Of a stretch of DNA of 64,000 nucleotides, positions 1-64,000 are shown one piece after another. Position numbers and translations under genes: made by a program. The notes beneath the pieces were generated by a model. That model worked only from the letters and a program-made list of their open reading frames with translations, did no database searches and was not told where the DNA came from. The stretch spans positions 682,001 to 746,000 of the forward strand of contig NZ_MKVA01000011.1 of the NCBI RefSeq assembly GCF_001899075.1. Reading direction: 5' to 3'. The DNA comes from Devosia sp. 67-54. Its GTDB lineage: Bacteria > Pseudomonadota > Alphaproteobacteria > Rhizobiales > Devosiaceae. How positions within the stretch are numbered: position 1 is the first letter of the stretch; every line of letters starts with the position of its first letter.

Positions 1-399
1 GGCCTCGGGGCTGCGCTCGCGGCAGATGTCGTACTGCACCTGCCCGGGCGGATAGGCGCCGACCACCTCGAAATCGTCGCTGCTTCCAAGGTTGCGATGG
101 CCGGTGCCGGCCGGCAGCACCAGCACGTCGCCGGCGCGCACCTCGATCGCCCGGCCGTCTTCGCCGCCGAGGCGCAGCGTGGCGCTGCCGCGGGCGATCC
201 CCAGCACCTCGTGCGCATTCGAATGGTAGTGGTCGAAATCGTAGATGCCGTCGTGCCACAGGCCGGTCCAGCCATTGCGCTCGAACAGCGCGTCGAACCC
301 GTCGCCGGCGTGCGCCCCGCGGTAGATCAGCACCGGCAGCCGGCTGTTGGGCATGCTGGCGCCGGGCGGCAGCATCAGCGTTTCGGGGCGGCTGGTCAT
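1..399 (-). CDS. Cupin-domain protein (partial, C-terminus outside window)
   Basis: The reading frame is open from an ATG at 399 to the left edge, so 133 residues of the N-terminal part are visible. They hold a cupin core: a first motif near residues 52-60 ([12 protein letters not shown], giving His/His/Glu candidate metal ligands), a Gly-rich turn, and a second motif ([12 protein letters not shown]) near residues 87-98. The pattern resembles the YjlB-like cupins of bacteria, which have no well-established reaction. It is divergent from hrpB with about 165 bp between the starts. The product is probably a cytoplasmic metal-binding beta-barrel. Its substrate cannot be told from the sequence. 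Confidence 0.75.
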
Positions 400-565
400 G
401 GCGTGGTCGAGCGGGCCGCGACGCACGGCGCCTCGCTCCGCCGCGCCCGATCCCGGGCGGGCCGGAACAACATGGACATCTCCTGGTCTTGCCGCCTAAC
501 GCCCCAGCCGGCCCGGAAGTTGCCGCCGCTTGCGCCGGCCGGCGATTGCGGCCAAGACAGCGTCA

Positions 566-3043
566 ATGCCGCTGCCCATCGACGCCATCCTGCCCGCTCT
601 GCTCGCCGCCCTTGCCGCCCACCCGCGGGCGGTGCTGGTCGCCCCGCCGGGCGCCGGCAAGACCACGCGCGTGCCGCTGGCCCTGCTGGCGGCGCTCCCG
701 CGGTTGGCCGAGCGACCCGTCTCCGGGTCGCTCGGTCCAGAGCAGGAAGCAGAGCGGTTGGCCGAACGATCGCGTTTGCGATCGCTCGGTCCAGAGCAGG
801 AAAAAGAGCCCTCGCCCGAACGACCCCATGGCAGGATCGTCATGCTGGAGCCGCGCCGGCTGGCGGCCCGCGCCGCAGCGCGTTTCATGGCGCAATCGCT
901 GGGCGAGGCGGTGGGCGACACCGTCGGCTATCGCGTCCGCCTCGACACGCGGGTGGGCCCGCGCACGCGCATCGAGGTGGTGACCGAGGGCGTGTTCACC
1001 CGCATGCTGCTCGACGACCCCGAGCTCTCCGGCGTCGCCGCGGTGATCTTCGACGAATTCCACGAGCGCAGCCTCGATGCCGATCTCGGTCTGGCGCTGG
1101 CGCTCGACGCCATCGCGCTCCGCCCCGACCTGAGGCTGCTGGTGATGTCGGCCACGCTCGACGGCGCCCGCGTCGCCAAGCTCCTGGGGGATGCTCCGGT
1201 GCTCGAGAGCGAGGGCCGCGTCTTCCCGGTCGAGACCCGCTACGCGCCGCCTGATCCGCTGCAGCGGCTGGAGGACCAGGTGGCGGCGGCGGTGCTCGCG
1301 GCGCTGCGCAGCGATGCAGGGTCCATCCTCGTCTTCCTGCCGGGGCAGGGGGAGATCGCGCGCGTCGCCGAACGCCTCGCCGGCCGCGTCGGCGGCGACA
1401 CCGACATCGCCCCGCTCTACGGCCAGCTCGACGCCGCCGCGCAGGATCGCGCCATCGCCCCGGCGCCGGCCGGCCGCCGCAAGGTGGTGCTCGCCACCTC
1501 CATCGCCGAGACGTCGCTCACCATCGAGGGTATCCGCATCGTCGTCGATTCCGGCTATCGCCGCGTGCCGGTCTACGATCCGGCCACCGGCCTCAGCGCG
1601 CTGGAGACGCGCCGCGTGTCGCGCGCCGCCGCCGACCAGCGCCGCGGCCGTGCCGGCCGCACCGCGCCGGGCATCTGCTACCGGCTGTGGAGCGAGGGCC
1701 AGACCGGCGCGCTGGTGCCTTTCGATACGCCCGAAATCCTCAGCGCCGACCTCAGCGGGCTGGCGCTCGACCTCGCCAGCTGGGGCGTTTCCGACCCAGG
1801 GGCGCTGGCCTTCCTCGATCCGCCGCCGGCGCCCGCCTGGGCCGAGGCGGTGGCGCTGCTGCAAAAGCTAGAGGCGCTGGACGCGGCCGGTCGCATCACC
1901 GCCGAGGGCCGGGCGCTGGCGCGCCTGCCGCTGCATCCGCGCCTCGCCCACATGGTCCACGCCGCCGAGGATCGGGGCACCGCCGCCGAGCTCGCGGTGC
2001 TGCTCACCGAGCGCGGCCTTGGCGGCGACGACACCGACCTCGCGCATCGCCTGTCGCGCTTCCGCGCCGACCGCTCGCGCCGCGCCGACGAGGCGCGCGC
2101 GCTCGCCCGCCGCTGGGGCGGCGCGCCGGGCGGCGAGGCCGGCATCGGCCGCCTGCTGGCGCGCGCCTATCCCGACCGCGTGGCGCAGGCCGCCGGCGCC
2201 CGCGGCCGCTTCCGCCTCGCCAACGGCCGCGCCGCCGCGCTCGCGGAGACCGACGCGCTGGCGCGCGCGCCGTTCCTCGCGGTCACCGAGGTCACCGGCG
2301 CCGCCGCCAGCGGCCGCATCCGCGCCGCTGCCGCGCTCGGCCGCGACGACATCGAGGCGCTGTTCGCCGCCCGCATCATGTCTGAAACGACGCTCCACTG
2401 GGACGAGCCGAGCGCCTCCGTCCGCGCCCGCCGCCGCCGCCTCTACGGTGCGCTCGTTCTCGCCGACGATCCGGTGCCGCCCCCCGACGCGGCCGCCGCG
2501 ACGGCGCTCCTCGTCGAGCACGTCGCCGAGCGCCTGCCCTGGTCGGCGGCGCAGCGGACGCTCCTGGCACGCGCCTGCTATCTCGACGCCGATTTCGCGA
2601 TTCCAACCCGCGATCTCCTGACACAATTGCACGGCAAGACGGCCCTGTCCGAGATCGCCCCCGCCGACCTCGATCCGCTGCTTCCCTACGCCCTCCGCGC
2701 CGAGCTCGACCGCGCCTTGCCGAGCCATTTCGAGGCCCCCTCGGGCAGCCGTATCCCCATTGATTATGCTGCACAATCCGGCCCCGCCATCGAGGTCCGG
2801 GTGCAGGAGCTCTATGGCCTCGACCGGCATCCGAGCATCGCCCATGGCCGCATCCCGCTGACCCTCGTTCTGCTCAGTCCGGCGCGCCGCCCCATCCAGA
2901 CCACGCGCGACCTCCCCGGCTTCTGGCGCGGCTCCTGGGCGGACGTCGCCAAGGACATGCGCGGCCGCTATCCGCGCCATCCCTGGCCCGACGATCCCGC
3001 CGCCGCCGCGCCCACCACCCGCGCCAAGCCGCGCGGCACCTGA
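566..3043 (+). CDS. hrpB: ATP-dependent helicase HrpB
   Basis: A DEAH/RHA-family helicase of 825 residues, the normal size for HrpB. Walker A (PPGAGKTT) is at residues 27-34, the motif II variant DEFH at 163-166, then SAT (VMSATLDGA), the helicase C motifs (TSIAETSLTIEG, QRRGRAGR) and the HrpB-specific C-terminal domain. The ATG at 566 is preferred over one 12 codons upstream because the family normally begins MPLPIDAILP. Between motif I and motif Ia (residues about 46-81) there are two in-frame copies of a palindromic repeat, encoding RLAERPVSGSLGPEQEAE and a similar unit. Ordinary HrpB proteins have only a short linker there. Its cellular role is poorly defined in most bacteria; mRNA processing is reported in E. 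coli. Confidence 0.93.
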   Translation: MPLPIDAILPALLAALAAHPRAVLVAPPGAGKTTRVPLALLAALPRLAERPVSGSLGPEQEAERLAERSRLRSLGPEQEKEPSPERPHGRIVMLEPRRLAARAAARFMAQSLGEAVGDTVGYRVRLDTRVGPRTRIEVVTEGVFTRMLLDDPELSGVAAVIFDEFHERSLDADLGLALALDAIALRPDLRLLVMSATLDGARVAKLLGDAPVLESEGRVFPVETRYAPPDPLQRLEDQVAAAVLAALRSDAGSILVFLPGQGEIARVAERLAGRVGGDTDIAPLYGQLDAAAQDRAIAPAPAGRRKVVLATSIAETSLTIEGIRIVVDSGYRRVPVYDPATGLSALETRRVSRAAADQRRGRAGRTAPGICYRLWSEGQTGALVPFDTPEILSADLSGLALDLASWGVSDPGALAFLDPPPAPAWAEAVALLQKLEALDAAGRITAEGRALARLPLHPRLAHMVHAAEDRGTAAELAVLLTERGLGGDDTDLAHRLSRFRADRSRRADEARALARRWGGAPGGEAGIGRLLARAYPDRVAQAAGARGRFRLANGRAAALAETDALARAPFLAVTEVTGAAASGRIRAAAALGRDDIEALFAARIMSETTLHWDEPSASVRARRRRLYGALVLADDPVPPPDAAAATALLVEHVAERLPWSAAQRTLLARACYLDADFAIPTRDLLTQLHGKTALSEIAPADLDPLLPYALRAELDRALPSHFEAPSGSRIPIDYAAQSGPAIEVRVQELYGLDRHPSIAHGRIPLTLVLLSPARRPIQTTRDLPGFWRGSWADVAKDMRGRYPRHPWPDDPAAAAPTTRAKPRGT
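702..809 (+). repeat. Family A palindromic repeat, two in-frame copies inside hrpB
   Basis: Two 54-bp units start at 702 and 756, each beginning GGTTGGCCGA and ending with GGTCCAGAGCAGGAA followed by a purine-rich tail. The first has a perfect 11-bp stem (708-718 with 725-735, loop GTCTCC). The second has a 12-bp stem with one mismatch (762-773 with 778-789, loop GTTT). Both lengths are multiples of three and add 36 codons to hrpB without a stop. The same family recurs near 24.03 kb and as a tandem array at 47.9-48.3 kb. Confidence 0.85.
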
Positions 3044-3069
3044 TACCGTTGCAGTGCAAGGAGTTCCGG

Positions 3070-3495
3070 ATGATCGGCCGCCTCAACCACGTCGCCATCG
3101 TCGTGCCCGACCTCGCCGCCGCGGCGGCGAAATATCGCGACCTGCTCGGCGCCGAAGTCGGGGCGCCGCGCGACCTGCCCGAGCACGGCGTCACCGTGGT
3201 GTTCGTCACCCTCGACAACAGCAAGCTTGAGCTGATGACGCCGCTCGGCGCCAATTCGCCGGTGGCGAAATTCCTCGCCGAGCACCCGGCCGGCGGCATG
3301 CACCACATCTGCTTCGAGGTGCCCGACCTGGCGCACGCCGCCCGCACGCTCGCCGCCGGCGGCGCCCGCATCCTCGGCGACGGTCAGCCCCGCATCGGCG
3401 CCCACGGCCTGCCGGTGCTGTTCCTCCACCCCAGGGATTTCGACGGCACCCTGATCGAGCTCGAGGAAGTGAAGCCGGAAATCCTGCCGGCATAG
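3070..3495 (+). CDS. mce: Methylmalonyl-CoA epimerase
   Basis: A 141-residue VOC-fold protein that interconverts the (2R) and (2S) epimers of methylmalonyl-CoA, linking propionyl-CoA carboxylation to the B12-dependent mutase. The N-terminal MIGRLNHVAIVVPDL and the later GGMHHICFEVPD and GTLIELEE segments carry the usual His/His/Glu metal ligands of the family. The start at 3070 follows AAGGAG at 3059-3064; seven upstream codons in frame lack this support. The gene lies 26 bp after hrpB. Methylmalonyl-CoA mutase is not in this window, but the large cobalamin locus further along would supply its cofactor. Confidence 0.9.
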   Translation: MIGRLNHVAIVVPDLAAAAAKYRDLLGAEVGAPRDLPEHGVTVVFVTLDNSKLELMTPLGANSPVAKFLAEHPAGGMHHICFEVPDLAHAARTLAAGGARILGDGQPRIGAHGLPVLFLHPRDFDGTLIELEEVKPEILPA

Positions 3496-3572
3496 ACCCT
3501 AAAGTTCCTGTTTTGTTTCCGCGCGGTTTCCCCTAAAACCGGGGGCATGTTCAAGTTCATATTCGCGCGCTG

Positions 3573-4679
3573 ATGCCCACCTGGTCGCCCCAGCAGGATG
3601 CGGCGCTGATGGCCGTGTCCAACTGGCTCAAGGACAAGAACGGACCGCAGGTGTTCCGCCTGTTCGGCTGGGCCGGCACCGGCAAGTCGACGCTGGCGCG
3701 CTATCTCGCCGAGGGCGTGCGCTCGGTGAAATACGCCGCCTTCACCGGCAAGGCGGCGCTGGTCATGCGCAAGAAGGGCTGCCGCGGCGCCTCCACCATC
3801 CATTCGCTGATCTACACCCTGGTCTCCGAGAAGGAGGGCGAGCCGCGCTTTGCCCTCGATCCGGACTCCGAGGCGGCGCTCGCCGACCTCATCGTCATCG
3901 ACGAGGTGTCGATGGTCGACGAGGCGCTGGCCACCGACCTGTTGAGCTTCGGCACCAAGGTGCTGGTGCTCGGCGATCCGTTCCAATTGCCGCCGGTGCA
4001 GGGCGCCGGCTATTTCACCGCGCACGAGCCCGACGTGATGCTGACCGAGATCCATCGCCAGGCCGCCGACAACCCCATCATCCGCATGTCGATGGAGATC
4101 CGCGAGGGCGGCCATCTCGACTATGGCCGCTACGACGGCTCGGTCGTGATCCCCAAATCCGAGGTGGACCGCGACGAGGTCACCGGCGCCGACCAGGTGC
4201 TGGTGGGGCGCAACAAGACGCGGGTGGACTACAATGACCGCCTGCGCGAATTGCGCGACCTGCCGCGGCACGAGCCGGTGGTCGGCGACCGCCTGGTCTG
4301 CCTCAGGAACAACCCCAAAAAGCGCCTGCTCAACGGCCAGATCTGGAACGTCTCCGAGGCCAAGAAGCGCTCCGGCGCCCGCTATTCGCTGACCCTCGAG
4401 CCCGAGGAGGAAACCACCGCCTCCGGCCGCAAGGCGCCGGTGCACGTCGTCACCCACATGGCATTCTTTTCCGGTGAGGAGGACCAGCTCGGCTGGCCCG
4501 AGCGCCGCCGCTTCGACGAATTTACCTTCGGCTACTGCCTCACCGTGCACAAGGCGCAGGGGTCGCAATGGGACAAGGTCTATCTGTTCGACGAAAGCTT
4601 CGTCTTCCGCGACGACCGCCGCCGCTGGCTCTATACCGGCGTCACCCGCGCCAGCGAGCGGATCACCGTGGTGATCTAG
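3573..4679 (+). CDS. RecD-like ATP-dependent DNA helicase (stand-alone superfamily 1B)
   Basis: A 368-residue AAA/SF1 helicase with Walker A GWAGTGKST at about residues 32-40, a Walker B LIVIDEVSM near 108-116, the Q-loop GDPFQLPPV, and the C-terminal UvrD_C_2-like motif GYCLTVHKAQGSQWDKV followed by LYTGVTRA. It is much shorter than RecD or RecD2 and there are no RecBC or AddAB genes nearby, so it probably acts alone in DNA repair or replication-fork processing. The ATG at 3573 overlaps the stop of an 8-codon upstream reading frame (TGATG), which may couple their translation. The exact substrate is unknown. Confidence 0.85.
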   Translation: MPTWSPQQDAALMAVSNWLKDKNGPQVFRLFGWAGTGKSTLARYLAEGVRSVKYAAFTGKAALVMRKKGCRGASTIHSLIYTLVSEKEGEPRFALDPDSEAALADLIVIDEVSMVDEALATDLLSFGTKVLVLGDPFQLPPVQGAGYFTAHEPDVMLTEIHRQAADNPIIRMSMEIREGGHLDYGRYDGSVVIPKSEVDRDEVTGADQVLVGRNKTRVDYNDRLRELRDLPRHEPVVGDRLVCLRNNPKKRLLNGQIWNVSEAKKRSGARYSLTLEPEEETTASGRKAPVHVVTHMAFFSGEEDQLGWPERRRFDEFTFGYCLTVHKAQGSQWDKVYLFDESFVFRDDRRRWLYTGVTRASERITVVI

Positions 4680-4693
4680 GGTGGCGCCGGCGG

Positions 4694-6256
4694 CTATGCT
4701 GCGTCCTTGGCCAGCGGGAACGTCAGCTCGAAGCGCGTGCCGCCGCCGGGGGCGGGCTCGAAGCGCGACTGCCCGCCCAATTGCTCGGTCAGCGCCCGGA
4801 TCAGCCGCTGCCCGATGCCCTTGGCCGGCGTCGCCGGATCGAAGCCAACGCCGTCGTCCTCGACCACCAGCCGGCCGCGCCCGTCATCGCCGCGCGCCAG
4901 CTGCACCGTGATGGTGCCCTCCCGCCCGTCGGGGAAAGCGTGCTTGAAGGCGTTGGCCACCACCTCGTTGAGGATCAGCCCGAGCGGCGTCGCCGCGTCC
5001 TTGTCGACGCTCACCGCGTCGAGCTGCTCGACCACGCGCACCTTGGGGTCGCCGCCGGCGCGGATGTTTTCGACCAGCGTCTCGATGTAGGGCTTGGCCA
5101 GCACCGTCGAAAAGCTGTTGGAGCGGTAGATGTGCTCGTGCACTGCCGACATCGCGGCGATGCGCTGGCCCATATTGGTCTTGATCTCGCGGGCGATCGG
5201 CTGCATCTGCAGCAGCGAGGCCACTGACTGCAGATTGTTCTTCACCCGGTGGTGGATCTCGCGGAACAGCACGTCGTTGTGCGCCAGCGCCGCCGCCAGG
5301 CGCTGGTTGGTGCGCTCGCTGCTGTCGAGGATGCGCGCGATCACCAGCGCGAACACCAGCAGCATCAGCGCGATCGGCACCAGCAGCCACAACACGATGA
5401 TAATGCTGTTCCACAGCGCCGCCACCACCGTGTCCTGCGAGATGCTGGCGAACACCACCAGCCCGAGTTCGCGGATGTGGCGGTAGCCGACGATGCGGGT
5501 CACCCCGTCTACCGGCGACTTCACGGTGTAGCTGCCGCTCGGGGTGCTCGACACCGTGGGCCAGAACGGCGAAGTCTTGGACACGTCCTGCGGCCCGGCC
5601 AATACCGGATAGCGGCTCACCAGCTTGCCGTCGTCGCGGTTGACCGCCAGCGCCGAGCTCTTGCCCAGGTTCTGCGGCGCCCAGAACTGCTCCAGCAGCA
5701 CCGCGGGAAACGCCAGCAGCGCCGCGCCCTCGAAGCTGCTGCCGCTGAGCCGTTGCGCGATCAGGATGTAGCGCGGGTCGCTGCCGGCGGGCACGATGGT
5801 CCAGTTCTCCCCCTGTCTCAGTTCGGCGAAATATGCCTCGTCGGCAATCGAGTCCGGCAGGCCGTCGGCATCGCCGCGCACCGCCCCGTCGGGGCCATAG
5901 AGCGCCAGATGCGTGTTGGAGGGCAGCCGGTCGAGCGCCACGGCGATCTTCGGGCGGTTGGCCGCATCGAACGCGTCGGTGCCGAGGTCGGCGATGAAGC
6001 GCAGCGCCGTGAGGCTGGCGCTCATCGACCATTGCAGCTGGTCGGCGACGATGTCGGCGGCCGCCTGCGCCTTGGCCTTGGCGCCAGTGATCGTGGTGCC
6101 GTAGCCCTGCCAGCACAGGAAGGCGAAGACTGCAAAGATCACGAAGACCAGGGCGCCCGCGAGCCCCAGCACCACTGCGCTGGCGCGCCAGCGGCGTTTC
6201 ACCGGCGCGTCGGCTCCCGGCGCGACGCGGCTGGCGTTGTCGGCAAGGTCAGCCAC
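4694..6256 (-). CDS. Membrane sensor histidine kinase, HisKA_2 family
   Basis: A 520-residue kinase. TM1 lies at about residues 26-50 and TM2 at about 283-307, bracketing a periplasmic sensor region of some 230 residues that looks like a Cache-type fold. The dimerisation/phosphoacceptor segment (REIHHRVKNNLQSVASLLQM, about 333-352) is the HisKA_2 signature. It is followed by an HATPase domain with N box NEVVANAFKHAF and G box DDGVGF. Kinases of this class are common in alphaproteobacteria and often feed single-domain response regulators. Its start is 12 bp downstream of the response-regulator stop, so the two form an operon. The ligand is unknown. Confidence 0.9.
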   Translation of the reverse strand: MADLADNASRVAPGADAPVKRRWRASAVVLGLAGALVFVIFAVFAFLCWQGYGTTITGAKAKAQAAADIVADQLQWSMSASLTALRFIADLGTDAFDAANRPKIAVALDRLPSNTHLALYGPDGAVRGDADGLPDSIADEAYFAELRQGENWTIVPAGSDPRYILIAQRLSGSSFEGAALLAFPAVLLEQFWAPQNLGKSSALAVNRDDGKLVSRYPVLAGPQDVSKTSPFWPTVSSTPSGSYTVKSPVDGVTRIVGYRHIRELGLVVFASISQDTVVAALWNSIIIVLWLLVPIALMLLVFALVIARILDSSERTNQRLAAALAHNDVLFREIHHRVKNNLQSVASLLQMQPIAREIKTNMGQRIAAMSAVHEHIYRSNSFSTVLAKPYIETLVENIRAGGDPKVRVVEQLDAVSVDKDAATPLGLILNEVVANAFKHAFPDGREGTITVQLARGDDGRGRLVVEDDGVGFDPATPAKGIGQRLIRALTEQLGGQSRFEPAPGGGTRFELTFPLAKDAA

Positions 6257-6268
6257 GCCTCGCTCCCG

Positions 6269-6637
6269 TCATGGCGCCTCGGCGTCCGGCGCGGCCATGG
6301 CCGCGACCATCGCCAGCAGCGCCGGCTCCTGGTAGGGCTTGCTGACGAAGCGGGCGCCGCTCGGAAGCTGCCCCGGCCGCACCCCGATCTTGCCGGAAAT
6401 CACGATCAGCCTTACCGGCGGCCAGCGGTCGCGCACGTGGTGGGCCAGCGCGATGCCATCCATTCCGCCCGGCATGTCGACATCGGTGAGCAGCAGCCGG
6501 ATCTGCGGATCGGCCTCGAGCCGGCGGATGGCCTCGGTGGCATTGCCGGCTTCCACCACCTCGTAGCCCGCTTCCTCGACGGCTGTCGCCAGCCCCAGCC
6601 GGATCAGCGGTTCGTCCTCGACGATCAAGACTCTCAT
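6269..6637 (-). CDS. Single-domain response regulator
   Basis: A CheY-like receiver of 122 residues with no output domain. The acidic pair is in LIVEDEP at the N-terminus, the likely phospho-acceptor is Asp52 in LLLTDVDMPGG, and the conserved Lys lies in FVSKPYQEP near residue 106. I chose the ATG at 6637 because MRVLIVEDEP is the canonical receiver start; the frame is open upstream for 73 more codons but these read through the intergenic region. It is transcribed with the HisKA_2 kinase immediately downstream, its likely phosphodonor. Without an output domain it must act by protein contact or as a phosphate relay. Confidence 0.9.
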   Translation of the reverse strand: MRVLIVEDEPLIRLGLATAVEEAGYEVVEAGNATEAIRRLEADPQIRLLLTDVDMPGGMDGIALAHHVRDRWPPVRLIVISGKIGVRPGQLPSGARFVSKPYQEPALLAMVAAMAAPDAEAP

Positions 6638-6893
6638 TACGTAGAAACCCCCAAATCCAGCCCGCAACGCCTGGGCCGCGGCTTGGTTCCGCCCGGCGGG
6701 CCGATTTTTCGGACAGCTCTCCGGCCGCAGCCCTAAGTCCCGGATTTCGTGAGGCTTGCGTGGTTCACAAAGCCGTCGGCATCCTATAGGGTCCCGCGAC
6801 TTTCGAACGCATCCTATATATGCAATGCGCCGGCTCCGGCCGGCGGCAGGAAACACTGTTCATCCGGCGCCTGCCGGACCTTACGGAGAGCCT

Positions 6894-7112
6894 ATGGCAA
6901 AAGAAGACGTCCTCGAATTTCCCGGTGTCGTGACCGAATTGCTGCCCAACGCCACTTTCCGCGTGAAGCTCGAAAACGACCACGAGATCATCGCCCACAC
7001 CGCGGGCAAGCTGCGCAAGAACCGCATCCGCGTGCTCGCCGGCGACAAGGTGCTGTGCGAAATGACGCCCTACGATCTGACCAAGGGCCGCCTGGTCTAC
7101 CGCTTCCGCTGA
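6894..7112 (+). CDS. infA: Translation initiation factor IF-1
   Basis: A 72-residue S1/OB-fold protein beginning [20 protein letters not shown] and ending [11 protein letters not shown], the standard length and ends of IF-1. It binds the ribosomal A site during initiation. GGAG at 6885-6888 precedes the ATG. The gene diverges from the response regulator/kinase operon with about 256 bp between them, which must hold the infA promoter; AT-rich stretches near 6785-6790 and 6813-6821 are candidate -10 elements, but I cannot pair either with a good -35. Confidence 0.97.
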
Positions 7113-7115
7113 GCC

Positions 7116-7132
7116 CCGGGCATCGCGCCCGG
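7116..7132 (+). terminator. Weak hairpin after infA
   Basis: CCGGGC and GCCCGG form a 6-bp stem with a 5-nt loop directly after the infA stop codon. There is no T-run, so intrinsic termination is doubtful; it may only protect the mRNA 3' end. Confidence 0.3.
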
Positions 7133-7213
7133 CCGGCGGTGCGCCACGCCGCCCTTACCTCGTTCGCCTGCACGCGCTAGAACCCCCGGGCCTCACCTCG
7201 GGAGATTCGCGCC

Positions 7214-8260
7214 ATGGACTATCGCCTGCTCGGCCGTTCCGGCCTCAAGGTTTCCGCCCTGTCGATCGGCACCGCCACCTTCGGCGGCGACGGGCTGTGG
7301 GGCGCCACCGACGTCAGTGACGCGCAGCGCCAGATCGACCTCTGCCTCGATCATGGCGTCAACCTCGTCGACACCGCCAACGTCTATGCCGACAGCAAGT
7401 CCGAAAGCATCCTCGGGGAAGCGCTGAGCGACGGCCGCCGCGACCGCGTGCTGCTCGCCACCAAGGTGCGCTTCGCGCGCGGCCCCGGCCCCAACGATCG
7501 CGGCCTCAGCCGCTGGCACATCATCCGCGAATGCGAGAATTCGCTGCGCCGCATGAAGACCGACGTGATCGATCTCTACCAGGTGCACGAATGGGACGGC
7601 GAGACGCCGCTCGAGGAGACCATGGAGGCGCTCGATACCCTGATCAAGCAGGGCAAGGTCCGCTATGTCGGCTGCTCCAATTATTCGGCCTGGCATCTGA
7701 TGAAGGCCCTCGCCATCGCCGACCGCGCCCATTGGCAGCGCTTCGTCAGCCAGCAGATTCACTACACCCTGCAGGCGCGCGAGGCCGAATACGAGCTGGT
7801 GCCGCTCGGGCTCGACCAGGGAGTGTCGGTGCTCATCTGGTCGCCGCTCGGCGGCGGCTGGCTGTCGGGCAAGTACACCCGCAATTCGCAGCCCGAATCC
7901 GGCCGCCAGGTCAGCGGCTTCCGCGAGCCGCCGATCACCGATTGGGACAAGCTGTGGGACATCGTCGATGTGATCAACGACGTCGCCGCGGCGCATGGCG
8001 TGTCCGGGGCGCAGGTGTCGCTCGCCTGGCTGCTGCAGCGCCCGCTGGTCGCTTCGGTGATCATCGGCGGCCGCCGCATCGAGCAGTTCGAGGACAACCT
8101 CAAGGCCGCGCATCTGCAGCTCACCGCCGAGGAGGTGGCGCGCCTCGACAAGGTCAGCCAGCCGCCGCTGATCTACCCGTACTGGCACCAGAGCTTCACC
8201 GCCACCGACCGGCTCGGCGCCGCCGATCTGGCGCTGCACCGGCCCTATCTCGAAGGGTAG
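7214..8260 (+). CDS. Aldo/keto reductase
   Basis: A 348-residue NADPH-dependent AKR barrel. The catalytic tetrad is visible: Asp and Tyr in NLVDTANVYADS, Lys in LLATKVRF, and His in DLYQVHEWDG. The C-terminal cofactor-binding segment (ASVIIGGRRIEQFEDNL) fits the YajO/MgrA-like class. Substrates of this class are usually aldehydes or sugars and cannot be assigned here. It lies 101 bp after infA with its own ribosome-binding purines (GGGAGA at 7200-7205), so it may be read from its own promoter. Confidence 0.88.
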   Translation: MDYRLLGRSGLKVSALSIGTATFGGDGLWGATDVSDAQRQIDLCLDHGVNLVDTANVYADSKSESILGEALSDGRRDRVLLATKVRFARGPGPNDRGLSRWHIIRECENSLRRMKTDVIDLYQVHEWDGETPLEETMEALDTLIKQGKVRYVGCSNYSAWHLMKALAIADRAHWQRFVSQQIHYTLQAREAEYELVPLGLDQGVSVLIWSPLGGGWLSGKYTRNSQPESGRQVSGFREPPITDWDKLWDIVDVINDVAAAHGVSGAQVSLAWLLQRPLVASVIIGGRRIEQFEDNLKAAHLQLTAEEVARLDKVSQPPLIYPYWHQSFTATDRLGAADLALHRPYLEG

Positions 8261-8277
8261 GCGCAACACGCGGCGCG

Positions 8278-8305
8278 TTGACAAAGCTTAGAACAATTAT
8301 AAACT
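8278..8305 (+). promoter_or_regulatory. Candidate rirA promoter with ICE/Irr-like box
   Basis: TTGACA at 8278-8283 is followed 16 bp later by TAAACT at 8300-8305, a plausible sigma-70 promoter. Overlapping it is TTAGAACAATTATAAA (8288-8303), which resembles the iron-control element TTTAGAA-N-TTCTAAA bound by Irr in Rhizobiales. Irr control of rirA is established in several members of the order. The match is partial, in the second half especially. Confidence 0.45.
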
Positions 8306-8366
8306 AGACCGTGCTCGTCAACAAAAAGCACGTTGCTTTTCAATGACTTGAGCGGAGACCATTGCC

Positions 8367-8828
8367 ATGCGGCTCACCCGCCAGTCCAACTACGCCATCC
8401 GCACGCTCGTCTATTGCGCCGTGAATGCGCCGAACCTCAGCCGCATCGCCGACATCGCTCACGCCCATTCGATCTCCGAGCTGTTCCTGTTCAAGCTGAT
8501 CAAGCCGCTGGTCGACGCCGGGCTGCTCGACACCGTACGCGGCCGCAAGGGCGGTATCCGGCTGGGCCGGCCCGCCGCCGACATCACGCTGCTCGACGTC
8601 GTCAAGCTGACCGAGGAGAGCTTCGCCATGGCCGAGTGCTTCGACGGCGGCGGCGACGTGCTCTGTCCGCTGGCCGACGCCTGCGATCTGAGCGGCGCCT
8701 TGCGCGAGGCGCTGGGGGCCTTCTTCGACGTGCTCGACGGCTATACCATCGCCGACCTCGCCGGCAAGAAGCGCTCGCTGCGCGAACGCCTCGGCATTGC
8801 CGATGCGGCGCCGCCGCCGGTCAACTGA
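8367..8828 (+). CDS. rirA: Iron-responsive Rrf2-family regulator RirA
   Basis: A 153-residue Rrf2 protein. The N-terminal winged helix begins MRLTRQSNYAIRTLVYCA, and SELFLFKLIKPLVDAGLL with RGRKGGIRLGRPA is typical of RirA rather than IscR or NsrR. Three Fe-S ligand cysteines sit at 91, 100 and 106 (AECF, VLCPL, ADAC). In rhizobia RirA carries an Fe-S cluster and represses iron-uptake genes under iron sufficiency. A sigma-70-like promoter overlapping an Irr-box-like palindrome lies upstream. No siderophore or iron-uptake operon adjoins it, so it acts in trans. Confidence 0.9.
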   Translation: MRLTRQSNYAIRTLVYCAVNAPNLSRIADIAHAHSISELFLFKLIKPLVDAGLLDTVRGRKGGIRLGRPAADITLLDVVKLTEESFAMAECFDGGGDVLCPLADACDLSGALREALGAFFDVLDGYTIADLAGKKRSLRERLGIADAAPPPVN

Positions 8829-8903
8829 GCGGAAATCGTCCGCTGCGGCGGAACCGATCGATAGAACGCTGCTTTAAGCCTGGGTTAAGCCTGCGGAGTA
8901 TTC

Positions 8904-10556
8904 GTGTCCGACAAGCAGCGTGACATCGCCGGCGCGCTGGCGGCAATCGCCCTCGGCCTGGTCGGCTTCTTCGTTCTCGTCGGCTGGACCACCCTCATCC
9001 CCACCAATATCGGCTGGCTCGATTTCGCCGATCGCGCCATGCACACGCTGGGCTGGATGTTCTTCCGCCAGGCGCCATGGGGCGTGCCGCCCGGCCTCAA
9101 CCCGCGGCTCGGCCTCGAGCTCGCCAATTCCATCGGCCTCGTCGACGGGTTGCCGCTGCTGGCGCTGCCGGCCAAGCTGCTGTCGCCCTGGCTGCCGCAT
9201 CCGGTGCAGTATTGGGGCGTCTGGCTGCTCTGCTGCTTCGCGCTGCAGGCGCTGTTCGCCTGGCTCATCGCGCGCGAGCTCGGCGCCGGCCGCATCCTCG
9301 CCCTCATCGCCGCCGGCTTCGCGCTGATCACCCCGGCCTACATGTTCCGCGTCGAGATGCACCTGGCGCTGTCGAGCCACTGGACCATCCTCGCCGCGCT
9401 TTGGCTCTCGGTGCGCCGCGACGCGCCGCCGCGCTGGGCCTGGCCGCTGCTCGTGGCGCTGACCGCCGGCATCCACGCCTATCTGCTGGCCATGGTGATG
9501 GCGCTGTGGCTCGCCGCCTGCGCCGAGCGCCTGCTCGGCCAGCGCATGCGCTGGCGCGATGCCGCGCTGGAGCTGGCCGCGGGCCTCGCGGCGGCGCTGC
9601 TGATCCTGTGGGCGGCCGGCTTTTTCGTCAGCGGCACCACCGGCACCTATGGCTACGGCGCCTACAAGCTCAACCTGTTGTGGCCGCTGCTCACCTACAA
9701 GGGCTGGTCGCAGATCGTGCCCGACCTGCCGCACACCCGCTACGACTACGAGGGGCTGAGCTTCCTTGGCATCGGCATCCTCGCGCTCCTCGCGCTGTCG
9801 ATCGCCTCCGGCGCCATCCTGCGGCTGCGCGCCGCCGCCACCCGCCGCTGGGCGCCGCTGACCCTGACACTGCTGGCGCTGCTGCTCTTTGCCCTGTCCA
9901 AGGACGTGGCCTTCGCCGACCGCGAGCTGTTCGTCGTTCCGCTGCCCAGGCCGATCGACAGCCTGGCCTCGACCTTCCGCTCCACCGGGCGCTTCGTCTG
10001 GCCGCTGCTCTATCTGGTCACCATCGGCGCCGTGGTGCTCATCGGCACGCGGCTGCGCGCCGCCTTCGCCATTCCGCTGGCGCTCGCCGCCTTCGCCGCG
10101 CAGGCGGCCGATTCGGGCCCCGCGCTCCTGACCTTCTCCGAGCGGCTCGCGCCGGTCAGCGACCATTGGCAGAGCCCGCTGCAATCGCCCTTCTGGCAGC
10201 GCGCCGCCGCGGCTGGCTACAGCCGCATCCGCGTCATCCCGGTCGTCTCGAACCCCGGCACCGACTGGAAGGCGCTCGGCTATTTCGCCGCGACGCACGA
10301 CATGGGCATCGATTCGGTCTATCTCGGCCGCGTCGACGCCAAAGATCTCGCCGCCCTGCGGGCGCGCGAGCGCAAGGTCCTCGAAACCGGCGATTTCGAC
10401 CCCGGTACCCTCTACATTCTCGATCCCAGGAGCGCCCTCGCGGCACAGCAGCACGTCGCCCCCGGCGATCTCCTCGCGCGCATCGACGACCGCATCGTCT
10501 TCGCCAAGGGCGGCGCCCCCCTCGCTGACGGCCTTGCGCTAAGCCCGGTGTTCTGA
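8904..10556 (+). CDS. Polytopic membrane protein (DUF6311-like)
   Basis: A 550-residue integral membrane protein with around ten hydrophobic helices through residue 410, then a soluble C-terminal part of about 140 residues. The layout (conserved loop FADRAMHTLGWMFFRQAPWG after TM1, VEMHLALSSHW in mid-protein) resembles DUF6311 proteins, which look like glycosyltransferase-C-type enzymes acting on lipid-linked sugars; that role is inference. The gene begins 75 bp after rirA and ends 54 bp before uup, on the same strand. No neighbouring polysaccharide genes help assign a substrate. Confidence 0.7.
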   Translation: MSDKQRDIAGALAAIALGLVGFFVLVGWTTLIPTNIGWLDFADRAMHTLGWMFFRQAPWGVPPGLNPRLGLELANSIGLVDGLPLLALPAKLLSPWLPHPVQYWGVWLLCCFALQALFAWLIARELGAGRILALIAAGFALITPAYMFRVEMHLALSSHWTILAALWLSVRRDAPPRWAWPLLVALTAGIHAYLLAMVMALWLAACAERLLGQRMRWRDAALELAAGLAAALLILWAAGFFVSGTTGTYGYGAYKLNLLWPLLTYKGWSQIVPDLPHTRYDYEGLSFLGIGILALLALSIASGAILRLRAAATRRWAPLTLTLLALLLFALSKDVAFADRELFVVPLPRPIDSLASTFRSTGRFVWPLLYLVTIGAVVLIGTRLRAAFAIPLALAAFAAQAADSGPALLTFSERLAPVSDHWQSPLQSPFWQRAAAAGYSRIRVIPVVSNPGTDWKALGYFAATHDMGIDSVYLGRVDAKDLAALRARERKVLETGDFDPGTLYILDPRSALAAQQHVAPGDLLARIDDRIVFAKGGAPLADGLALSPVF

Positions 10557-10610
10557 CGGCGGCGCGGCCATGGACAGCGCGGGCGGTTTGGGGCATGTCC
10601 GCGGCCTGAC

Positions 10611-12419
<1,809 letters not shown>

Positions 12420-12433
12420 CGGCGCCGCGCTGG

Positions 12434-13474
12434 CTAGAACGGGATTTCCGGCAGCTGCAGGATTTGCAGCGTTTCGGCCGGTTCCCCCTTCAGGCGGCGG
12501 AGCAGCAATTCGCCCATCTGCCGGCCCGCGAGCGCGATGTCCTCGCTGATCGCATCCACCTTCGGCCGCACCAGCGAGAAGATGCCGCTCATCTGCTTGG
12601 TGACGATGTCGGCGTCGCGCCCCACCTGCAGGCCGCTGTCGACCATGCCGGCGATCACCGCCAGCGCCACGGCGTCGCCGGGCGACACATAGGCGTCCGG
12701 CGCGTCGCCCTGTGCGATCCGCGCCATCGTCAGCTTGCGGATTTCCTCGGCCGGATCGTCCAGCGTCACGCGCGTTTCGAGCTCGTAGCGCATCCCGGAT
12801 TCTTCCGCCGCCTGCACCAGTCCGTCGTGCAGATGCCGGCCGAACATGAAGCGCGGATTGGCGGAGATCATCGCCACGTGCTTGCGTCCCTTGGCGGCCA
12901 GCCGCTTCACCGCCTCGTAGGCGAAGGTGAAATTGTCGTAGTCGACGAAGGCGTGCCCGCCGATCTCGGTACGGCCGTGGGTGACGAAGGGGAAATTGCT
13001 TTCGAGCAGCAGCTTCACCCGCGCATCGTCCGGCTCGGTGCGCGAAAAGATCACCCCGTCCGCCATGCGGTTGCGCAGTACGTAGTTGATCGGATCGAGC
13101 GGCGAGCCGCCCCGCGCGGTCGGGGTGATCACCAGGTGGTAGGGCGTACCGCGGAAGGCAGAGCTCAGCCCGCTCACCATCGACTGCCCGAAATTGAGGA
13201 TTTCGTCGTGCGGATCGAGGATCAGGCTCACCACATGCGTGCGCCCGGTCTTGAGCCTGAGCGCCGTACGGTCGGGCACGTAGCCGATCTCGGCCGCGAT
13301 CCTCTGCACCCGGCTGCGGGTCTCCTCGCTGAGCTCCGGGGCGTTGTTGAGGGCACGCGAAATCGTCGTGATCGCGAGCCCGGTCATCTCGGCGATCGTG
13401 CGCAGGGTGGGCTTGTCCGAGCGCGGCGCGCCGCGCTTGGGCCGTGGTGCCGGCCGCGGGGCACGTTCGTCCAA
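12434..13474 (-). CDS. LacI-family transcriptional regulator
   Basis: A 346-residue repressor-type protein: an N-terminal Pro/Arg-rich extension, a LacI helix-turn-helix (LRTIAEMTGLAITTISRALN, about 24-43) with hinge helix, then a periplasmic-binding-protein-like effector domain (VVSLILDPHDEI onward). It is convergent with uup (14 bp apart) and faces a 520-bp stretch without a convincing gene. No sugar transporter or catabolic genes adjoin it, so its target and inducer are unknown. It may act elsewhere in the genome. Confidence 0.88.
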   Translation of the reverse strand: MDERAPRPAPRPKRGAPRSDKPTLRTIAEMTGLAITTISRALNNAPELSEETRSRVQRIAAEIGYVPDRTALRLKTGRTHVVSLILDPHDEILNFGQSMVSGLSSAFRGTPYHLVITPTARGGSPLDPINYVLRNRMADGVIFSRTEPDDARVKLLLESNFPFVTHGRTEIGGHAFVDYDNFTFAYEAVKRLAAKGRKHVAMISANPRFMFGRHLHDGLVQAAEESGMRYELETRVTLDDPAEEIRKLTMARIAQGDAPDAYVSPGDAVALAVIAGMVDSGLQVGRDADIVTKQMSGIFSLVRPKVDAISEDIALAGRQMGELLLRRLKGEPAETLQILQLPEIPF

Positions 13475-13994
13475 CCGTTCCTCCCTCTCAGCGCCCGGTC
13501 GCCCTCACGACCCTGCGCCGCCATCCTATATCGGCAGCCTGCAGCGCGTGGCACTGTTTCGTTCGCTTAGCTGACCAGATCGTGCAATCGTTTTCAAGAC
13601 CGCGGGGTCGGTGCCGGCCGGCGCAAAATTTCTCGCAAGCGTGATTGCTTTAGACAAACGTCGCCTTGCTCTCGCCCACGAAACGGCTCATGAGTGGGCG
13701 TGGCGAAATTATTCGCCGTTGCAGCGGCTTGCGGATTCGGCATTGCGCCCTATCTCCAGGCCAGGTGTTTGGCCAGCCCGCCAGGGCCCAGACCGGAAAG
13801 GGACGAAGGAATGATCCGACTCGATCGCATCGCTGCCCATGCCGGGATTCAAGCCAAACGCGTACACACCTCCGTAGGGTGTTTCCGAAACTGGCGAATG
13901 TGACCCCTGGGGTCGTCTGACCCGTCACTCTCGCGTCTCACAGTTCCACTAACACCCCGGTCGCCGGCATCCGGCGCCGAAGGAGGCATGTTCC
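13475..13994. other. 520-bp intergenic stretch, mostly unassigned
   Basis: I find no convincing gene, tRNA or repeat copy here. Two small hairpins lie near each other: ACACC/GGTGT around 13865-13881 and a perfect GACCCC-T-GGGGTC at 13902-13914. A 30-codon frame (13811-13903, ATG after GACGAAGGA) has a plausible ribosome-binding site but no recognisable product. Part of the region should hold the promoter of the leftward LacI gene and of the small gene at 13995. Confidence 0.5.
13811..13903 (+). CDS. Possible 30-residue small protein
   Basis: The frame starts with ATG five bases after GGACGAAGGA and encodes MIRLDRIAAHAGIQAKRVHT plus ten residues. The ribosome-binding site is its only support. 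It could be a genuine small protein, a remnant, or chance. It ends one base before a perfect GACCCC-T-GGGGTC hairpin, which could act as a 3' structure. Confidence 0.2.
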   Translation: MIRLDRIAAHAGIQAKRVHTSVGCFRNWRM

Positions 13995-14210
13995 ATGCAG
14001 CACCAGACTTTTCCCCGGCCACCTTCCTCCAAGCCGATCGCCATCGAGGTCGACGGCGAGCCGCTGGGCGTCGTCGTTCCGGCGGACGAGGGCTATCGCT
14101 TCCTCGCCGTCCGGCTCAATGCCTTCGCCGTCGATGGCAAGATCTTCACTACGGTCGAAGCGGCGCGCGATGCCGTCAGCGCCGTCGTGCACACCGGCGC
14201 GGACGACTGA
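13995..14210 (+). CDS. Small hypothetical protein (71 residues)
   Basis: A 71-residue acidic protein (N-terminus MQHQTFPRPPSSKPIAIEVD) with regular alternation of hydrophobic residues suggesting a small beta-rich fold; there is no signal peptide or membrane segment. AAGGAGG at 13979-13985 lies about 9 bp before the ATG, which supports translation. It is convergent with the second LacI gene (27 bp between stops). I do not recognise a family and propose no function. Confidence 0.55.
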   Translation: MQHQTFPRPPSSKPIAIEVDGEPLGVVVPADEGYRFLAVRLNAFAVDGKIFTTVEAARDAVSAVVHTGADD

Positions 14211-14237
14211 GCGTCTGCGCCGGCGCCGCGTCGCCGG

Positions 14238-15377
14238 TCAGGAGCCGACGAACGGCCGCGGCGGCCCGACCGAATCGCGTTTGACCAGCGGACATTCGAG
14301 CTTGGTGATCGGATGCCGCTTCTGCCGCGGGTCGAACGGCTCGCTCAGCCGCTCGATCGCCCATTGCCCCATCGCCCGGTGCGGCAGGATCGAGGTGGTG
14401 AGCCGCGGGTGCAAATGGCGCGAGATCTCCTCGTCGTCATAGCCCACCACCGAGATGTCCTCGGGGATCGACAGCCCAGCTTCCTTCAGCGCCTCGAAGC
14501 AGCCGATCGCGGTGCGGTCGTTCTGGCAGAAGATCGCCGTCGGCCGGTCGCGCAATTGCAGCAGCTTGCGCGTGCCGTGATAGCCGGCGCTCGCCGACCA
14601 GTCGCCCTCGACCACGAGGCTCGGATCGAACGGGATGTCGGCCGTCGCCAGCGCCCGCCGATAGCCCTCGAGCCGGTCCTGCGCCGCCTCCATCCATGAT
14701 TCGCCCAGGATCGTGCCGATGCGCCGGTGCCCCATCTCGATCAGGTGGCGGGTGGCGCTCTGCCCGCCGGCGATCTCCCCCGGCACCACCGAGGGGAAGG
14801 CGTGGTCGGCGGTGTAGCAGTTGAGCAGGATCACCGGCACGTCGAGCTCCTTGAGCACCGGCGGCGCCACGATCTCGCGCGTGAAGATGGTCATGTAGAT
14901 GAAGGCCGACACGCCCTGCGCCAGGAGCGCGGCGATGGTGCGCGGCTCCATCACCGGGTCCGACATCGTCTGCGCCACCAGGATGATGTTGCCGGCGCCC
15001 CACGCCGCCTGCCGCGCGCCCTCGATCGCCACCACCGCTTCCGGGCTCGTCGCCAGCTGGTCGACAGCAAAGCCGATCAGCCCGTCGGTGCGCACCACCG
15101 GGGGCGCCGGCTGCAGGTCGGCGAAGCTGGCGGCGGCGTAGCCCAGAGCGCGCGCCGCCTCGATCACCCGCTCGCGCGTCTGCTGCGAAATCCTGATGCC
15201 CGCGGTGCGGTTGAGCACGAATGACACCGTCGCCTGCGAGCAGCCGGCCTCGCGCGCGATGTCGATCATCGTCACCCGGCGCGCCCCGGTGCGGCGCGGC
15301 CGACGCACGGTCGTCGTAGCGGCCGCGCCCTTGCCCTCGGCATCCATTGTCGATCGCCCCCTGTCCCCGCCCCGCAT
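14238..15377 (-). CDS. LacI-family repressor, probably of the adjacent sugar ABC operon
   Basis: A 379-residue LacI-type regulator: a helix-turn-helix (MIDIAREAGCSQATVSFVLN, about 37-56), a hinge, then a sugar-binding-protein-like core (LIGFAVDQLATSPEAV onward). The ATG at 15377 has AGGAG five bases upstream; an ATG ten codons later is an alternative. It is divergent from the CUT2 sugar transporter with 411 bp between them. That spacer holds AT-rich palindromes, one of them inside the transporter's best promoter. This arrangement suggests a local sugar-responsive repressor. The sugar is unknown. Confidence 0.88.
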   Translation of the reverse strand: MRGGDRGRSTMDAEGKGAAATTTVRRPRRTGARRVTMIDIAREAGCSQATVSFVLNRTAGIRISQQTRERVIEAARALGYAAASFADLQPAPPVVRTDGLIGFAVDQLATSPEAVVAIEGARQAAWGAGNIILVAQTMSDPVMEPRTIAALLAQGVSAFIYMTIFTREIVAPPVLKELDVPVILLNCYTADHAFPSVVPGEIAGGQSATRHLIEMGHRRIGTILGESWMEAAQDRLEGYRRALATADIPFDPSLVVEGDWSASAGYHGTRKLLQLRDRPTAIFCQNDRTAIGCFEALKEAGLSIPEDISVVGYDDEEISRHLHPRLTTSILPHRAMGQWAIERLSEPFDPRQKRHPITKLECPLVKRDSVGPPRPFVGS

Positions 15378-15425
15378 AGTCTCTCCTGGCCGCCCGGCGC
15401 AACCCGGCGCATCGGCGCGAGCGAC

Positions 15426-15437
15426 TAATATTTATTA
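15426..15437. promoter_or_regulatory. AT-rich palindrome, candidate LacI operator (repressor side)
   Basis: TAATATTTATTA has 5-bp arms (TAATA/TATTA) around a TT centre and stands out in GC-rich DNA. It lies 49 bp upstream of the LacI gene start. It shares the TATTA/TAATA half-site with the palindrome at 15554-15564, so one protein could bind both. Confidence 0.4.
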
Positions 15438-15543
15438 TCAATCATCACACCGAAAAGCCGCGTCCCGCAAGGGGTTTGCCTGAAAACGGCTCCAAAACAC
15501 CCCTAGTGACAACGAAATCACCACGCTGCCCGCACAAGCCGGC

Positions 15544-15572
15544 TTGACCTCGATATTAGTAATAAGCATAAC
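15544..15572 (+). promoter_or_regulatory. Promoter with embedded palindromic operator for the sugar ABC operon
   Basis: TTGACC at 15544-15549 and CATAAC at 15567-15572 are 17 bp apart. The spacer contains TATTAGTAATA (15554-15564), a perfect palindrome around a central G. A repressor bound there would block RNA polymerase, fitting control by the divergent LacI protein. The transcript would have a 5' leader of about 210 nt containing a long hairpin. Confidence 0.5.
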
Positions 15573-15639
15573 TTGTGGCGGCGACGGTCACATGTCGCCA
15601 CGCCGACCGGGGCGAACGCTCCGGGACGCGGTCCGGAGA

Positions 15640-15682
15640 AAAATCATACTTTTCACTGGACAGCGTCGAAAAGTATGATTTT
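15640..15682 (+). repeat. 15-bp perfect inverted repeat in the leader of the sugar ABC operon
   Basis: AAAATCATACTTTTC (15640-15654) and GAAAAGTATGATTTT (15668-15682) are exact reverse complements around a 13-nt spacer. Each arm is itself AAAA-N6-TTTT, so it can also be read as two oppositely oriented protein sites. It lies between the candidate promoter and the ATG at 15789, so the RNA would form a strong, AU-rich hairpin. Confidence 0.75.
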
Positions 15683-15788
15683 CTTGTGCGGTGCCTCGAC
15701 CCGGGGCCGAGCCGGCAAAGACCGGCACAGGCCCGAGCCGACCGACGCACAGGAACCCTGCTGCGGCAGGGACATGGGAGGAATATCG

Positions 15789-16736
15789 ATGAAAGTCTTG
15801 GCTTCGGCCGCCGCGATCGCGGTGGCTGCACTCATGGTCTCGGGCGCCGCGTTCGCTCAGGACAAACCCACTCTGGCCTTCGTTGCCAACGGTGCGTCCG
15901 ACTTCTGGAAGGCCGCCGAGGCCGGCATGAAGAAGGCGCAGGCCGAGCTGCCCGACTACACGCTGGAGTTCAAATATCCGGACCAGTCGTCGGTCGCCAA
16001 CCAGCAGGCGCTGATGGACAATCTGGCCACCGCCGGCGTCAAGGCCATCATGGTCTCCGCCGTCGATCCCAAGGCCACCGATGTGCTCGACAAGATCGCC
16101 GGTGAAACGGCGCTCTTCACCACCGATTCCGACGCGCCCAATTCCAAGCGCATCGCCTATATCGGCTCGTCCAACGTCGATGCCGGCAAGCAGGCGGCGG
16201 AGATCGCCAAGAAGGCGATGCCCAACGGCGCCAAATGCATGGGCTTCGTCGGCCTGCTCGATGCCGCCAACTACAAGGAGCGCGCGCAGGGCTTCGTCGA
16301 AGGCCTCAAGGGCACCAACATCACGCTCGTCGACACCAAGGGCGACGGCATCGACCAGACCCGGGCCAAGGCCAACGTCTCCGACGTCCTGGCGGCGAAC
16401 CCCGACATCAACTGCATGGTCGGCTTCTACTCCTACAACACGCCGCGTATCTACGAGGCGCTCAAGGATGCCGGCAAGCTGGGCCAGATCACCGTCGTCG
16501 GCTTCGACGACGATCCGATCACCCTGGGCGGCATCAAGGAAGGCAACATTGCCGGCACCGTGGTGCAGCAGCCCTTCGAGTGGGCCTATCAGGGCTTCAA
16601 GCTGATGGCCGCCTACCTCAAGGGCGACAAGTCGGGCATCCCGGCCAACGGCCAGCTCATCGTGCCGACCAAGATCCTGTACGCGGCGGACATCGATGCC
16701 TACGCCGCCAATCTCAAGGCGATGTCGGGCAAGTAA
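15789..16736 (+). CDS. Sugar ABC transporter substrate-binding protein (CUT2)
   Basis: A 315-residue periplasmic binding protein of the ribose/galactose type. The signal peptide runs to about residue 23 (cleavage after AAFA), and the mature protein begins QDKPTLAFVANGASDFWKAA. The hinge-region motif VVGFDDDPITLGGIKEGNI and TVVQQPFEWAYQGF are typical of CUT2 binding proteins. The start at 15789 follows GGGAGGAA. It heads an operon with the dual-cassette ATPase and the permease, and probably delivers a monosaccharide or polyol. The ligand cannot be fixed from the sequence. Confidence 0.92.
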   Translation: MKVLASAAAIAVAALMVSGAAFAQDKPTLAFVANGASDFWKAAEAGMKKAQAELPDYTLEFKYPDQSSVANQQALMDNLATAGVKAIMVSAVDPKATDVLDKIAGETALFTTDSDAPNSKRIAYIGSSNVDAGKQAAEIAKKAMPNGAKCMGFVGLLDAANYKERAQGFVEGLKGTNITLVDTKGDGIDQTRAKANVSDVLAANPDINCMVGFYSYNTPRIYEALKDAGKLGQITVVGFDDDPITLGGIKEGNIAGTVVQQPFEWAYQGFKLMAAYLKGDKSGIPANGQLIVPTKILYAADIDAYAANLKAMSGK

Positions 16737-16842
16737 GTGCGGAGGTCCGGCCGCCCAGCAGCGGCCGGACCCGGTCTTCCCGGCGGGCGGCAGGCACCCC
16801 GTGCTTGTCGCCCGCATCCCTTGGGCCTAACCTTGAGCTGAG

Positions 16843-18399
16843 ATGACCAGCGCTGCTGCCGCTTCCGCGCCGGCTCCGGCCGAGCCGTTCCTCGTCCTTT
16901 CGGGCATCCGCAAGGCCTATCCCGGCGTTCTCGCGCTGCAGGGCTTTTCGATGAGCGTGGCACCCGGCGAGGTCATCGGCCTCGTCGGCGAGAACGGCGC
17001 CGGCAAATCCACTCTGATGAAGATCCTGGGCGGCGTCATCGCCCCCGATGCCGGCACCATCACCATCGATGGCGTCGAGGAAAGCGCGCTGAGCGTCGCC
17101 GCGTCGATGCGCGCCGGCATCGCCTTCGTGCACCAGGAGCTCAACCTCTTCGACAATCTCGACGTTGCCGCCAACGTCTATATCGGCCGCGAGCCGCGCA
17201 CCGGCGGGCTGCTCAACATCGTCGACACCGCCAAGCAGCGCCAGATGGTGGCGCCGTTCCTGAAGCGCCTCGGCGCCAGCTTCGGCCCGGCGACGCCCGT
17301 CAGCCGGCTGTCGCTCGCCCAGCAGCAGATGGTCGAGATCGCCAAGGCGCTGTCGATGCATGCGCGCCTCGTCATCCTCGACGAGCCCACCTCCAGCCTG
17401 CCGCTCAGCGAGACCGCCAAGCTGCTCGACGTCATCGCCGCCCTGAAGCGCGACGGCATCAGCGTCATCTTCATTTCGCACCGCCTGCACGAGATCAAGG
17501 CCGCCGCCGACCGCGTCATCGTCCTGCGCGACGGCAAGCTCGCCGGCACGCTCGACAAGGCCGAGATCGAGCACGACCGCATGGTCAAGCTGATGATCGG
17601 CCGCGACCTCAAGGCCCACGTCTCGGCGCCGGCGCAGCCGCCGGGCAAGGTGGCCATGCGTGTCTCCGGCGTGCGCACCGCCACCTATCCGGGCCAGACC
17701 GTCGACCTCGAGCTGAGGAGCGGCGAAATCCTCGGCATCGCCGGCCTCGTCGGCTCCGGGCGCACCGAGCTCGCCCGCGCCATGTTCGGCATCGATCCGA
17801 TCTTCGGCGGCAGCTTCGAGCTGGACGGTGCGCCGTTCCAGCCGAGCCACGCTTCGCGGGCGGTCGAGCGCGGCCTCTTCCTCGTGCCCGAGGACCGCAA
17901 GCTCGCCGGCCTGCTGCTCGACCTGCCGATCACCCAGAACATCTCGCTGCCCGACCTGCCCACCCATGCGCGCAATTTCATGGTCAGCACCGCGAGCGAG
18001 ACCAGGACGGCCGAAACGCAGCGGCGCAACCTCGGCATCAAGGCGCCGCAGGTCAGCACCAAGGCCGCCAATCTGTCGGGCGGCAACCAGCAGAAGGTGG
18101 TGTTGGGCAAGTGGCTGGCCATGTCGCCCAAGGTGATGATCTTCGACGAGCCGACGCGCGGCATCGACGTCGGCGCCAAGGCCGAAATCTACAGGCTCAT
18201 GCGCGGCCTCGCCGACGCCGGCGTCGCCGTGATGATGATCTCGTCCGACATGGAGGAGGTGATCGGCGTTTCCGATCGCATCGCCGTCATGCACGAGGGC
18301 CGCATATCGGGGACGCTGGATCGCGACCGCTTCAGCGAGGAAAACGTGCTGCAGCTCGCGGTGGGCAAGCCGTTGCAACAGGAGGAGACGGCGGCATGA
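16843..18399 (+). CDS. Sugar ABC transporter ATP-binding protein, dual cassette (RbsA/MglA type)
   Basis: A 518-residue protein with two fused ABC cassettes. The first has Walker A GENGAGKST (about 49-57), signature LSLAQQQ and Walker B VILDEPTSSL. The second is degenerate at Walker A (LVGSGRTELA) but keeps LSGGNQQKV and MIFDEPTRGIDVGAK, the normal pattern for RbsA/MglA. It energises sugar import through the permease that follows. Its stop overlaps the permease ATG (ATGA). The gap to the binding-protein gene is 106 bp. Confidence 0.93.
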   Translation: MTSAAAASAPAPAEPFLVLSGIRKAYPGVLALQGFSMSVAPGEVIGLVGENGAGKSTLMKILGGVIAPDAGTITIDGVEESALSVAASMRAGIAFVHQELNLFDNLDVAANVYIGREPRTGGLLNIVDTAKQRQMVAPFLKRLGASFGPATPVSRLSLAQQQMVEIAKALSMHARLVILDEPTSSLPLSETAKLLDVIAALKRDGISVIFISHRLHEIKAAADRVIVLRDGKLAGTLDKAEIEHDRMVKLMIGRDLKAHVSAPAQPPGKVAMRVSGVRTATYPGQTVDLELRSGEILGIAGLVGSGRTELARAMFGIDPIFGGSFELDGAPFQPSHASRAVERGLFLVPEDRKLAGLLLDLPITQNISLPDLPTHARNFMVSTASETRTAETQRRNLGIKAPQVSTKAANLSGGNQQKVVLGKWLAMSPKVMIFDEPTRGIDVGAKAEIYRLMRGLADAGVAVMMISSDMEEVIGVSDRIAVMHEGRISGTLDRDRFSEENVLQLAVGKPLQQEETAA

Positions 18400-19400
18400 A
18401 CAAGAAGGACCTCGGTCTTCTCATTCTCATCATCGTGGTGGGCGCCGTGGTGGCGCTGATCAACCCGCGCTTCCTGCTGCCGATCAACATCGCCAACACC
18501 GCCAACCTCGTCGGCATGTTCGGCATCTCGGCGCTCGGCCAGGCCTTCGTCATCATCACCGCCGGCATCGAATTGTCGGTCGGCTCGATGATCGCCCTGG
18601 TCGGCGTGCTGTTCGTCGATTTCATCGCCAACCAGGGCATCCCCTGGCCGGTCGCGGTGGTGCTGATGCTGCTGCTCGGCGTCGCCATCGGGCTGTTCCA
18701 TGGCCTCCTGATCACCAGGCTCCACATGCAGCCGTTCATCGTCACGCTGTGTGGACTGCTGTTCTATCGCGGCATCGCGCGCTTCTATACGCAGGATTCG
18801 ACCGCCGGCTTCGCCTTCGGCCAGAGCTTCCCCGACCTCGAATTCATCACCGCCGGACGCAGCTGGGGCATCCCCAATTCGTTCATCGCCATGCTCATCC
18901 TGGCCATCATCATGTGGTTCGTGCTGCACCGCTCGGTGTTCGGCCGCTACCTCTATGCGGTGGGCAAGAACGAAGAGGCAGCCCGCTATTCCGGCATCAA
19001 GACCGGCATGGTGATCGTCGCCGCCTATGTCATCTGCCAGGTGCTGACGGTGATTTCGGCGCTGTATTTCGCCATGTACACGCGCTCCATCTCGCCCGGC
19101 TCGCACGGCAATTTCTACGAGCTCTACGCCATCGCCGCCGCCGTGCTCGGCGGTTTCTCGCTGCGCGGCGGCGAGGGCTCGATCATCGGCGCGCTGCTCG
19201 GCGTGGTGCTGTTGCAGGAGCTGCAGAACCTGGTCAATTTGCTCGGCATCCCCTCGTCACTCAACTTCGCGGTGATGGGCGGCGTCATCCTCATCGGCGT
19301 CTTGATCGATCAGCAGTTCGACGCCTATCGCGAGCGCCGCCGCATCGCCGATGCCGCCCGCCAGCAGCCGGCGCAGCCGCAAGGCACTCCGGCCGAATAG
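18396..19400 (+). CDS. Sugar ABC transporter permease (CUT2)
   Basis: A 334-residue RbsC-like permease with about eight to ten membrane helices. The family stretch AFVIIITAGIELSVGSMIAL is near residues 49-68, and RGGEGSIIGALLG lies in the coupling region near 260-275. The C-terminus is a short charged tail rich in Arg and Gln. The ATG overlaps the ATPase stop by 4 bp, implying translational coupling. The operon ends here with a strong intrinsic terminator. Confidence 0.92.
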   Translation: MNKKDLGLLILIIVVGAVVALINPRFLLPINIANTANLVGMFGISALGQAFVIITAGIELSVGSMIALVGVLFVDFIANQGIPWPVAVVLMLLLGVAIGLFHGLLITRLHMQPFIVTLCGLLFYRGIARFYTQDSTAGFAFGQSFPDLEFITAGRSWGIPNSFIAMLILAIIMWFVLHRSVFGRYLYAVGKNEEAARYSGIKTGMVIVAAYVICQVLTVISALYFAMYTRSISPGSHGNFYELYAIAAAVLGGFSLRGGEGSIIGALLGVVLLQELQNLVNLLGIPSSLNFAVMGGVILIGVLIDQQFDAYRERRRIADAARQQPAQPQGTPAE

Positions 19401-19408
19401 GCAACGAA

Positions 19409-19436
19409 AAACCCCCGCCATCGCTGGCGGGGGTTT
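19409..19436 (+). terminator. Intrinsic terminator after the sugar ABC operon
   Basis: AAACCCCCGCCA (19409-19420) pairs perfectly with TGGCGGGGGTTT (19425-19436) around a TCGC loop. The T-run on the top strand is short, and an A-run upstream (19407-19411) gives a T-run on the bottom strand. It may therefore also stop transcription of the oppositely oriented gene ending at 19456. Confidence 0.85.
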
Positions 19437-19455
19437 GTCATGGACCCGGAGCGGA

Positions 19456-19821
19456 TCAGCCGGCCGAGGACGACGAGGCCGGCGCCATCGGCGTCGCTTC
19501 GCTCGATGAGGCGGGGGCCATCGGGGTGGCTTCGCTCGACGACGCGGGAGCCATCGGCGTGGCTTCCGACGACGAGGCCGGCGCCATCGGCGTGGCTTCA
19601 GACGAGGACGCGGCTTCGCTCGACGAAACCGGGGCGGCTTCCGACGAAGACACCGGGGCCGCTTCCGAGGACGAGGCCGGCGCCGCTTCCGACGAGCTGA
19701 CCACGGCCGAGCTCGACGCGGTGTTCACCGTGGTGGTGTTGCCGCCGCGGTTGAAGATCCAGATGAGGCCGATGATCACGATCACGGCGACGATGATGAT
19801 AATCCAGGTGTTGCGGTTCAT
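19456..19821 (-). CDS. Small membrane-anchored Ser/Ala-rich repeat protein
   Basis: 121 residues: a short basic start, one hydrophobic helix (about 6-24, rich in Ile/Val), then an extracytoplasmic-looking, low-complexity tail. The tail has SSSEAAP-type units followed by four near-identical ASSSEATPMAP units (about residues 74-118). The tail is acidic and disordered. It could be a cell-envelope tether, a spacer, or a glycosylated or phosphorylated stalk; none is proven. It faces the sugar ABC operon across the shared terminator. The DNA tandem repeats suggest the copy number varies between strains. Confidence 0.75.
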   Translation of the reverse strand: MNRNTWIIIIVAVIVIIGLIWIFNRGGNTTTVNTASSSAVVSSSEAAPASSSEAAPVSSSEAAPVSSSEAASSSEATPMAPASSSEATPMAPASSSEATPMAPASSSEATPMAPASSSSAG

Positions 19822-19915
19822 GGGGTTGACCCTTGGTTGGTGGAGGAGGTTTCGGGAAGATTGCTGTAGATCATGCCTGACGCTTGGCCGCTTCCCTGCT
19901 CAACAGCCAGTGTTC

Positions 19916-20146
19916 TCATCCGTCATTGGCGGCGTTCAGTTCCGCCGGCTCTTTGCCATCGTCTTCAGAGGTGTCGCCGCGTAGCGCACTTTCCACCGCC
20001 TCGGCAAGGGCCACCACGTCGATGGTGCCCTTGATCGGGTAGGCCGTCAGCCGGTGCGGATCGTCGGGCGGCCGCCCGCCCTGACCCTGCCGGTCGAGTT
20101 CGCCGACCAGCGCGTCGACCACCATACGTTCGGAAATCTCAGCCAT
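19916..20146 (-). CDS. Hypothetical small acidic protein (76 residues)
   Basis: The ATG at 20146 is chosen over an in-frame GTG six codons upstream because it gives the 4-residue overlap with the preceding small membrane-protein gene typical of coupled translation. The protein (MAEISERMVVDALVGELDRQ at the N-terminus) has a central PIKGTIDVVALAEAVESAL segment and a charged Asp/Glu-rich tail, with no signal or membrane segment. No family is recognised. The overlap implies it works with, or is at least co-expressed with, the 49-residue membrane protein. Confidence 0.55.
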   Translation of the reverse strand: MAEISERMVVDALVGELDRQGQGGRPPDDPHRLTAYPIKGTIDVVALAEAVESALRGDTSEDDGKEPAELNAANDG

Positions 20147-20288
20147 TGCCTTGCACCTGGACACCGCCCTTGTCGACGGTGATGGACAGCGCCGGCTTGT
20201 GGGTTTCCTGGTAGATCAGATAGCCGGCAAGCACGACCACCGCCACGACCAGCACGCCGATCACGGCGAACATTGCACTTCGGCTCAT
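20139..20288 (-). CDS. Small single-pass membrane protein (49 residues)
   Basis: This short frame begins MSRSAMFAVIGVLVVAVVVL and ends TVDKGGVQVQGNG. It has one N-terminal membrane helix (about 6-24), a short linker (IYQETHKP), and a beta-like Gly/Val tail. Proteins of this layout (helix plus a short I-D-x-G-G-V pattern) occur in rhizobia, but I know of no function. The last 8 bp overlap the start of the next gene. GGGAACCGGGTG precedes the ATG without a strong Shine-Dalgarno. Confidence 0.6.
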   Translation of the reverse strand: MSRSAMFAVIGVLVVAVVVLAGYLIYQETHKPALSITVDKGGVQVQGNG

Positions 20289-20348
20289 CACCCGGTTCCC
20301 TCGAGCGGACGCATTTCCGGCACAAAACGCCGCGGCGCAGCAAAAGGT

Positions 20349-20897
20349 TCACGCCGGCCCGGAAATCCCGAGCGCCGCGAGAAACGCCGCGGTGGCCTCG
20401 GCCAGCGAACCGGAATTGTCGATGCGGATGGCGCCGGGCAGCGGCGTTGCCACCTCGCGGGCGAGCCGGCGCCCGATCTCCTCGGCGGTTTCCCGCCCGC
20501 GGCCGGCCAGCCGCGCGGCGCGCACCTCCGGCGCCGCCTCGATCAGCAGCACCCGCAGCTCGGCAAAACGCCGCCCCGCCTCGGCGACCATGGCGCGCGA
20601 GCCATTGACCACCACAATCCGGCCGTCGCGCAGATCGGTCAGCAGCGTCGCCGGCAGCCCGTAGCTCAGCCCATGCGCCTGCCAGTCGAGGGCGAAAGCG
20701 CCGGCGGCGCGCATCCGGGCGAACTGCTCCACGCTCACGGACTCGTGATCCTCCAGCGCCGCCACCGCGCTGCGGGTGATGATCCGGCGCGGAAACACCA
20801 CCCTCGGATTGCCCCGCAGCGCCGCCTTCGCCGCCGCGATCAGCGTATCCTTGCCGGCGCCCGACGGCCCGACCACCAGCACGAGGCAGCCGGCCAT
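20349..20897 (-). CDS. phnN: Ribose 1,5-bisphosphate phosphokinase PhnN
   Basis: A 182-residue P-loop kinase of the guanylate-kinase fold. Walker A GPSGAGKDT is at about residues 10-18, with later RRIITR and an Arg-rich lid (LAGRGRETAEEIGRRLAR). PhnN converts ribose 1,5-bisphosphate, a product of phosphonate breakdown, to PRPP. The ATG at 20897 overlaps the phnM stop (ATGA). It is the last gene of DUF1045-phnM-phnN. The C-P lyase core genes are not in this window. Confidence 0.9.
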   Translation of the reverse strand: MAGCLVLVVGPSGAGKDTLIAAAKAALRGNPRVVFPRRIITRSAVAALEDHESVSVEQFARMRAAGAFALDWQAHGLSYGLPATLLTDLRDGRIVVVNGSRAMVAEAGRRFAELRVLLIEAAPEVRAARLAGRGRETAEEIGRRLAREVATPLPGAIRIDNSGSLAEATAAFLAALGISGPA

Positions 20898-22036
20898 CAG
20901 CTCACCCGCCGCCCCTGCCGCCACACGCCGCGGATCACCGGCATGTCGCCATGCAGGCGCACCCGCACCAGATCGGCGCGCTTGCCGCTGGCGATCTCGC
21001 CGCGATCGGCCAGATGCGCCGCCCGCGCCGGCGTCGCCGTCACCATGCCGATGGCCCGCGGCAGGCCGACGCCCTCGACCACCTGCGGCAGCATGAACGC
21101 CGCCTGGATCAGCGCTCCCGGCACGTAGTCCGAGCTCAGCACGTCGAGGCAGCCCTCGCGCGCCAGATCCGTGGCGGCGATGTTGCCCGAATGCGAGCCG
21201 CCGCGCACCACGTTGGGCGCCCCCATCAGCACCGCGAGCCCCGCCGCATGCGACTGCTCCGCCGCCACCATGGTGGTGGGAAATTCCGCGATGCTCACCC
21301 CGTCGCGCACCGATTCCGCCACGTGCTCGGGCGTCGCATCGTCATGGCTCGCAAAGGCGATGCCCGCCGCCAGCCCGCGCTTCAGGATCGCGGCGCGGCT
21401 GGCGGCGGCATAGCGCTGCTGCCGCTCGCGCCGGGCTGCGATGAAGGCGTCGATCTCGGCGTCCGAAAAGCGCATGCGTTCCTTGTAGAACGCCACGAAC
21501 TTGCCCATCGTCTGGTACTGCCGCTGCCCCGGCGTGTGGTCCATCACCGAGGCGAGCCTGACCAGCGGCAGATCGCAGAAGCGCTCGAAATCGTCGACCA
21601 CGTCGGGCGTCGGCAATTCGCAGCGCAGATGCACCAGATGGTCGGCCCTGAGCCGGCCGTCGGCGACCCCGGCGGTGATCGCCTCGATCAGCACCTCGAT
21701 ATGGTCGCCCATGCCGCCTTCGGACTGTTCCGGCTCCGAGCCGATGCGCACCGCGTCGAACACCGTGGTGATGCCCGATCCGGCGATCTGCACGTCGTGC
21801 GCCATCAGCGCCCCGAGCGGGTTCCAGTAAACCCCCGGCCGCGGCCGGTAATGCGCCTCGAGCTGGTCGGTGTGCAGCTCGATCAGGCCGGGGATCAGAT
21901 AGTCGCCCTCGCAATCCTCGCCGACGCTGCCGCCCGCATCCACCGCCGCGATCGTTCCGTCCACGATCCTGATGCTGCCGTCGACGATCTCGTCGCCCAG
22001 CACGATCCTGGCATTGGTGAATGCGCTCTCCGTCAC
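20897..22036 (-). CDS. phnM: Alpha-D-ribose 1-methylphosphonate 5-triphosphate diphosphatase PhnM
   Basis: A 379-residue amidohydrolase-superfamily protein. The metal-binding motif is seen in GLIELHTDQLEAH (about 52-64), with further likely ligands in FASHDDATPEH and LSSDYVPGAL. PhnM removes pyrophosphate from the alkylphosphonate ribose triphosphate before C-P cleavage. The start is GTG at 22036 and overlaps the DUF1045 stop (GTGA); the 4-bp overlap with phnN at the other end shows one tightly coupled operon. Confidence 0.92.
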   Translation of the reverse strand: MTESAFTNARIVLGDEIVDGSIRIVDGTIAAVDAGGSVGEDCEGDYLIPGLIELHTDQLEAHYRPRPGVYWNPLGALMAHDVQIAGSGITTVFDAVRIGSEPEQSEGGMGDHIEVLIEAITAGVADGRLRADHLVHLRCELPTPDVVDDFERFCDLPLVRLASVMDHTPGQRQYQTMGKFVAFYKERMRFSDAEIDAFIAARRERQQRYAAASRAAILKRGLAAGIAFASHDDATPEHVAESVRDGVSIAEFPTTMVAAEQSHAAGLAVLMGAPNVVRGGSHSGNIAATDLAREGCLDVLSSDYVPGALIQAAFMLPQVVEGVGLPRAIGMVTATPARAAHLADRGEIASGKRADLVRVRLHGDMPVIRGVWRQGRRVS

Positions 22037-22680
22037 GCGGCACCTCCCGAAAGTTCGAAATCCTCCAGACGCTCGAACGGCGCCCCCGCTTGCGCCTCGC
22101 GGAAAAGCACCAGCCGGTCAAGCCGGATCGGCGCGGCCAGCGCCGCGGCGAACCACGCCTCGGCCGCGCTGCGGACGGCCGCCTGCCGCGGCGCCGGCAG
22201 CCGGTCGGTCAGCGTCATGTGGAACTGGAACTGCTCGAGCACATAGGGGTAGCCATAGACATCGACCAGCTCGGCCTGCCGCGTTGTCAGCGGCGCTGCG
22301 AGCCGCCGCGCCCGGTCTTCCGCCGTCAGCGGCGCCCGGAACGGCTCGAACGCCGTCACCACCGTGGCCGCGAAATCGGTGAGCGCCTGCGGCTGCGGCG
22401 CGGTGGTCAGCGCCAGGAACGCTCCGATCGGCCGCGGCGCGAGGGAATCCAGCATCACCGGCCGGTGGCGTGCCGCAAAGCTCGCCAGCGCCGCCGCCAG
22501 CCCGGCCCGATCGGTGCCGGCCCGCAACGCCATCGGCGCCTTGAGCGTCGCGTGAAAGCCGTAGCGCCGCGCCGACACCGTGGCTTCCTGCAGGTCCGGC
22601 CGGGCGAGCCACGCCGCCGCCGCCCGCTCCAGCGCCGAGCCGGCGGCCGGGGCGAAATAAACGGCGAAACGCTCGGTCAT
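22033..22680 (-). CDS. DUF1045 phosphonate-metabolism protein
   Basis: A 215-residue protein beginning MTERFAVYFAPAAGSALERA, with two His-x-[ST]-like motifs (YGFHATLKAP and FQFHMTLTDR), the signature of the 2H phosphoesterase fold. Members next to phn genes are often called putative phosphonate-metabolism proteins; a phosphodiesterase step on cyclic ribose phosphate is suspected but not shown here. It is first in the DUF1045-phnM-phnN operon and divergent from the glycerate kinase gene (83 bp). Confidence 0.85.
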   Translation of the reverse strand: MTERFAVYFAPAAGSALERAAAAWLARPDLQEATVSARRYGFHATLKAPMALRAGTDRAGLAAALASFAARHRPVMLDSLAPRPIGAFLALTTAPQPQALTDFAATVVTAFEPFRAPLTAEDRARRLAAPLTTRQAELVDVYGYPYVLEQFQFHMTLTDRLPAPRQAAVRSAAEAWFAAALAAPIRLDRLVLFREAQAGAPFERLEDFELSGGAA

Positions 22681-22763
22681 GCTGGGGATGCGGTCACGGT
22701 AGGCTCTGGCTAGAACCGGCAGTTGACGGCATTGTGGCTGCCATCGCAAGCCTTTGAGCCACC

Positions 22764-24017
22764 ATGGACCGCGCCCTTCTCGAAGACCTGTTCCGCGCCG
22801 CCGTCGCCGCCGCCGATCCTGGCCGCGCCGTCGCCGCGCATCTGCCGCCCAAGCCGCGCGGCCGCACCGTCGTGGTCGGCGCCGGCAAGGCCTCGGCCCA
22901 GATGGCGGCCGCCTTCGAGCGCCATTGGGGCGAGCCGGTCGGCGGCCTCGTCGTTACCCGCTACGGCTATGGCGTGCCCACCAGCCGCATCGAGATCGTC
23001 GAGGCGTCGCACCCGGTGCCCGACGAGGCTGGCTATCTCGCCGCCCGCCGCATCATGTCGAGCGTGCACGGCCTCGGTCCCGACGATCTGGTGGTGGCGC
23101 TGATCTCGGGCGGCGGCTCGGCCCTGCTGCCCGCGCCCGGCGCCGGCATGAGCTTCGACGACGAGCAGGAGGTGACGCGCATCCTGCTCGCCTCCGGCCT
23201 GCCGATCTCGGTGATGAACCAGGTCCGCAACGAGCTCAGCGCCATCAAGGGCGGCCGCCTCGCTGCGCTGGCCGCGCCGGCCCGCGTCGCCACCCTCATC
23301 GTGTCCGACGTCGCCGGCGACGATCCGGCGCTGGTCGCCTCGGGGCCGACAGTGCCGATCGCCGGCTCGCGCGCCGAGGTCCGCCATCTGCTGGCATTGC
23401 ACGGCGTCACCCTGCCGCCGGCCGCCACGGCGCTGCTCGCCTCCGCCGACAACCCGGCACCGCGTCCGGACGATCCGCGCTTTGCCAGCAACAGCGTCAC
23501 CATCGTCGCCTCCTCGGCGCTGTCGCTCGAAGCCGCCGCGTCGCTCGGCCGGCAGCGCGGCCTCAACAGCCACATTCTCTCCGACGCCATCGAGGGCGAG
23601 GCGCGCGACGTGGCGCAGGTCCTCGCGGCGCTGAGCAAGGAGGTCGATCTGCGCGACCGTCCCTTCCGCCGTCCGGCGCTGCTGCTCTCGGGCGGCGAGA
23701 CCACGGTCACGGTGCGCGGCAAGGGCAAAGGCGGCCGCAATTCCGAATTCCTCTTGTCCTTCGCGCTCGCCATCGAGGGCGTCGACGGCATCTCGGCGCT
23801 CGCCGCCGACACCGACGGCATCGACGGCTCCGAGGATAATGCCGGCGCCGTCGCCGACGGCACCACCTGCGCCCGCATGCGGCAGGCCGGCATCGACCCC
23901 CGCGCCGCGCTCGCCGGCAACGACGCCTACACCGCCTTCAAGGCCATCGACGCGCTGGTGGTCACCGGCCCCACCGGCACCAACGTCAACGACTTCCGCG
24001 CCATCCTGATCCGCTGA
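22764..24017 (+). CDS. Glycerate 2-kinase (GK-II / MOFRL family)
   Basis: A 417-residue enzyme with the DUF4147 N-terminal domain (TVVVGAGKASAQMAAAFE) and a C-terminal MOFRL domain (SGGETTVTVRGKGKGGRNSE, then LAADTDGIDGS). The motif LISGGGSALLPAP is strongly conserved in the family. It phosphorylates D-glycerate to 2-phosphoglycerate, in glyoxylate, serine or tartrate breakdown; older annotations call it hydroxypyruvate reductase TtuD. It starts with ATG 13 bp after GGCTGCCATC, with no strong Shine-Dalgarno. The length is normal. Confidence 0.9.
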   Translation: MDRALLEDLFRAAVAAADPGRAVAAHLPPKPRGRTVVVGAGKASAQMAAAFERHWGEPVGGLVVTRYGYGVPTSRIEIVEASHPVPDEAGYLAARRIMSSVHGLGPDDLVVALISGGGSALLPAPGAGMSFDDEQEVTRILLASGLPISVMNQVRNELSAIKGGRLAALAAPARVATLIVSDVAGDDPALVASGPTVPIAGSRAEVRHLLALHGVTLPPAATALLASADNPAPRPDDPRFASNSVTIVASSALSLEAAASLGRQRGLNSHILSDAIEGEARDVAQVLAALSKEVDLRDRPFRRPALLLSGGETTVTVRGKGKGGRNSEFLLSFALAIEGVDGISALAADTDGIDGSEDNAGAVADGTTCARMRQAGIDPRAALAGNDAYTAFKAIDALVVTGPTGTNVNDFRAILIR

Positions 24018-24024
24018 TCACCAG

Positions 24025-24078
24025 CGGTTGGCCGAGCGAGCCTTCTCAGGCTCGATCGGCCAGAGCACAAGAAAAAAC
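24025..24078 (+). repeat. Family A palindromic repeat, single intergenic copy
   Basis: CGGTTGGCCGAGCGAGCC, TTCTCA loop, GGCTCGATCGG and CAGAGCACAAGAAAAAACC follow in order. The stem is 11 bp with one mismatch (24032-24042 with 24049-24059). It lies between the convergent glycerate kinase and MFS genes. Read in the same frame as the hrpB copy it gives RLAERAFSGSIGQSTRKN. It could double as a bidirectional terminator. Confidence 0.8.
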
Positions 24079-24124
24079 CAGGAGGGGACCATGCGAAGCA
24101 TGATGGAGGGGGCCGCCTATCCAC

Positions 24125-25339
24125 CTACCTCTGGGTTTGTAGCTTCGCCTTCGAGAAATTCGGCAAGAAGATCGTCAGCAGCCCCAGGAACGGCAGGTAG
24201 CTGGTGATCCGGAACACGAAGTCGATGCCCCTGACGTCGGCCAGCGCTCCCAGCGCCGCGGCGCCGATGCCGCCGGCCCCGAAGGCCAGCCCGAAGAAGA
24301 TCCCGGCGATCATGCCGATGCGCCCCGGCATCAGCTCCTGCGCGAACACCACGATGGCCGAGAACGCCGACGAGAACACGATTCCAATGATTACCGCGAG
24401 GATTGCCGTCCAGGTGAGGTCGGCATAGGGCAGCGCCAGGGTGAACGGCAGTACCCCCAGCACCGACAGCCAGATCACGAATTTGGCGCCATAGCGGTCG
24501 CCGATCGGGCCGCCGAGGAAGGTGCCCACCGCCGAGGCGGCAAGGAACAGGAACAGCATCAACTGGCTCTGCTGCACCTCCATGCCGAATTTCTGGATCA
24601 GGTAGAAGGTGTAGTAATTGCTCACCGCCGCCATGTAGATGTTCTTGGTGAAGGTCAGCAGCGTCAGCACCACCAGCGCGATCATCGTGGTGCGCATGTC
24701 GAAGGGCAGGGCGGTGCTCGCCTTCGGCTTCAGCGCCTGCGCCCGCTGGTGGTTGGAATACCAGCGGCCGACCCAGCTCAGCACCAGCATGCCGCACAGC
24801 GCCGCCAGCGCGAACCACGCCACCGAGCTCTGCCCATGCGGCAGCACCACGAACGCCGCCAGCAGCGGCCCGATCGCCTGTCCTGCATTGCCGCCCACCT
24901 GGAAGGTCGATTGCGCAAAGCCGTAGCGCCCGCCCGCCGCCAGCCGCGCCACCCGCGAGCTTTCGGGATGGAACACCGCCGAGCCGAAGCCGATCAGCGC
25001 CGAACCGGCCAGCAGCAGCGGATAGCTCTGCGCAAAGCCGAGCACGATCAGCCCCACCAGCGTCGACGCCATGCCCGCCGCGATCGAATAGGGCAGCGGC
25101 CGCTTGTCGGTATAGATGCCGATGATCGGCTGCAGCAGCGACGCCGTGCACTGGAAGGTCAGCGTCAACAGGCCGAGCTGCACGAAGTCGAGCCCGTAAT
25201 TCTCCTTGAGGATCGGGTAGATCGCCGTCAGCAGCGACTGCATGATGTCGTTGATGCCGTGGCAGAGCGCCACCGCGAAGATGATGGCGAAGGTGGTGCG
25301 CTGGGCTGGGGTGGCGTGGGGCAGGGCGGTGGTCGTCAC
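24125..25339 (-). CDS. MFS transporter, fosmidomycin-resistance (Fsr) type
   Basis: A 404-residue twelve-helix carrier. The N-terminal FAVALCHGINDIMQSLLTAIY and VFHPESSRVARLA after TM4 are hallmarks of the Fsr subfamily. The start is GTG at 25339 with AGGAG seven bases upstream; 29 further in-frame upstream codons lack support. It is the opposite strand from the glycerate kinase gene and divergent from the cupin gene (134 bp). The exported or imported compound is unknown. Fsr in E. coli exports fosmidomycin, but family members vary. Confidence 0.88.
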   Translation of the reverse strand: MTTTALPHATPAQRTTFAIIFAVALCHGINDIMQSLLTAIYPILKENYGLDFVQLGLLTLTFQCTASLLQPIIGIYTDKRPLPYSIAAGMASTLVGLIVLGFAQSYPLLLAGSALIGFGSAVFHPESSRVARLAAGGRYGFAQSTFQVGGNAGQAIGPLLAAFVVLPHGQSSVAWFALAALCGMLVLSWVGRWYSNHQRAQALKPKASTALPFDMRTTMIALVVLTLLTFTKNIYMAAVSNYYTFYLIQKFGMEVQQSQLMLFLFLAASAVGTFLGGPIGDRYGAKFVIWLSVLGVLPFTLALPYADLTWTAILAVIIGIVFSSAFSAIVVFAQELMPGRIGMIAGIFFGLAFGAGGIGAAALGALADVRGIDFVFRITSYLPFLGLLTIFLPNFSKAKLQTQR

Positions 25340-25473
25340 GATCGAATCTCCTGCCGCCCTCCTACTCCTCTCCGTCCGTCTTGCCGAGGCCGGCAAGCCG
25401 CCGGATCGTCCACCCCCGGGGTGCATTGCCTTGGCGATCCGCCTCGGGCACCCTTGGGCAAAGGAGTCTCGCC

Positions 25474-25971
25474 ATGTACGACACGCTCAACGGCTCGGCC
25501 CATCCGCTGGCCGCCAGGGAAGCCCAGATCATGGCCATCCCCGAGGACGAGCGGGTCTGGGTGCCGCAGGCCGAGGGCGTCTGGTTCCGCCCGCTGCTGC
25601 TCAACACCGTGCAGGGCCAGTGGTGCAATTTGCTGCGCGTCCGCCGCGCCGGCATCCTCAGCCGGCACCTGCATCCGGCGCCGGTGCACGGCTACGTCAT
25701 CAGGGGCCGCTGGCACTATCTCGAGCACGACTGGGTGGCGGAGACCGGCTCTTACGTGTTCGAGCCGCCCGGCGAGATCCACACCCTCACCGTCCCCGAC
25801 GATTGCGCCGAGATGATCACCTTCTTCAATATCTCCGGCTGCATGGTCTATCTCGACGAGCAGAACCGCCAGATCGGCTTCGAGGACGTCTTCACCAAGA
25901 TCGACATGTGCCGCCGGCACTACGATTCCGTCGGCCTCGGCGCCGGCTATGTCGACCAGTTCGTGCGCTAG
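25474..25971 (+). CDS. Cupin-fold dioxygenase-like protein (dihydroxyacetophenone dioxygenase family)
   Basis: A 165-residue cupin. Metal ligands are seen in SRHLHPAPVHGYVIRGRW (His, His, His) and PGEIHTLTVP (Glu/His). The pattern matches the 2,4'-dihydroxyacetophenone dioxygenase group, which contains many uncharacterised members. The ATG follows AAAGGAG by 6 bp. It lies 12 bp before an SDR gene on the same strand, so the pair probably processes one aromatic or sugar-like substrate. Substrate assignment is inference only. Confidence 0.75.
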   Translation: MYDTLNGSAHPLAAREAQIMAIPEDERVWVPQAEGVWFRPLLLNTVQGQWCNLLRVRRAGILSRHLHPAPVHGYVIRGRWHYLEHDWVAETGSYVFEPPGEIHTLTVPDDCAEMITFFNISGCMVYLDEQNRQIGFEDVFTKIDMCRRHYDSVGLGAGYVDQFVR

Positions 25972-25983
25972 AGGAGCAGTCCA

Positions 25984-26697
25984 GTGCAGATCAGCTACAA
26001 GGATAAGACGGTGCTCGTCGTCGGCGGCACCTCGGGCATCGGCGCCGGTATCGTCGAGGCTTTCGCCCAGAGCGGCGCCAGAGTCATCGCCACCGGCGCC
26101 ACCGAAGCCGAAGTGCGCGCCGCGCGCGGCGATGCGCTGTTCCATGTCCTCGACGTGCGCGACAATGCGGCGGTCAAGGCCTATGTCGCCGGGCTGGCGC
26201 GGCTCGACGTCGTGGTCAATTGCGCCGGCATCATCAAGCGTGCCGAAGAATACGATCCCGAAACGTTCGACCTGTTGCTCGACGTCAACCTGTCGGGCAC
26301 CATGCGCGTCTGCGTCGCGGCCCGGCCGCTGCTCAAGGCCAGCGGCGGCACGATCCTCAACATCGGCTCGATCTTCAGCTTCCTCGGCGCGCCGCATGCG
26401 CCGGGCTACGCGGCGAGCAAGGGCGGCGTGGCGCAGCTCACGCGCTCGCTCGCCGGCAATTTCGCGGCCGACGGCATCCGCGTGAACGCCCTCGCCCCCG
26501 GCTGGATCGATGCCGGCATCGCCGTCGCCGCGCTCGGCAACCCCAACACCGCGGCGCGCATCAAGCCACGCATCCCGCTCGTCCGCTACGGCACGCCCGC
26601 GGACGTCGCCAACGCCGCGCTCTTCCTGTGTTCCCCCCATGCCGCCTACATCACCGGCGCCGTGCTGCCGGTCGACGGGGGATATCTTGCCGGCTGA
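25984..26697 (+). CDS. Short-chain dehydrogenase/reductase
   Basis: A 237-residue classical SDR. The nucleotide motif is GGTSGIGAGI (14-23, with Gly in place of the usual leading Thr), then NCAG (about 79-82), catalytic Ser in NIGSIFS and the YAASK pair. The C-terminal VDGGYLAG closes the fold. The start is GTG with AGGAG upstream (25974-25978). Translation probably couples to the upstream cupin and to the VIT1 gene, whose TTG start overlaps the SDR end. The alcohol substrate is unknown. Confidence 0.88.
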   Translation: MQISYKDKTVLVVGGTSGIGAGIVEAFAQSGARVIATGATEAEVRAARGDALFHVLDVRDNAAVKAYVAGLARLDVVVNCAGIIKRAEEYDPETFDLLLDVNLSGTMRVCVAARPLLKASGGTILNIGSIFSFLGAPHAPGYAASKGGVAQLTRSLAGNFAADGIRVNALAPGWIDAGIAVAALGNPNTAARIKPRIPLVRYGTPADVANAALFLCSPHAAYITGAVLPVDGGYLAG

Positions 26698-27400
26698 CGC
26701 CTCCGTTTCGATCCATTCCGAGGCGCATTTCGTCCACCGCATCGGCTGGCTGCGCGCCGCCGTGCTCGGCGCCAATGACGGCATCGTCTCGGTGGCGAGC
26801 GTGCTGGTCGGCGTCGCCGCCGCCGGCTCGCCGCACGGCACCGTGGTGCTCTCGGGCCTTGCGGCGCTGGTCGCCGGCGCCATGTCGATGGCGGCGGGCG
26901 AATATGTGTCGGTGAGCTCGCAATCCGACACCGAACGCGCCGATCTTGCCCGCGAGAAGTCCGAGATCGAGACGCATTGGGACGACGAGCTCGAAGAGCT
27001 GGCGATCATCTATCAGCGCCGCGGCCTCGACCCGCAGCTCGCCCACCAGGTGGCGCGGCAGCTCATGGACGCCGACGCGCTCGGCGCGCACGCCCGCGAC
27101 GAGCTGGGGATCACCGAGACCACGGCGTCCAATCCGCTGCAGGCGGCGTGGACCTCGGCCATCACCTTCACCGCCGGCGCGGCGCTGCCGCTGCTCGCGG
27201 CCTGGCTCAGCGCCGGTACCGCCACGCTCTGGGCCGTCGCCATCGTCTCGCTGCTGGTGCTGCTCGTCCTCGGCGCCCTGGGCGCCCAGACCGGCGGCGC
27301 CCCGCTGTGGAAGGGCGCCCTGCGCGTCGCCTTCTGGGGCGTGCTGGCGATGCTCGCGACCTACGTCGTCGGCGCCCTGTTCGGCACCGTGGCGGGATAG
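26687..27400 (+). CDS. VIT1/CCC1-family iron/manganese transporter
   Basis: A 237-residue membrane protein with the family's first helix and loop (RAAVLGANDGIVSVASVLVG), AGAMSMAAGEYVSVSSQSDTE, a cytoplasmic charged segment (about 80-140), and three more helices. No ATG fits; a TTG at 26687 with GGGGGA upstream gives a start inside the SDR gene (11-bp overlap). Plant and yeast relatives move Fe2+ or Mn2+ into vacuoles; bacterial members are thought to export these metals. A link to RirA-controlled iron metabolism is possible but not shown. Confidence 0.85.
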   Translation: MPADASVSIHSEAHFVHRIGWLRAAVLGANDGIVSVASVLVGVAAAGSPHGTVVLSGLAALVAGAMSMAAGEYVSVSSQSDTERADLAREKSEIETHWDDELEELAIIYQRRGLDPQLAHQVARQLMDADALGAHARDELGITETTASNPLQAAWTSAITFTAGAALPLLAAWLSAGTATLWAVAIVSLLVLLVLGALGAQTGGAPLWKGALRVAFWGVLAMLATYVVGALFGTVAG

Positions 27401-27401
27401 C

Positions 27402-28331
27402 TCAGCGGCCCGCTTCGGTGAGCTGCGCCAAATCGTCGGCATCGAGCGCCAACCGCGCTCCGTCGGTCAGCGCCTTGAGCTGCTCCACCGACGTTGCCGA
27501 GGCGATGGCGGCGCCGACGCCCGGCTGCGCCGCGATCCAGGCGATGCTGACCGCCGCCGGCGTCGCGTTCCGCCGCTTGCTCACCGCGTCGAGGGCCTGC
27601 AGGATGCGTTCGCCCTTCGGGTTGAGGTATTTGTCGACCGCCGCCTTGCCGCGCGGACTCTTGTCGGCATCGGCGACGCTGCGGTACTTGCCGGCGAGAA
27701 AACCCCGCGCCAGGCTGAAATAGCCGATCCCCGACACCTGCTCGCGCACGCAGATGTCCTGCACCGCGCCTTCGAAGCTGTCCCGGTCGTAGAGGTTGAA
27801 TTCGTTCTGCACCGTCTGGTAGCGCGCGAGCCCCTTGTCGGCGGAAATGCGCAGCGCCTCGCTCAGCAGCTTCCCGTCCTGGTTCGAGCTGCCGATCCAG
27901 CGCACCTTGCCCGCCTGCACCAGCCGGTCGAAGGCCCCCAGCGTTTCCTCCTGCGGCGTCGCCGGGTCCGGCCAATGGCTCTGGTAGAGGTCGATCACAT
28001 CCGTCTGCAGCCGCCGCAGCGAATTCTCCACCTCCTCGATGATCCATTTGGCGCTGAGGTCGCGATGTCCCTGGCCCATGTCCGAGCCAACCTTGGTGAA
28101 CACCAGCACCTTGTCGCGGTTGCCGCGCGCCTTCATCCAATTGCCCAGGATCGTCTCCGACTTGCCCTTGCCATAGGAATCCGAGGTGTCGACCGCGGCA
28201 AAGCCCGCATCGGCATAGGCGTCGAGCACGCGGAAAGCCGCGCTCTCCTCTAGCGTCCAGCCCAGCACGTTGCAGCCGAAGATCAGCGGTTCGATGGTGA
28301 GGTCGGTGCGGCCGAGGCGGCGGGCGGTCAT
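27402..28331 (-). CDS. Aldo/keto reductase
   Basis: A 309-residue AKR with Asp/Tyr in AAVDTSDSYGKGKSETILG, Lys in VLVFTKVG and His in DLYQSHWPDP. It is closer to the YdjG/GPR-type aldo/keto reductases than to the AKR at 7.2 kb. Its stop is one base from the stop of the convergent VIT1 gene, so the transcripts overlap. Substrate unknown. GGAGATTGCC precedes the ATG. Confidence 0.88.
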   Translation of the reverse strand: MTARRLGRTDLTIEPLIFGCNVLGWTLEESAAFRVLDAYADAGFAAVDTSDSYGKGKSETILGNWMKARGNRDKVLVFTKVGSDMGQGHRDLSAKWIIEEVENSLRRLQTDVIDLYQSHWPDPATPQEETLGAFDRLVQAGKVRWIGSSNQDGKLLSEALRISADKGLARYQTVQNEFNLYDRDSFEGAVQDICVREQVSGIGYFSLARGFLAGKYRSVADADKSPRGKAAVDKYLNPKGERILQALDAVSKRRNATPAAVSIAWIAAQPGVGAAIASATSVEQLKALTDGARLALDADDLAQLTEAGR

Positions 28332-28409
28332 GGCAATCTCCAGAAAAGGCGAGTTGGGTAGTCGAACAATTACCCTAGCCGCCCCGCGGTTGCCCGCACA
28401 GGGCGCTGC

Positions 28410-28796
28410 TCAATCTTTCGGTTCGATCAAATCCCAGAGATTGCCGAACGGGTCCTCGAACACGGCCACGGTGCCGTAGGCCTCGTGCCGCGGCGCCTCG
28501 CGGAACCGCACGCCATGGGCCATGAAGCGGGCATGATCGGCCGCGAAATCGTCGGTCTCCATGAAAAAGCCGACGCGCCCGCCGGCCTGCCGGCCGATCG
28601 CGGCCCGCTGCGCCTCGTCCACGGCGCGGGCGAGCAGCAACCGCCCGCCGGCCGGTCCGCTCACCACCACCCAGCGCTTCCCGCCGCCCATGTCGGCGTC
28701 GGCAAGGAGCGCAAGGCCCAGCGCATCGCGGTAGAACGCGATGGCGCGGTCGTAATCGTCCACCACCAATGTCGTCATCGCCACGCGCGCGGTCAT
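28410..28796 (-). CDS. VOC-family (glyoxalase/bleomycin-resistance fold) protein
   Basis: 128 residues with two beta-alpha-beta repeats: MTALVVDDYDRAIAFYRDALG-like at the N-terminus, then GFFMETDDFAADHARFMAHG and a C-terminal VAVFEDPFGNLWDLIEP. The last motif carries the usual metal-ligand Glu. Activity of such small members ranges over isomerases, dioxygenases and binding proteins, and cannot be set here. A perfect TTGACCA-TT-TGGTCAA palindrome lies 22 bp upstream of the start and may regulate it. Confidence 0.8.
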   Translation of the reverse strand: MTARVAMTTLVVDDYDRAIAFYRDALGLALLADADMGGGKRWVVVSGPAGGRLLLARAVDEAQRAAIGRQAGGRVGFFMETDDFAADHARFMAHGVRFREAPRHEAYGTVAVFEDPFGNLWDLIEPKD

Positions 28797-28817
28797 GATC
28801 TGCCTTCGGTTCGTCGG

Positions 28818-28833
28818 TTGACCATTTGGTCAA
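28818..28833. promoter_or_regulatory. Palindrome TTGACCA-TT-TGGTCAA, candidate operator
   Basis: A perfect 7-bp inverted repeat with a 2-bp centre, 22 bp before the VOC gene start on the minus strand and 173 bp before dppA. It looks like a TetR-type operator. No TetR gene is adjacent. On the minus strand its TTGACC could double as a -35 for the VOC gene. Confidence 0.5.
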
Positions 28834-29005
28834 ACACACCAATCGTTTAGCCTCTTTCCGTCATGGCACCGGACGAAAACCGCGTTCAACTGCAAGGCAC
28901 TAGACGAATATTCCCGTTGCGGTTCGCCTCGAAAACCGCTTTGTTGCGCCCCAGGCTCGGGGTGGAAAGTGCCCGGAGCGCAAATAATCTTCGGGAGACA
29001 TCCAT

Positions 29006-30601
29006 ATGAAATCCGCGAAAATCCTGCTGACCGCCGCGGCACTTGCCGTCGTGCTGGGCGGCAGTGCCTATGCCAAGACGCTCGTTTATTGCTCGGAAGG
29101 CTCGCCGGCCAATTTCGACCCCGGCACCACCACCGGCGGCAACGATTTCGACGCGTCCTCGCGCACCATCTATTCGCGCCTCGTCGAGTTCAAGCACGGC
29201 TCCACCGAGGTCGAGCCCGGCCTCGCCGAGAGCTGGGACATTTCGCCCGACGGCCTCACCTACACCTTCCACCTGCGCAAGGGCGTGAAGTTCCAGAGCA
29301 CCGATTACTTCACCCCCACCCGCGATCTCAACGCCGATGACGTGATCTTCTCGTTCATGCGCCAGCAGGACGACAAATCGCCCTGGTTCACCTATCTGCC
29401 GAACCTGAGCTACGACTACTATGTCGGCATGGACATGCCGAAATACACCAAGGAGTGGAAGAAGGTCGACGACAACACCGTGCAGCTGGTGCTCACCGAG
29501 CCGAACGCGCCGATGCTCGCCAACCTTGCGATGGACTTCGCCTCCATCGTCTCCAAGGAATATGCCGACAAGCTGCAGGCGTCCGGCAATCTCGCCGATT
29601 TCGCCTCCAAGCCCATCGGCACCGGCCCGTTCCAGTTCGTCGACTACCAGGTGGATTCCACCATCCGCTACGCGGCCAACCCCGACTACTACAAGGGCAA
29701 GGAAAAGATCGACAATCTGATCTTCTCCATCGTCAGCAACGCCACCACCCGCCTCGAAAAGATCCGCGCCGGCGAGTGCGACGTGATGGCCTATCCCAAT
29801 CCGGCCGACGTGCCCTCGATCAAGGCCGACGCCAACCTCACCACCTATGAGCAGGCCGGCCTCAACATCGGCTATATGAGCTACAACACCACGCTGCCGC
29901 CGCTCGACAAGCCCGAGGTGCGTCACGCCCTCAACATGGCCATCGACCGCGACGCGCTGATCAAGGCGCTGTTCCAGGACGCCGGCGCCACGCCCGCCAA
30001 CAATCTGATCCCGCCCACCATGTGGTCGTGGAACAAGGACGTGAAGTTCGACAAATACGACCCGGATGCAGCCAAGAAGGTGCTGGCCGCCGCCGGGCTG
30101 ACCAAGATCGATCTGTGGGCCGCCGCCGAAATCTCGCGTCCCTACAATCCGAGCTTCCAGCGCGCCGCCGAGCTGATCCAGGCCGACTGGGCCAAGGTCG
30201 GCGTCACCGCCAACATCATCAGCGAGGAATGGACCAAATACCGCGCCGACGGCAAGAAGAAGGACCGTTCCGGCGCCTTCCAGATCGGCTGGTCGGGCGA
30301 CAATGGCGACCCGGACAATTTCTTCGCCACCCTGTTCTCCTGCTCGGCCATCGGCGTGTCCAACTATTCGAGCTGGTGCGACAAGGACTTCGAGAACGAC
30401 ATCCAGAAGGCCAAGACCACCTCGGATATCGCCGAGCGCACCAAATACTACCAGGATGCGCAGGTGGTGTTCGCCAAGGAGGCTCCCGCCTTCCTGCTGG
30501 CGCACTCGCAGGTCTATGTGGTGACCGACAAGAAGGTCCAGGGCTTCGTCCAGGATCCGCTCGGCATGCACCGCTTCGACGGCGTCGACGTTACCGAATA
30601 A
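29006..30601 (+). CDS. dppA: Dipeptide ABC transporter periplasmic binding protein DppA
   Basis: A 531-residue lipid-free binding protein. The signal peptide is cut after SAYA (about residue 23), and the mature start KTLVYCSEGSPANFDPGTTT closely matches enterobacterial DppA. Other family segments are RLVEFKHGSTEVEPGLAESW and LNADDVIFSFMRQ. It captures dipeptides (and sometimes haem or 5-aminolevulinate in other bacteria) for the dppBCDF transporter. AAUAAUCUUCGGGAG-type leader gives GGGAG seven to nine bases before the ATG. It heads the operon. Confidence 0.93.
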   Translation: MKSAKILLTAAALAVVLGGSAYAKTLVYCSEGSPANFDPGTTTGGNDFDASSRTIYSRLVEFKHGSTEVEPGLAESWDISPDGLTYTFHLRKGVKFQSTDYFTPTRDLNADDVIFSFMRQQDDKSPWFTYLPNLSYDYYVGMDMPKYTKEWKKVDDNTVQLVLTEPNAPMLANLAMDFASIVSKEYADKLQASGNLADFASKPIGTGPFQFVDYQVDSTIRYAANPDYYKGKEKIDNLIFSIVSNATTRLEKIRAGECDVMAYPNPADVPSIKADANLTTYEQAGLNIGYMSYNTTLPPLDKPEVRHALNMAIDRDALIKALFQDAGATPANNLIPPTMWSWNKDVKFDKYDPDAAKKVLAAAGLTKIDLWAAAEISRPYNPSFQRAAELIQADWAKVGVTANIISEEWTKYRADGKKKDRSGAFQIGWSGDNGDPDNFFATLFSCSAIGVSNYSSWCDKDFENDIQKAKTTSDIAERTKYYQDAQVVFAKEAPAFLLAHSQVYVVTDKKVQGFVQDPLGMHRFDGVDVTE

Positions 30602-30650
30602 GCGTTGCGGGCGGCGCGGGGCGTGATGCCTCGCGCCGCCTGCTTTTTTC

Positions 30651-31658
30651 ATGCTCCGCTATATCCTCAACAAGCTGGCGTTGATCGTGCCGACCTTGAT
30701 CGGCATCACCATCTGCGCCTTCGGCTTCGTGCGCCTGCTGCCGGGCGATCCCATCCTCGCGCTCGCCGGCGAGCACGGCGTCACGCCCGAGCGCTATGAG
30801 CAGCTCAAGGTGCAGTTCGGCTTCGACCGCCCCATCTGGGAGCAGTACGGCCACTACATCTGGGACGCCCTGCACGGCGATTTCGGTGTCTCCATCTCCA
30901 CCCACCGGCCGGTGGTCACCGAATTCCTGGCGCTGTTCCCGGCGACGGTCGAGCTGTCGCTGTGCGCCATCATCTTCGCCATCCTGCTCGGCATCCCTGC
31001 CGGCATCTTCGCCGCCACGCGCCGCGGCACGGTGGTCGATCAGGGGCTGATGGGCACCGCGCTGGTCGGCTATTCCATGCCGATCTTCTGGTGGGGCCTG
31101 CTGCTTATCATCTTCTTTTCCGGCTATCTGCACTGGACCCCGGTCTCGGGCCGCATCGACGTGCAGTATTTCTTCAAGCCGGTGACCGGCTTCATGCTCA
31201 TCGACAGCCTGCTGTCGGGGCAGAAGGGGGCGTTCCACTCGGTGGTCATGCATCTGATCCTGCCCACCATCGTGCTCGGCACCATCCCGCTCGCCGTCAT
31301 CGCCCGGCAGACGCGCTCGGCCATGCTCGAGGTGATGGGCGAGGATTATGTGCGCACCGCCCGCGCCAAGGGCCTCAAGGCCCGCCGCGTCATCGGCCTG
31401 CACGCTCTGCGCAACGCGCTGATCCCGGTGGTCACCACCATCGGCCTGCAGGTCGGGGTGCTGCTCGCCGGCGCCATCCTCACCGAATCGATCTTCGCCT
31501 GGCCCGGCATCGGCAAGTGGATGGTCGATTCCATCTACAAGCGCGACTACGTCGTGGTGCAGGCGGGGCTGCTGCTCATCGCCCTCATCGTCATGGGCGT
31601 GAACCTTCTGGTCGACGTGCTCTATGCCGTCGTCAACCCACGCATCCGGGTGCAGTAA
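30651..31658 (+). CDS. dppB: Dipeptide ABC transporter permease DppB
   Basis: A 335-residue membrane permease with about six helices and the family's N-terminal MLRYILNKLALIVPTLIGIT. The EAA loop (DYVRTARAKGLKARRVIGLH) that contacts the ATPases is at about residues 234-253. It lies 49 bp after dppA; that spacer contains GC-rich palindromic sequence (GCGGGCGGCGCGGGGC) that may attenuate downstream expression. It forms the membrane channel with DppC. Confidence 0.92.
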   Translation: MLRYILNKLALIVPTLIGITICAFGFVRLLPGDPILALAGEHGVTPERYEQLKVQFGFDRPIWEQYGHYIWDALHGDFGVSISTHRPVVTEFLALFPATVELSLCAIIFAILLGIPAGIFAATRRGTVVDQGLMGTALVGYSMPIFWWGLLLIIFFSGYLHWTPVSGRIDVQYFFKPVTGFMLIDSLLSGQKGAFHSVVMHLILPTIVLGTIPLAVIARQTRSAMLEVMGEDYVRTARAKGLKARRVIGLHALRNALIPVVTTIGLQVGVLLAGAILTESIFAWPGIGKWMVDSIYKRDYVVVQAGLLLIALIVMGVNLLVDVLYAVVNPRIRVQ

Positions 31659-31659
31659 G

Positions 31660-32565
31660 ATGACCGACACCACCGAGATCGTGCCCGTCGTCAGCACCGG
31701 CCGTTTCGCCGGCCTGCGCGAGTTCTGGCATTATTTCTCGCAAAGCCGCGGCGCCGTGCTCGGCCTCGTCGTCTTCATCCTGCTGATCCTCGTGGCGCTG
31801 TTCGCGCCCTGGATCGCGCCGCACGATCCGACCGAGCAGTACAAGCAGTTCTTCCTCGCGCCCCCCGCCTGGGACCCCGGCGGCAATCCGCAGTTCCTGC
31901 TCGGCACCGATCCGGTCGGCCGCGACATCCTCTCCCGCCTCATCCACGGCGCGCGCTTCTCGCTGCTCATCGGCGCCATGGTGGTGGTGCTGTCGGTGGT
32001 CGGCGGCATCGTGCTGGGTCTCGTCGCCGGCTATTTCCGGGGCTGGGTCGACGTCGTCATCATGCGCGTCATGGATCTGATCCTCGCCTTCCCGCCGCTG
32101 CTGCTGGCGCTGGTGCTGGTCACTGTGCTCGGCCCCGGCCTGGTCAACGCCATGCTCGCCATCGCGCTCACCCTGCAGCCCTATTTCGCCCGCCTGGTGC
32201 GCGGCTCGGTGATGGCCGAGCGCAACCGCGAATATGTCACCTCGGCCCGTCTCGCCGGCGCCGGGCATTTCCGCCTGATGCTGGTCACCATCCTGCCCAA
32301 TTGCCTCGCGCCGATCATCGTGCAGGCGACGCTCAGCTTCTCCGACGCCATCCTCAACGCCGCCGCCCTCGGCTTCCTCGGGCTGGGCGCGCAGCCGCCG
32401 ACGCCCGAATGGGGCACCATGCTGGCCAATGCCCGCGAATTCATCCAGCGCGCTCCCTGGGTCGTCACCTTCCCGGGCCTGTGCATCCTCGTCACCGTGC
32501 TCGCCATCAACCTCATCGGCGACGGCCTCCGCGACGCCCTCGACCCCAAGCTGAAGCGGAGCTGA
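31660..32565 (+). CDS. dppC: Dipeptide ABC transporter permease DppC
   Basis: A 301-residue permease. A cytoplasmic N-terminus precedes TM1 (AVLGLVVFILLILVALFAPW), then the OppC-type loop GTDPVGRDILSRLIHGARFS and the EAA loop (REYVTSARLAGAGHFRLMLV, about 187-206). The ATG at 31660 is one base after the dppB stop. An in-frame start 12 codons earlier would lie inside dppB and is less likely. It ends before a RIME-like element that separates it from dppD. Confidence 0.92.
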   Translation: MTDTTEIVPVVSTGRFAGLREFWHYFSQSRGAVLGLVVFILLILVALFAPWIAPHDPTEQYKQFFLAPPAWDPGGNPQFLLGTDPVGRDILSRLIHGARFSLLIGAMVVVLSVVGGIVLGLVAGYFRGWVDVVIMRVMDLILAFPPLLLALVLVTVLGPGLVNAMLAIALTLQPYFARLVRGSVMAERNREYVTSARLAGAGHFRLMLVTILPNCLAPIIVQATLSFSDAILNAAALGFLGLGAQPPTPEWGTMLANAREFIQRAPWVVTFPGLCILVTVLAINLIGDGLRDALDPKLKRS

Positions 32566-32567
32566 CA

Positions 32568-32659
32568 CGCATGGCCCCGAAAAGTGTACGTCGGTTTTCG
32601 GACCAGGCCATGCGCAGAACAGCATCAGTGCATGCGCCTGTAAGGAGCATGCACTGATG
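32568..32659 (+). repeat. RIME-like double-palindrome element between dppC and dppD
   Basis: Palindrome 1 pairs CGCATGGCC (32568-32576) with GGCCATGCG (32606-32614) and, nested, CCGAAAA (32577-32583) with TTTTCGG (32595-32601). The core CCCCGAAAAGTGT...GGTTTTCGGA matches the interspersed RIME elements of Rhizobiales. Palindrome 2 is a perfect 13-bp repeat, CATCAGTGCATGC (32623-32635) with GCATGCACTGATG (32647-32659). Its loop and right arm hold the Shine-Dalgarno (AAGGAG, 32642-32647) and the dppD ATG. Confidence 0.8.
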
Positions 32660-33489
32660 CCGCTGCTCGATATCCGCAATCTCACCGTTTCGTTCGACAC
32701 CTCGGTCGGCCTGTTCAAGGCGGTCGAGGGCATCGACCTCAGCGTCGATGCGCGCGAGGTGCTGGCCATCGTCGGCGAGTCCGGCTCGGGCAAATCGGTC
32801 GAGATGCTGGCGCTGATGGGCCTATTGCCGCCGTCGGCCACCGTCACCGCCGACCGCATGGAGTTCGACGGCAAGGACATGCTCCATATGTCGCGCGGCC
32901 AGCGGCGCCAGATCGTCGGCCGCGACATCGCCATGATCTTCCAGGAGCCGATCGCCTCGCTCAATCCGTGCTTCACCGTCGGCTTCCAGATCGAGGAGGT
33001 GCTGCGCTTCCACCTCCACATGGACCGCAAGGCGCGCCGCGCCCGCGCCATCGAGCTGCTCGAGCAGGTCGGCATCGGCGACGCCGAGCAGCGCCTCAAA
33101 TCCTTCCCGCACCAGATGTCGGGCGGCCAGTGCCAGCGCGTGATGATCGCCATGGCCATCGCCTGCAATCCCAAGCTGCTGATCGCCGACGAGCCCACCA
33201 CCGCGCTCGACGTGACCATCCAGAAGCAGATCCTCGACCTGCTCGTTCGCCTGCAGGCCCAGCACGGCATGGGTCTCATCATGATCACCCACAATATCGG
33301 CGTCGTCGCCGAAACCGCCGACCGGGTGATCGTGCAGTATCGCGGTCACAAGATGGAGGAGTCCGACGTGCTGACTCTCTTCACCGCGCCCAGATCCGGC
33401 TACACCCGCGCGCTGCTTTCGGCGCTGCCCGAGAACGCCACCGGCGACCGGCTGCCGACCGTCGCCGACTATCGTGCGGAGGCCGCGCC

Positions 33490-33493
<4 letters not shown>
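32657..33493 (+). CDS. dppD: Dipeptide ABC transporter ATP-binding protein DppD
   Basis: A 278-residue ABC ATPase: Walker A GESGSGKS (about 40-47), signature MSGGQCQRV and Walker B LLIADEPTTALD. The C-terminus carries only part of the oligopeptide-transporter tail (SGYTRALLSALPEN) and lacks the C-rich Fe-S-like region of long DppD/OppD proteins, so it is shorter than the usual 320-330 residues. The start lies in a perfect 13-bp RNA stem (see the repeat entry), so translation may be controlled by that structure. Confidence 0.9.
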
Positions 33494-34326
<833 letters not shown>

Positions 34327-34425
34327 CAGCCTAATTCATTGCCGCGCATCGCAATTTCCTGCTTAGCCGGAAATTAAGTGCGGCCGTTTACCATTTTCGC
34401 GACGTCAACACCGGGACGGAGCGAC

Positions 34426-36213
34426 TTGGCAAAGGCGCCGGAGACCACCGCAACCGCAGCTTCCGCCGGGCCGGCGCCCGCTTTGGTCTTGCCCTTCGGG
34501 GCACGGCCGCTGCGCACCTTCGGGCTCGTCGTCGCCCTGCCGGTGTTCCTGCTCTACGTGATGAGCGTGGCGCTGGTCATTGCTGCCCTCGCCATCATGG
34601 CCGGCGAGATGGATCGGCTCGAGATGCAGCGCAGCCTCACCTCCATGCATGCGGCGCTCGGCTCGGTGCTCAACGATCTGAGCAGCGCGGTCGCCGACGA
34701 GGGCACCTGGGACGAGGCCTACCTCAACGTCGTGGTCAAGCCCGACCCGGCCTGGCTCGACAGCACATGGGGCGCCACCGCGCGGCTCGGCCAGAGCTAC
34801 GACAGCGTCTTCGTCACCGACCAGGCCGGCGCCATCGTCTTCGGCCAGAACGCCTCCGGTCCGGTGAGCGGCAACATCGCCACGCACATCCCGGCGGCGC
34901 CCACCATGCTCGCCAACCTCGACAAGGGCATTGCCGCCACCGGCGACGCCACCACGGTCAGCAGTTTCGCCGCCGATCCCGAAGGCAGTATCGGCCTGGC
35001 CGCCATCAGCATCCACAAATCCTCGCCCGGCCAGCTCGCGGTGCCGCGCGAGGCCCGCCGCATCCTGTGGATCGCGCGCCATCTGACGCCCGGCGTGCTG
35101 CAGGACATCGCCGTCCGCTACCAGAGCCCGCTTGCCGCGCTCGACGCCACGCCCGCCCCCGACATGTCGACGCTGGCCATCAGCGATGCCGACGGCAAGC
35201 CGGTGGGGACGCTGGCCTGGACCGCCGACCGTCCGGGCGAGATCGCCTTCAATCACGCCGTCCTCGTCGCCACCGGGGTGTTCTTCGCCATCGGCGTCAT
35301 CCTCGCGCTGTGCCTCGCCGCCATCCGGCGTGCTTTGGTCCGCCGCGCCGAGGAGGTGACGGCGGCGCAGATGGCGGCCGTCGAGACTGCCGCGAGCTCC
35401 GCCGTGGTCGCCGGTGCCGCGGCGGCCGTGGCGATCGACGCGGCGGTCGACCTGCCGCTCGGCCTGATCAGCGGCGTCAGCGCCGCCGATTTCGTCATCG
35501 AGTATCAGCCCATTCTCGATCTGCGCTCGGAGGCCCTGGTCGGCGCCGAAGCCCTGCTGCGCTGGACCGCGCCGGACGGCACCGTCCTCCCCCAGGAATC
35601 GTTGCCGCCGCGGGAGCGCGCCCGCCTGCTGGACCGCGCCGGCATCATCGCGCTGCGGCGTGTCGCCGGCGAGATCGCGCCGCTGCTCGGCGTCAATTTG
35701 ACCCTCACCGTCACGCCCGAACAGCTACAGAGCAGCGTCTACGCGGAAAAGGTCTTCGGCACCCTCGGCGCCACCAATTTCCCGGCGGCGCGCCTCACCC
35801 TGGCGGTCGATGCGCCGCTGCTGCCCGCGCTCGCCGACATTGCGCCGTCGATCGCCGAGCTGCACCGCTTCGGGGTCACGATCGCGCTCGCCGAATTCTC
35901 CATCGATCCGGCCACGGCCGCCTATCTCGATGCCGGTCTCGTCGATCGCGTGCGCCTCGCCACGGCGCTCACCGGCCGGAGCGATGGCGGCGCCGCGCAT
36001 GAGGCGCTGCTGGCCGCCACGGTCGATGCGGCGCGCACCGCCGGCGTCGCCGTCACGGTGCCCGGCATCGACCGGCGCGAACAGGCCGCCAAGCTGCTGC
36101 GCCTCGGCTGCCGCGAATTCCAGGGCGAGCTGCTGGCCCGGCCGCTGCCGCTCGCCGCCTTCACGCAATTGGCGCTGGCCCCGGCCAGGCCGGCGGCGCG
36201 CAAGGCCGGGTAG
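34426..36213 (+). CDS. Membrane CHASE4-like/EAL-domain protein with degenerate EAL
   Basis: About 595 residues: TM1 near residues 33-55, a periplasmic CHASE4-like sensor (WDEAYLNVVVKPDPAWLDST), TM2 near 280-305, and a C-terminal EAL-type domain from FVIEYQPILDLRSEALVGAE. EAL itself is kept (GAEALLRW) and so is a following Asn, but DDFGTG is replaced by LAEFSID, the K-x-D motif by DRVRLA, and the later Glu-rich loop is lost. I infer it has lost c-di-GMP hydrolysis and acts by binding. The start is TTG at 34426 with CGGAG upstream; a GTG at 34378 is the alternative. Confidence 0.8.
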   Translation: MAKAPETTATAASAGPAPALVLPFGARPLRTFGLVVALPVFLLYVMSVALVIAALAIMAGEMDRLEMQRSLTSMHAALGSVLNDLSSAVADEGTWDEAYLNVVVKPDPAWLDSTWGATARLGQSYDSVFVTDQAGAIVFGQNASGPVSGNIATHIPAAPTMLANLDKGIAATGDATTVSSFAADPEGSIGLAAISIHKSSPGQLAVPREARRILWIARHLTPGVLQDIAVRYQSPLAALDATPAPDMSTLAISDADGKPVGTLAWTADRPGEIAFNHAVLVATGVFFAIGVILALCLAAIRRALVRRAEEVTAAQMAAVETAASSAVVAGAAAAVAIDAAVDLPLGLISGVSAADFVIEYQPILDLRSEALVGAEALLRWTAPDGTVLPQESLPPRERARLLDRAGIIALRRVAGEIAPLLGVNLTLTVTPEQLQSSVYAEKVFGTLGATNFPAARLTLAVDAPLLPALADIAPSIAELHRFGVTIALAEFSIDPATAAYLDAGLVDRVRLATALTGRSDGGAAHEALLAATVDAARTAGVAVTVPGIDRREQAAKLLRLGCREFQGELLARPLPLAAFTQLALAPARPAARKAG

Positions 36214-36220
36214 GCCAGGC

Positions 36221-36658
36221 TCAGGGGCCTCGGCTCGCGCTGCACTCCTTGCAGAGGCCGCGAATCTCGATCGTCATCCGCGCGGGCACGAAACCCGATG
36301 CCTTGCTCCAGCTCCTGAGCTTGCTGTCGATCGCCGGCTCGGCGAATTCCTCGACCTTGCCGCATCTGTCGCAGATGGCGAACGCCGTGCTGCCGCCGTC
36401 GCCGTGGCAATGTGCATCGGCGCAGCACACGAACGCATTGAGCGATTCCAGCCGGTGCGCCAGCCCGCGCTCGGTCAGCTTGTCGAGCGCCCGATAGACC
36501 TGCAGCGGCGCCCTCAGGCCCTCGTCGCGCAGCCGGTCGAGGATGTCGTAGGCCGACAGCGGCGCCGTCGCATGCGCCAGCGTGCCCAGCACCAGCTCCT
36601 GGTTGCGCGTCAAATCGTCGGCCCAGACGTGGTCGTGTCCTGCATGCGAGTCTGCCAT
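36221..36658 (-). CDS. zur: Zinc uptake regulator Zur (Fur family)
   Basis: A 145-residue Fur-fold repressor with a His-rich N-terminus (HAGHDH), winged helix (LSAYDILDRLRDE, PLQVYRALDKLTERG), a Zur-like NAFVCC segment, and the structural zinc site CDRCG...CKEC. With zinc it should repress the divergent znuACB. The ATG at 36658 is used because the upstream frame offers only a TTG two codons earlier. It converges with the EAL gene (7 bp). Confidence 0.9.
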   Translation of the reverse strand: MADSHAGHDHVWADDLTRNQELVLGTLAHATAPLSAYDILDRLRDEGLRAPLQVYRALDKLTERGLAHRLESLNAFVCCADAHCHGDGGSTAFAICDRCGKVEEFAEPAIDSKLRSWSKASGFVPARMTIEIRGLCKECSASRGP

Positions 36659-36704
36659 CCGCAAAATCTAGTTCGTCTCCCTGGCCGGCGCCACCCCGGC
36701 GCTG

Positions 36705-36749
36705 TTGACAGCCCCGCTTCGGACTGTCTAGACGTAATGTTATAACGTC
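36705..36749 (+). promoter_or_regulatory. znuA promoter with candidate Zur box
   Basis: TTGACA (36705-36710) could pair with TAGACG (36729-36734) at 18 bp. Overlapping and following it is GACGTAATGTTATAACGTC (36731-36749): matching ends GACGT/ACGTC and a perfect GTTATAAC core, close to alphaproteobacterial Zur sites built on TGTTATANTATAACA. Its position lets Zur block both the znu promoter and zur's own. Confidence 0.6.
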
Positions 36750-36786
36750 TTGATCCGTGTTTGACCAGATGGCAAAGGAGCCTCCC

Positions 36787-37671
36787 ATGCGTCGCCTTTT
36801 CGAAATCCTGTCGGCCGCCACCGTCGTGCTTCTGGCTGCGGCATCCGTCCAGCCGGCCGTGGCCGCCGACACGCTCCGGATCGTTGCGGCCGAGAATTTC
36901 TACGGTGACCTCGCGGCGCAGATCGGCGGCAGCCACGTGGCCGTCACCAGCATCATGGCCAACCCCGACGACGACCCGCATCTGTTCGAATCGAGCCCGT
37001 CGACCGCCCGCAGCCTCGCGACCGCCGACATCGTCCTCTACAACGGCGCCGACTACGACCCGTGGATGGACAAGCTGCTGTCCGCAGCCGCCGCGCCCGG
37101 CCGCACCACGCTCGTCGCCGCCGACCTCGTCGGCAGAAAGAGCGGCGACAACCCGCATCTCTGGTACGATCCGGCCACGTTCCCGGCGGTGGCCGCGGCG
37201 CTGGCGGCCGAGCTCGCCAAGCGCGATCCTGCCGATGCCGCCGAGTTCAGTGCCAATCTCGAGACGTTCAACCAGGACTTTGCCACGGCGACGGCCGGCA
37301 TCGCTGCCATCAAGGCGGCGCATGCCGGCGTCAAGGTGACGGCCACCGAACCGGTCTTCGGCTACATGGCGGCGGCGATGGGCCTCGACATGCTCAACCA
37401 GCGCTTCCAGCTCGCGGTGATGAACGAGACCGAGCCGAGCGCCAGCGACGTCGCCGCCTTCGAGGACTCGCTCAAATCCGGCACGGCCAAAATCCTGTTC
37501 TACAACAGCCAGGTGACCGACGAGACCACCACCCGCCTGCTCGCTCTCGCCAACGCGGCCAAGGTGCCGGTGATCGGCGTCACCGAAACCGAGCCGGGGG
37601 GACAGACCATCCAGAGCTGGTTCGCCGGCCAGATCGCGGCGGTGGCCGCGGCCCTCGGAGGGACCTCGTGA
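36787..37671 (+). CDS. znuA: Zinc/manganese ABC transporter binding protein ZnuA-like
   Basis: A 294-residue cluster A-I binding protein. The signal peptide ends near AVAA (about 27), and the mature protein starts DTLRIVAAENFYGDLAAQIGG. Ligand candidates are His in DDDPHLFESSP and DNPHLWYDP. At the third position the usual His is Glu (ATEPVFGYMAA), and a final acidic site lies in NETEPSASD. The charged His-rich loop of E. coli ZnuA is missing. Its place beside Zur and the Zur box argues for zinc, but the ligand set leaves manganese open. AAAGGAG precedes the ATG by 9 bp. Confidence 0.85.
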   Translation: MRRLFEILSAATVVLLAAASVQPAVAADTLRIVAAENFYGDLAAQIGGSHVAVTSIMANPDDDPHLFESSPSTARSLATADIVLYNGADYDPWMDKLLSAAAAPGRTTLVAADLVGRKSGDNPHLWYDPATFPAVAAALAAELAKRDPADAAEFSANLETFNQDFATATAGIAAIKAAHAGVKVTATEPVFGYMAAAMGLDMLNQRFQLAVMNETEPSASDVAAFEDSLKSGTAKILFYNSQVTDETTTRLLALANAAKVPVIGVTETEPGGQTIQSWFAGQIAAVAAALGGTS

Positions 37672-38474
37672 GCGCCATCGCCTTCGATGGGGTGAGCATC
37701 ACGCTCGGCGACCGCGCCGTGCTCGCCGACGTGTCGCTGGCCATTGCGCCCGGCGAGTTCGTCGGCGTGCTCGGGCCCAATGGCGCCGGCAAGACCACGA
37801 TGATGCGCGCTATCCTCGGGCTCACGCCCGTCTCCGGCGGCCGCATCGAGGTGCTCGGCGCGCCGCCGCGCCGCGGCAATCCGGCCATCGGCTACGTCCC
37901 GCAATTCCGCCGCACGCCGCTGCCGCCCGGCATCACCGGCGAGGAACTGCTGCTCAGCGCCCATCGCGGCGAACGCTGGGGCTTTCCGCTGGCCTCGGCG
38001 AGCGATCGCACGGCGGTGGCCGAGGCGCTGGCCCGCGTCGGCGCCGCCGATCTCGCCCGCCGGTCCGTCGCCCAGCTTTCGGGCGGCGAGCGCCAGCGCC
38101 TGTTCATTGCCCAGGCGGTGGTCGGCCGGCCGCAATTGCTGCTGCTCGACGAGCCGCTGATCAGCCTCGACCCGGCGCGACAGCGCGCCATCGTCGAGCT
38201 GGTGCGGGGCCTCAGCCGCGAGTTGGGCGTCGCCGTGCTGTTTTCCGCGCACGAGGTCAATCCGCTGCTCGGCGCTATCGACAAGGTGCTGTATCTGGGC
38301 GGCGGCCGCGCCGCCATCGGCACCGTCGACCAGGTGGTCAACGACAAGGTGCTGACCGCCCTCTACCGCACGCCGGTGCGCGTCATCCGCGCCGACGGCC
38401 ACGTCTTCGTGCACTCCGAAGCCGGCGCGCTCGACGGTCACGACCCGCACGACCACCACGAGCACGCGCACTGA
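37668..38474 (+). CDS. znuC: Zinc ABC transporter ATP-binding protein ZnuC
   Basis: A 268-residue ABC ATPase: Walker A GPNGAGKTT (about 38-46), signature LSGGERQRL and Walker B LLLLDEPLISLD. It ends in a His/Asp-rich tail (HDPHDHHEHAH) that probably binds metal. The start is GTG at 37668 overlapping the znuA stop (GTGA). It drives transport with ZnuB 2 bp downstream. Confidence 0.92.
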   Translation: MSAIAFDGVSITLGDRAVLADVSLAIAPGEFVGVLGPNGAGKTTMMRAILGLTPVSGGRIEVLGAPPRRGNPAIGYVPQFRRTPLPPGITGEELLLSAHRGERWGFPLASASDRTAVAEALARVGAADLARRSVAQLSGGERQRLFIAQAVVGRPQLLLLDEPLISLDPARQRAIVELVRGLSRELGVAVLFSAHEVNPLLGAIDKVLYLGGGRAAIGTVDQVVNDKVLTALYRTPVRVIRADGHVFVHSEAGALDGHDPHDHHEHAH

Positions 38475-38476
38475 CC

Positions 38477-39262
38477 ATGGACATCTTCGCCTACGAGTTC
38501 ATGCGCAACGCCTTCGCCGCCTCCACCATCGTCGCGGTGGTCGCCGGCGCCATCGGCTATTTCCTGGTGCTGCGCGGCGAGACCTTCGCCGGCCACGCGC
38601 TGTCGCATGTCGGCTTCGCCGGCGCCACCGGCGCGGTACTGCTCGGCCTGTCGCCGTTTGTCGGCCTCACCGCCTTTACGCTGCTTGCCGGCCTCGGCAT
38701 CTCCGTCGTCGGACAGCGCGCCAACCGCGACGTCGCCATCGGCATCGTGCTGACCCTGTCGCTCGGGCTCGGCCTGCTGTTCCTGCATTTTTACACTGCC
38801 TATGCCGGCATGGCGACCAGCCTGCTGTTCGGCAACGTGCTGGGCATCGGCCAGCAGACGGTGTGGCTGCTGCTCGGCATGGCCGCGGTGACGCTGGCCG
38901 GCCTCGCGCTCATCAGCCGCCCGCTGCTGTTCGCCAGCCTGCAGCCCGAGCTGGCCGAAGCGCGCGGCGTGCCGCTGCGGCGCCTGTCGGCGCTGTTCAT
39001 GCTGATCGTCGCGCTGGCGACCGCCCAGGCCATCCAGATCGTTGGCGTGCTGCTGGTCTTTGCCTTGATGGTGGCGCCCGCCGCTGCCGCGCTGCGTCTC
39101 ACCCGCCGCTTCCTCAGCGGCTTCCTGCTCGCCATCGGCCTTGCCGTCGGCATCGCCTGGCTCAGCCTGCTGCTCGCCTATGTCACCGACTGGCCCACCA
39201 GCTTCTGGATCACCGGCCTGGGCGGTCTCGCCTACGCCCTCAGCCACCTGCGGCGGCTGTGA
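38477..39262 (+). CDS. znuB: Zinc ABC transporter permease ZnuB
   Basis: A 261-residue permease with about eight helices. It starts MDIFAYEFMRNAFAASTIVA and carries the family segment VLRGETFAGHALSHVGFAGA near residues 31-50. Its ATG follows the znuC stop by 2 bp. It is the last znu gene and converges with cobO, whose stop is 7 bp away, so transcripts from the two operons may collide. Confidence 0.92.
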   Translation: MDIFAYEFMRNAFAASTIVAVVAGAIGYFLVLRGETFAGHALSHVGFAGATGAVLLGLSPFVGLTAFTLLAGLGISVVGQRANRDVAIGIVLTLSLGLGLLFLHFYTAYAGMATSLLFGNVLGIGQQTVWLLLGMAAVTLAGLALISRPLLFASLQPELAEARGVPLRRLSALFMLIVALATAQAIQIVGVLLVFALMVAPAAAALRLTRRFLSGFLLAIGLAVGIAWLSLLLAYVTDWPTSFWITGLGGLAYALSHLRRL

Positions 39263-39269
39263 GCATCGC

Positions 39270-39911
39270 CTAGAACTCGATTCCGGCCTGTGCCTTCACC
39301 CCCGAACGGAACGGGTGCTTGATCTCGGTCATCTCCGTCACCAGGTCGGCGATCTCGATCAGCTCCTCGCGTGCATTGCGGCCGGTGACGATCACGTGCA
39401 GGTCGCGCGGCTTGTTGCGCAGCACCTCCAGCACCTCCTCGAGCGGCAGATATTCATAGCGCAGCACGATGTTGAGCTCGTCGAGCAGCACCATCTTGTA
39501 GCCCGGATCGGCAATCATCTGCTTGGCCATCTCCCACGCCGCCCGCGCCGCCGCGATGTCGCGCTGGCGGTCCTGCGTGTCCCAGGTGAAGCCCTCGCCC
39601 ATGGCCTTGATCGTCACCTGCTCGGGATAATTCTCGAGGATGTCGCGCTCGCCCGTGCCCCAGGCGCCCTTGACGAACTGCACCACGCCCACCTTGAAGC
39701 CGTGCCCGATGGCGCGGAACACCATGCCGAACGCCGCCGTCGACTTGCCCTTGCCCTTGCCGGTATGCACGATCAAGAGGCCGCGTTCCTCGGTCTTGGT
39801 GGCGAGCATGCGGGTGCGCGCCTCCTTCTTCTTGCGCATCTTTTCGGCGTGATACGCGTCGCGCTCCGCCTCGCTCATCAGGTCGGTCTTCTTGGGCTGC
39901 CTGTCGCTCAT
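39270..39911 (-). CDS. cobO: Corrinoid adenosyltransferase CobO
   Basis: A 213-residue CobA/CobO/BtuR-type enzyme with Walker A HTGKGKGKSTAAFG (about 45-58) and the later MVLLDELNIVLRYEYL. It transfers the adenosyl group from ATP to the cobalt of cob(I)yrinate diamide, late in B12 synthesis. The ATG at 39911 has GGAGG five bases upstream; an in-frame TTG four codons earlier is rejected. It is the third gene of the riboswitch-led cobW-cobN-cobO operon. Confidence 0.93.
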   Translation of the reverse strand: MSDRQPKKTDLMSEAERDAYHAEKMRKKKEARTRMLATKTEERGLLIVHTGKGKGKSTAAFGMVFRAIGHGFKVGVVQFVKGAWGTGERDILENYPEQVTIKAMGEGFTWDTQDRQRDIAAARAAWEMAKQMIADPGYKMVLLDELNIVLRYEYLPLEEVLEVLRNKPRDLHVIVTGRNAREELIEIADLVTEMTEIKHPFRSGVKAQAGIEF

Positions 39912-39927
39912 CACATCCTCCAAACTC

Positions 39928-42900
39928 TCAGTCGTTCCGCGTGGCAGCCGGGTGAGGGGCCGTGAGATACTGGAACGCCGAATTGCTCCGCGGCACCCAA
40001 TAGCCGCGCCGCCGCGCCTCGTTGAATTTGTCGATCAGCTCGTCATAGCCGAAGCGGTTGTTGGCGATGAGGAAGGCCCGAATCGCCTCGTCCTCGACGA
40101 ACGCCTCGAACGCCAGGTCGAAATGGTGCGTCTTGACCGCGCCCGTGGTCGCCGCGAAGGCAAACATGTAGTCCACCGTGGCGATGATCTCGAAGGCGCC
40201 CTTGTAGCCGTGCCGCTTCACCCCGGCGATCCATTTGGGGTTGACCACGCGGCCGCGCATCACGCGCGAGATTTCTTCCTCGAGCGTGCGCGCCACCGGC
40301 CGCTCCGGCCGCGAATGGTCGTTGTGGTAGGCGAGGGGGCGCCGCCCCGTCAGGCTCTCGGCGGTCGCCACCAGCCCGCCCTCGAACTGGTAGTAGTCGT
40401 CGCTGTCGAGCAGATCGTGCTCGCGATTGTCCTGGTTGTGCACCACCGCCTCGATGTCGCCCAGCCGCGCCGCAAAGCGCGCCAGCTCCGGCGTGCCGGC
40501 GGCATGCGCGCCATAGGCGTACTGCCCCCAATTGAGGAAGGCGCGCCCGAGGTCGGCCTTGCTCTCCCACATGCCGGAGTCGATCAGCGCCTGCAGCCCC
40601 GCGCCATACGCGCCGGGCTTGCTGCCGAACACCCGGTGCCCCGCCGCCAGCGCCGCTTCGGCTTCGCTCCTGCCCTCGCGCATCAGCTCCAGCGCGTCCG
40701 AGCGCATGCGCGCCGCGATCGGATTGTCGCCCGCCGGCTCGTCCAGTGCGCCGATGGCGCGGATGGCCTTGTCGAACAGCCCGATCTGCTGCGGGAACGC
40801 GTCGCGGAACAGCCCGGAGATGCGCAGCGTCACGTCCACCCGCGGCCGGCCGAGCCTGGCCAGCGGCACGATCTCGTAGCCCGAGGGCCTGAGTGAGGAG
40901 GGGTCCCACACCGGCTTCGCGCCGATGAAGGCTAGCGCCTGCGCGATGTCGTCGCCGCCGGTCCGCATGTTCGACGTGCCCCAGACGCTCAGCGCCAGCG
41001 ATCGCAGCGCCACGCCGTGATCCTGGAAATGCCGCGCCAGCACCGCCTCGGCCGATTTGCGCCCCAGCTCCCACGCCGTCGGCGTCGGGATGGCGCGGTT
41101 GTCGACCGAATAGAAATTGCGCCCTGTTGGCAGCACGTCGAGCCGCCCGCGCGACGGCGCCCCGCTCGGCCCCGGCCTGACGAATTTGCCGTCGAGCCCG
41201 TCAAGCAGCGCCGCGACCTCCGCCGGCCCCGACGCCCGGAGCCGTGGCCGCATCACCGTCTCGACCGCCGCCAGCACCGCCGCCGACGCCGGACCCGGGG
41301 CAGGGGCGGCTCCCTCGATCATTGCCGCCGCCAACTCCTCCAGCCGCTCCACCACATCGCCGATGCTGCGCAGGCGGCCCCCACCCCCTTGCGGGGAGGG
41401 GCTGGGGGTGGGGGCCACATCCACCGGCCCAAAGTCCGGCCCCGTCCACTCATCCCCCAGCCCCGCCGTCAGCGGATCAACCCCGAGCTTCAGATCGTCC
41501 GCCAGCGCCCGGATCAGCGACTGATCCGGCGCGCGCTCCCCGCGCGGCACCCGCGCCAGCGCCGCCAGCAGGTCGCGCTCCAGCCGCCCCGCCGGCGATT
41601 GCCCGAACACATGCAGCCCGTCGCGGATCTGCGCTTCCTTCAGATCGCAGAGGAAGGTGTCGATCGCCTTCAACGCCTCGCTCTCGTCGTCCGGCAGGCC
41701 GATGTCGCGGTCGAGCCGCGCATCGCGCGTGAAGTCGAGAATGCGCCGCCTGAGGTGTGAGAGCCGCCGCCGGTCCATGCCGCTCGCCGCGTAATATTCG
41801 TCGAGCAGCGCTTCGAGATCCTTCAGCGGTCCGTAGGTCTCGGCCCGCGTCAGCGGCGGCACCAGATGGTCGATGATCACCGCGCCCGTCCGCCGCTTCG
41901 CCTGCGTGCCCTCGCCGGGGTCGTTGACGATGAACGGATAAAGATGCGGCAGCTCGCCCCACAGCAGCCCCGGATAGGAGGTCGCATCGAGCGCCGTCGC
42001 CTTGCCCGGCAGCCATTCCAGCGAGCCGTGCTTGCCGTTGTGGATCAGCGCCTCGGCGCCGAATTCGTGCTTCAGCCACAGATACGACGCCACATAGGCA
42101 TGCGGCGGCGCCAGATCCGGATCGTGATACGCTGCTGCGTCGTCGCGATCGTAGCCACGCGCCGGCTGCAGCAGCACCGCCACATGCCCGAAGCGAACCG
42201 CCGGCAGATGGAACGCCGCTCCACGCACGAACGGATCGGCTTCCGCTTCGCCCCAGCGCGCCGTCACCGCTCGCTGCACCGTCTCCGGCAGGCCTGCAAA
42301 CAGCTCGCGATAGCGCGTGAGCGAAAACGGCATGCCGCCCTTGCGCTCGGGATGCGCATTGGTCGGCCCCTGCTGCAACCGCTCGATCAGCGCATTGCCG
42401 TCCGCCGGCACACCCGCGAGCGCATAGCCCGCCGTCTCCAGCGCCCGCAAAATCTCTACCGTCGAGGCCGGTGCGTCATAGCCCACGCCATTGGCCAGCC
42501 GCCCGTCGCGGATCGGATAATTGGCGAGCACCATCGCCACCCTGCGCTCACCGCGCGGCGTCGCGCGCAACTTCACCCAGTTCGCCGCCAGCGACACCGC
42601 ACGCCGCACCCCGTCGGCATCCGGCGCGTAGCTCGACAGCGGGCATTGCGTGCGCGCATGCCACACCGCCTCGGCCTTGTGCCCGACGATCAGCCCGCCG
42701 ATCCGCCCGTCGAGTTCGGGCAGCACGATCTGCATCGCCAGATCCTTGGCGCTCAGCCCCTGGCTGTCGGCCGCCCATTGCACCTGCGGCCGCCCGCCCT
42801 GCACCAGCTGGATCACCGGCGCATCGGTTTCGGCGAAGGGGTTGAGCTTGTCCTCGATCCCGTCGAGCCCCAGCGCAAACCCGGTGAGATTGAGGATCGC

Positions 42901-43713
42901 CTGCGGCTGGTGCGCCGCGAACGCCGCCTTGACGAAGCGCACGCAGGCCGCTTCCTTCAGCGTCGAGATCATCAGCGGCAGCGGCGCGAGCCCCTGCCGT
43001 GCGATCTCGTGATACAGCGCCTCCAGCGTCGCCGTCCCCGCCCCCTCCAGCGCCGCGCGGTAGAACAGCAGCGGCACCGCCGGGCGCTCGCTCGCCGACA
43101 GCTCGAACGTCACCCCAGTCTCAGGCGTCCAATACCCGAAGCGCGGAAACGGCCTGATCTCGCCATCAGCGCCGGCCGGCTCCCCTCCCCCTTGCGGGGA
43201 GGGGCCGGGGGTGGGGGCGACAAGCTCCGTCCCTGCCGCCATCTCGCGCATCAGCCGCAACATCGCGTCGGCATTCTCCGGTCCGCCCGCCGTGAACAGC
43301 GCATGCAGCCGCGTCCACAGCTCCGGCGCCACGGTAGAACGCGATTGCAATATCGGGTCCGGCGTCGCATCTCCCGGCAGCAGCGCCAGCTTGAACTGTC
43401 CCGCCGCCGCCAGCGCCGTGAGCTGGTCCACGCCGTACGGCCAATAGGCCGGCCCGCCCAGCAGCCGCACCACCACCATTTTGGCGTGCGACACCGTCTT
43501 TTCGATCCACAGATCGACCGACAGATTGTGGCTCAGCCGCAGCAGATTGGCACAGCGCAGCTCGTCCGTCGCAGCCCGGTCCGCCGCCCCCGCCAGCAGC
43601 GCCAGCTCGCTGTCCGCCGCCGAGGCGAACACCAGCGGCGCCGGCGATTGCCCGAGGTCGATCGCCTCGCCGTCCTGCTGCAGCGCCCCAGCCTGCGCCG
43701 AGAGCAGGTGCAT
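39928..43713 (-). CDS. cobN: Cobaltochelatase subunit CobN
   Basis: A 1261-residue large subunit of the ATP-dependent cobaltochelatase that inserts cobalt into hydrogenobyrinate a,c-diamide with CobS and CobT in the aerobic pathway. Family landmarks include FVNDPGEGTQAKRRTGAVI-like (PFIVNDPGEGTQAKR), YLWLKHEFGAEALIHNGKHG and NWGQYAYG...HNQDNREHDLLDSDDYYQFEGG. Two family B repeat insertions add low-complexity peptides (about residues 166-178, APTPGPSPQGGG, and about 767-778, APTPSPSPQGGGG). cobS and cobT are not in this window. The ATG overlaps the cobW stop (TGATG); a GTG one codon earlier is possible. Confidence 0.93.
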   Translation of the reverse strand: MHLLSAQAGALQQDGEAIDLGQSPAPLVFASAADSELALLAGAADRAATDELRCANLLRLSHNLSVDLWIEKTVSHAKMVVVRLLGGPAYWPYGVDQLTALAAAGQFKLALLPGDATPDPILQSRSTVAPELWTRLHALFTAGGPENADAMLRLMREMAAGTELVAPTPGPSPQGGGEPAGADGEIRPFPRFGYWTPETGVTFELSASERPAVPLLFYRAALEGAGTATLEALYHEIARQGLAPLPLMISTLKEAACVRFVKAAFAAHQPQAILNLTGFALGLDGIEDKLNPFAETDAPVIQLVQGGRPQVQWAADSQGLSAKDLAMQIVLPELDGRIGGLIVGHKAEAVWHARTQCPLSSYAPDADGVRRAVSLAANWVKLRATPRGERRVAMVLANYPIRDGRLANGVGYDAPASTVEILRALETAGYALAGVPADGNALIERLQQGPTNAHPERKGGMPFSLTRYRELFAGLPETVQRAVTARWGEAEADPFVRGAAFHLPAVRFGHVAVLLQPARGYDRDDAAAYHDPDLAPPHAYVASYLWLKHEFGAEALIHNGKHGSLEWLPGKATALDATSYPGLLWGELPHLYPFIVNDPGEGTQAKRRTGAVIIDHLVPPLTRAETYGPLKDLEALLDEYYAASGMDRRRLSHLRRRILDFTRDARLDRDIGLPDDESEALKAIDTFLCDLKEAQIRDGLHVFGQSPAGRLERDLLAALARVPRGERAPDQSLIRALADDLKLGVDPLTAGLGDEWTGPDFGPVDVAPTPSPSPQGGGGRLRSIGDVVERLEELAAAMIEGAAPAPGPASAAVLAAVETVMRPRLRASGPAEVAALLDGLDGKFVRPGPSGAPSRGRLDVLPTGRNFYSVDNRAIPTPTAWELGRKSAEAVLARHFQDHGVALRSLALSVWGTSNMRTGGDDIAQALAFIGAKPVWDPSSLRPSGYEIVPLARLGRPRVDVTLRISGLFRDAFPQQIGLFDKAIRAIGALDEPAGDNPIAARMRSDALELMREGRSEAEAALAAGHRVFGSKPGAYGAGLQALIDSGMWESKADLGRAFLNWGQYAYGAHAAGTPELARFAARLGDIEAVVHNQDNREHDLLDSDDYYQFEGGLVATAESLTGRRPLAYHNDHSRPERPVARTLEEEISRVMRGRVVNPKWIAGVKRHGYKGAFEIIATVDYMFAFAATTGAVKTHHFDLAFEAFVEDEAIRAFLIANNRFGYDELIDKFNEARRRGYWVPRSNSAFQYLTAPHPAATRND
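41378..41414 (-). repeat. Family B GC-rich palindromic repeat in cobN (copy 1)
   Basis: CCCCCACCCCCTTGCGGGGAGGGG, then CTGGGGGTGGGG. The inner stem is CCCCC/GGGG around TTG and the outer arms are C-run/G-run. It is in frame within cobN and encodes APTPSPSPQGGGG on the coding strand. The five other copies (43181, 51719, 52633, 57118, 57217) all lie in the cobalamin region. Confidence 0.8.
43181..43217 (-). repeat. Family B GC-rich palindromic repeat in cobN (copy 2)
   Basis: TCCCCTCCCCCTTGCGGGGAGGGGCCGGGGGTGGGGG, nearly identical to the copy at 41.4 kb. It is in frame and encodes VAPTPGPSPQGGGEPAG, between the conserved N-terminal domain and PRFGYWTPETG. Insertion positions in the two copies differ, but both are at probable surface loops. 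Confidence 0.8.
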
Positions 43714-44765
43714 CACGCCGGAACGCGGCTCGCGCGCTCCAGGCTCTGCCGGATGGCGTCGTGGTCGAGCGGCGATTCGCCGATCACCACCAGCGCCGTC
43801 TCACGGGCCTCGCCGGGCTTCCACGGCCGGTCGAACCACGCATTGACGCGCGGCCCCACCGCCTGGATGGCGAGTCGCGCCTCGCTGCCCGGCAGCGCCG
43901 CCCAGCCCTTGAGCCGCAGCACGTCGTGCGTGCGGATGGTTTCCTCGATCACCGCCAGCAGTTCGTCGCGGCTCGCCACCCCCGGCAGTGTCACCGCGAA
44001 GGAATCGAAATCGTCGTGCTCGTGCCCTTCGCCACCATGCTCGAGCTCATGCGCGCTGTCGCGGCCCTCGAGATGGTCCTCGCTGCCGATCCCCATGCCC
44101 AGCAGCGCGCCGATATCGACATGCCCGTTCCTGGCCCGGATCACGCCGGTGCCCGGCCGGATTTCGGCGCCGAGACGCGCCTCGACATCGCCCAGCGCAT
44201 CCTCGCCCACGAGGTCGGTCTTGTTGACCACCACGAGGTCGGCGGCGACCAGCTGGTCCTTGAACAATTCACCCAGCGGCGTTGCATGGTCGAGCATCTG
44301 GTCGGCGGCGCGCTGCTTGGCCACCGCCTGCTCGTCGGCGGCGAAGCGGCCCTCGCTCAGCGCCGCCGCGTCCACCACCGTCACCACCCCGTCCACCGTC
44401 ACCTGCGACTTGATCTCGGGCCAGTTGAAGGCGCGGATCAGCGGCTGCGGCAGCGCCAGCCCGCTGGTTTCGATGACGATGTGGTCGGGCTTGTCGTCGC
44501 GCTCGAGCAGCGTCTCCATCGTCGGGATGAAGTCCTCGGCCACGGTGCAGCAGATGCAGCCGTTCGAAAGCTCGATCATGTCCTCCTCGCGGCAATTGTC
44601 GTGCCCGCCCGCCGCGATCACCTCGCGGTCGACGCCCAATTCGCCGAATTCGTTGATGATCAGCGCGATGCGCTTGCCCTTGGCGTGGCCGAGCAGGTGC
44701 TTGACCAGCGTGGTCTTGCCCGCGCCCAGAAAGCCTGTGATCACCGTCACCGGGATCTTGTTCAT
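43713..44765 (-). CDS. cobW: CobW-family cobalt/zinc metallochaperone GTPase
   Basis: A 350-residue G3E GTPase. Walker A GFLGAGKTTLVKHLLGHAKG is at residues 10-29, the metal motif GCICCT near 69-74, and the NKTD base-recognition motif in VVNKTDLVGE. A His/Glu/Asp-rich loop (LEHGGEGHEHDDFD) follows near 240. CobW probably delivers Co2+ to CobNST. The ATG at 44765 has GGAGGG about 8 bp upstream; 43 upstream in-frame codons read into the riboswitch. Confidence 0.93.
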   Translation of the reverse strand: MNKIPVTVITGFLGAGKTTLVKHLLGHAKGKRIALIINEFGELGVDREVIAAGGHDNCREEDMIELSNGCICCTVAEDFIPTMETLLERDDKPDHIVIETSGLALPQPLIRAFNWPEIKSQVTVDGVVTVVDAAALSEGRFAADEQAVAKQRAADQMLDHATPLGELFKDQLVAADLVVVNKTDLVGEDALGDVEARLGAEIRPGTGVIRARNGHVDIGALLGMGIGSEDHLEGRDSAHELEHGGEGHEHDDFDSFAVTLPGVASRDELLAVIEETIRTHDVLRLKGWAALPGSEARLAIQAVGPRVNAWFDRPWKPGEARETALVVIGESPLDHDAIRQSLERASRVPA

Positions 44766-44811
44766 GTGACACCCTCCGTGCGCACGTTGAAGAATGAGCG
44801 TCGAGCTCGCT

Positions 44812-45000
44812 TGTGCCGGCAGGTCTCCTGGCTCGCGGGTCGCTGTGCGCTCCGGCCTTCCCGGCGAAGCATCGCCAGTGGCTGTTCGGTGCACTCGCCG
44901 CTCACAGTTGCGGGGGCAGCCACGGTTTCGGTCCCTGATGGGTACGCCTCACCGCATTCCCTTTTGATCCTCGCGGCCGTCCGGCCTGAGGAACCGACAG
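44812..45000 (-). ncRNA. Cobalamin (AdoCbl) riboswitch
   Basis: On the minus strand, in order: GTCGGTTCC (P1 5' side), AAAAGGGAATGCGGTGAGGC, CCCCCGCAACTGTGAGCGGC, GCCACTGG, GGGAAGGCCGG, and GCGAGCCAGGAGACCTGCCGGC, the B12 box and P1 3' side. These are the conserved cobalamin-riboswitch blocks in correct order and spacing. The SD of cobW (GGAGGG) is about 40 nt downstream, favouring translational or coupled control by B12. Confidence 0.95.
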
Positions 45001-45005
45001 CGCCT

Positions 45006-45034
45006 TCTATTGCGCGCCGCCGGTCCCCGGTCAA
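45006..45034 (-). promoter_or_regulatory. Candidate promoter of the cobW riboswitch transcript
   Basis: On the minus strand TTGACC (45034-45029) is followed 17 bp later by AATAGA (45011-45006), a weak -10. It lies just upstream of the riboswitch 5' end, as required. Confidence 0.35.
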
Positions 45035-45052
45035 TCGGCGTCGGTGCGGCGG

Positions 45053-45703
45053 TCAGTCCGCCGCGGTGGTGTCGACGTCGCCCTCGCCGTCGAAATCGTC
45101 GCCTTCGGGGTCGGGGTAGCCGATATTGACGACGGTCACCACCGGCTTCACCACCTCCAGTTCCGGCATGTCCGAGGTCAGTTCCTGGTCGCCGCTCACC
45201 GCATCCGAAATCTTCTGGTTCGGCGGCTCCACGGTGGGGCTGAAGGTCAGCGCCATGGAACAGCCGCCGGGCAGTTCGCTCAGCTTGCCTTCGGCAAAGC
45301 TCGCCGCCCCGCCATAATCCCAGTAGAAGCCGAACAGCCCGAAGGCCTGGCCGTTGAGCGCCTCCACCTCCCTGATGCCCATCCCCAGCTTCACCCCGCC
45401 CGGCGCCGTGTCGGCTCTGGCGACGGTGAAGCCGGCGACGCCCGCATGCTCGTCTTCGTTCATCCAGTAGATGCGAAAGCTCTTGTCCTCGTCATTGGGA
45501 AACACCGTGGTGGCGATCATCGTCATGCCTTCGGCGCCATCGACCTCGCCGGTCACCACATTGTTCTTGCCATAGGCCTGCTCGACCGCCTGCAGCGTCG
45601 ACTCCGGGCCTAGCGGCCCGTCGCAGGCGATCTCGACGGCAGCGGCCGGGCCGGCAAGCAGCCCCAGTCCAAGCGCGGCAGCTCCAAGGCGATAGGCGAT
45701 CAT
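45053..45703 (-). CDS. Secreted hypothetical protein
   Basis: A 216-residue exported protein: signal peptide MIAYRLGAAALGLGLLAGPA to about residue 21, then IACDGPLGPESTLQAVEQAYG. Two cysteines may form a disulfide. The C-terminus is acidic (PEGDDFDGEGDVDTTAAD). I recognise similar periplasmic proteins from rhizobia but know of no function. The ATG at 45703 is preferred because the 13 codons upstream would bury the signal peptide. Its stop lies 19 bp from the cobW promoter. Confidence 0.65.
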   Translation of the reverse strand: MIAYRLGAAALGLGLLAGPAAAVEIACDGPLGPESTLQAVEQAYGKNNVVTGEVDGAEGMTMIATTVFPNDEDKSFRIYWMNEDEHAGVAGFTVARADTAPGGVKLGMGIREVEALNGQAFGLFGFYWDYGGAASFAEGKLSELPGGCSMALTFSPTVEPPNQKISDAVSGDQELTSDMPELEVVKPVVTVVNIGYPDPEGDDFDGEGDVDTTAAD

Positions 45704-45813
45704 CAGGGCAGGTCCTTCCTCTTGCTGGCGGCCGTCGGGCATCCCGCACCGGCCGCAAATCCCCCGTGCAACAGCCCTAGCGCCTCTTGCGCAGCAGGGG
45801 AACAGTCGCGTCT

Positions 45814-46209
45814 ATGAGCACGTTTGCCAGCGCCCCCACCGAGTCCCGCCTCATGCCGCTCCTCAACTCCGCCACCCTGCCGATCCTCATGCTGATCGGC
45901 AGCAACATGTTCATGACCACCGCCTGGTACGGCCACCTCAAATTCCCCGCTGCGCCCCTGTGGATCGCGGTGATGGGAAGCTGGGGGCTGGCGCTGTTCG
46001 AATATTGGCTGGCGGTGCCGGCCAACCGCATCGGCTACGGCACCTATACCGGCGCCGAGCTCAAGGCGATCCAGGAGGTCGTCTCGATCACCATCTTCGT
46101 GATCTTCTCGGTGCTGGTGCTGGGCGAAAAGCTGACCCTCAACACCGCGGTCGGCTTCGGCCTCATCGGCGTGGGCGCGTTCTTCATCTTCAACGGCCCG
46201 TTCAAATAG
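45814..46209 (+). CDS. DMT-like membrane protein (DUF486)
   Basis: About 131 residues with four hydrophobic helices. The conserved core WYGHLKFPAAPLWIAVMGSW and LAVPANRIGYGTYTGAELKA identifies DUF486, small drug/metabolite-transporter-like proteins of unknown substrate. The start is uncertain: ATG 45814 is used, an ATG at 45853 would shorten it to 118 residues, close to the family norm, and a TTG lies at 45787. Neither start has a strong Shine-Dalgarno. Confidence 0.8.
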   Translation: MSTFASAPTESRLMPLLNSATLPILMLIGSNMFMTTAWYGHLKFPAAPLWIAVMGSWGLALFEYWLAVPANRIGYGTYTGAELKAIQEVVSITIFVIFSVLVLGEKLTLNTAVGFGLIGVGAFFIFNGPFK

Positions 46210-46210
46210 C

Positions 46211-46684
46211 TCAGCAGCTGCCGCCCGCCGGCCGCAGCGAGGCCACCAGCCGGTCGACCACCGCGTCGAACGTCTGGCGGTCGGCGCTCGAATAGTCGAG
46301 CGCGAAGCTGCCGAACTGCGTGCCGGCGCAGAGCGCGATCATCCGCGCATAGAGAATGCGCGCGCCGCGCTTACCCGACCAGCTCGCCTTCTGCGGCGTC
46401 GACACCTGGTAGGTGATCGCCCATTTGTCCTGCTCGGCATCGCGCTGGCGCTGCACCACCTCGGACTCGAAATCCGCCGCCGTGACGTTGCCGCCGAACA
46501 CCGTCAGCGTCGCCGTCGGTGTGCGGAACACCTTCCCGTCGCCATTGTCGGCCTCGCCCTGCGGCACGAAGCCCGGCGGCACGTCGATGCCGTAGCCGAA
46601 GCGGACATTGGTGTAGTGGTTCCACTCCGCCGCCGTGGCGGGCAGGGGCAGCAACAGCAGCAGGGCCAGCAGCAGGCGCGTCAA
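46211..46684 (-). CDS. Secreted hypothetical protein
   Basis: A 157-residue exported protein: signal peptide to about residue 19 (LLLPLPATAA), then EWNHYTNVRFGYGIDVPPGF. Gly- and Asp-rich beta segments and a C-terminal disulfide candidate (Cys near 120 and at the end) follow. No family is recognised. Its start overlaps the CDF stop by 4 bp, so it may be co-transcribed with that transporter and could be a periplasmic partner. Confidence 0.6.
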   Translation of the reverse strand: MTRLLLALLLLLPLPATAAEWNHYTNVRFGYGIDVPPGFVPQGEADNGDGKVFRTPTATLTVFGGNVTAADFESEVVQRQRDAEQDKWAITYQVSTPQKASWSGKRGARILYARMIALCAGTQFGSFALDYSSADRQTFDAVVDRLVASLRPAGGSC

Positions 46685-47370
46685 TGCGTCTCGTGCTCCG
46701 CATGATCGTGGTCGTGCGCATCATGGGGATGATCGTGGCCGGCATGCGGCGCCGCGCCGCGCGCCTCCTGCCACTCGCGCCACGAATGCGTCAGGATCTG
46801 GTACGACGACGACAGGAACAGCACCGCCATCACGCCGGCCACGATCAGATCGGGCACGCCGGAATTGAGCAGCGCCACCAGCCCGGCCGAAATCATCACC
46901 GCCACATTGCCGATGGCGTCGTTGCGCGAGCACAGCCACACCGAGCGCACATTGGCGTCGCCGTCCTTGTACGCCATCAGCAGATAGACCGAGAGCAAAT
47001 TGGCGGCGAGCGCCACAAAGCCGATGCCGCCCATCACCTCCGGCACCGGCACGCCGTGCACGAAGAACTGGTAGAGCGTGGTGATGGCGATCCACAGGCC
47101 CATCGCCAGCAGGCTCGCTCCCTTCAGCACCGCCGCCCCGGTGCGGATGCCGGCCGGCCGGCCGATGGCCCAGAAGCTCAGCGCATAGGTGAGCCCGTCG
47201 GCGAAGAAATCCAGCGCGTCGGCCTTCAGCGCCTGCGATCCGGCCAGCGAGCCGGCCCCCATTTCCACGAAGAACATCGCGATATTGATGCCGGTCACCA
47301 GCATCAGCCGCCGCTTGTAGTCGTCGTTCATGCCGTCGAAGGTATCGGCGTGCTCGTGCCCGGCGCCCAT
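46681..47370 (-). CDS. Cation diffusion facilitator-like metal transporter (MerR-controlled)
   Basis: A 229-residue CDF-type protein with six helices. The paired metal sites are in LKADALDFFADG (TM2, near 50-60) and CSRNDAIGN (TM5). The C-terminus is a His-rich metal tail (HAGHDHPHDAHDHDHAEHETH). It lacks the long cytoplasmic domain of FieF. It likely exports Zn2+, Co2+, Cd2+ or Ni2+. Its promoter has the 19-bp spacer and palindrome expected for control by the divergent MerR regulator. Confidence 0.85.
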   Translation of the reverse strand: MGAGHEHADTFDGMNDDYKRRLMLVTGINIAMFFVEMGAGSLAGSQALKADALDFFADGLTYALSFWAIGRPAGIRTGAAVLKGASLLAMGLWIAITTLYQFFVHGVPVPEVMGGIGFVALAANLLSVYLLMAYKDGDANVRSVWLCSRNDAIGNVAVMISAGLVALLNSGVPDLIVAGVMAVLFLSSSYQILTHSWREWQEARGAAPHAGHDHPHDAHDHDHAEHETH

Positions 47371-47402
47371 GTTGAACCCTATGATTCGCTATCGCGAACG
47401 CT

Positions 47403-47433
47403 TACATAGTTGCTCTAGTCACTAGAGGTTCAA
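47403..47433 (-). promoter_or_regulatory. MerR-type promoter with 19-bp spacer and palindromic operator
   Basis: On the minus strand TTGAAC (47433-47428) and TATGTA (47408-47403) are separated by exactly 19 bp. The spacer begins with CTCTAGT-G-ACTAGAG (47427-47413), a perfect palindrome. Long spacers with a central palindrome are the hallmark of MerR-family activation, here of the CDF gene by the divergent regulator. Confidence 0.85.
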
Positions 47434-47489
47434 GCCCCTTCTTTCCTTGCCCGGCGAGGCGGGTGGGGCCGTCAGACAGCGGAGTCGTC

Positions 47490-47909
47490 ATGTCCGACTA
47501 TTCGATCGGCGAGCTCAGCGCCGAAACCGGCGTCAAGGTGCCCACCATCCGCTATTACGAGGGGATCGGCCTGTTGCCGGCGCCGCCCCGCAGCGAGGGC
47601 AACCAGCGCCGCTACGATGCGTCGGCGCGCGACCGCCTGCGCTTCATCGCCCATGCCCGCGCCATGGGCTTTCCGATGCCGTCGCTGCGCGCCATGCTGC
47701 AGATCGCCGGCCACAAGGACGCCCCCTGCGACGATCTCGATGCCCTGGTCCGCGACCGCCTGGTCGAGGTGGACGACCGCATTTCCCGGCTGACGGCGCT
47801 GCGCGCCGAACTGTCCGGCATGCTCGAAAGCCACCACCACGGCACGGTCGGCGAATGCCGCGTCGTCGAAGTGCTGAGCGACCACGAGCAGTGCGGCTGC
47901 GAGCACTAA
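47490..47909 (+). CDS. MerR-family metal-responsive regulator
   Basis: A 139-residue MerR protein: helix-turn-helix (YSIGELSAETGVKVPTIRYY, about 4-23), wing GLLPAPPRSEGNQRRY, and a long dimerisation helix. A Cys sits in HKDAPCDDLDALV near 80, with a C-terminal metal-binding tail (GECRVVEVLSDHEQCGCEH). This Cys pattern fits the ZntR/CadR/PbrR group (Zn, Cd, Pb, perhaps Co). The ATG at 47490 is used; a start nine codons earlier is unlikely. It diverges from the CDF gene it probably controls. Confidence 0.9.
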   Translation: MSDYSIGELSAETGVKVPTIRYYEGIGLLPAPPRSEGNQRRYDASARDRLRFIAHARAMGFPMPSLRAMLQIAGHKDAPCDDLDALVRDRLVEVDDRISRLTALRAELSGMLESHHHGTVGECRVVEVLSDHEQCGCEH

Positions 47910-47920
47910 ACCCAAAAAGC

Positions 47921-48311
47921 GGTTGGACGATCGGGCGCTCTTGCGACCGCTCGGACAGAGCGAAGACAAAACCAAGCGGTTGGACGATCGGACGCTCTCG
48001 CGTCCGCTCGAACAGAGCGAAGACAAAACCAAGCGGTTGGACGATCGGGCGCTCTTGCGACCGATCGGACAGAGCGAAGATAAAACAATACGGTTGGACG
48101 ATCGGGCGCTCTTGCGACCGCTCGGACAGAGCGAAGACAAAACAATACGGTTGGACGATCGGACGCTCTTGCGACCGCTCGGACAGAGCGAAGATAAAGC
48201 CAAGCGGTTGGACGATCGGACGCTCTCGCGGCCGCTCGGACAGAGCGAAGATAAAGCCAGGCGGTTGGACGATCGGACGCTCTTGCGTCCGCTCGGACAG
48301 AGCGAAGGATA
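47921..48311 (+). repeat. Family A palindromic repeat, 7-copy tandem array (57-bp period)
   Basis: Seven units start at 47921, 47978, 48035, 48092, 48149, 48206 and 48263, exactly 57 bp apart. Each reads GGTTGGACGATCGG, stem, TCTT or TCTC loop, stem, then GCTCGGACAGAGCGAAGA and an A-rich tail. Stem differences are often paired (GGACGC with GCGTCC in copies 2, 6-like and 7). In one frame the array is open and encodes RLDDRALLRPLGQSEDKTK units. No start signal precedes it. Confidence 0.9.
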
Positions 48312-48324
48312 AGGATAGCGAGGA

Positions 48325-49158
48325 TCAGCCCCGCTTCACGCCGTCCGAGAAGATCCAGCCGGTACGGCCCTGGTCATCCTTGATCTTGAGCCAGCCGCGC
48401 TTGCTCTCGACCACCGTGACGCGTTCGCCGCCATTGAGCGCGAACAGCACGCGCCCGCCCTTGCCGGGGCTCACCCGCACATTGGCGCCGGCGCCCAGCA
48501 CCGTGGCGTTGCCCGTGCCGGCGGGCGCCGCGGCGGCGTCGCTGGCCTTGGCCGGCTTCAGCTCGGCCACCGCCTGCGCCTCGATCACCGGCATCTGGCC
48601 GGCGCCGATCCGCGCCGCCGCCTCCACCGCCGGCGACCGCGGCGCGATCAGCCGGCTCGGCTCGGCATAGGCCTCGGCCATGCCGCTGAGGTTGGGCGTG
48701 CCGTCCGGGTTCACCGTCACGGCGCGCACCATGCGCGTCGTCAGCCCCGAATCCGGGTTGATCTTGCTGCCGCCCGGCACGCCCTGGGGCGGCGTGGCGG
48801 TGGCGACCGTGGTCGTCGAGCTGTTGGGCGTGGTCGTTGCGGTGGGGGGCTGCAGGTCGACCTTGAGCTGGGCGAAGGTGGCGGCCAGCACATCGTTGTG
48901 GCTCAGCGAGGGCGTTGCCTTCTGCACCACCGGCTTGACCATCTGCACCTTGCCTTCGGTGCCGGCCGGCGCCGGCGGCTGCAATTTGGCGACGGCGGTC
49001 TCGGCCGGCGTGGCCGGCGGCTTGCAGCTGCCCGTCATCAGGCAGCCCACCGGGATCACGCCGCTGGCGACCCCGAGAAAGCCCACGATCAGCACCGTCA
49101 GCAGGCTGGCCCTGACGATGAGATTGCCGCCGATCTGCGACGCGAGTGAATTGCCCAA
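48325..49158 (-). CDS. SH3-domain membrane-anchored protein
   Basis: 277 residues: one membrane helix near 15-37 (VRASLLTVLIVGFLGVASGV), a Pro/Thr/Ala-rich linker of about 170 residues, and a C-terminal bacterial SH3 domain (ANVRVSPGKGGRVLFALNGG, then ESKRGWLKIKDDQGRTGWIF). Such proteins often bind peptidoglycan or envelope partners. The SH3 is close to the C-terminus, so a periplasmic location is likely. It is convergent with the repeat array, 13 bp from its last unit. Confidence 0.8.
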   Translation of the reverse strand: MGNSLASQIGGNLIVRASLLTVLIVGFLGVASGVIPVGCLMTGSCKPPATPAETAVAKLQPPAPAGTEGKVQMVKPVVQKATPSLSHNDVLAATFAQLKVDLQPPTATTTPNSSTTTVATATPPQGVPGGSKINPDSGLTTRMVRAVTVNPDGTPNLSGMAEAYAEPSRLIAPRSPAVEAAARIGAGQMPVIEAQAVAELKPAKASDAAAAPAGTGNATVLGAGANVRVSPGKGGRVLFALNGGERVTVVESKRGWLKIKDDQGRTGWIFSDGVKRG

Positions 49159-49509
49159 AATTGCGCTCCCCGGTCAGGCTGGCCACTCGCCTCGGCCAGC
49201 ACTCACCCCCGCCCCACGATTAACGCTTCGGCCGCGAACTTGACCTCAATATGGCCGGCTTCGCCACGATTTTGCCGCCAATGACCACAGCTGCGTACCG
49301 CGCCCGTCCCGTGGCCGCACCCTTCGCTGGCCCGCAGAGCCCAGGATTCCGGCAGTCTTGCGGCTGGTCGCTGCGCTTGGCCGGCGGGCAGCGAGCCCGT
49401 CTTTTCGGCCGCCCGCCGGTGCTATTTCCAGTTTTACTCGAACTTTCGCAACGGTTGCGGCGCCGTCATGCGCGCGGGCTTCCGAGCTGCTGATTCGGCC
49501 GGCCGGCGC
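49159..49509. other. 351-bp intergenic stretch, no feature identified
   Basis: It lies between the SH3 gene start and the CDF (FieF-like) stop, both minus strand. An 80-codon plus-strand frame (49251-49493) has Arg/Pro-rich composition and no ribosome-binding site; I do not call it. The region must hold the promoter of the SH3 gene; a TTGACC at 49240-49245 points the wrong way. I see no repeat copy, hairpin terminator or RNA gene. Confidence 0.5.
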
Positions 49510-50412
49510 TCACACCACCACGATGCCGGAATGCTTGGCCTTGTTCTCGGGTTCGACATGGATGGTGATCTGCGCGTCGCCCACCGTCTCGCGCAGCTTG
49601 GCTTCGATACGGTCGCAAATGGCGTGCGCCGCCTCGACGCTCATCGAGCCGGCCACCACCAGGTGGAACTCGATGAAGGTGAAGCGCCCCGCCTGCCGCG
49701 TCCGCACGTCGTGCGCCTCGATGGCGCCTTCGGCGTTGGCGGCGATGATGTCGCGGATCTGCGCCAGCCGCTTGGGGTCCACCGCCACGTCCATCAGCCC
49801 GATCACGCTCTCGCGCACCACCTGCCAGCCGGTCCACAGGATGGTGACGCCGACGAACGCCGCAAGGATCGCGTCGAGCCGCGTGTAGCCGGTGGCGATC
49901 GCCAGTAGCACGCCGATGATCACCGCCGCCGTCGACACCACGTCGGTGAACAGGTGCCGCCCGTCGGCCGCCAGCGACGGCGAGCGCTCGCGCGCCCCGG
50001 CCCGCACCAGCACCATTGCCCAGCCGGCGTTGATCGCCGTCGCCACCACGCTCACGGCGATGCCGATCATGTCCGGGCGGATGTCGTGCGGCGCGATGAA
50101 CCCTTCCCAAGCCTGGTAGAAGATCAGGATCGCCGCCAGCGCGATGAACACGCCGATGATCACCGCCGAAAAATACTCGACCTTGCCATAGCCATAGGGC
50201 AGGGCGGCGTCGGCCGGCCGCGCCGCGAGCCGCACCGCGACCAGCGCCACCACGGCGGTGACGATGTTGACCGTGCTTTCGAGCGCGTCCGAATAGAGCG
50301 CCAGCGAGCCGGTCAGCCACGCGGCCGCCACCTTGAGCGCCAGCACCAGCAGGCCCACGCCCAGGCTGAGGAACGCCAGCCGCACCACCGTCGATGTCGA
50401 GTCGTTTGCCAT
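49510..50412 (-). CDS. Cation diffusion facilitator, FieF-like
   Basis: A 300-residue CDF: six helices, first metal site ALYSDALESTVN (near 38-49), second HLFTDVVST (near 153-161), and the cytoplasmic C-terminal domain (RDIIAANAEGAIEAHDVRTR and FIEFHLVVAGSMSVEAAH, with His ligands). The layout is that of FieF/YiiP, exporting Zn2+ or Fe2+ by proton exchange. It starts with ATG and diverges from cbiX. No regulator is adjacent. Confidence 0.9.
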   Translation of the reverse strand: MANDSTSTVVRLAFLSLGVGLLVLALKVAAAWLTGSLALYSDALESTVNIVTAVVALVAVRLAARPADAALPYGYGKVEYFSAVIIGVFIALAAILIFYQAWEGFIAPHDIRPDMIGIAVSVVATAINAGWAMVLVRAGARERSPSLAADGRHLFTDVVSTAAVIIGVLLAIATGYTRLDAILAAFVGVTILWTGWQVVRESVIGLMDVAVDPKRLAQIRDIIAANAEGAIEAHDVRTRQAGRFTFIEFHLVVAGSMSVEAAHAICDRIEAKLRETVGDAQITIHVEPENKAKHSGIVVV

Positions 50413-50535
50413 TCGCCCCCGTCTGGTGGTTCGCCGTGCGCCTTACCCGCCGCTGCGCCCCACGGCAAGTGCTTGTTTCTGCGAATGATTTTGAACAGCA
50501 TTCGCAGTGCTGCCGCCGCTCGGCCAAGCCCTTGA

Positions 50536-50565
50536 TTGACCGCGAGGATTGGCTCCGCCTACAAC
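50536..50565 (+). promoter_or_regulatory. Candidate promoter of the cbiX-cobM operon
   Basis: TTGACC (50536-50541) and TACAAC (50560-50565) are 18 bp apart and about 95 bp upstream of the cbiX ATG. Unlike cobW, this leader shows none of the conserved cobalamin-riboswitch blocks. Confidence 0.4.
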
Positions 50566-50660
50566 GTCCGCACGCGCGGCAGCCCCGCTATGCGGCTGAA
50601 ACACACGTCCGGTGCGGTCGACCCAAATCGGGGACCAAGTCCGGAGCTGCGGAGGACTTT

Positions 50661-51881
50661 ATGGATCTGCCCCTGTTGCCGGCGGGCACCGGAATCATGC
50701 TGTGCGGCCATGGCAGCCGCAACCGGCTCGCCGTTGGCGAGTTCGCCGCCCTGGCCGATGCGCTCAAAGCCCGCCTTCCCGGCATTCCCGTCGAATATGG
50801 CTACCTCGAATTCGCCAACCCGGTGCTCCATCTGGGCCTCGACCGGCTGCGCGAGCAGGGGGTGCGGCACGTCCTCGCCGCGCCCGGCATGCTGTTTGCC
50901 GCCGGCCATGCCAAGAACGACATTCCGTCCGTGCTCAAGACCTACGAGGCGGCGCATCCCGGCATCCGCATCACCTATGGCCGCGAGCTCGGCGTCGACA
51001 CCCGCATGCTGCGCGCCGCCGCCGACCGCATCGAGGAGGGGCTGCGCACCTCGCCGCGCGACATCCGCCGCGACGAGACGCTGCTGCTCGTCGTCGGCCG
51101 CGGCGCCTCCGATCCCGACGCCAACTCCAACGTCGCCAAGATCATGCGCATGCTGTGGGAGGGCATGGGCTTCGGCTGGGGCGAGGTGGCCTATTCCGGC
51201 GTCACCTTCCCGCTGGTCGCCCCGGCGCTCGACCATGCGGTAAAGCTCGGTTTTCGCCGCATCGTCGTCTTCCCCTACTTCCTGTTCACCGGCGTCTTGG
51301 TGAAGCGCATCTACGACGCCGCCGACGAGGCGCAGGCGAAATACCCCAATGTCGAGATTCTCGGCGCGCCCTATCTCGACGACCATCCGCTGGTCATCGA
51401 CACCGTGCTCGACCGCATCCGCGAAATGCTGGTCGGGCAAAATCTGATGAACTGCGCCATGTGCAAATATCGCGAGCAGGTGCTCGGCTTCGAAGCCGAG
51501 ATAGGCCTCGCCCAGGAGAGCCACCATCACCACGTCGAAGGCATCGGCGGCGGCCTCGAAGACTGCCCCTGCGGCGGCGACTGCGACAGCTCCTGCCGCG
51601 ACGAAGCCTTCTGCAGGGCGCACAATCTCCCCTGGACCCCGCTCCACGCCCACGACCACCCGCACGATCACGCGCACGCCCTATCCGTCCGCCCACCCCT
51701 GTCGTTCGCGGCGCCATCGCCCCTCTCCCCCTTGCGGGGAGGGGCCGGTGGTGGGGGCAGTCCTCCGCCGGCCCACGATCACGACCGTCACCACCATCCA
51801 TACCCGCACGCCAACCACCCCTTGGGCCCGGTGACCCTGCCGAAGATTCCGGGCCGGCTCGCCCGCAAGGAGCGCGAATGA
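50661..51881 (+). CDS. cbiX: Sirohydrochlorin cobaltochelatase-like protein CbiX with Cys/His-rich tail
   Basis: 406 residues with two CbiX-type domains: MLCGHGSRNRLAVGEF at the N-terminus and LLLVVGRGASDPDANSNVAK in the second half of the core. Then come an MCK-type CxxC (NLMNCAMCKYREQ), a Cys-rich segment (DCPCGGDCDSSCRDEAFC) that may hold an Fe-S or metal centre, and a His-rich tail (HAHDHPHDHAHA) split by a family B repeat encoding SPLSPLRGGAGGGG. CbiX inserts Co2+ into sirohydrochlorin, the early-cobalt route. The ATG follows GGAGGAC. It is the first gene of the cbiX-cobHLIJM operon. Confidence 0.85.
   Translation: MDLPLLPAGTGIMLCGHGSRNRLAVGEFAALADALKARLPGIPVEYGYLEFANPVLHLGLDRLREQGVRHVLAAPGMLFAAGHAKNDIPSVLKTYEAAHPGIRITYGRELGVDTRMLRAAADRIEEGLRTSPRDIRRDETLLLVVGRGASDPDANSNVAKIMRMLWEGMGFGWGEVAYSGVTFPLVAPALDHAVKLGFRRIVVFPYFLFTGVLVKRIYDAADEAQAKYPNVEILGAPYLDDHPLVIDTVLDRIREMLVGQNLMNCAMCKYREQVLGFEAEIGLAQESHHHHVEGIGGGLEDCPCGGDCDSSCRDEAFCRAHNLPWTPLHAHDHPHDHAHALSVRPPLSFAAPSPLSPLRGGAGGGGSPPPAHDHDRHHHPYPHANHPLGPVTLPKIPGRLARKERE
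51719..51757 (+). repeat. Family B GC-rich palindromic repeat in cbiX
   Basis: CCCCTCTCCCCCTTGCGGGGAGGGGCCGGTGGTGGGGGCA. It lies between two His-rich blocks of the CbiX tail, in frame, and encodes PSPLSPLRGGAGGGGSPP. The reading phase relative to the repeat differs from that in cobN, so the peptide differs. Confidence 0.75.
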
Positions 51882-52504
51882 GCGACTATCTGCGCGACCC
51901 CGACGCCATCTATGCGCGAAGCTTCGCCATCATCCGGGCCGAGGCCGACCTGTCCGGGCTGGGTCCGGACATGCAGGACGTCGCCATCCGCATGATCCAC
52001 GCCTGCGGCATGCCCGACATCGCCCCCCATCTCCGCGGCAGCGAGGACGTGGTCGAAAAGCTCGAATTCGCGCTGGTCGAGACGGCGCCGATCCTGTGCG
52101 ACTGCGAAGCGGTGCGTGCCAGCATTATCGGGCGATATCTTCACGGCAACGAACTGGTGCTGACCCTCGGCGATCCGCGCGTTCCGGCGCTGGCCGAGCA
52201 GCTTCGCACCACCCGCTCCGCCGCCGCCGTGGAGCTCTGGCGCGATCGCCTCGCCGGCGCCATCGTCGTCATCGGCAACGCCCCGACCGCCCTGTTCCAT
52301 TTGCTCGAAATGCTCGATGCCGGCGCCCCGAAGCCCGCCGCCATCATCGCCACGCCCGTCGGCTTCGTCGGCGCCGAGGAGTCCAAGGCCGAGCTCTCGC
52401 TCGACACCCACGGCGTGCCGTTCATCACCCTGCTCGGCCGCCGCGGCGGCTCCGCCATCGCCGCCGCCGCCCTCAACGCCATCGCCCGGGGCATCGCCGC
52501 GTGA
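51878..52504 (+). CDS. cobH: Precorrin-8X methylmutase CobH (CbiC)
   Basis: A 208-residue enzyme beginning MSDYLRDPDAIYARSFAIIR, with the conserved His in MIHACGMPD (residue near 43) that catalyses the 1,5-sigmatropic methyl shift, then IVVIGNAPTALFHLLEML and ATPVGFVGAEESK. It forms (hydrogeno)cobyrinate from precorrin-8X. The ATG overlaps the cbiX stop (ATGA), and its stop overlaps the cobL GTG. Confidence 0.95.
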   Translation: MSDYLRDPDAIYARSFAIIRAEADLSGLGPDMQDVAIRMIHACGMPDIAPHLRGSEDVVEKLEFALVETAPILCDCEAVRASIIGRYLHGNELVLTLGDPRVPALAEQLRTTRSAAAVELWRDRLAGAIVVIGNAPTALFHLLEMLDAGAPKPAAIIATPVGFVGAEESKAELSLDTHGVPFITLLGRRGGSAIAAAALNAIARGIAA

Positions 52505-53751
52505 CCCCCTGGCTGCACATCATCGGCGTCGGCGAAGGCGAACTGCCCGCGCTGCCGCCGGCCGACATCATCCTCGGCCCCGCCCGCCTGCTCGATCGCC
52601 TGCCCGCCGAAAATCAGGAGACCCTCAGTCAGGCCCCCCTCCCCCTTGCGGAGTGGGGAGGGGGTGGGGGGCAAGTGTACCGGCCCCGCTTGGAGCCCTG
52701 GCGCTCCCCCAAATTCGCCGCCATGCTCGACCAGCTTCTCGCCCATCGCGGCACGCCCACTTTGCTGCTCGCCACCGGCGACCCCAACTGGTTCGGCATC
52801 GGCGCCAGCCTCGCTCGCCATCTCGATCCGAGCGAATACGACATCCGCAGCGCCCCCTCCGCCTTCCAGTTCGCCGCCGCCCGCCTGCGCTGGCCGCTGC
52901 AGCACGTCACAACCCTGTCGCTGCATGCCCGGCCGCCCGAGCTGATCCACCCGCACGTCACCCCCGGCAACCGCATCCTCGCCCTCACCACCGATGCCAC
53001 CACGGCGCCGCATGTGGCCCGCCTCCTCGCCGAGCGCGGCTACGGACGCAGTGTCCTCACCGTGCTCGAACACCTGGGCGGACCCGGCGAGCGCATCGCC
53101 TCCGCCCAGGCCGCCGGCTTCGCACTGCCGATCGGCGATTTCTACGTCCTCGCCATCGATTGCGCCGCCGACCCCGGCGCGCCGCTGTTCGCGCCCGTGC
53201 CCGGCCTGCCCGATGACGCCTTCATCTCCGACGGCCAGCTCACCAAGCGCGAGATCCGCGCCATCACTCTCGGCAAGCTCATGCCCTGTCCTAGCGCACT
53301 GCTCTGGGATGTCGGCGCCGGCTGCGGCTCCGTCGCCATCGAGTGGATGCGCGCCGCCCGCGATGCCGCGGCCATCGCCTTCGAGCGCGAGGGCGAGCGC
53401 CTGCAGATGATCGCCGTCAACGCCGATCGCCTCGGCGTCCCCGGCCTCCGCATCGAGAATGGCGACGCCCCCGACAGCCTCGTCGGCATGCCGGCGCCCG
53501 ACGCTATCTTCCTCGGCGGCGGCGTTGCCAGCGAAACGCTGTTCCACGCCTGCTGGACCGCCCTGCGTCCCGGCGGGCGCCTCGTCGCCAATGCCGTCAC
53601 CCTCGACGGCGAGCAGGCGCTGCTCGCCCGCCAGGCGCGCCTCGGCGGCGACCTCGTCCGCCTCGACGTCGCCGCGCTCGACCGCCTCGGCGACCACGAC
53701 GCCTTCTATCCGCGCCGCACCGTTACCCAATGGTCGGTACGCAAGCCATGA
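52501..53751 (+). CDS. cobL: Precorrin-6Y C5,15-methyltransferase (decarboxylating) CobL
   Basis: 416 residues: an N-terminal CbiE-type domain (WLHIIGVGEGELPALPPADI, LLATGDPNWFGIGASLARHL) and a C-terminal CbiT-type SAM domain (LLWDVGAGCGSVAIEWMRAA). It methylates C5 and C15 and decarboxylates the C12 acetate chain. The GTG start overlaps the cobH stop. A family B repeat near residues 44-57 encodes APLPLAEWGGGGGQVY in a surface loop, just after LLDRLP, where other CobL proteins have a short linker. Confidence 0.93.
   Translation: MTPWLHIIGVGEGELPALPPADIILGPARLLDRLPAENQETLSQAPLPLAEWGGGGGQVYRPRLEPWRSPKFAAMLDQLLAHRGTPTLLLATGDPNWFGIGASLARHLDPSEYDIRSAPSAFQFAAARLRWPLQHVTTLSLHARPPELIHPHVTPGNRILALTTDATTAPHVARLLAERGYGRSVLTVLEHLGGPGERIASAQAAGFALPIGDFYVLAIDCAADPGAPLFAPVPGLPDDAFISDGQLTKREIRAITLGKLMPCPSALLWDVGAGCGSVAIEWMRAARDAAAIAFEREGERLQMIAVNADRLGVPGLRIENGDAPDSLVGMPAPDAIFLGGGVASETLFHACWTALRPGGRLVANAVTLDGEQALLARQARLGGDLVRLDVAALDRLGDHDAFYPRRTVTQWSVRKP
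52633..52671 (+). repeat. Family B GC-rich palindromic repeat in cobL
   Basis: GCCCCCCTCCCCCTTGCGGAGTGGGGAGGGGGTGGGGGGC, in frame in cobL. It is a variant with an inserted GAGT in the loop region. It lies at the same reading phase class as the cbiX copy, giving PLPLAEWGGGG. Confidence 0.75.
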
Positions 53752-53758
53752 GGCCACA

Positions 53759-54463
53759 ATGAGCGGCACGCTGCACCTCATCGGCGTCGGCCCCGGCGAT
53801 CCGGACCTGCTGACCATCCGCGCCGTCCGCGTCCTGCGCACCGCGCATGTGGTGGCCTATCCCGCCACCGGCGAGGACTCCGCCTTTGCCCGCGAGATCG
53901 CCGCCGACTACATCGAGCCCGATGCCATCCTGCTGCCGGTGACCATCCCCATGGCCATCGAACGCGGCCCGGCGCAAGCCGCCTATGACGGCGCCGCGTC
54001 GCTGATCCTCGGCCACCTCGCGCACGACCGCAACGTCGCCTGGCTGTGCGAGGGCGATCCGCTGTTCTACGGCTCGGCGATGTATCTGCTGTCGCGCCTC
54101 GGCGGCGCGGCCCGCGTCGAGATCGTGCCCGGCATCACTTCGCTCACCGCTGCGGCGGCCGCCATCGCCCGCCCGCTCGCCGCCCGCAACGAGATCCTCA
54201 AGGTGCTGCCGGCGCCGCTGCCCGACGAAACGCTCCGCGCCGAGCTGCTCGCCACGCCCGCTGCCGCCATCATCAAGATCGGCCGGCATTTCGATCGCGT
54301 CCGCGGCCTCTTGCGCGAAACCGGCCATGCCGAAAACGCCATCGTCGTCGAGCACGCCACCACGCTCCGCCAGCGCATCACGCCGCTCCAGAACTTCGCC
54401 TATGGCGAGCGGCCGTATTTCTCCACCATCCTGTGCTACCGCGGCGACGAGGCCTGGGGATGA
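53759..54463 (+). CDS. cobI: Precorrin-2 C20-methyltransferase CobI
   Basis: A 234-residue tetrapyrrole methylase: SAM site LIGVGPGDPDLLTIRAVRVL at the N-terminus, AWLCEGDPLFYGSAMYLLSR near 99-118, and PGITSLTAAAAAIARPLA. It adds the second methyl group on the way to cobalamin. The ATG is 7 bp after the cobL stop, and the stop overlaps the next ATG (ATGA). Confidence 0.95.
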   Translation: MSGTLHLIGVGPGDPDLLTIRAVRVLRTAHVVAYPATGEDSAFAREIAADYIEPDAILLPVTIPMAIERGPAQAAYDGAASLILGHLAHDRNVAWLCEGDPLFYGSAMYLLSRLGGAARVEIVPGITSLTAAAAAIARPLAARNEILKVLPAPLPDETLRAELLATPAAAIIKIGRHFDRVRGLLRETGHAENAIVVEHATTLRQRITPLQNFAYGERPYFSTILCYRGDEAWG

Positions 54464-56235
54464 AGCCGGCCATCGTCACCTTCGCCGCCTCCGGCGCCGA
54501 GCTTGCGCAGCGTCTCGCCCCCCTCATTGGCGGCGATATCTTTCACTGCGGCTACAATGGCGAGAACGCCCGCATCCTGCTGCCGCGTCTGTTCGCCGAC
54601 GGCCGCCCGATCGTCGGCATCTGCGCCGCCGGCATCCTCATCCGCCTGCTCGCCCCGCATCTCAGTGACAAGACCACCGAGCCTCCCGTGCTCGCTTTGT
54701 CGCAGGACGGCGCGCATGTCGTACCGCTGCTCGGCGGCCACCACGGCGCCAACCGGCTCGCCCGCGAGATCGCCGAAGCGCTCGGCACCACCGCCGCCCT
54801 CACCACCGCCTCCGACAGCAAATTCACCCGCGGTCTCGACGATCCGCCCGAAGGCTGGGTCCTCGCCGACCCGGCCGCCGCCAAGCCGGCGATGCTGGCG
54901 CTGCTGGTCGGCGGCAGGATTGCGCTCGATGGCCACGCGCCATGGCTTGCCGAGGCCGGTTATCCGCTGTCCTTCTCCGGCCAGATCCGGGTACGGGTCA
55001 GCGAACGGCGCGAGCGTCGCGAGCGCGAGCTGCTCTATCATCCGCGCACCCTTGTTGCCGGCATCGGCGCCGAACGCGGCGTCGCCGCCGCCGAAATGAT
55101 CGCGCTGATCGACGAGACGCTTGCCTCTGCCAACCTTGCACCCGAAGCGCTCGCCGCCCTCGCGACCCTCGACATCAAGTCCGACGAAGCGGCATTCCAC
55201 GCTGCCGCCAGGCATTTCGGCGTGCCGCTGCGCATCTTCACCGCCGCCGAGCTCGGCCAGGAACGCTACCGCCTGCGCAACCCGTCCGAGATCGTCGAGG
55301 CCGAGACCGGCACCCCGGGCGTCGCCGAGGCCGCCGCGCTCAAGGCCGGCATGCTGCTGGTGGAAAAGCGCAAGTCGAAGCGCGCCACCTGCGCCATCGG
55401 TCGCGCCCAGGCGCCGCTCGATCCGCTGCGCTTCGGCCACGCCCCGGGCGTGCTCCACGTCGTCGGCGTCGGCCCCGGCGACCGGCCGAGCCGCACCGCC
55501 TCCGCCGTCGCCGCGCTCGATGCCGCTGGCGACTGGGTCGGCTACGGCCTCTACCTCGACCTCGTCGCCGATCTGCACAGCGGGCAGGAGCGGCACCGCT
55601 TTCCGCTCGGCGACGAGGAGGCGCGCGTGCGGCACGCCCTCGAGCTCGCCGGCAAGGGCAGGGCCGTCGCCCTCATCTGCTCGGGCGACGCGCAGATCTA
55701 CGCCATGGCCTCGCTGGTGTTCGAGCTGCTCGAGGCTGTCGGCGCGCGCCGCCTGACCGACGCCGCTCGCCGCGTCGCGGTGGAGCTGCATCCCGGCATT
55801 TCCGCCGTACAGGCCGCCAGCGCCGCCGCCGGCGCCCTCATCGGCCACGATTTCTGCTGCATCTCGCTCAGCGATCTGCTGACCCCCATCGATGCCATCC
55901 GCCGGCGCCTGCACGGCGCCGCCGAAGCCGATTTCGTAACGGCGCTCTACAATCCCCGCTCCGGGCGCCGCACCGCGCTGATCGAGGAAGCGCGGGCGCT
56001 GTTTCTTGCGCACCGGCCGCCCGCCACGCCGGTCGTCGTCGCCCGCAGCCTCGGCCGTCCCGACGAGCAGGTGGTGGTTACGACGCTTGCAGCCTTCGAT
56101 CCGGCGAGCGTCGACATGCTTACCATCGTCCTTGTCGGCGCCAGCACCTCGCGCGCCTTCACCCGTGGCGACGGCCGCACCATGGCCTACACCCCGCGCG
56201 GCTACGAGAAGAAAGCGGTGCCGCATGCGGTGTGA
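54460..56235 (+). CDS. cobJ: CbiG-CobJ fusion (cobalt-precorrin-5A hydrolase / precorrin-3B C17-methyltransferase)
   Basis: 591 residues in two parts. The first 325 or so match CbiG: an N-terminal domain (GRPIVGICAAGILIRLLAPH, LLGGHHGANRLAREIAEALG) and a C-terminal CobE/CbiG_C domain (AGIGAERGVAAAEMIALIDE, LDIKSDEAAFHAAA). Then a CobJ/CbiH methylase (VGVGPGDRPSRTASAVAALD, LICSGDAQIYAMASLVFELL, HPGISAVQAASAAAGALIGH). CbiG opens the lactone and releases acetaldehyde, a step of the anaerobic pathway. Its fusion suggests channeling between ring contraction and lactone cleavage. Confidence 0.93.
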   Translation: MKPAIVTFAASGAELAQRLAPLIGGDIFHCGYNGENARILLPRLFADGRPIVGICAAGILIRLLAPHLSDKTTEPPVLALSQDGAHVVPLLGGHHGANRLAREIAEALGTTAALTTASDSKFTRGLDDPPEGWVLADPAAAKPAMLALLVGGRIALDGHAPWLAEAGYPLSFSGQIRVRVSERRERRERELLYHPRTLVAGIGAERGVAAAEMIALIDETLASANLAPEALAALATLDIKSDEAAFHAAARHFGVPLRIFTAAELGQERYRLRNPSEIVEAETGTPGVAEAAALKAGMLLVEKRKSKRATCAIGRAQAPLDPLRFGHAPGVLHVVGVGPGDRPSRTASAVAALDAAGDWVGYGLYLDLVADLHSGQERHRFPLGDEEARVRHALELAGKGRAVALICSGDAQIYAMASLVFELLEAVGARRLTDAARRVAVELHPGISAVQAASAAAGALIGHDFCCISLSDLLTPIDAIRRRLHGAAEADFVTALYNPRSGRRTALIEEARALFLAHRPPATPVVVARSLGRPDEQVVVTTLAAFDPASVDMLTIVLVGASTSRAFTRGDGRTMAYTPRGYEKKAVPHAV

Positions 56236-56253
56236 CCGGAAAGGCCCCCGCCC

Positions 56254-57036
56254 ATGACCGTTTATTTCATCGGCGCCGGCCCCGGCGCGGCCGACCTCAT
56301 CACGCTGCGCGGCCAGCGCCTCATCGAGCGCTGCCCCGTCTGTCTCTATGCCGGCTCGCTGGTTCCCGCTGAAATCGTCGCCGCCGCGCCGGTCGGGGCC
56401 CGCGTGCTCGACACCGCGCCGATGCACCTCGACGCCATCCTCGCCGAGATCGAGGCCGCTCACGCCGCCGGACACGATGTCGCCCGCGTGCATTCCGGCG
56501 ATCCCTCGATCTACGGCGCCGTCGCCGAGCAGATGCGCCGCCTCGATGCGCTCGGCATCCCCTATGAGATCGTGCCCGGCGTGCCCGCCTTCGCCGGCGC
56601 CGCGGCGCGCCTCGCCACCGAGCTGACGCTGCCCGAGATCAGCCAGACCATCATTCTCACCCGCACCGCCGGCAAGGCCTCGCCGATGCCGGTGCGCGAA
56701 AGCCTCGAAATCCTCGGCCAGTCCGGCGCCACCCTCGCCATCCACCTCAGCATCCGCAACCTCGGCTATGTCGAGCAGGCTCTCACCCCGCACTACGGCG
56801 CCGACTGTCCCGCCATCATCGTCTATCGCGCCACCTGGCCCGACGAAGAGATCATCGTCACCACGCTCGCCGGCATGAGGGCCCGTGTGCGCGAGGAAAA
56901 GATCACCCGCACCGCGCTCGTTTTCGTCGGCCGCGTCTTCGGCGACGTCAAATTCCGCGACAGCCGCCTCTACGCCCCCGATTTCGTCCACGTGCTCCGT
57001 AACGCCGGCAAGAAGAAGTCGAGGGCGGCGGAATGA
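56254..57036 (+). CDS. cobM: Precorrin-4 C11-methyltransferase CobM (CbiF)
   Basis: A 260-residue SAM-dependent methylase: MTVYFIGAGPGAADLITLRG at the N-terminus, VARVHSGDPSIYGAVAEQMR near 75-94 and GVPAFAGAAARLATELTLPE. It methylates C11. The ATG is 18 bp after cobJ, preceded by GGAAAGG. It is the last gene of this operon; 254 bp containing two family B repeats separate it from the convergent cobK. Confidence 0.95.
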   Translation: MTVYFIGAGPGAADLITLRGQRLIERCPVCLYAGSLVPAEIVAAAPVGARVLDTAPMHLDAILAEIEAAHAAGHDVARVHSGDPSIYGAVAEQMRRLDALGIPYEIVPGVPAFAGAAARLATELTLPEISQTIILTRTAGKASPMPVRESLEILGQSGATLAIHLSIRNLGYVEQALTPHYGADCPAIIVYRATWPDEEIIVTTLAGMRARVREEKITRTALVFVGRVFGDVKFRDSRLYAPDFVHVLRNAGKKKSRAAE

Positions 57037-57117
57037 GCCCGGCAATGTCTTGGCCGCGGGGGAGGGTGACCGCGCCTAGCGGGGCGGAGGGGGCGATCCC
57101 AGCCACCGTGCCTGCTG

Positions 57118-57155
57118 CCCCCACCCCCGACCCCTCCCCGCAAGGGGGAGGGGAG
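57118..57155 (-). repeat. Family B GC-rich palindromic repeat, intergenic copy (inverted)
   Basis: CCCCCACCCCCGACCCCTCCCCGCAAGGGGGAGGGGA, the reverse complement of the other copies. It lies between the cobM and cobK stop codons, 62 bp from the next copy, which is in the opposite orientation. The two can fold together into one long hairpin. Confidence 0.8.
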
Positions 57156-57216
57156 CCCAGGAACCGCGCCCTCCCCACAAGGCCGCAGACGCCACACGCG
57201 CCGCTCCCTCAGTCGG

Positions 57217-57257
57217 CCCCCCCTCCCCCTTGCGGGGAGGGGACGGGGGCGGGGGGC
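57217..57257 (+). repeat. Family B GC-rich palindromic repeat, intergenic copy (direct)
   Basis: CCCCCCCTCCCCCTTGCGGGGAGGGGACGGGGGCGGGGGG. It lies 34 bp from the cobK stop, in the same orientation as the copies in cbiX and cobL. With the inverted copy at 57118 it makes a convergent pair able to terminate transcription from both sides. Confidence 0.8.
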
Positions 57258-57290
57258 GCGATACCCAGGCTCAGGGGAGGCGCAGTCTCC

Positions 57291-58013
57291 CTATCCCGCC
57301 ACCGCCCGCACCGCCGCCTCCACGCTGTCCACCTCTACAGCCGGTCCATACTCCGGCCGGTCCAGCATGATCACCTCGACCCCGCTCGATCGTGCCGCCT
57401 CCAACTTGGCCGAGGTCTGTGCACCGCCCGAATTCTTGCTGACGAGATGCGTGATCGCCTCGTCGCGGAACAGCCGCAGTTCCTGCTCCAGCGTGTAGGG
57501 CGGTCGCGCCAGCAGCAGCCGCGCGTGCCGCGGCAGGGGGAGGGCCGGCGGCTCGATCAGGCGCACCACGAAGCGGCAATCGTCGCGCTGCAGCAGCGTC
57601 TCCAGCTCTTGATGGCCGGTCGTCACCAGCACCGTGGCGAGCGCCGGCAAGGCGTCGGCAGCCTGCGCCAGGTCGCGCACGTGCCGCCACGCGGCGCCTT
57701 CCGGCTCCACCCATTCCGGCCGCATGCAGCGCACCAGTGGGATGCCGGTCTGCTCCGCCGCGGCCACGGCGTTGATCGAAATCAGCCCGGCATAGGGGTG
57801 GGTCGCATCCACCAGCCGGTCGAAGCGCATCGCCCTGAGATACCCCACCAGCCCAGGAACGCCGCCGAACTTGCCGACGCGCAGTTCGCCATCCGGCAGC
57901 AACGGGCTCGTCGTCCGCCCGGCGAGCGACGTGGTCACCTCGTGGCCCAGCGCCACCAGTCGCGCCGCCAGCTCACGTGCCTCCCCGGTGCCGCCCAGGA
58001 TCAGGATCTTCAT
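57291..58013 (-). CDS. cobK: Precorrin-6A reductase CobK (CbiJ)
   Basis: A 240-residue NADPH enzyme: MKILILGGTGEARELAARLV at the N-terminus, FDRLVDATHPYAGLISINAV near 88-107, and LVSKNSGGAQTSAKLEAARS near the end. It reduces precorrin-6A. The ATG directly follows the cbiD stop (TGAATG, no gap), so the two are translationally coupled and run opposite to the other cob genes. Confidence 0.95.
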   Translation of the reverse strand: MKILILGGTGEARELAARLVALGHEVTTSLAGRTTSPLLPDGELRVGKFGGVPGLVGYLRAMRFDRLVDATHPYAGLISINAVAAAEQTGIPLVRCMRPEWVEPEGAAWRHVRDLAQAADALPALATVLVTTGHQELETLLQRDDCRFVVRLIEPPALPLPRHARLLLARPPYTLEQELRLFRDEAITHLVSKNSGGAQTSAKLEAARSSGVEVIMLDRPEYGPAVEVDSVEAAVRAVAG

Positions 58014-59075
58014 TCAGCCGCTCTCGCCCACGATCTGCCCGTTGCGGTCCACCACCAGCACGTCGATTCGCACCGCCGTGCCTACCATGGCCTGCGCCCG
58101 CTCGCGCGCCAGCCGCGCCACGGCGTCGGCCAGCGCCGGCCCGCCCAGTCCCAGCACCTCGCTGGCGGTGTTGGCGCCCTGCGCGCGCGCCGCCAGATCG
58201 GCGGGCAGCAGCGCGGCCAGCGCCGCCATGTCCACCTGGCTTCGCCCCGAATGCAGATCCATCGCGCCCTGCGCCAGCTTGCTGAGCTTGGCGAAGCCCC
58301 CAACGATGGTCACCCGCGCCACCGGATGCCGCTTCACATATTTGAGCAGGCCGCCGACGAAATCGCCCATGTCGAGATAAGCCTCGATCGGCAGGCCGAG
58401 CCGTCCCATCGCCGCTTTCTCGCTGGCGTCGCCGGTCGAGCCGACGACATGCGTCAGCCCCAGCGCCCGCGCCACGTCCACGCCGCGCTGGATCGAGGCG
58501 ATCCACGCCGCGCACGAATAGGGCACCACGATGCCGGTGGTCCCCAGGATGCTGAGCCCGCCGACGATGCCGAGCCGCGGGTTCCAGGTCTTCTCGGCCA
58601 ACCGCGCCCCTTCGGGGATCGACAGCGTGATGGCAATGTCGCGGCCGGGCGCCAGCGCCTCGGCCACGGCGCGCATCATCCGTCGCGGCACCGGGTTGAT
58701 CGCGGGCTCGCGCGGCGGGATCGGCAGCCCCGGCTTGGTCACTATGCCCACGCCCGCGCCGGCATGGAACGTCACTCCACTGCCGCTGCTGCCTGCCGCC
58801 ACCCGTGCGATCACCAGTGCCCCGTGCGTCACGTCTGGATCGTCGCCCGCGTCCTTGATGATGCCCGCTTCCGCCCAGTCCTCGCCCAGCGCTTCATGCG
58901 CCAGGGCGAAGCTCGGCGTCTGTCCGCCGGGGAGGGTGATCGTCACCGGGTCCTCGAAGCCGTGGCCGAGCAGCGCGCTCAGTGCCGAGCGCGTCGCCGC
59001 CGTGGCGCAGGCGCCGGTGGTCCAGCCGCGCCTGAGCGGGCGGTCGTCAGGAACATGGTCGGCGCTCTCATTCAT
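58014..59075 (-). CDS. cbiD: Cobalt-precorrin-5B C1-methyltransferase CbiD
   Basis: 353 residues with the CbiD signature: RRGWTTGACATAATRSALSA near the N-terminus, SIPEGARLAEKTWNPRLGIV and GLSILGTTGIVVPYSCAAWI, then VGSTGDASEKAAM. CbiD methylates C1 in the anaerobic, early-cobalt pathway; the aerobic equivalent is CobF. The ATG is only 14 bp from the divergent cobA ATG. No clear Shine-Dalgarno precedes it. It is co-translated with cobK. Confidence 0.94.
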   Translation of the reverse strand: MNESADHVPDDRPLRRGWTTGACATAATRSALSALLGHGFEDPVTITLPGGQTPSFALAHEALGEDWAEAGIIKDAGDDPDVTHGALVIARVAAGSSGSGVTFHAGAGVGIVTKPGLPIPPREPAINPVPRRMMRAVAEALAPGRDIAITLSIPEGARLAEKTWNPRLGIVGGLSILGTTGIVVPYSCAAWIASIQRGVDVARALGLTHVVGSTGDASEKAAMGRLGLPIEAYLDMGDFVGGLLKYVKRHPVARVTIVGGFAKLSKLAQGAMDLHSGRSQVDMAALAALLPADLAARAQGANTASEVLGLGGPALADAVARLARERAQAMVGTAVRIDVLVVDRNGQIVGESG

Positions 59076-59089
59076 GGAGGCTCTATAGC

Positions 59090-59893
59090 ATGAGCTTTGC
59101 CGCCCTCGACGGCCTCGATTGGCCGCACTTCGCGCCCGGCAGCGTCTGGCTGGTCGGGGCTGGTCCGGGCGCTCCCGGCCTCGTCTCGCTGCTCGGCTAC
59201 CACGCGTTGCAGCAGGCCGACATCGTGGTGTACGACGCGCTGGTGGGCGACGGCCTCCTCGCCCTCGCCAATCCGGCGGCCGAACGGCTCTATGCCGGCA
59301 AGCGTGGCGGCAAGCCGTCGCCCAGGCAGGCCGACATCTCGCTCAGGCTCATCGAGTTGGCGCAAGCCGGCAAGCGCGTGCTTCGCCTCAAGGGCGGCGA
59401 CCCCTTCATGTTCGGCCGTGGCGGCGAGGAGGCGGCGGCGCTCGCCCGCGCCGGCGTGCCGTTCCGCATCGTTCCCGGCATTTCCTCCGGGCTCGGCGGT
59501 CTCGCTTATGCCGGCATTCCGGTCACCCATCGCGACACCAACCACGCCGTGATCTTCCTCACCGGCCACGACGAGACCGGCGAGCTGCCGCAATCGGTCG
59601 ACTGGGCCGCCATCGCCACCGCCGCGCCGGTCATCGTCATGTTCATGGCGGTCAAGCATCTGGGCGCCATCGCGGCGCGCCTGCTCGCCGCCGGCCGCGA
59701 TCCCGCCGACCGCCTCGCGGTGGTCAGCCACGCCGCCACCCCGGCCCAGACTGTTGTCGAGTCGACGCTGCGGCAGGCCGCGTCCCTCACCGGGCTCGAG
59801 ACCCCCGCGCTCGTCGTTCTCGGCCCGGTCGGTCGCTATCGCGAGGTGCTCGACTGGTACACGCCGGAGCTTCGGTCCAATGCGCTCGGCTAA
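59090..59893 (+). CDS. cobA: Uroporphyrinogen-III C-methyltransferase CobA
   Basis: A 267-residue SUMT: LVGAGPGAPGLVSLLGYHAL (about 22-41), LRLKGGDPFMFGRGGEEAAA near 101-120, and PGISSGLGGLAYAGIPVTHR. It makes precorrin-2 from uroporphyrinogen III, feeding cobalamin and sirohaem. There is no fused CysG-type dehydrogenase. GGAGG at 59076-59080 is about 9 bp from the ATG. Its stop overlaps the start of cobB by 14 bp. Confidence 0.95.
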   Translation: MSFAALDGLDWPHFAPGSVWLVGAGPGAPGLVSLLGYHALQQADIVVYDALVGDGLLALANPAAERLYAGKRGGKPSPRQADISLRLIELAQAGKRVLRLKGGDPFMFGRGGEEAAALARAGVPFRIVPGISSGLGGLAYAGIPVTHRDTNHAVIFLTGHDETGELPQSVDWAAIATAAPVIVMFMAVKHLGAIAARLLAAGRDPADRLAVVSHAATPAQTVVESTLRQAASLTGLETPALVVLGPVGRYREVLDWYTPELRSNALG

Positions 59894-61178
59894 CGGCCTC
59901 GTCATCGCCGCGCCGCGCTCGGGCTCGGGCAAGACGCTGGTCACGCTCGGCCTTATCGCGGCCCTCCGCCGTCGCGGCCTCGTCGTCGCTCCTGCCAAGA
60001 CCGGACCCGACTATATCGACGCCGCCATCCTGTCGCACGTCGCCGGTGTCCCCGCGATCAACCTCGACCCCTGGGCAATGCCGAACGCAACCAGCAATGA
60101 CCTGGCATATCATCAGGCGGCCGATTTGGGCGCCGACCTCGTGCTGGTCGAGGGCGTCATGGGCCTGTTCGACGCCGCCGCCGACGGCCGTGGCTCCACC
60201 GCCGACCTCGCCGCCGCCCTCGATCTGCCCGTCATCCTCGTGGCGGATGCTACCAGCCAGTCGCACTCGGTCGCCGCTCTAGTCCACGGATTTTCGAGCT
60301 TCCGCAAGGACTTGCGGGTGGCCGGCGTGATCCTCAACCGAGTCTCCACCACCCGCCACGAGCGCCTGTTGCGTGATGCCTTGGTGCCGCTCGGCATCCC
60401 TGTCCTTGGTGCCCTGCCGCGGCGCGACACGCTGCATCTGCCCGCCCGTCACCTCGGTCTTGTGCTCCCCGCCGAGGTCGCCGCCTTCGCCGCCACAATC
60501 GATGGTGCTGCCGACGTCGTCGAGGTTTATCTCGACCTCAACCGCCTGCTTGCCCTCTCCGGGCCGCTGCGCCCATCCGAGGCACCAGCCGCCATTCTAC
60601 CGCCCCTCGGCCAGCACATTGCCATCGCCAGAGACGACGCGTTTGCCTTTATTTATCAGCATCTTATCCAAAGCTGGCACACCGCCGGCGCCACCCTCTC
60701 CTTCTTCAGCCCCCTCGCCGACGAGTCTGCAAGTGCGGATAGTGATGCCATTTTCCTGCCAGGCGGCTATCCGGAATTGCACGGATCGACCCTCGCCAAC
60801 GCCGCCCGCTTCCACGACAGCCTCGCCGCTGCCCGCGACCGCGGCGCCCTGATCTACGGCGAGTGCGGCGGCTACATGGTGCTCGGCGAAAGCCTGACCG
60901 ATGCTGCGGGCGTCACGCACCGCATGGCCGGCCTGCTGCCGATCCGCACCGACATCAGCCGGCCGAAGCGCGCGCTCGGCTACCGCCGCCTTACCCATGC
61001 CGGTCAGCTTCCCTGGCCGCGCGAGTTGATGGGACATGAGTTCCACTACTCCTCCGGCAGCAGCGGCGCCGATCCGCTGTTTGCGGCGACCGACGCGGTC
61101 GGCACGCCGATGCCGCCGATGGGCGCGGTGGCCGGGCGCGTGATGGGGTCTTATGCGCACGTGATCGGCGTGGCATAG
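59880..61178 (+). CDS. cobB: (Hydrogeno)cobyrinate a,c-diamide synthase CobB/CbiA
   Basis: 432 residues: P-loop [20 protein letters not shown] near the N-terminus, [12 protein letters not shown], and a glutaminase domain with Cys in [14 protein letters not shown] and the GHEFHYS motif at the C-terminus. It amidates the a and c side chains with glutamine and ATP. The same fold serves both routes, so the sequence does not tell CobB from CbiA. GGAG at 59866-59869 precedes the ATG. Confidence 0.93.
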
Positions 61179-61185
61179 CGATGCC

Positions 61186-62634
61186 ATGACCAAGGCGCTG
61201 ATGTTCATGGGCACCGGGAGCGATGTCGGCAAATCGCTGATCGTCGCCGGCCTCTGCCGCGCCTATGCCCGCCGCGGCCTGCGCGTCGCCCCGTTCAAGC
61301 CGCAGAACATGTCCAACAACGCCGCGGTTACCGCCGATGGCGGCGAGATCGGGCGCGCCCAGGCGCTGCAGGCGCGCGCCGCCCGGCGCGAGCCGCTCAC
61401 TGCTATGAACCCCGTTCTACTCAAGCCGGAGCACGCTTCCGGCGCGCAATTGATCGTGCGCGGCCAAAGGGTTGGCTCGTTCCCGGCGCGCGATTACTGG
61501 GCCCGCCGTGGCGCGCTGCTGCCGGAGGTGACCGCGGCATTCCGCGAGCTCGCGGCCGATGCGGATCTCGTTCTAGTCGAGGGCGCCGGCAGTGCGTCGG
61601 AGATCAATCTGCGCGCCGGCGACATCGCCAATTTCGGCTTTGCGCAGGCGATTCGAGCGCCTGTGGTGGTGATCGGCGACATCGATCGGGGCGGGGTGAT
61701 CGCGGCTTTGGTGGGGACGTTCGCGGTGGTCGACCCGGCCGACCGGGCGCTGATCCGGGCGACCCTGGTCAACCGATTTCGCGGCGATCCGGCGCTGTTT
61801 CACCATGGACTCGTGGAGATTGCGGCGCGCACGGCTGTCCCCTGCCTCGGGCCGGTGCCGTATCTGCCCGCGGCGGCGCGATTGCCGGCCGAGGATTCGC
61901 TGGCGCTCGACGCCAAACCGCCGGGGATATCCGGGCCGTATGTCGTCGCCGTGCCGCGCCTGCCGCGCATCGCCAATTTCGACGATCTCGACCCGCTGCG
62001 CGCCGAGCCCAACGTCTCGGTGCTCGTGATCGAGCCGGGCAACCCCTTGCCGCAGAACGCGGATCTGGTCCTGCTCCCGGGCAGCAAGGCCACCCGCGCC
62101 GACCTTGCGGCGCTCCGCCGGGAGGGCTGGGACATCGACATCCTGGCGCATCACCGGGCGGGGAAAGCGGTGCTGGGAATCTGCGGCGGCTACCAGATGC
62201 TGGGCCGCGAGATCGCCGACCCGGACGGGCTCGAAGGCGCGCCCGGACGCAGCGCCGGGCTCGGCCTGCTGGACGTCGTATCCACGCTCGCGCCCGTGAA
62301 ACTGTTGCAGGTTATCGCGGGTAACGCGCACGCCTTCGGCGCCCCCATCCACGGCTACCACATGCATCTGGGGGTGACCACCGGACCCGACACGGCCCAT
62401 CCCTTCGCCACAGTCGACGGCCATCCTGAGGGTGCCGTCAGTGGGCGAGTCGCCGGAACATATATGCATGGGATTTTCGCATCAGATCAATTTCGCCATG
62501 CGTTCTTGCATGGCATCGCCGATCCGCACCTCGATTACGAGGCCGGCGTCGAGGCGGCGCTGGAGGCGCTTGCCGACCACCTCGAACGCCACCTCGACCT
62601 CGACCAGATCCTGACCCTCGCCGGGAGCGTCTGA
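61186..62634 (+). CDS. cobQ: Cobyric acid synthase CobQ
   Basis: 482 residues: an N-terminal P-loop [40 protein letters not shown], then a class I-like glutaminase domain with catalytic Cys in [15 protein letters not shown] and His in GYHMHLG. It amidates the b, d, e and g side chains. It begins 7 bp after cobB and ends one base before the cobD ATG. No repeat insertions are seen here, unlike in cobN, cbiX and cobL. Confidence 0.95.
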
Positions 62635-63588
62635 ATGGCCTGGCTGCTGGCGCCGCTGGCTCTGCTGCTCGAACGGCTCGTCGGCTATCCGCCGGCGCTG
62701 TTCCGGCTGATCGGCCACCCCGTCACCTGGATGGGCGCGCTGATCAACTGGCTCGAGCCGCGCCTCAACGCCGGCCCCAACCGCCGCGCCAGGGGCGTCG
62801 TCATGCTGCTGCTGCTGCTCGGCATCACCGTGGCATTCTCGCTGGTGATCGCCATGGTCACCCGCAGCCTTCCCTTCGGCTGGGTGATCGAAGCCGTCCT
62901 CGCCTCCACCCTCATCGCCCAGAAGGAACTGGGCCGCGCCGTCAAGGCGGTCGCCGACGGCCTCGCCGTCTCGCTCGACTCCGGCCGCTACGCCGTCGCC
63001 CACATCGTCGGCCGCGACCCGCACGTGCTCGACGAGTCCGGCGTCGCCAGGGCGGCGGTCGAAAGCCTCGCCGAATCCACCTCCGACGGCATCGTCGCGC
63101 CGCTGTTCTGGCTGTTCGTCGGCGGCCTGCCCGGCATCGTGCTCTACAAGGCCGCCAACACCGCCGATTCCATGGTCGGCCACAAATCCGAGCGCTACCG
63201 CGATTTCGGCTGGGCCAGCGCCCGCTTCGACGATGTGCTCAACTGGATTCCGGCGCGCCTCACCGCGCTGCTGGTCGCCGGCGCCGCCTTCCTGGTGCGC
63301 CGCACCGATCCCGAGGCGGCGTGGTCGACGGCGCTGCGCGACGCGAAAAAGCACGCCTCGCCCAATGCCGGCTGGCCCGAGGCGGCCTTCGCCGGCGCCC
63401 TCGGCGTCGCGCTGGGCGGTCCGCGCAGCTATGAGGGCGAGATACACGACCTGCCGCGCTTCGGCGACGGCCGCTCCGACCTCACCGCCTCCGATATCCT
63501 GTCGGCGCTGGTGCTGTACTGGGCCGCGATGAACCTGCTGCTCGGCCTCGCCATCGCCCTGGCCCTGCTGCTGTGGCGCTTTCTCTAG
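62635..63588 (+). CDS. cobD: Adenosylcobinamide-phosphate synthase CobD (CbiB)
   Basis: 317 residues, a membrane protein with about four helices. Family motifs are RLIGHPVTWMGALINWLEPR (about 25-44), RDPHVLDESGVARAAVESLA, STSDGIVAPLFWLF and YKAANTADSMVGHKSERYRD. It joins aminopropanol (phosphate) to cobyric acid. Its ATG follows the cobQ stop immediately (TGAATG). It is the last cobalamin gene in the window; cobC/cobU/cobS/cobV are not seen here. Confidence 0.95.
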   Translation: MAWLLAPLALLLERLVGYPPALFRLIGHPVTWMGALINWLEPRLNAGPNRRARGVVMLLLLLGITVAFSLVIAMVTRSLPFGWVIEAVLASTLIAQKELGRAVKAVADGLAVSLDSGRYAVAHIVGRDPHVLDESGVARAAVESLAESTSDGIVAPLFWLFVGGLPGIVLYKAANTADSMVGHKSERYRDFGWASARFDDVLNWIPARLTALLVAGAAFLVRRTDPEAAWSTALRDAKKHASPNAGWPEAAFAGALGVALGGPRSYEGEIHDLPRFGDGRSDLTASDILSALVLYWAAMNLLLGLAIALALLLWRFL

Positions 63589-63683
63589 CCCCGGCCGCGG
63601 AGCGATCCACTTGCTTTGACCATCGGAGTCCGGCGTAGTGCGATGGCGTCGGGGCCAGCGCACAGCAGTGACGGGGGGTGTCG

Positions 63684-64000
63684 ATGGACATCAGGACCCA
63701 GGCCGAACTCGATCTCATCGCCGGCATCTATGATGCCGTCATCGAGCCGGCGCGCTGGAACGACGCGATCGACGGGATCCGCCGGCATCTCGGATTTCAG
63801 CTCTGCACGCTGACGGTGGTCTCCATCCCCAGCGGCAGGGTGCTCGTCGGCGCGCAAAGCAATGTGCCGCATCCCTTTTCGGAGACCGCCCACCTCTACG
63901 GCAACGACGCGCTGGAGCAATGGGGCGGCCTCAAGCGGATCGAGACCCTGGTGCAGGAAGAGCCGATGCTGTTTTCGCACTACAACCGGCTGGCCGATCT
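63684..64000 (+). CDS. LuxR-type regulator, N-terminal part (partial at window edge)
   Basis: 105 codons are visible from ATG 63684 (GGGGGG at 63672-63677 upstream) to the right edge. The N-terminus (AELDLIAGIYDAVIEPARWN) and the following sensory-domain-like segment resemble the autoinducer-type/PAS-like half of LuxR-family regulators common in Rhizobiales. The DNA-binding helix-turn-helix would be beyond the window, so the assignment is provisional. It begins 95 bp after cobD and is probably unrelated to B12. Confidence 0.5.
   Translation, partial: MDIRTQAELDLIAGIYDAVIEPARWNDAIDGIRRHLGFQLCTLTVVSIPSGRVLVGAQSNVPHPFSETAHLYGNDALEQWGGLKRIETLVQEEPMLFSHYNRLAD

Follow-up and report, generated by a model that had tools for sequence, protein, structure and literature searches.

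We found that the gene for the ATP-dependent helicase HrpB of Devosia sp. 67-54 carries, between two conserved motifs of the helicase core, a segment that, on comparison of sequences, is an insertion of two copies of a dispersed palindromic element. Very probably the element is lineage-specific, non-autonomous and akin to both REPs and Rickettsia palindromic elements (RPEs), and the peptide it encodes in HrpB is a tolerated passenger. The analysis started from a 64-kb stretch of the Devosia sp. 67-54 genome (the window) and extended to the whole of that genome (G000) and to its relatives in the genus, among them G087, G090, G092 and G096.

The identity of the host gene is clear from its match to TIGR01970 (929 bits, where the cut-off is 546) and to the Pfam families HrpB_C, Helicase_C and DEAD. 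Its closest named relative is HrpB of Devosia subaequoris, at 66%, from which we take the group to be Devosiaceae. The original prediction placed two 54-nt palindromic units in frame between motifs I and Ia, and they were borne out at 700-807, with the reading frame open on both sides (Table 1). As the pair is tandem, the register of the unit boundaries is arbitrary, and 700-807 and 702-809 are equivalent. The predicted translation of the inserted segment includes RLAERPVSGSLGPEQEAER. The two units are 78% identical to each other, and the closest copy found to unit 2 was not unit 1 but one lying 4.4 kb upstream (G000:C11:678309). Folded as RNA, positions 700-810 reached −59.3 kcal/mol, compared with −41.6 (sd 3.5) for shuffled sequence (z = −5.1), and none of 200 shuffles did as well.

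Table 1. Positions of the hrpB features and of other copies of the repeat in the 64-kb window.
Feature	Position	Strand	Details
hrpB, ATP-dependent helicase	530..3043	+	837 aa as listed from TTG; first in-frame ATG at 566
Walker A / motif I (GAGKTT) of hrpB	650..667	+	From translation; invariant alignment columns
Palindromic unit 1 in hrpB	700..753	+	54 nt; encodes RLAERPVSGSLGPEQEAE; covariance model 50.0 bits
Palindromic unit 2 in hrpB	754..807	+	54 nt; encodes RLAERSRLRSLGPEQEKE; covariance model 64.3 bits
Probable degenerate start of a third unit in hrpB	808..831	+	About 14/19 nt match by eye; inferred
Motif Ia (LEPRR) of hrpB	845..859	+	From translation
Single intergenic copy	24024..24080	+	Starts 6 nt after a stop codon
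Seven-unit head-to-tail array	47919..48317	+	Intergenic, between convergent genes; 57-nt period; starts 9 nt after a stop codon

Comparison with other HrpB proteins identified the segment as extra. The span from GAGKTT to LEPRR was 30 aa in 15 of the 18 loci from the genus, 29 in one, 49 in G087 and 70 in G000. We examined 80 HrpB loci for this span and located both motifs in 74; the span among these other loci was 27–34 aa, and exactly 30 in 63 of them. The extra segment therefore amounts to 40 residues (70 aa against the usual 30) rather than the 36 claimed beforehand. E. coli HrpB (6eud) aligned on both sides of the insert, with only four residues between the aligned parts. The hrpB gene of G087 has one unit in this loop, read in the frame used in G000; it adds 19 aa and lies about 15 nt further on. 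Aligning HrpB orthologues, the check originally proposed for restriction to one clade, confined the insert to G000 and G087 among the 18 genus loci, two species of a well-supported clade of five.

The history of these two inserts can be read in two ways. In a tree from HrpB and UvrB joined, G000 is sister to G090 (support 99/98), which lacks the hrpB insert, and a grouping of G000 with G087 was rejected (p-AU = 0.013), although neither gene rejected it singly (p-AU = 0.068 and 0.092). The offset of about 15 nt between the insertion sites favours two insertions. The near identity of the units favours one, since unit 1 of G000 and the G087 unit are reciprocal best matches with two differences; that argument is weakened by equally similar units at unrelated loci, as 13 of 107 G000 units (counting that of the hrpB pair) have a G087 unit within two edits. 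The sequences are compatible with two insertions and with one insertion plus losses.

The codon-usage gene caller begins hrpB at 842, and a product starting there would have no Walker A motif. On that evidence the gene could be undergoing inactivation, split by the insert and yielding nothing but a truncated protein that starts at about 842. We consider this very improbable. The frame is open across all 120 extra nucleotides, and the G087 gene is likewise open through its own insert. The 39 codons preceding the insert retain Walker A, and 15 of the 25 differences between G000 and G090 within them fall at third positions, so the upstream part of the gene still looks selected as protein; G000 HrpB has two unique residues in this stretch. 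The caller's choice of start can be traced to the inserted codons, which score poorly, and hrpB was for this reason judged by homology instead. The pattern of substitution supports the translation of hrpB through the insert.

The two hrpB units belong to a family with many copies. A strict pattern matched 10 copies in the window (0.00 expected) and 78 in the 4.2-Mb G000 genome, where the reversed pattern matched none. A covariance model built from an alignment of 35 copies gave at least 118 matches in G000, of which 11 were dropped as opposite-strand echoes of the palindrome, leaving at least 107 copies in at least 56 clusters, with a unit of about 57 nt; these counts are lower bounds, as the model scored only 150 of the 7727 candidates from a first look. 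The structure used has 15 stem pairs and a two-pair GC clamp, with conserved arm ends (consensus GCGGTTGG...CAGAGCGCAAARAAAA), and an A-rich tail follows the stem. Changes on both sides were seen at 6 of the 17 pairs (4.3 on average in shuffles, of which 6 of 500 reached that number), and the covariation score was 0.145, compared with 0.057 when shuffled and at most 0.035 when slid. Further pair types showed no excess (10, compared with 10.9 in shuffles, a value reached by 435 of 500). Neighbouring units in G000 are mostly 53–64 nt apart, and 31 of the 66 spacings are divisible by three.

The family is narrowly distributed. Seven of 19 genus genomes had a model match, and more than one was found only in G000 (118), G092 (92), G087 (46) and G090 (16), with none or one in the other 15. 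The strict pattern occurred in five of 136 genomes of the family Devosiaceae, one of the five belonging to another genus and giving a single match. Run with stricter filters, the model matched G000 alone among 397 genomes of the order. An Rfam scan of the window gave no match to the units at the gathering score. At three G092 loci (L267, L324 and L315) several copies lie nested within a composite that includes a ctctcccg/cgggagag repeat.

Other elements were also seen in the window. A second GC-rich palindromic family (CCCCTCCCCCTTGCGGGGAGGGGCYGGGGGTGGGGGC-like) occurs at 41379, 43182, 51722, 52635 and 57220 on the forward strand and at 57118 on the reverse; 33-nt tandem repeats, with a unit of 11 codons, occupy 19471-19690; and a cobalamin riboswitch (112 bits) lies at 44801-45013 on the reverse strand.

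Most copies in G000 lie outside genes. Gene calls came from a codon-based caller retrained on hrpB orthologues, with a predicted coding fraction of 0.91 for the window. One of the 56 clusters is inside hrpB, another makes up the C-terminus of a primase encoded by a prophage, and 54 are intergenic, some of these extending up to 12 nt into the end of a predicted gene. Clusters lay a median of 6 nt from the nearest stop codon (40 of 52 within 25 nt), compared with 85 nt from the nearest start codon (8 of 38 within 25 nt). Leaving the hrpB cluster out, gaps between convergent genes held 18 clusters and those between divergent genes three (P = 0.0015).

This strong preference for positions right after stop codons, together with the depletion between divergent genes, is what would be seen if the unit were primarily a functional 3′-end RNA element of the host, a terminator or mRNA-stability hairpin, and the hrpB copy an accidental relocation. 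Several observations make that account unlikely. The copies inspected have an A-rich tail after the stem and no run of T, clusters between tandem genes lie in either orientation (20 versus 14), and the number of model matches ranges from none or one in 15 genus genomes up to 118. REPs are placed likewise, and PMC3733652 calls their role hypothetical. On the reading that we prefer, a dispersed element with occasional in-gene copies, any action of most copies in mRNA would be that of a 3′ hairpin.

The frames of the in-gene copies bear on whether the peptide matters. The original prediction matched the hrpB peptide, in the same frame, to copies at 24.03 and 47.9 kb; both turned out to be intergenic, 6 and 9 nt past stop codons, and their shared reading frame therefore means nothing. 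We judged in-gene status by a cluster-level test on 179 clusters in four genomes. In the relatives, 143 of 154 matches were kept after echoes and unlisted matches were dropped, and 107 surrounding stretches were examined; 26 of the 76 G092 clusters, at the edge of an examined stretch or of a contig, were not placed. Eight of the 179 clusters were accepted as in-gene: hrpB in G000 and G087, hemF in G087, uvrB in G092, and four in genes of a G087 prophage (a ParB-like gene with two clusters, and a primase and a helicase/methylase with one each). Three candidates were rejected, namely G092 C15:34673 (a weak 31.7-bit element with weak flanks), an antisense match in G087 hrpB (an echo) and G087 C5:39936 (the downstream side scores as non-coding).

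The two host genes other than hrpB also carry their copies in linkers. G087 hemF (Pfam Coprogen_oxidas) has two units, and the HemF linker is about 43 aa long there, compared with 8–14 aa in the five orthologues with the motif among 16 others examined. G092 uvrB has two units in a linker whose length varies between species. At the UvrB N-terminal linker (L372, L373 and L377) we observed this family in G092, TSPLAGEVAQ..PSEARRGG in G087 and HPEPVEGR in G096, the latter two being segments that we take to be repeat-like. Because the linker varies and can hold other such segments, the uvrB case is less clean than that of hrpB.

The eight in-gene clusters use five of the six possible frames, three sense and two antisense, with the sense frames reading RLAER (hrpB), AVGR (hemF and primase) and GWTN (uvrB). 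Per frame, 74–100% of copies in each genome are free of stop codons across the six frames, compared with 73–83% of random 57-mers from the window, and none of the six frames of the unit is conspicuously free of stops. The original prediction read the shared frame as suggesting selection on the peptide, allowing for chance with three units, and named equal use of the three frames by in-gene copies as a result that would tell against it; the use of all three sense frames comes close to that. With five frames in use and openness without frame bias, the argument from a fixed frame fails.

It is thus highly unlikely that the in-frame peptide is itself selected and the repeat spread as a protein module read in one frame. 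The hrpB genes of G000 and G087 do share the RLAER frame, and the antisense copies of the G087 prophage (helicase/methylase and ParB-like genes), together with a degenerate third, are all read in one frame and encode PQP..DR..G.PAGAP-like sequences. Against these stand the five frames and the absence of frame bias just described, the 54 of 56 G000 clusters outside genes, and the covariation of the stem, which acts at the level of the nucleic acid.

Half of the in-gene clusters came from the prophage of G087. By bounds set in this analysis it occupies about 9–56 kb of contig C5 (about 46.6 kb) and encodes a terminase, portal, head protein, tape measure, primase and integrase (PHROGs). It contains 15 full-length copies of the 40 kept matches, compared with 0.44 expected (P = 1.5 × 10−19), and about four further partial copies; the rest of the 4.2-Mb genome holds 24 kept matches. 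An outer extension, GGGGYCCC...core...GTGGGG, is carried by 14 of the 15 and has decayed in some of them; the fifteenth lies inside another copy. A strict pattern for this extended, phage-type form was found in one of 136 genomes of the family Devosiaceae, G087, with eight in the prophage (one partial) and one on a small contig. The related prophage of G000 has three copies without the extension, at other places, making up 3 of the 56 clusters compared with 0.65 expected (P = 0.028).

At three of the four in-gene sites of the G087 prophage the G000 homologue is about 20–25 residues shorter. At the fourth (C5:48729) the difference is only six residues, and the copy there may have arisen otherwise than by simple insertion. 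Two antisense in-gene copies of the phage type (L326 and L327) differ from the intergenic copies by the same bases on both arms. As these two and the degenerate third share one frame, a similar peptide and base variants, one in-gene copy may have seeded the others, or there may be some constraint on the peptide.

We also searched viral sequences. A right-arm scan of viral contigs gave 49 stretches, of which only one fitted the phage-type model, with one copy (56.5 bits) at 7486-7573 of the IMG/VR viral contig L389. At E 1e-5, megablast matched the 14.6 kb of L389 examined to neither prophage, a result that leaves room for distant kinship. A scan with the host pattern gave 32 stretches, two of which fitted the model, and their examined parts were 100% identical to the G000 prophage. 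Nothing was found in a phage collection searched with one phage-type copy, nor among plasmids searched with the hrpB insert. Phages could be both breeding ground and carrier of protein-coding palindromes, the longer form having multiplied within a temperate phage and phage-linked copying seeding host genes with new peptide inserts without a RAYT, and we put this forward as a tentative and rather doubtful idea. If copies do multiply in phage, the copying activity can be sought there, and the spread of REPs that have no transposase becomes testable.

The mechanism that we envisage has three parts. A replicative process, plus local tandem expansion, would spread the copies; selection would remove most in-gene hits; and copies in flexible loops or linkers would survive where the net length is a multiple of three, as all frames of the unit usually lack stop codons. 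The RAYT domain Y1_Tnp was detected in none of the 19 genus genomes at E 0.001, four of which are less than 90% complete, whereas 5 of 14 control genomes were positive. Flanking repeats scoring at least 8 were present at 13 of 128 single copies (10.2%, compared with 7.6% of mismatched pairs), and those scoring at least 9 at 10 of 128 (7.8% versus 3.8%), a mild excess. Such repeats bear on the target-site duplication that, with terminal inverted repeats, marks a MITE. One flanking repeat of 14–17 nt, at G000:C5:569602, stood out and looked promising, but no clear or general duplication was seen over the 128 copies.

As to novelty, the original prediction knew of no such family for this group. 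That holds for the family itself, of which our literature searches found no description, but intragenic REPs are already in print for this bacterial class, including one in R. conorii uvrB (PMC3733652), and the phenomenon is therefore not new. The same source reports REPs near stop codons and inside genes, RNA helicases among REP target genes in another genus, and CGTC REP families in alphaproteobacteria without a dedicated transposase; the word "phage" does not occur as a whole word in its main text. The repeat family and its longer phage-type form look new.

In the broad sense the family is a REP, a short palindrome with many dispersed copies mainly near gene 3′ ends. The CGTC- and GTAG-tagged REPs described in PMC3733652 are similar in being palindromes of 20–40 bp that hug gene 3′ ends in tandem and convergent gaps, and in lying sometimes inside genes, including uvrA/uvrB and RNA helicases. 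Unlike them, the present family has neither tag, a longer unit with an A-rich tail, head-to-tail arrays and a phage-type form. An unpaired GTAG tag at the palindrome end is absent from the consensus, and no end with a CGTC (or TGTC/CCTC) tag, an 8–9 bp stem and a CCA-like tail was seen among the 35 aligned copies. REPIN/RAYT systems (PMC3116915) are likewise non-autonomous palindromic repeats dispersed in one lineage, but here Y1_Tnp was detected in none of the 19 genus genomes.

The family can also be set beside other intergenic repeats of free-living alphaproteobacteria. One such group is the Rhizobium mosaic elements (RIME), compared by description only. Another is the Caulobacter CIR (PMC2229807), which that account reports as not in genes and as having stops in all frames; this comparison too is by description only. 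The likeness in behaviour originally drawn, to RPEs, was upheld: a selfish-looking palindrome family with rare in-frame copies tolerated inside otherwise conserved proteins, here HrpB, HemF, UvrB and phage proteins, just as RPEs and Wolbachia palindromic elements (WPEs) are alphaproteobacterial palindromes found both between genes and in frame within conserved proteins. RPEs, reviewed in PMC2229807, are given there as 105–146 bp and occupy other hosts; they were set apart by description. Here, in a Devosiaceae-like clade whose genomes measure about 4 Mb, the host-type unit spans about 57 nt and is often arrayed head-to-tail. The family offers a new example of selfish palindromes entering conserved proteins in a genome that is not unusual in size, with close relatives that lack the inserts as built-in controls.
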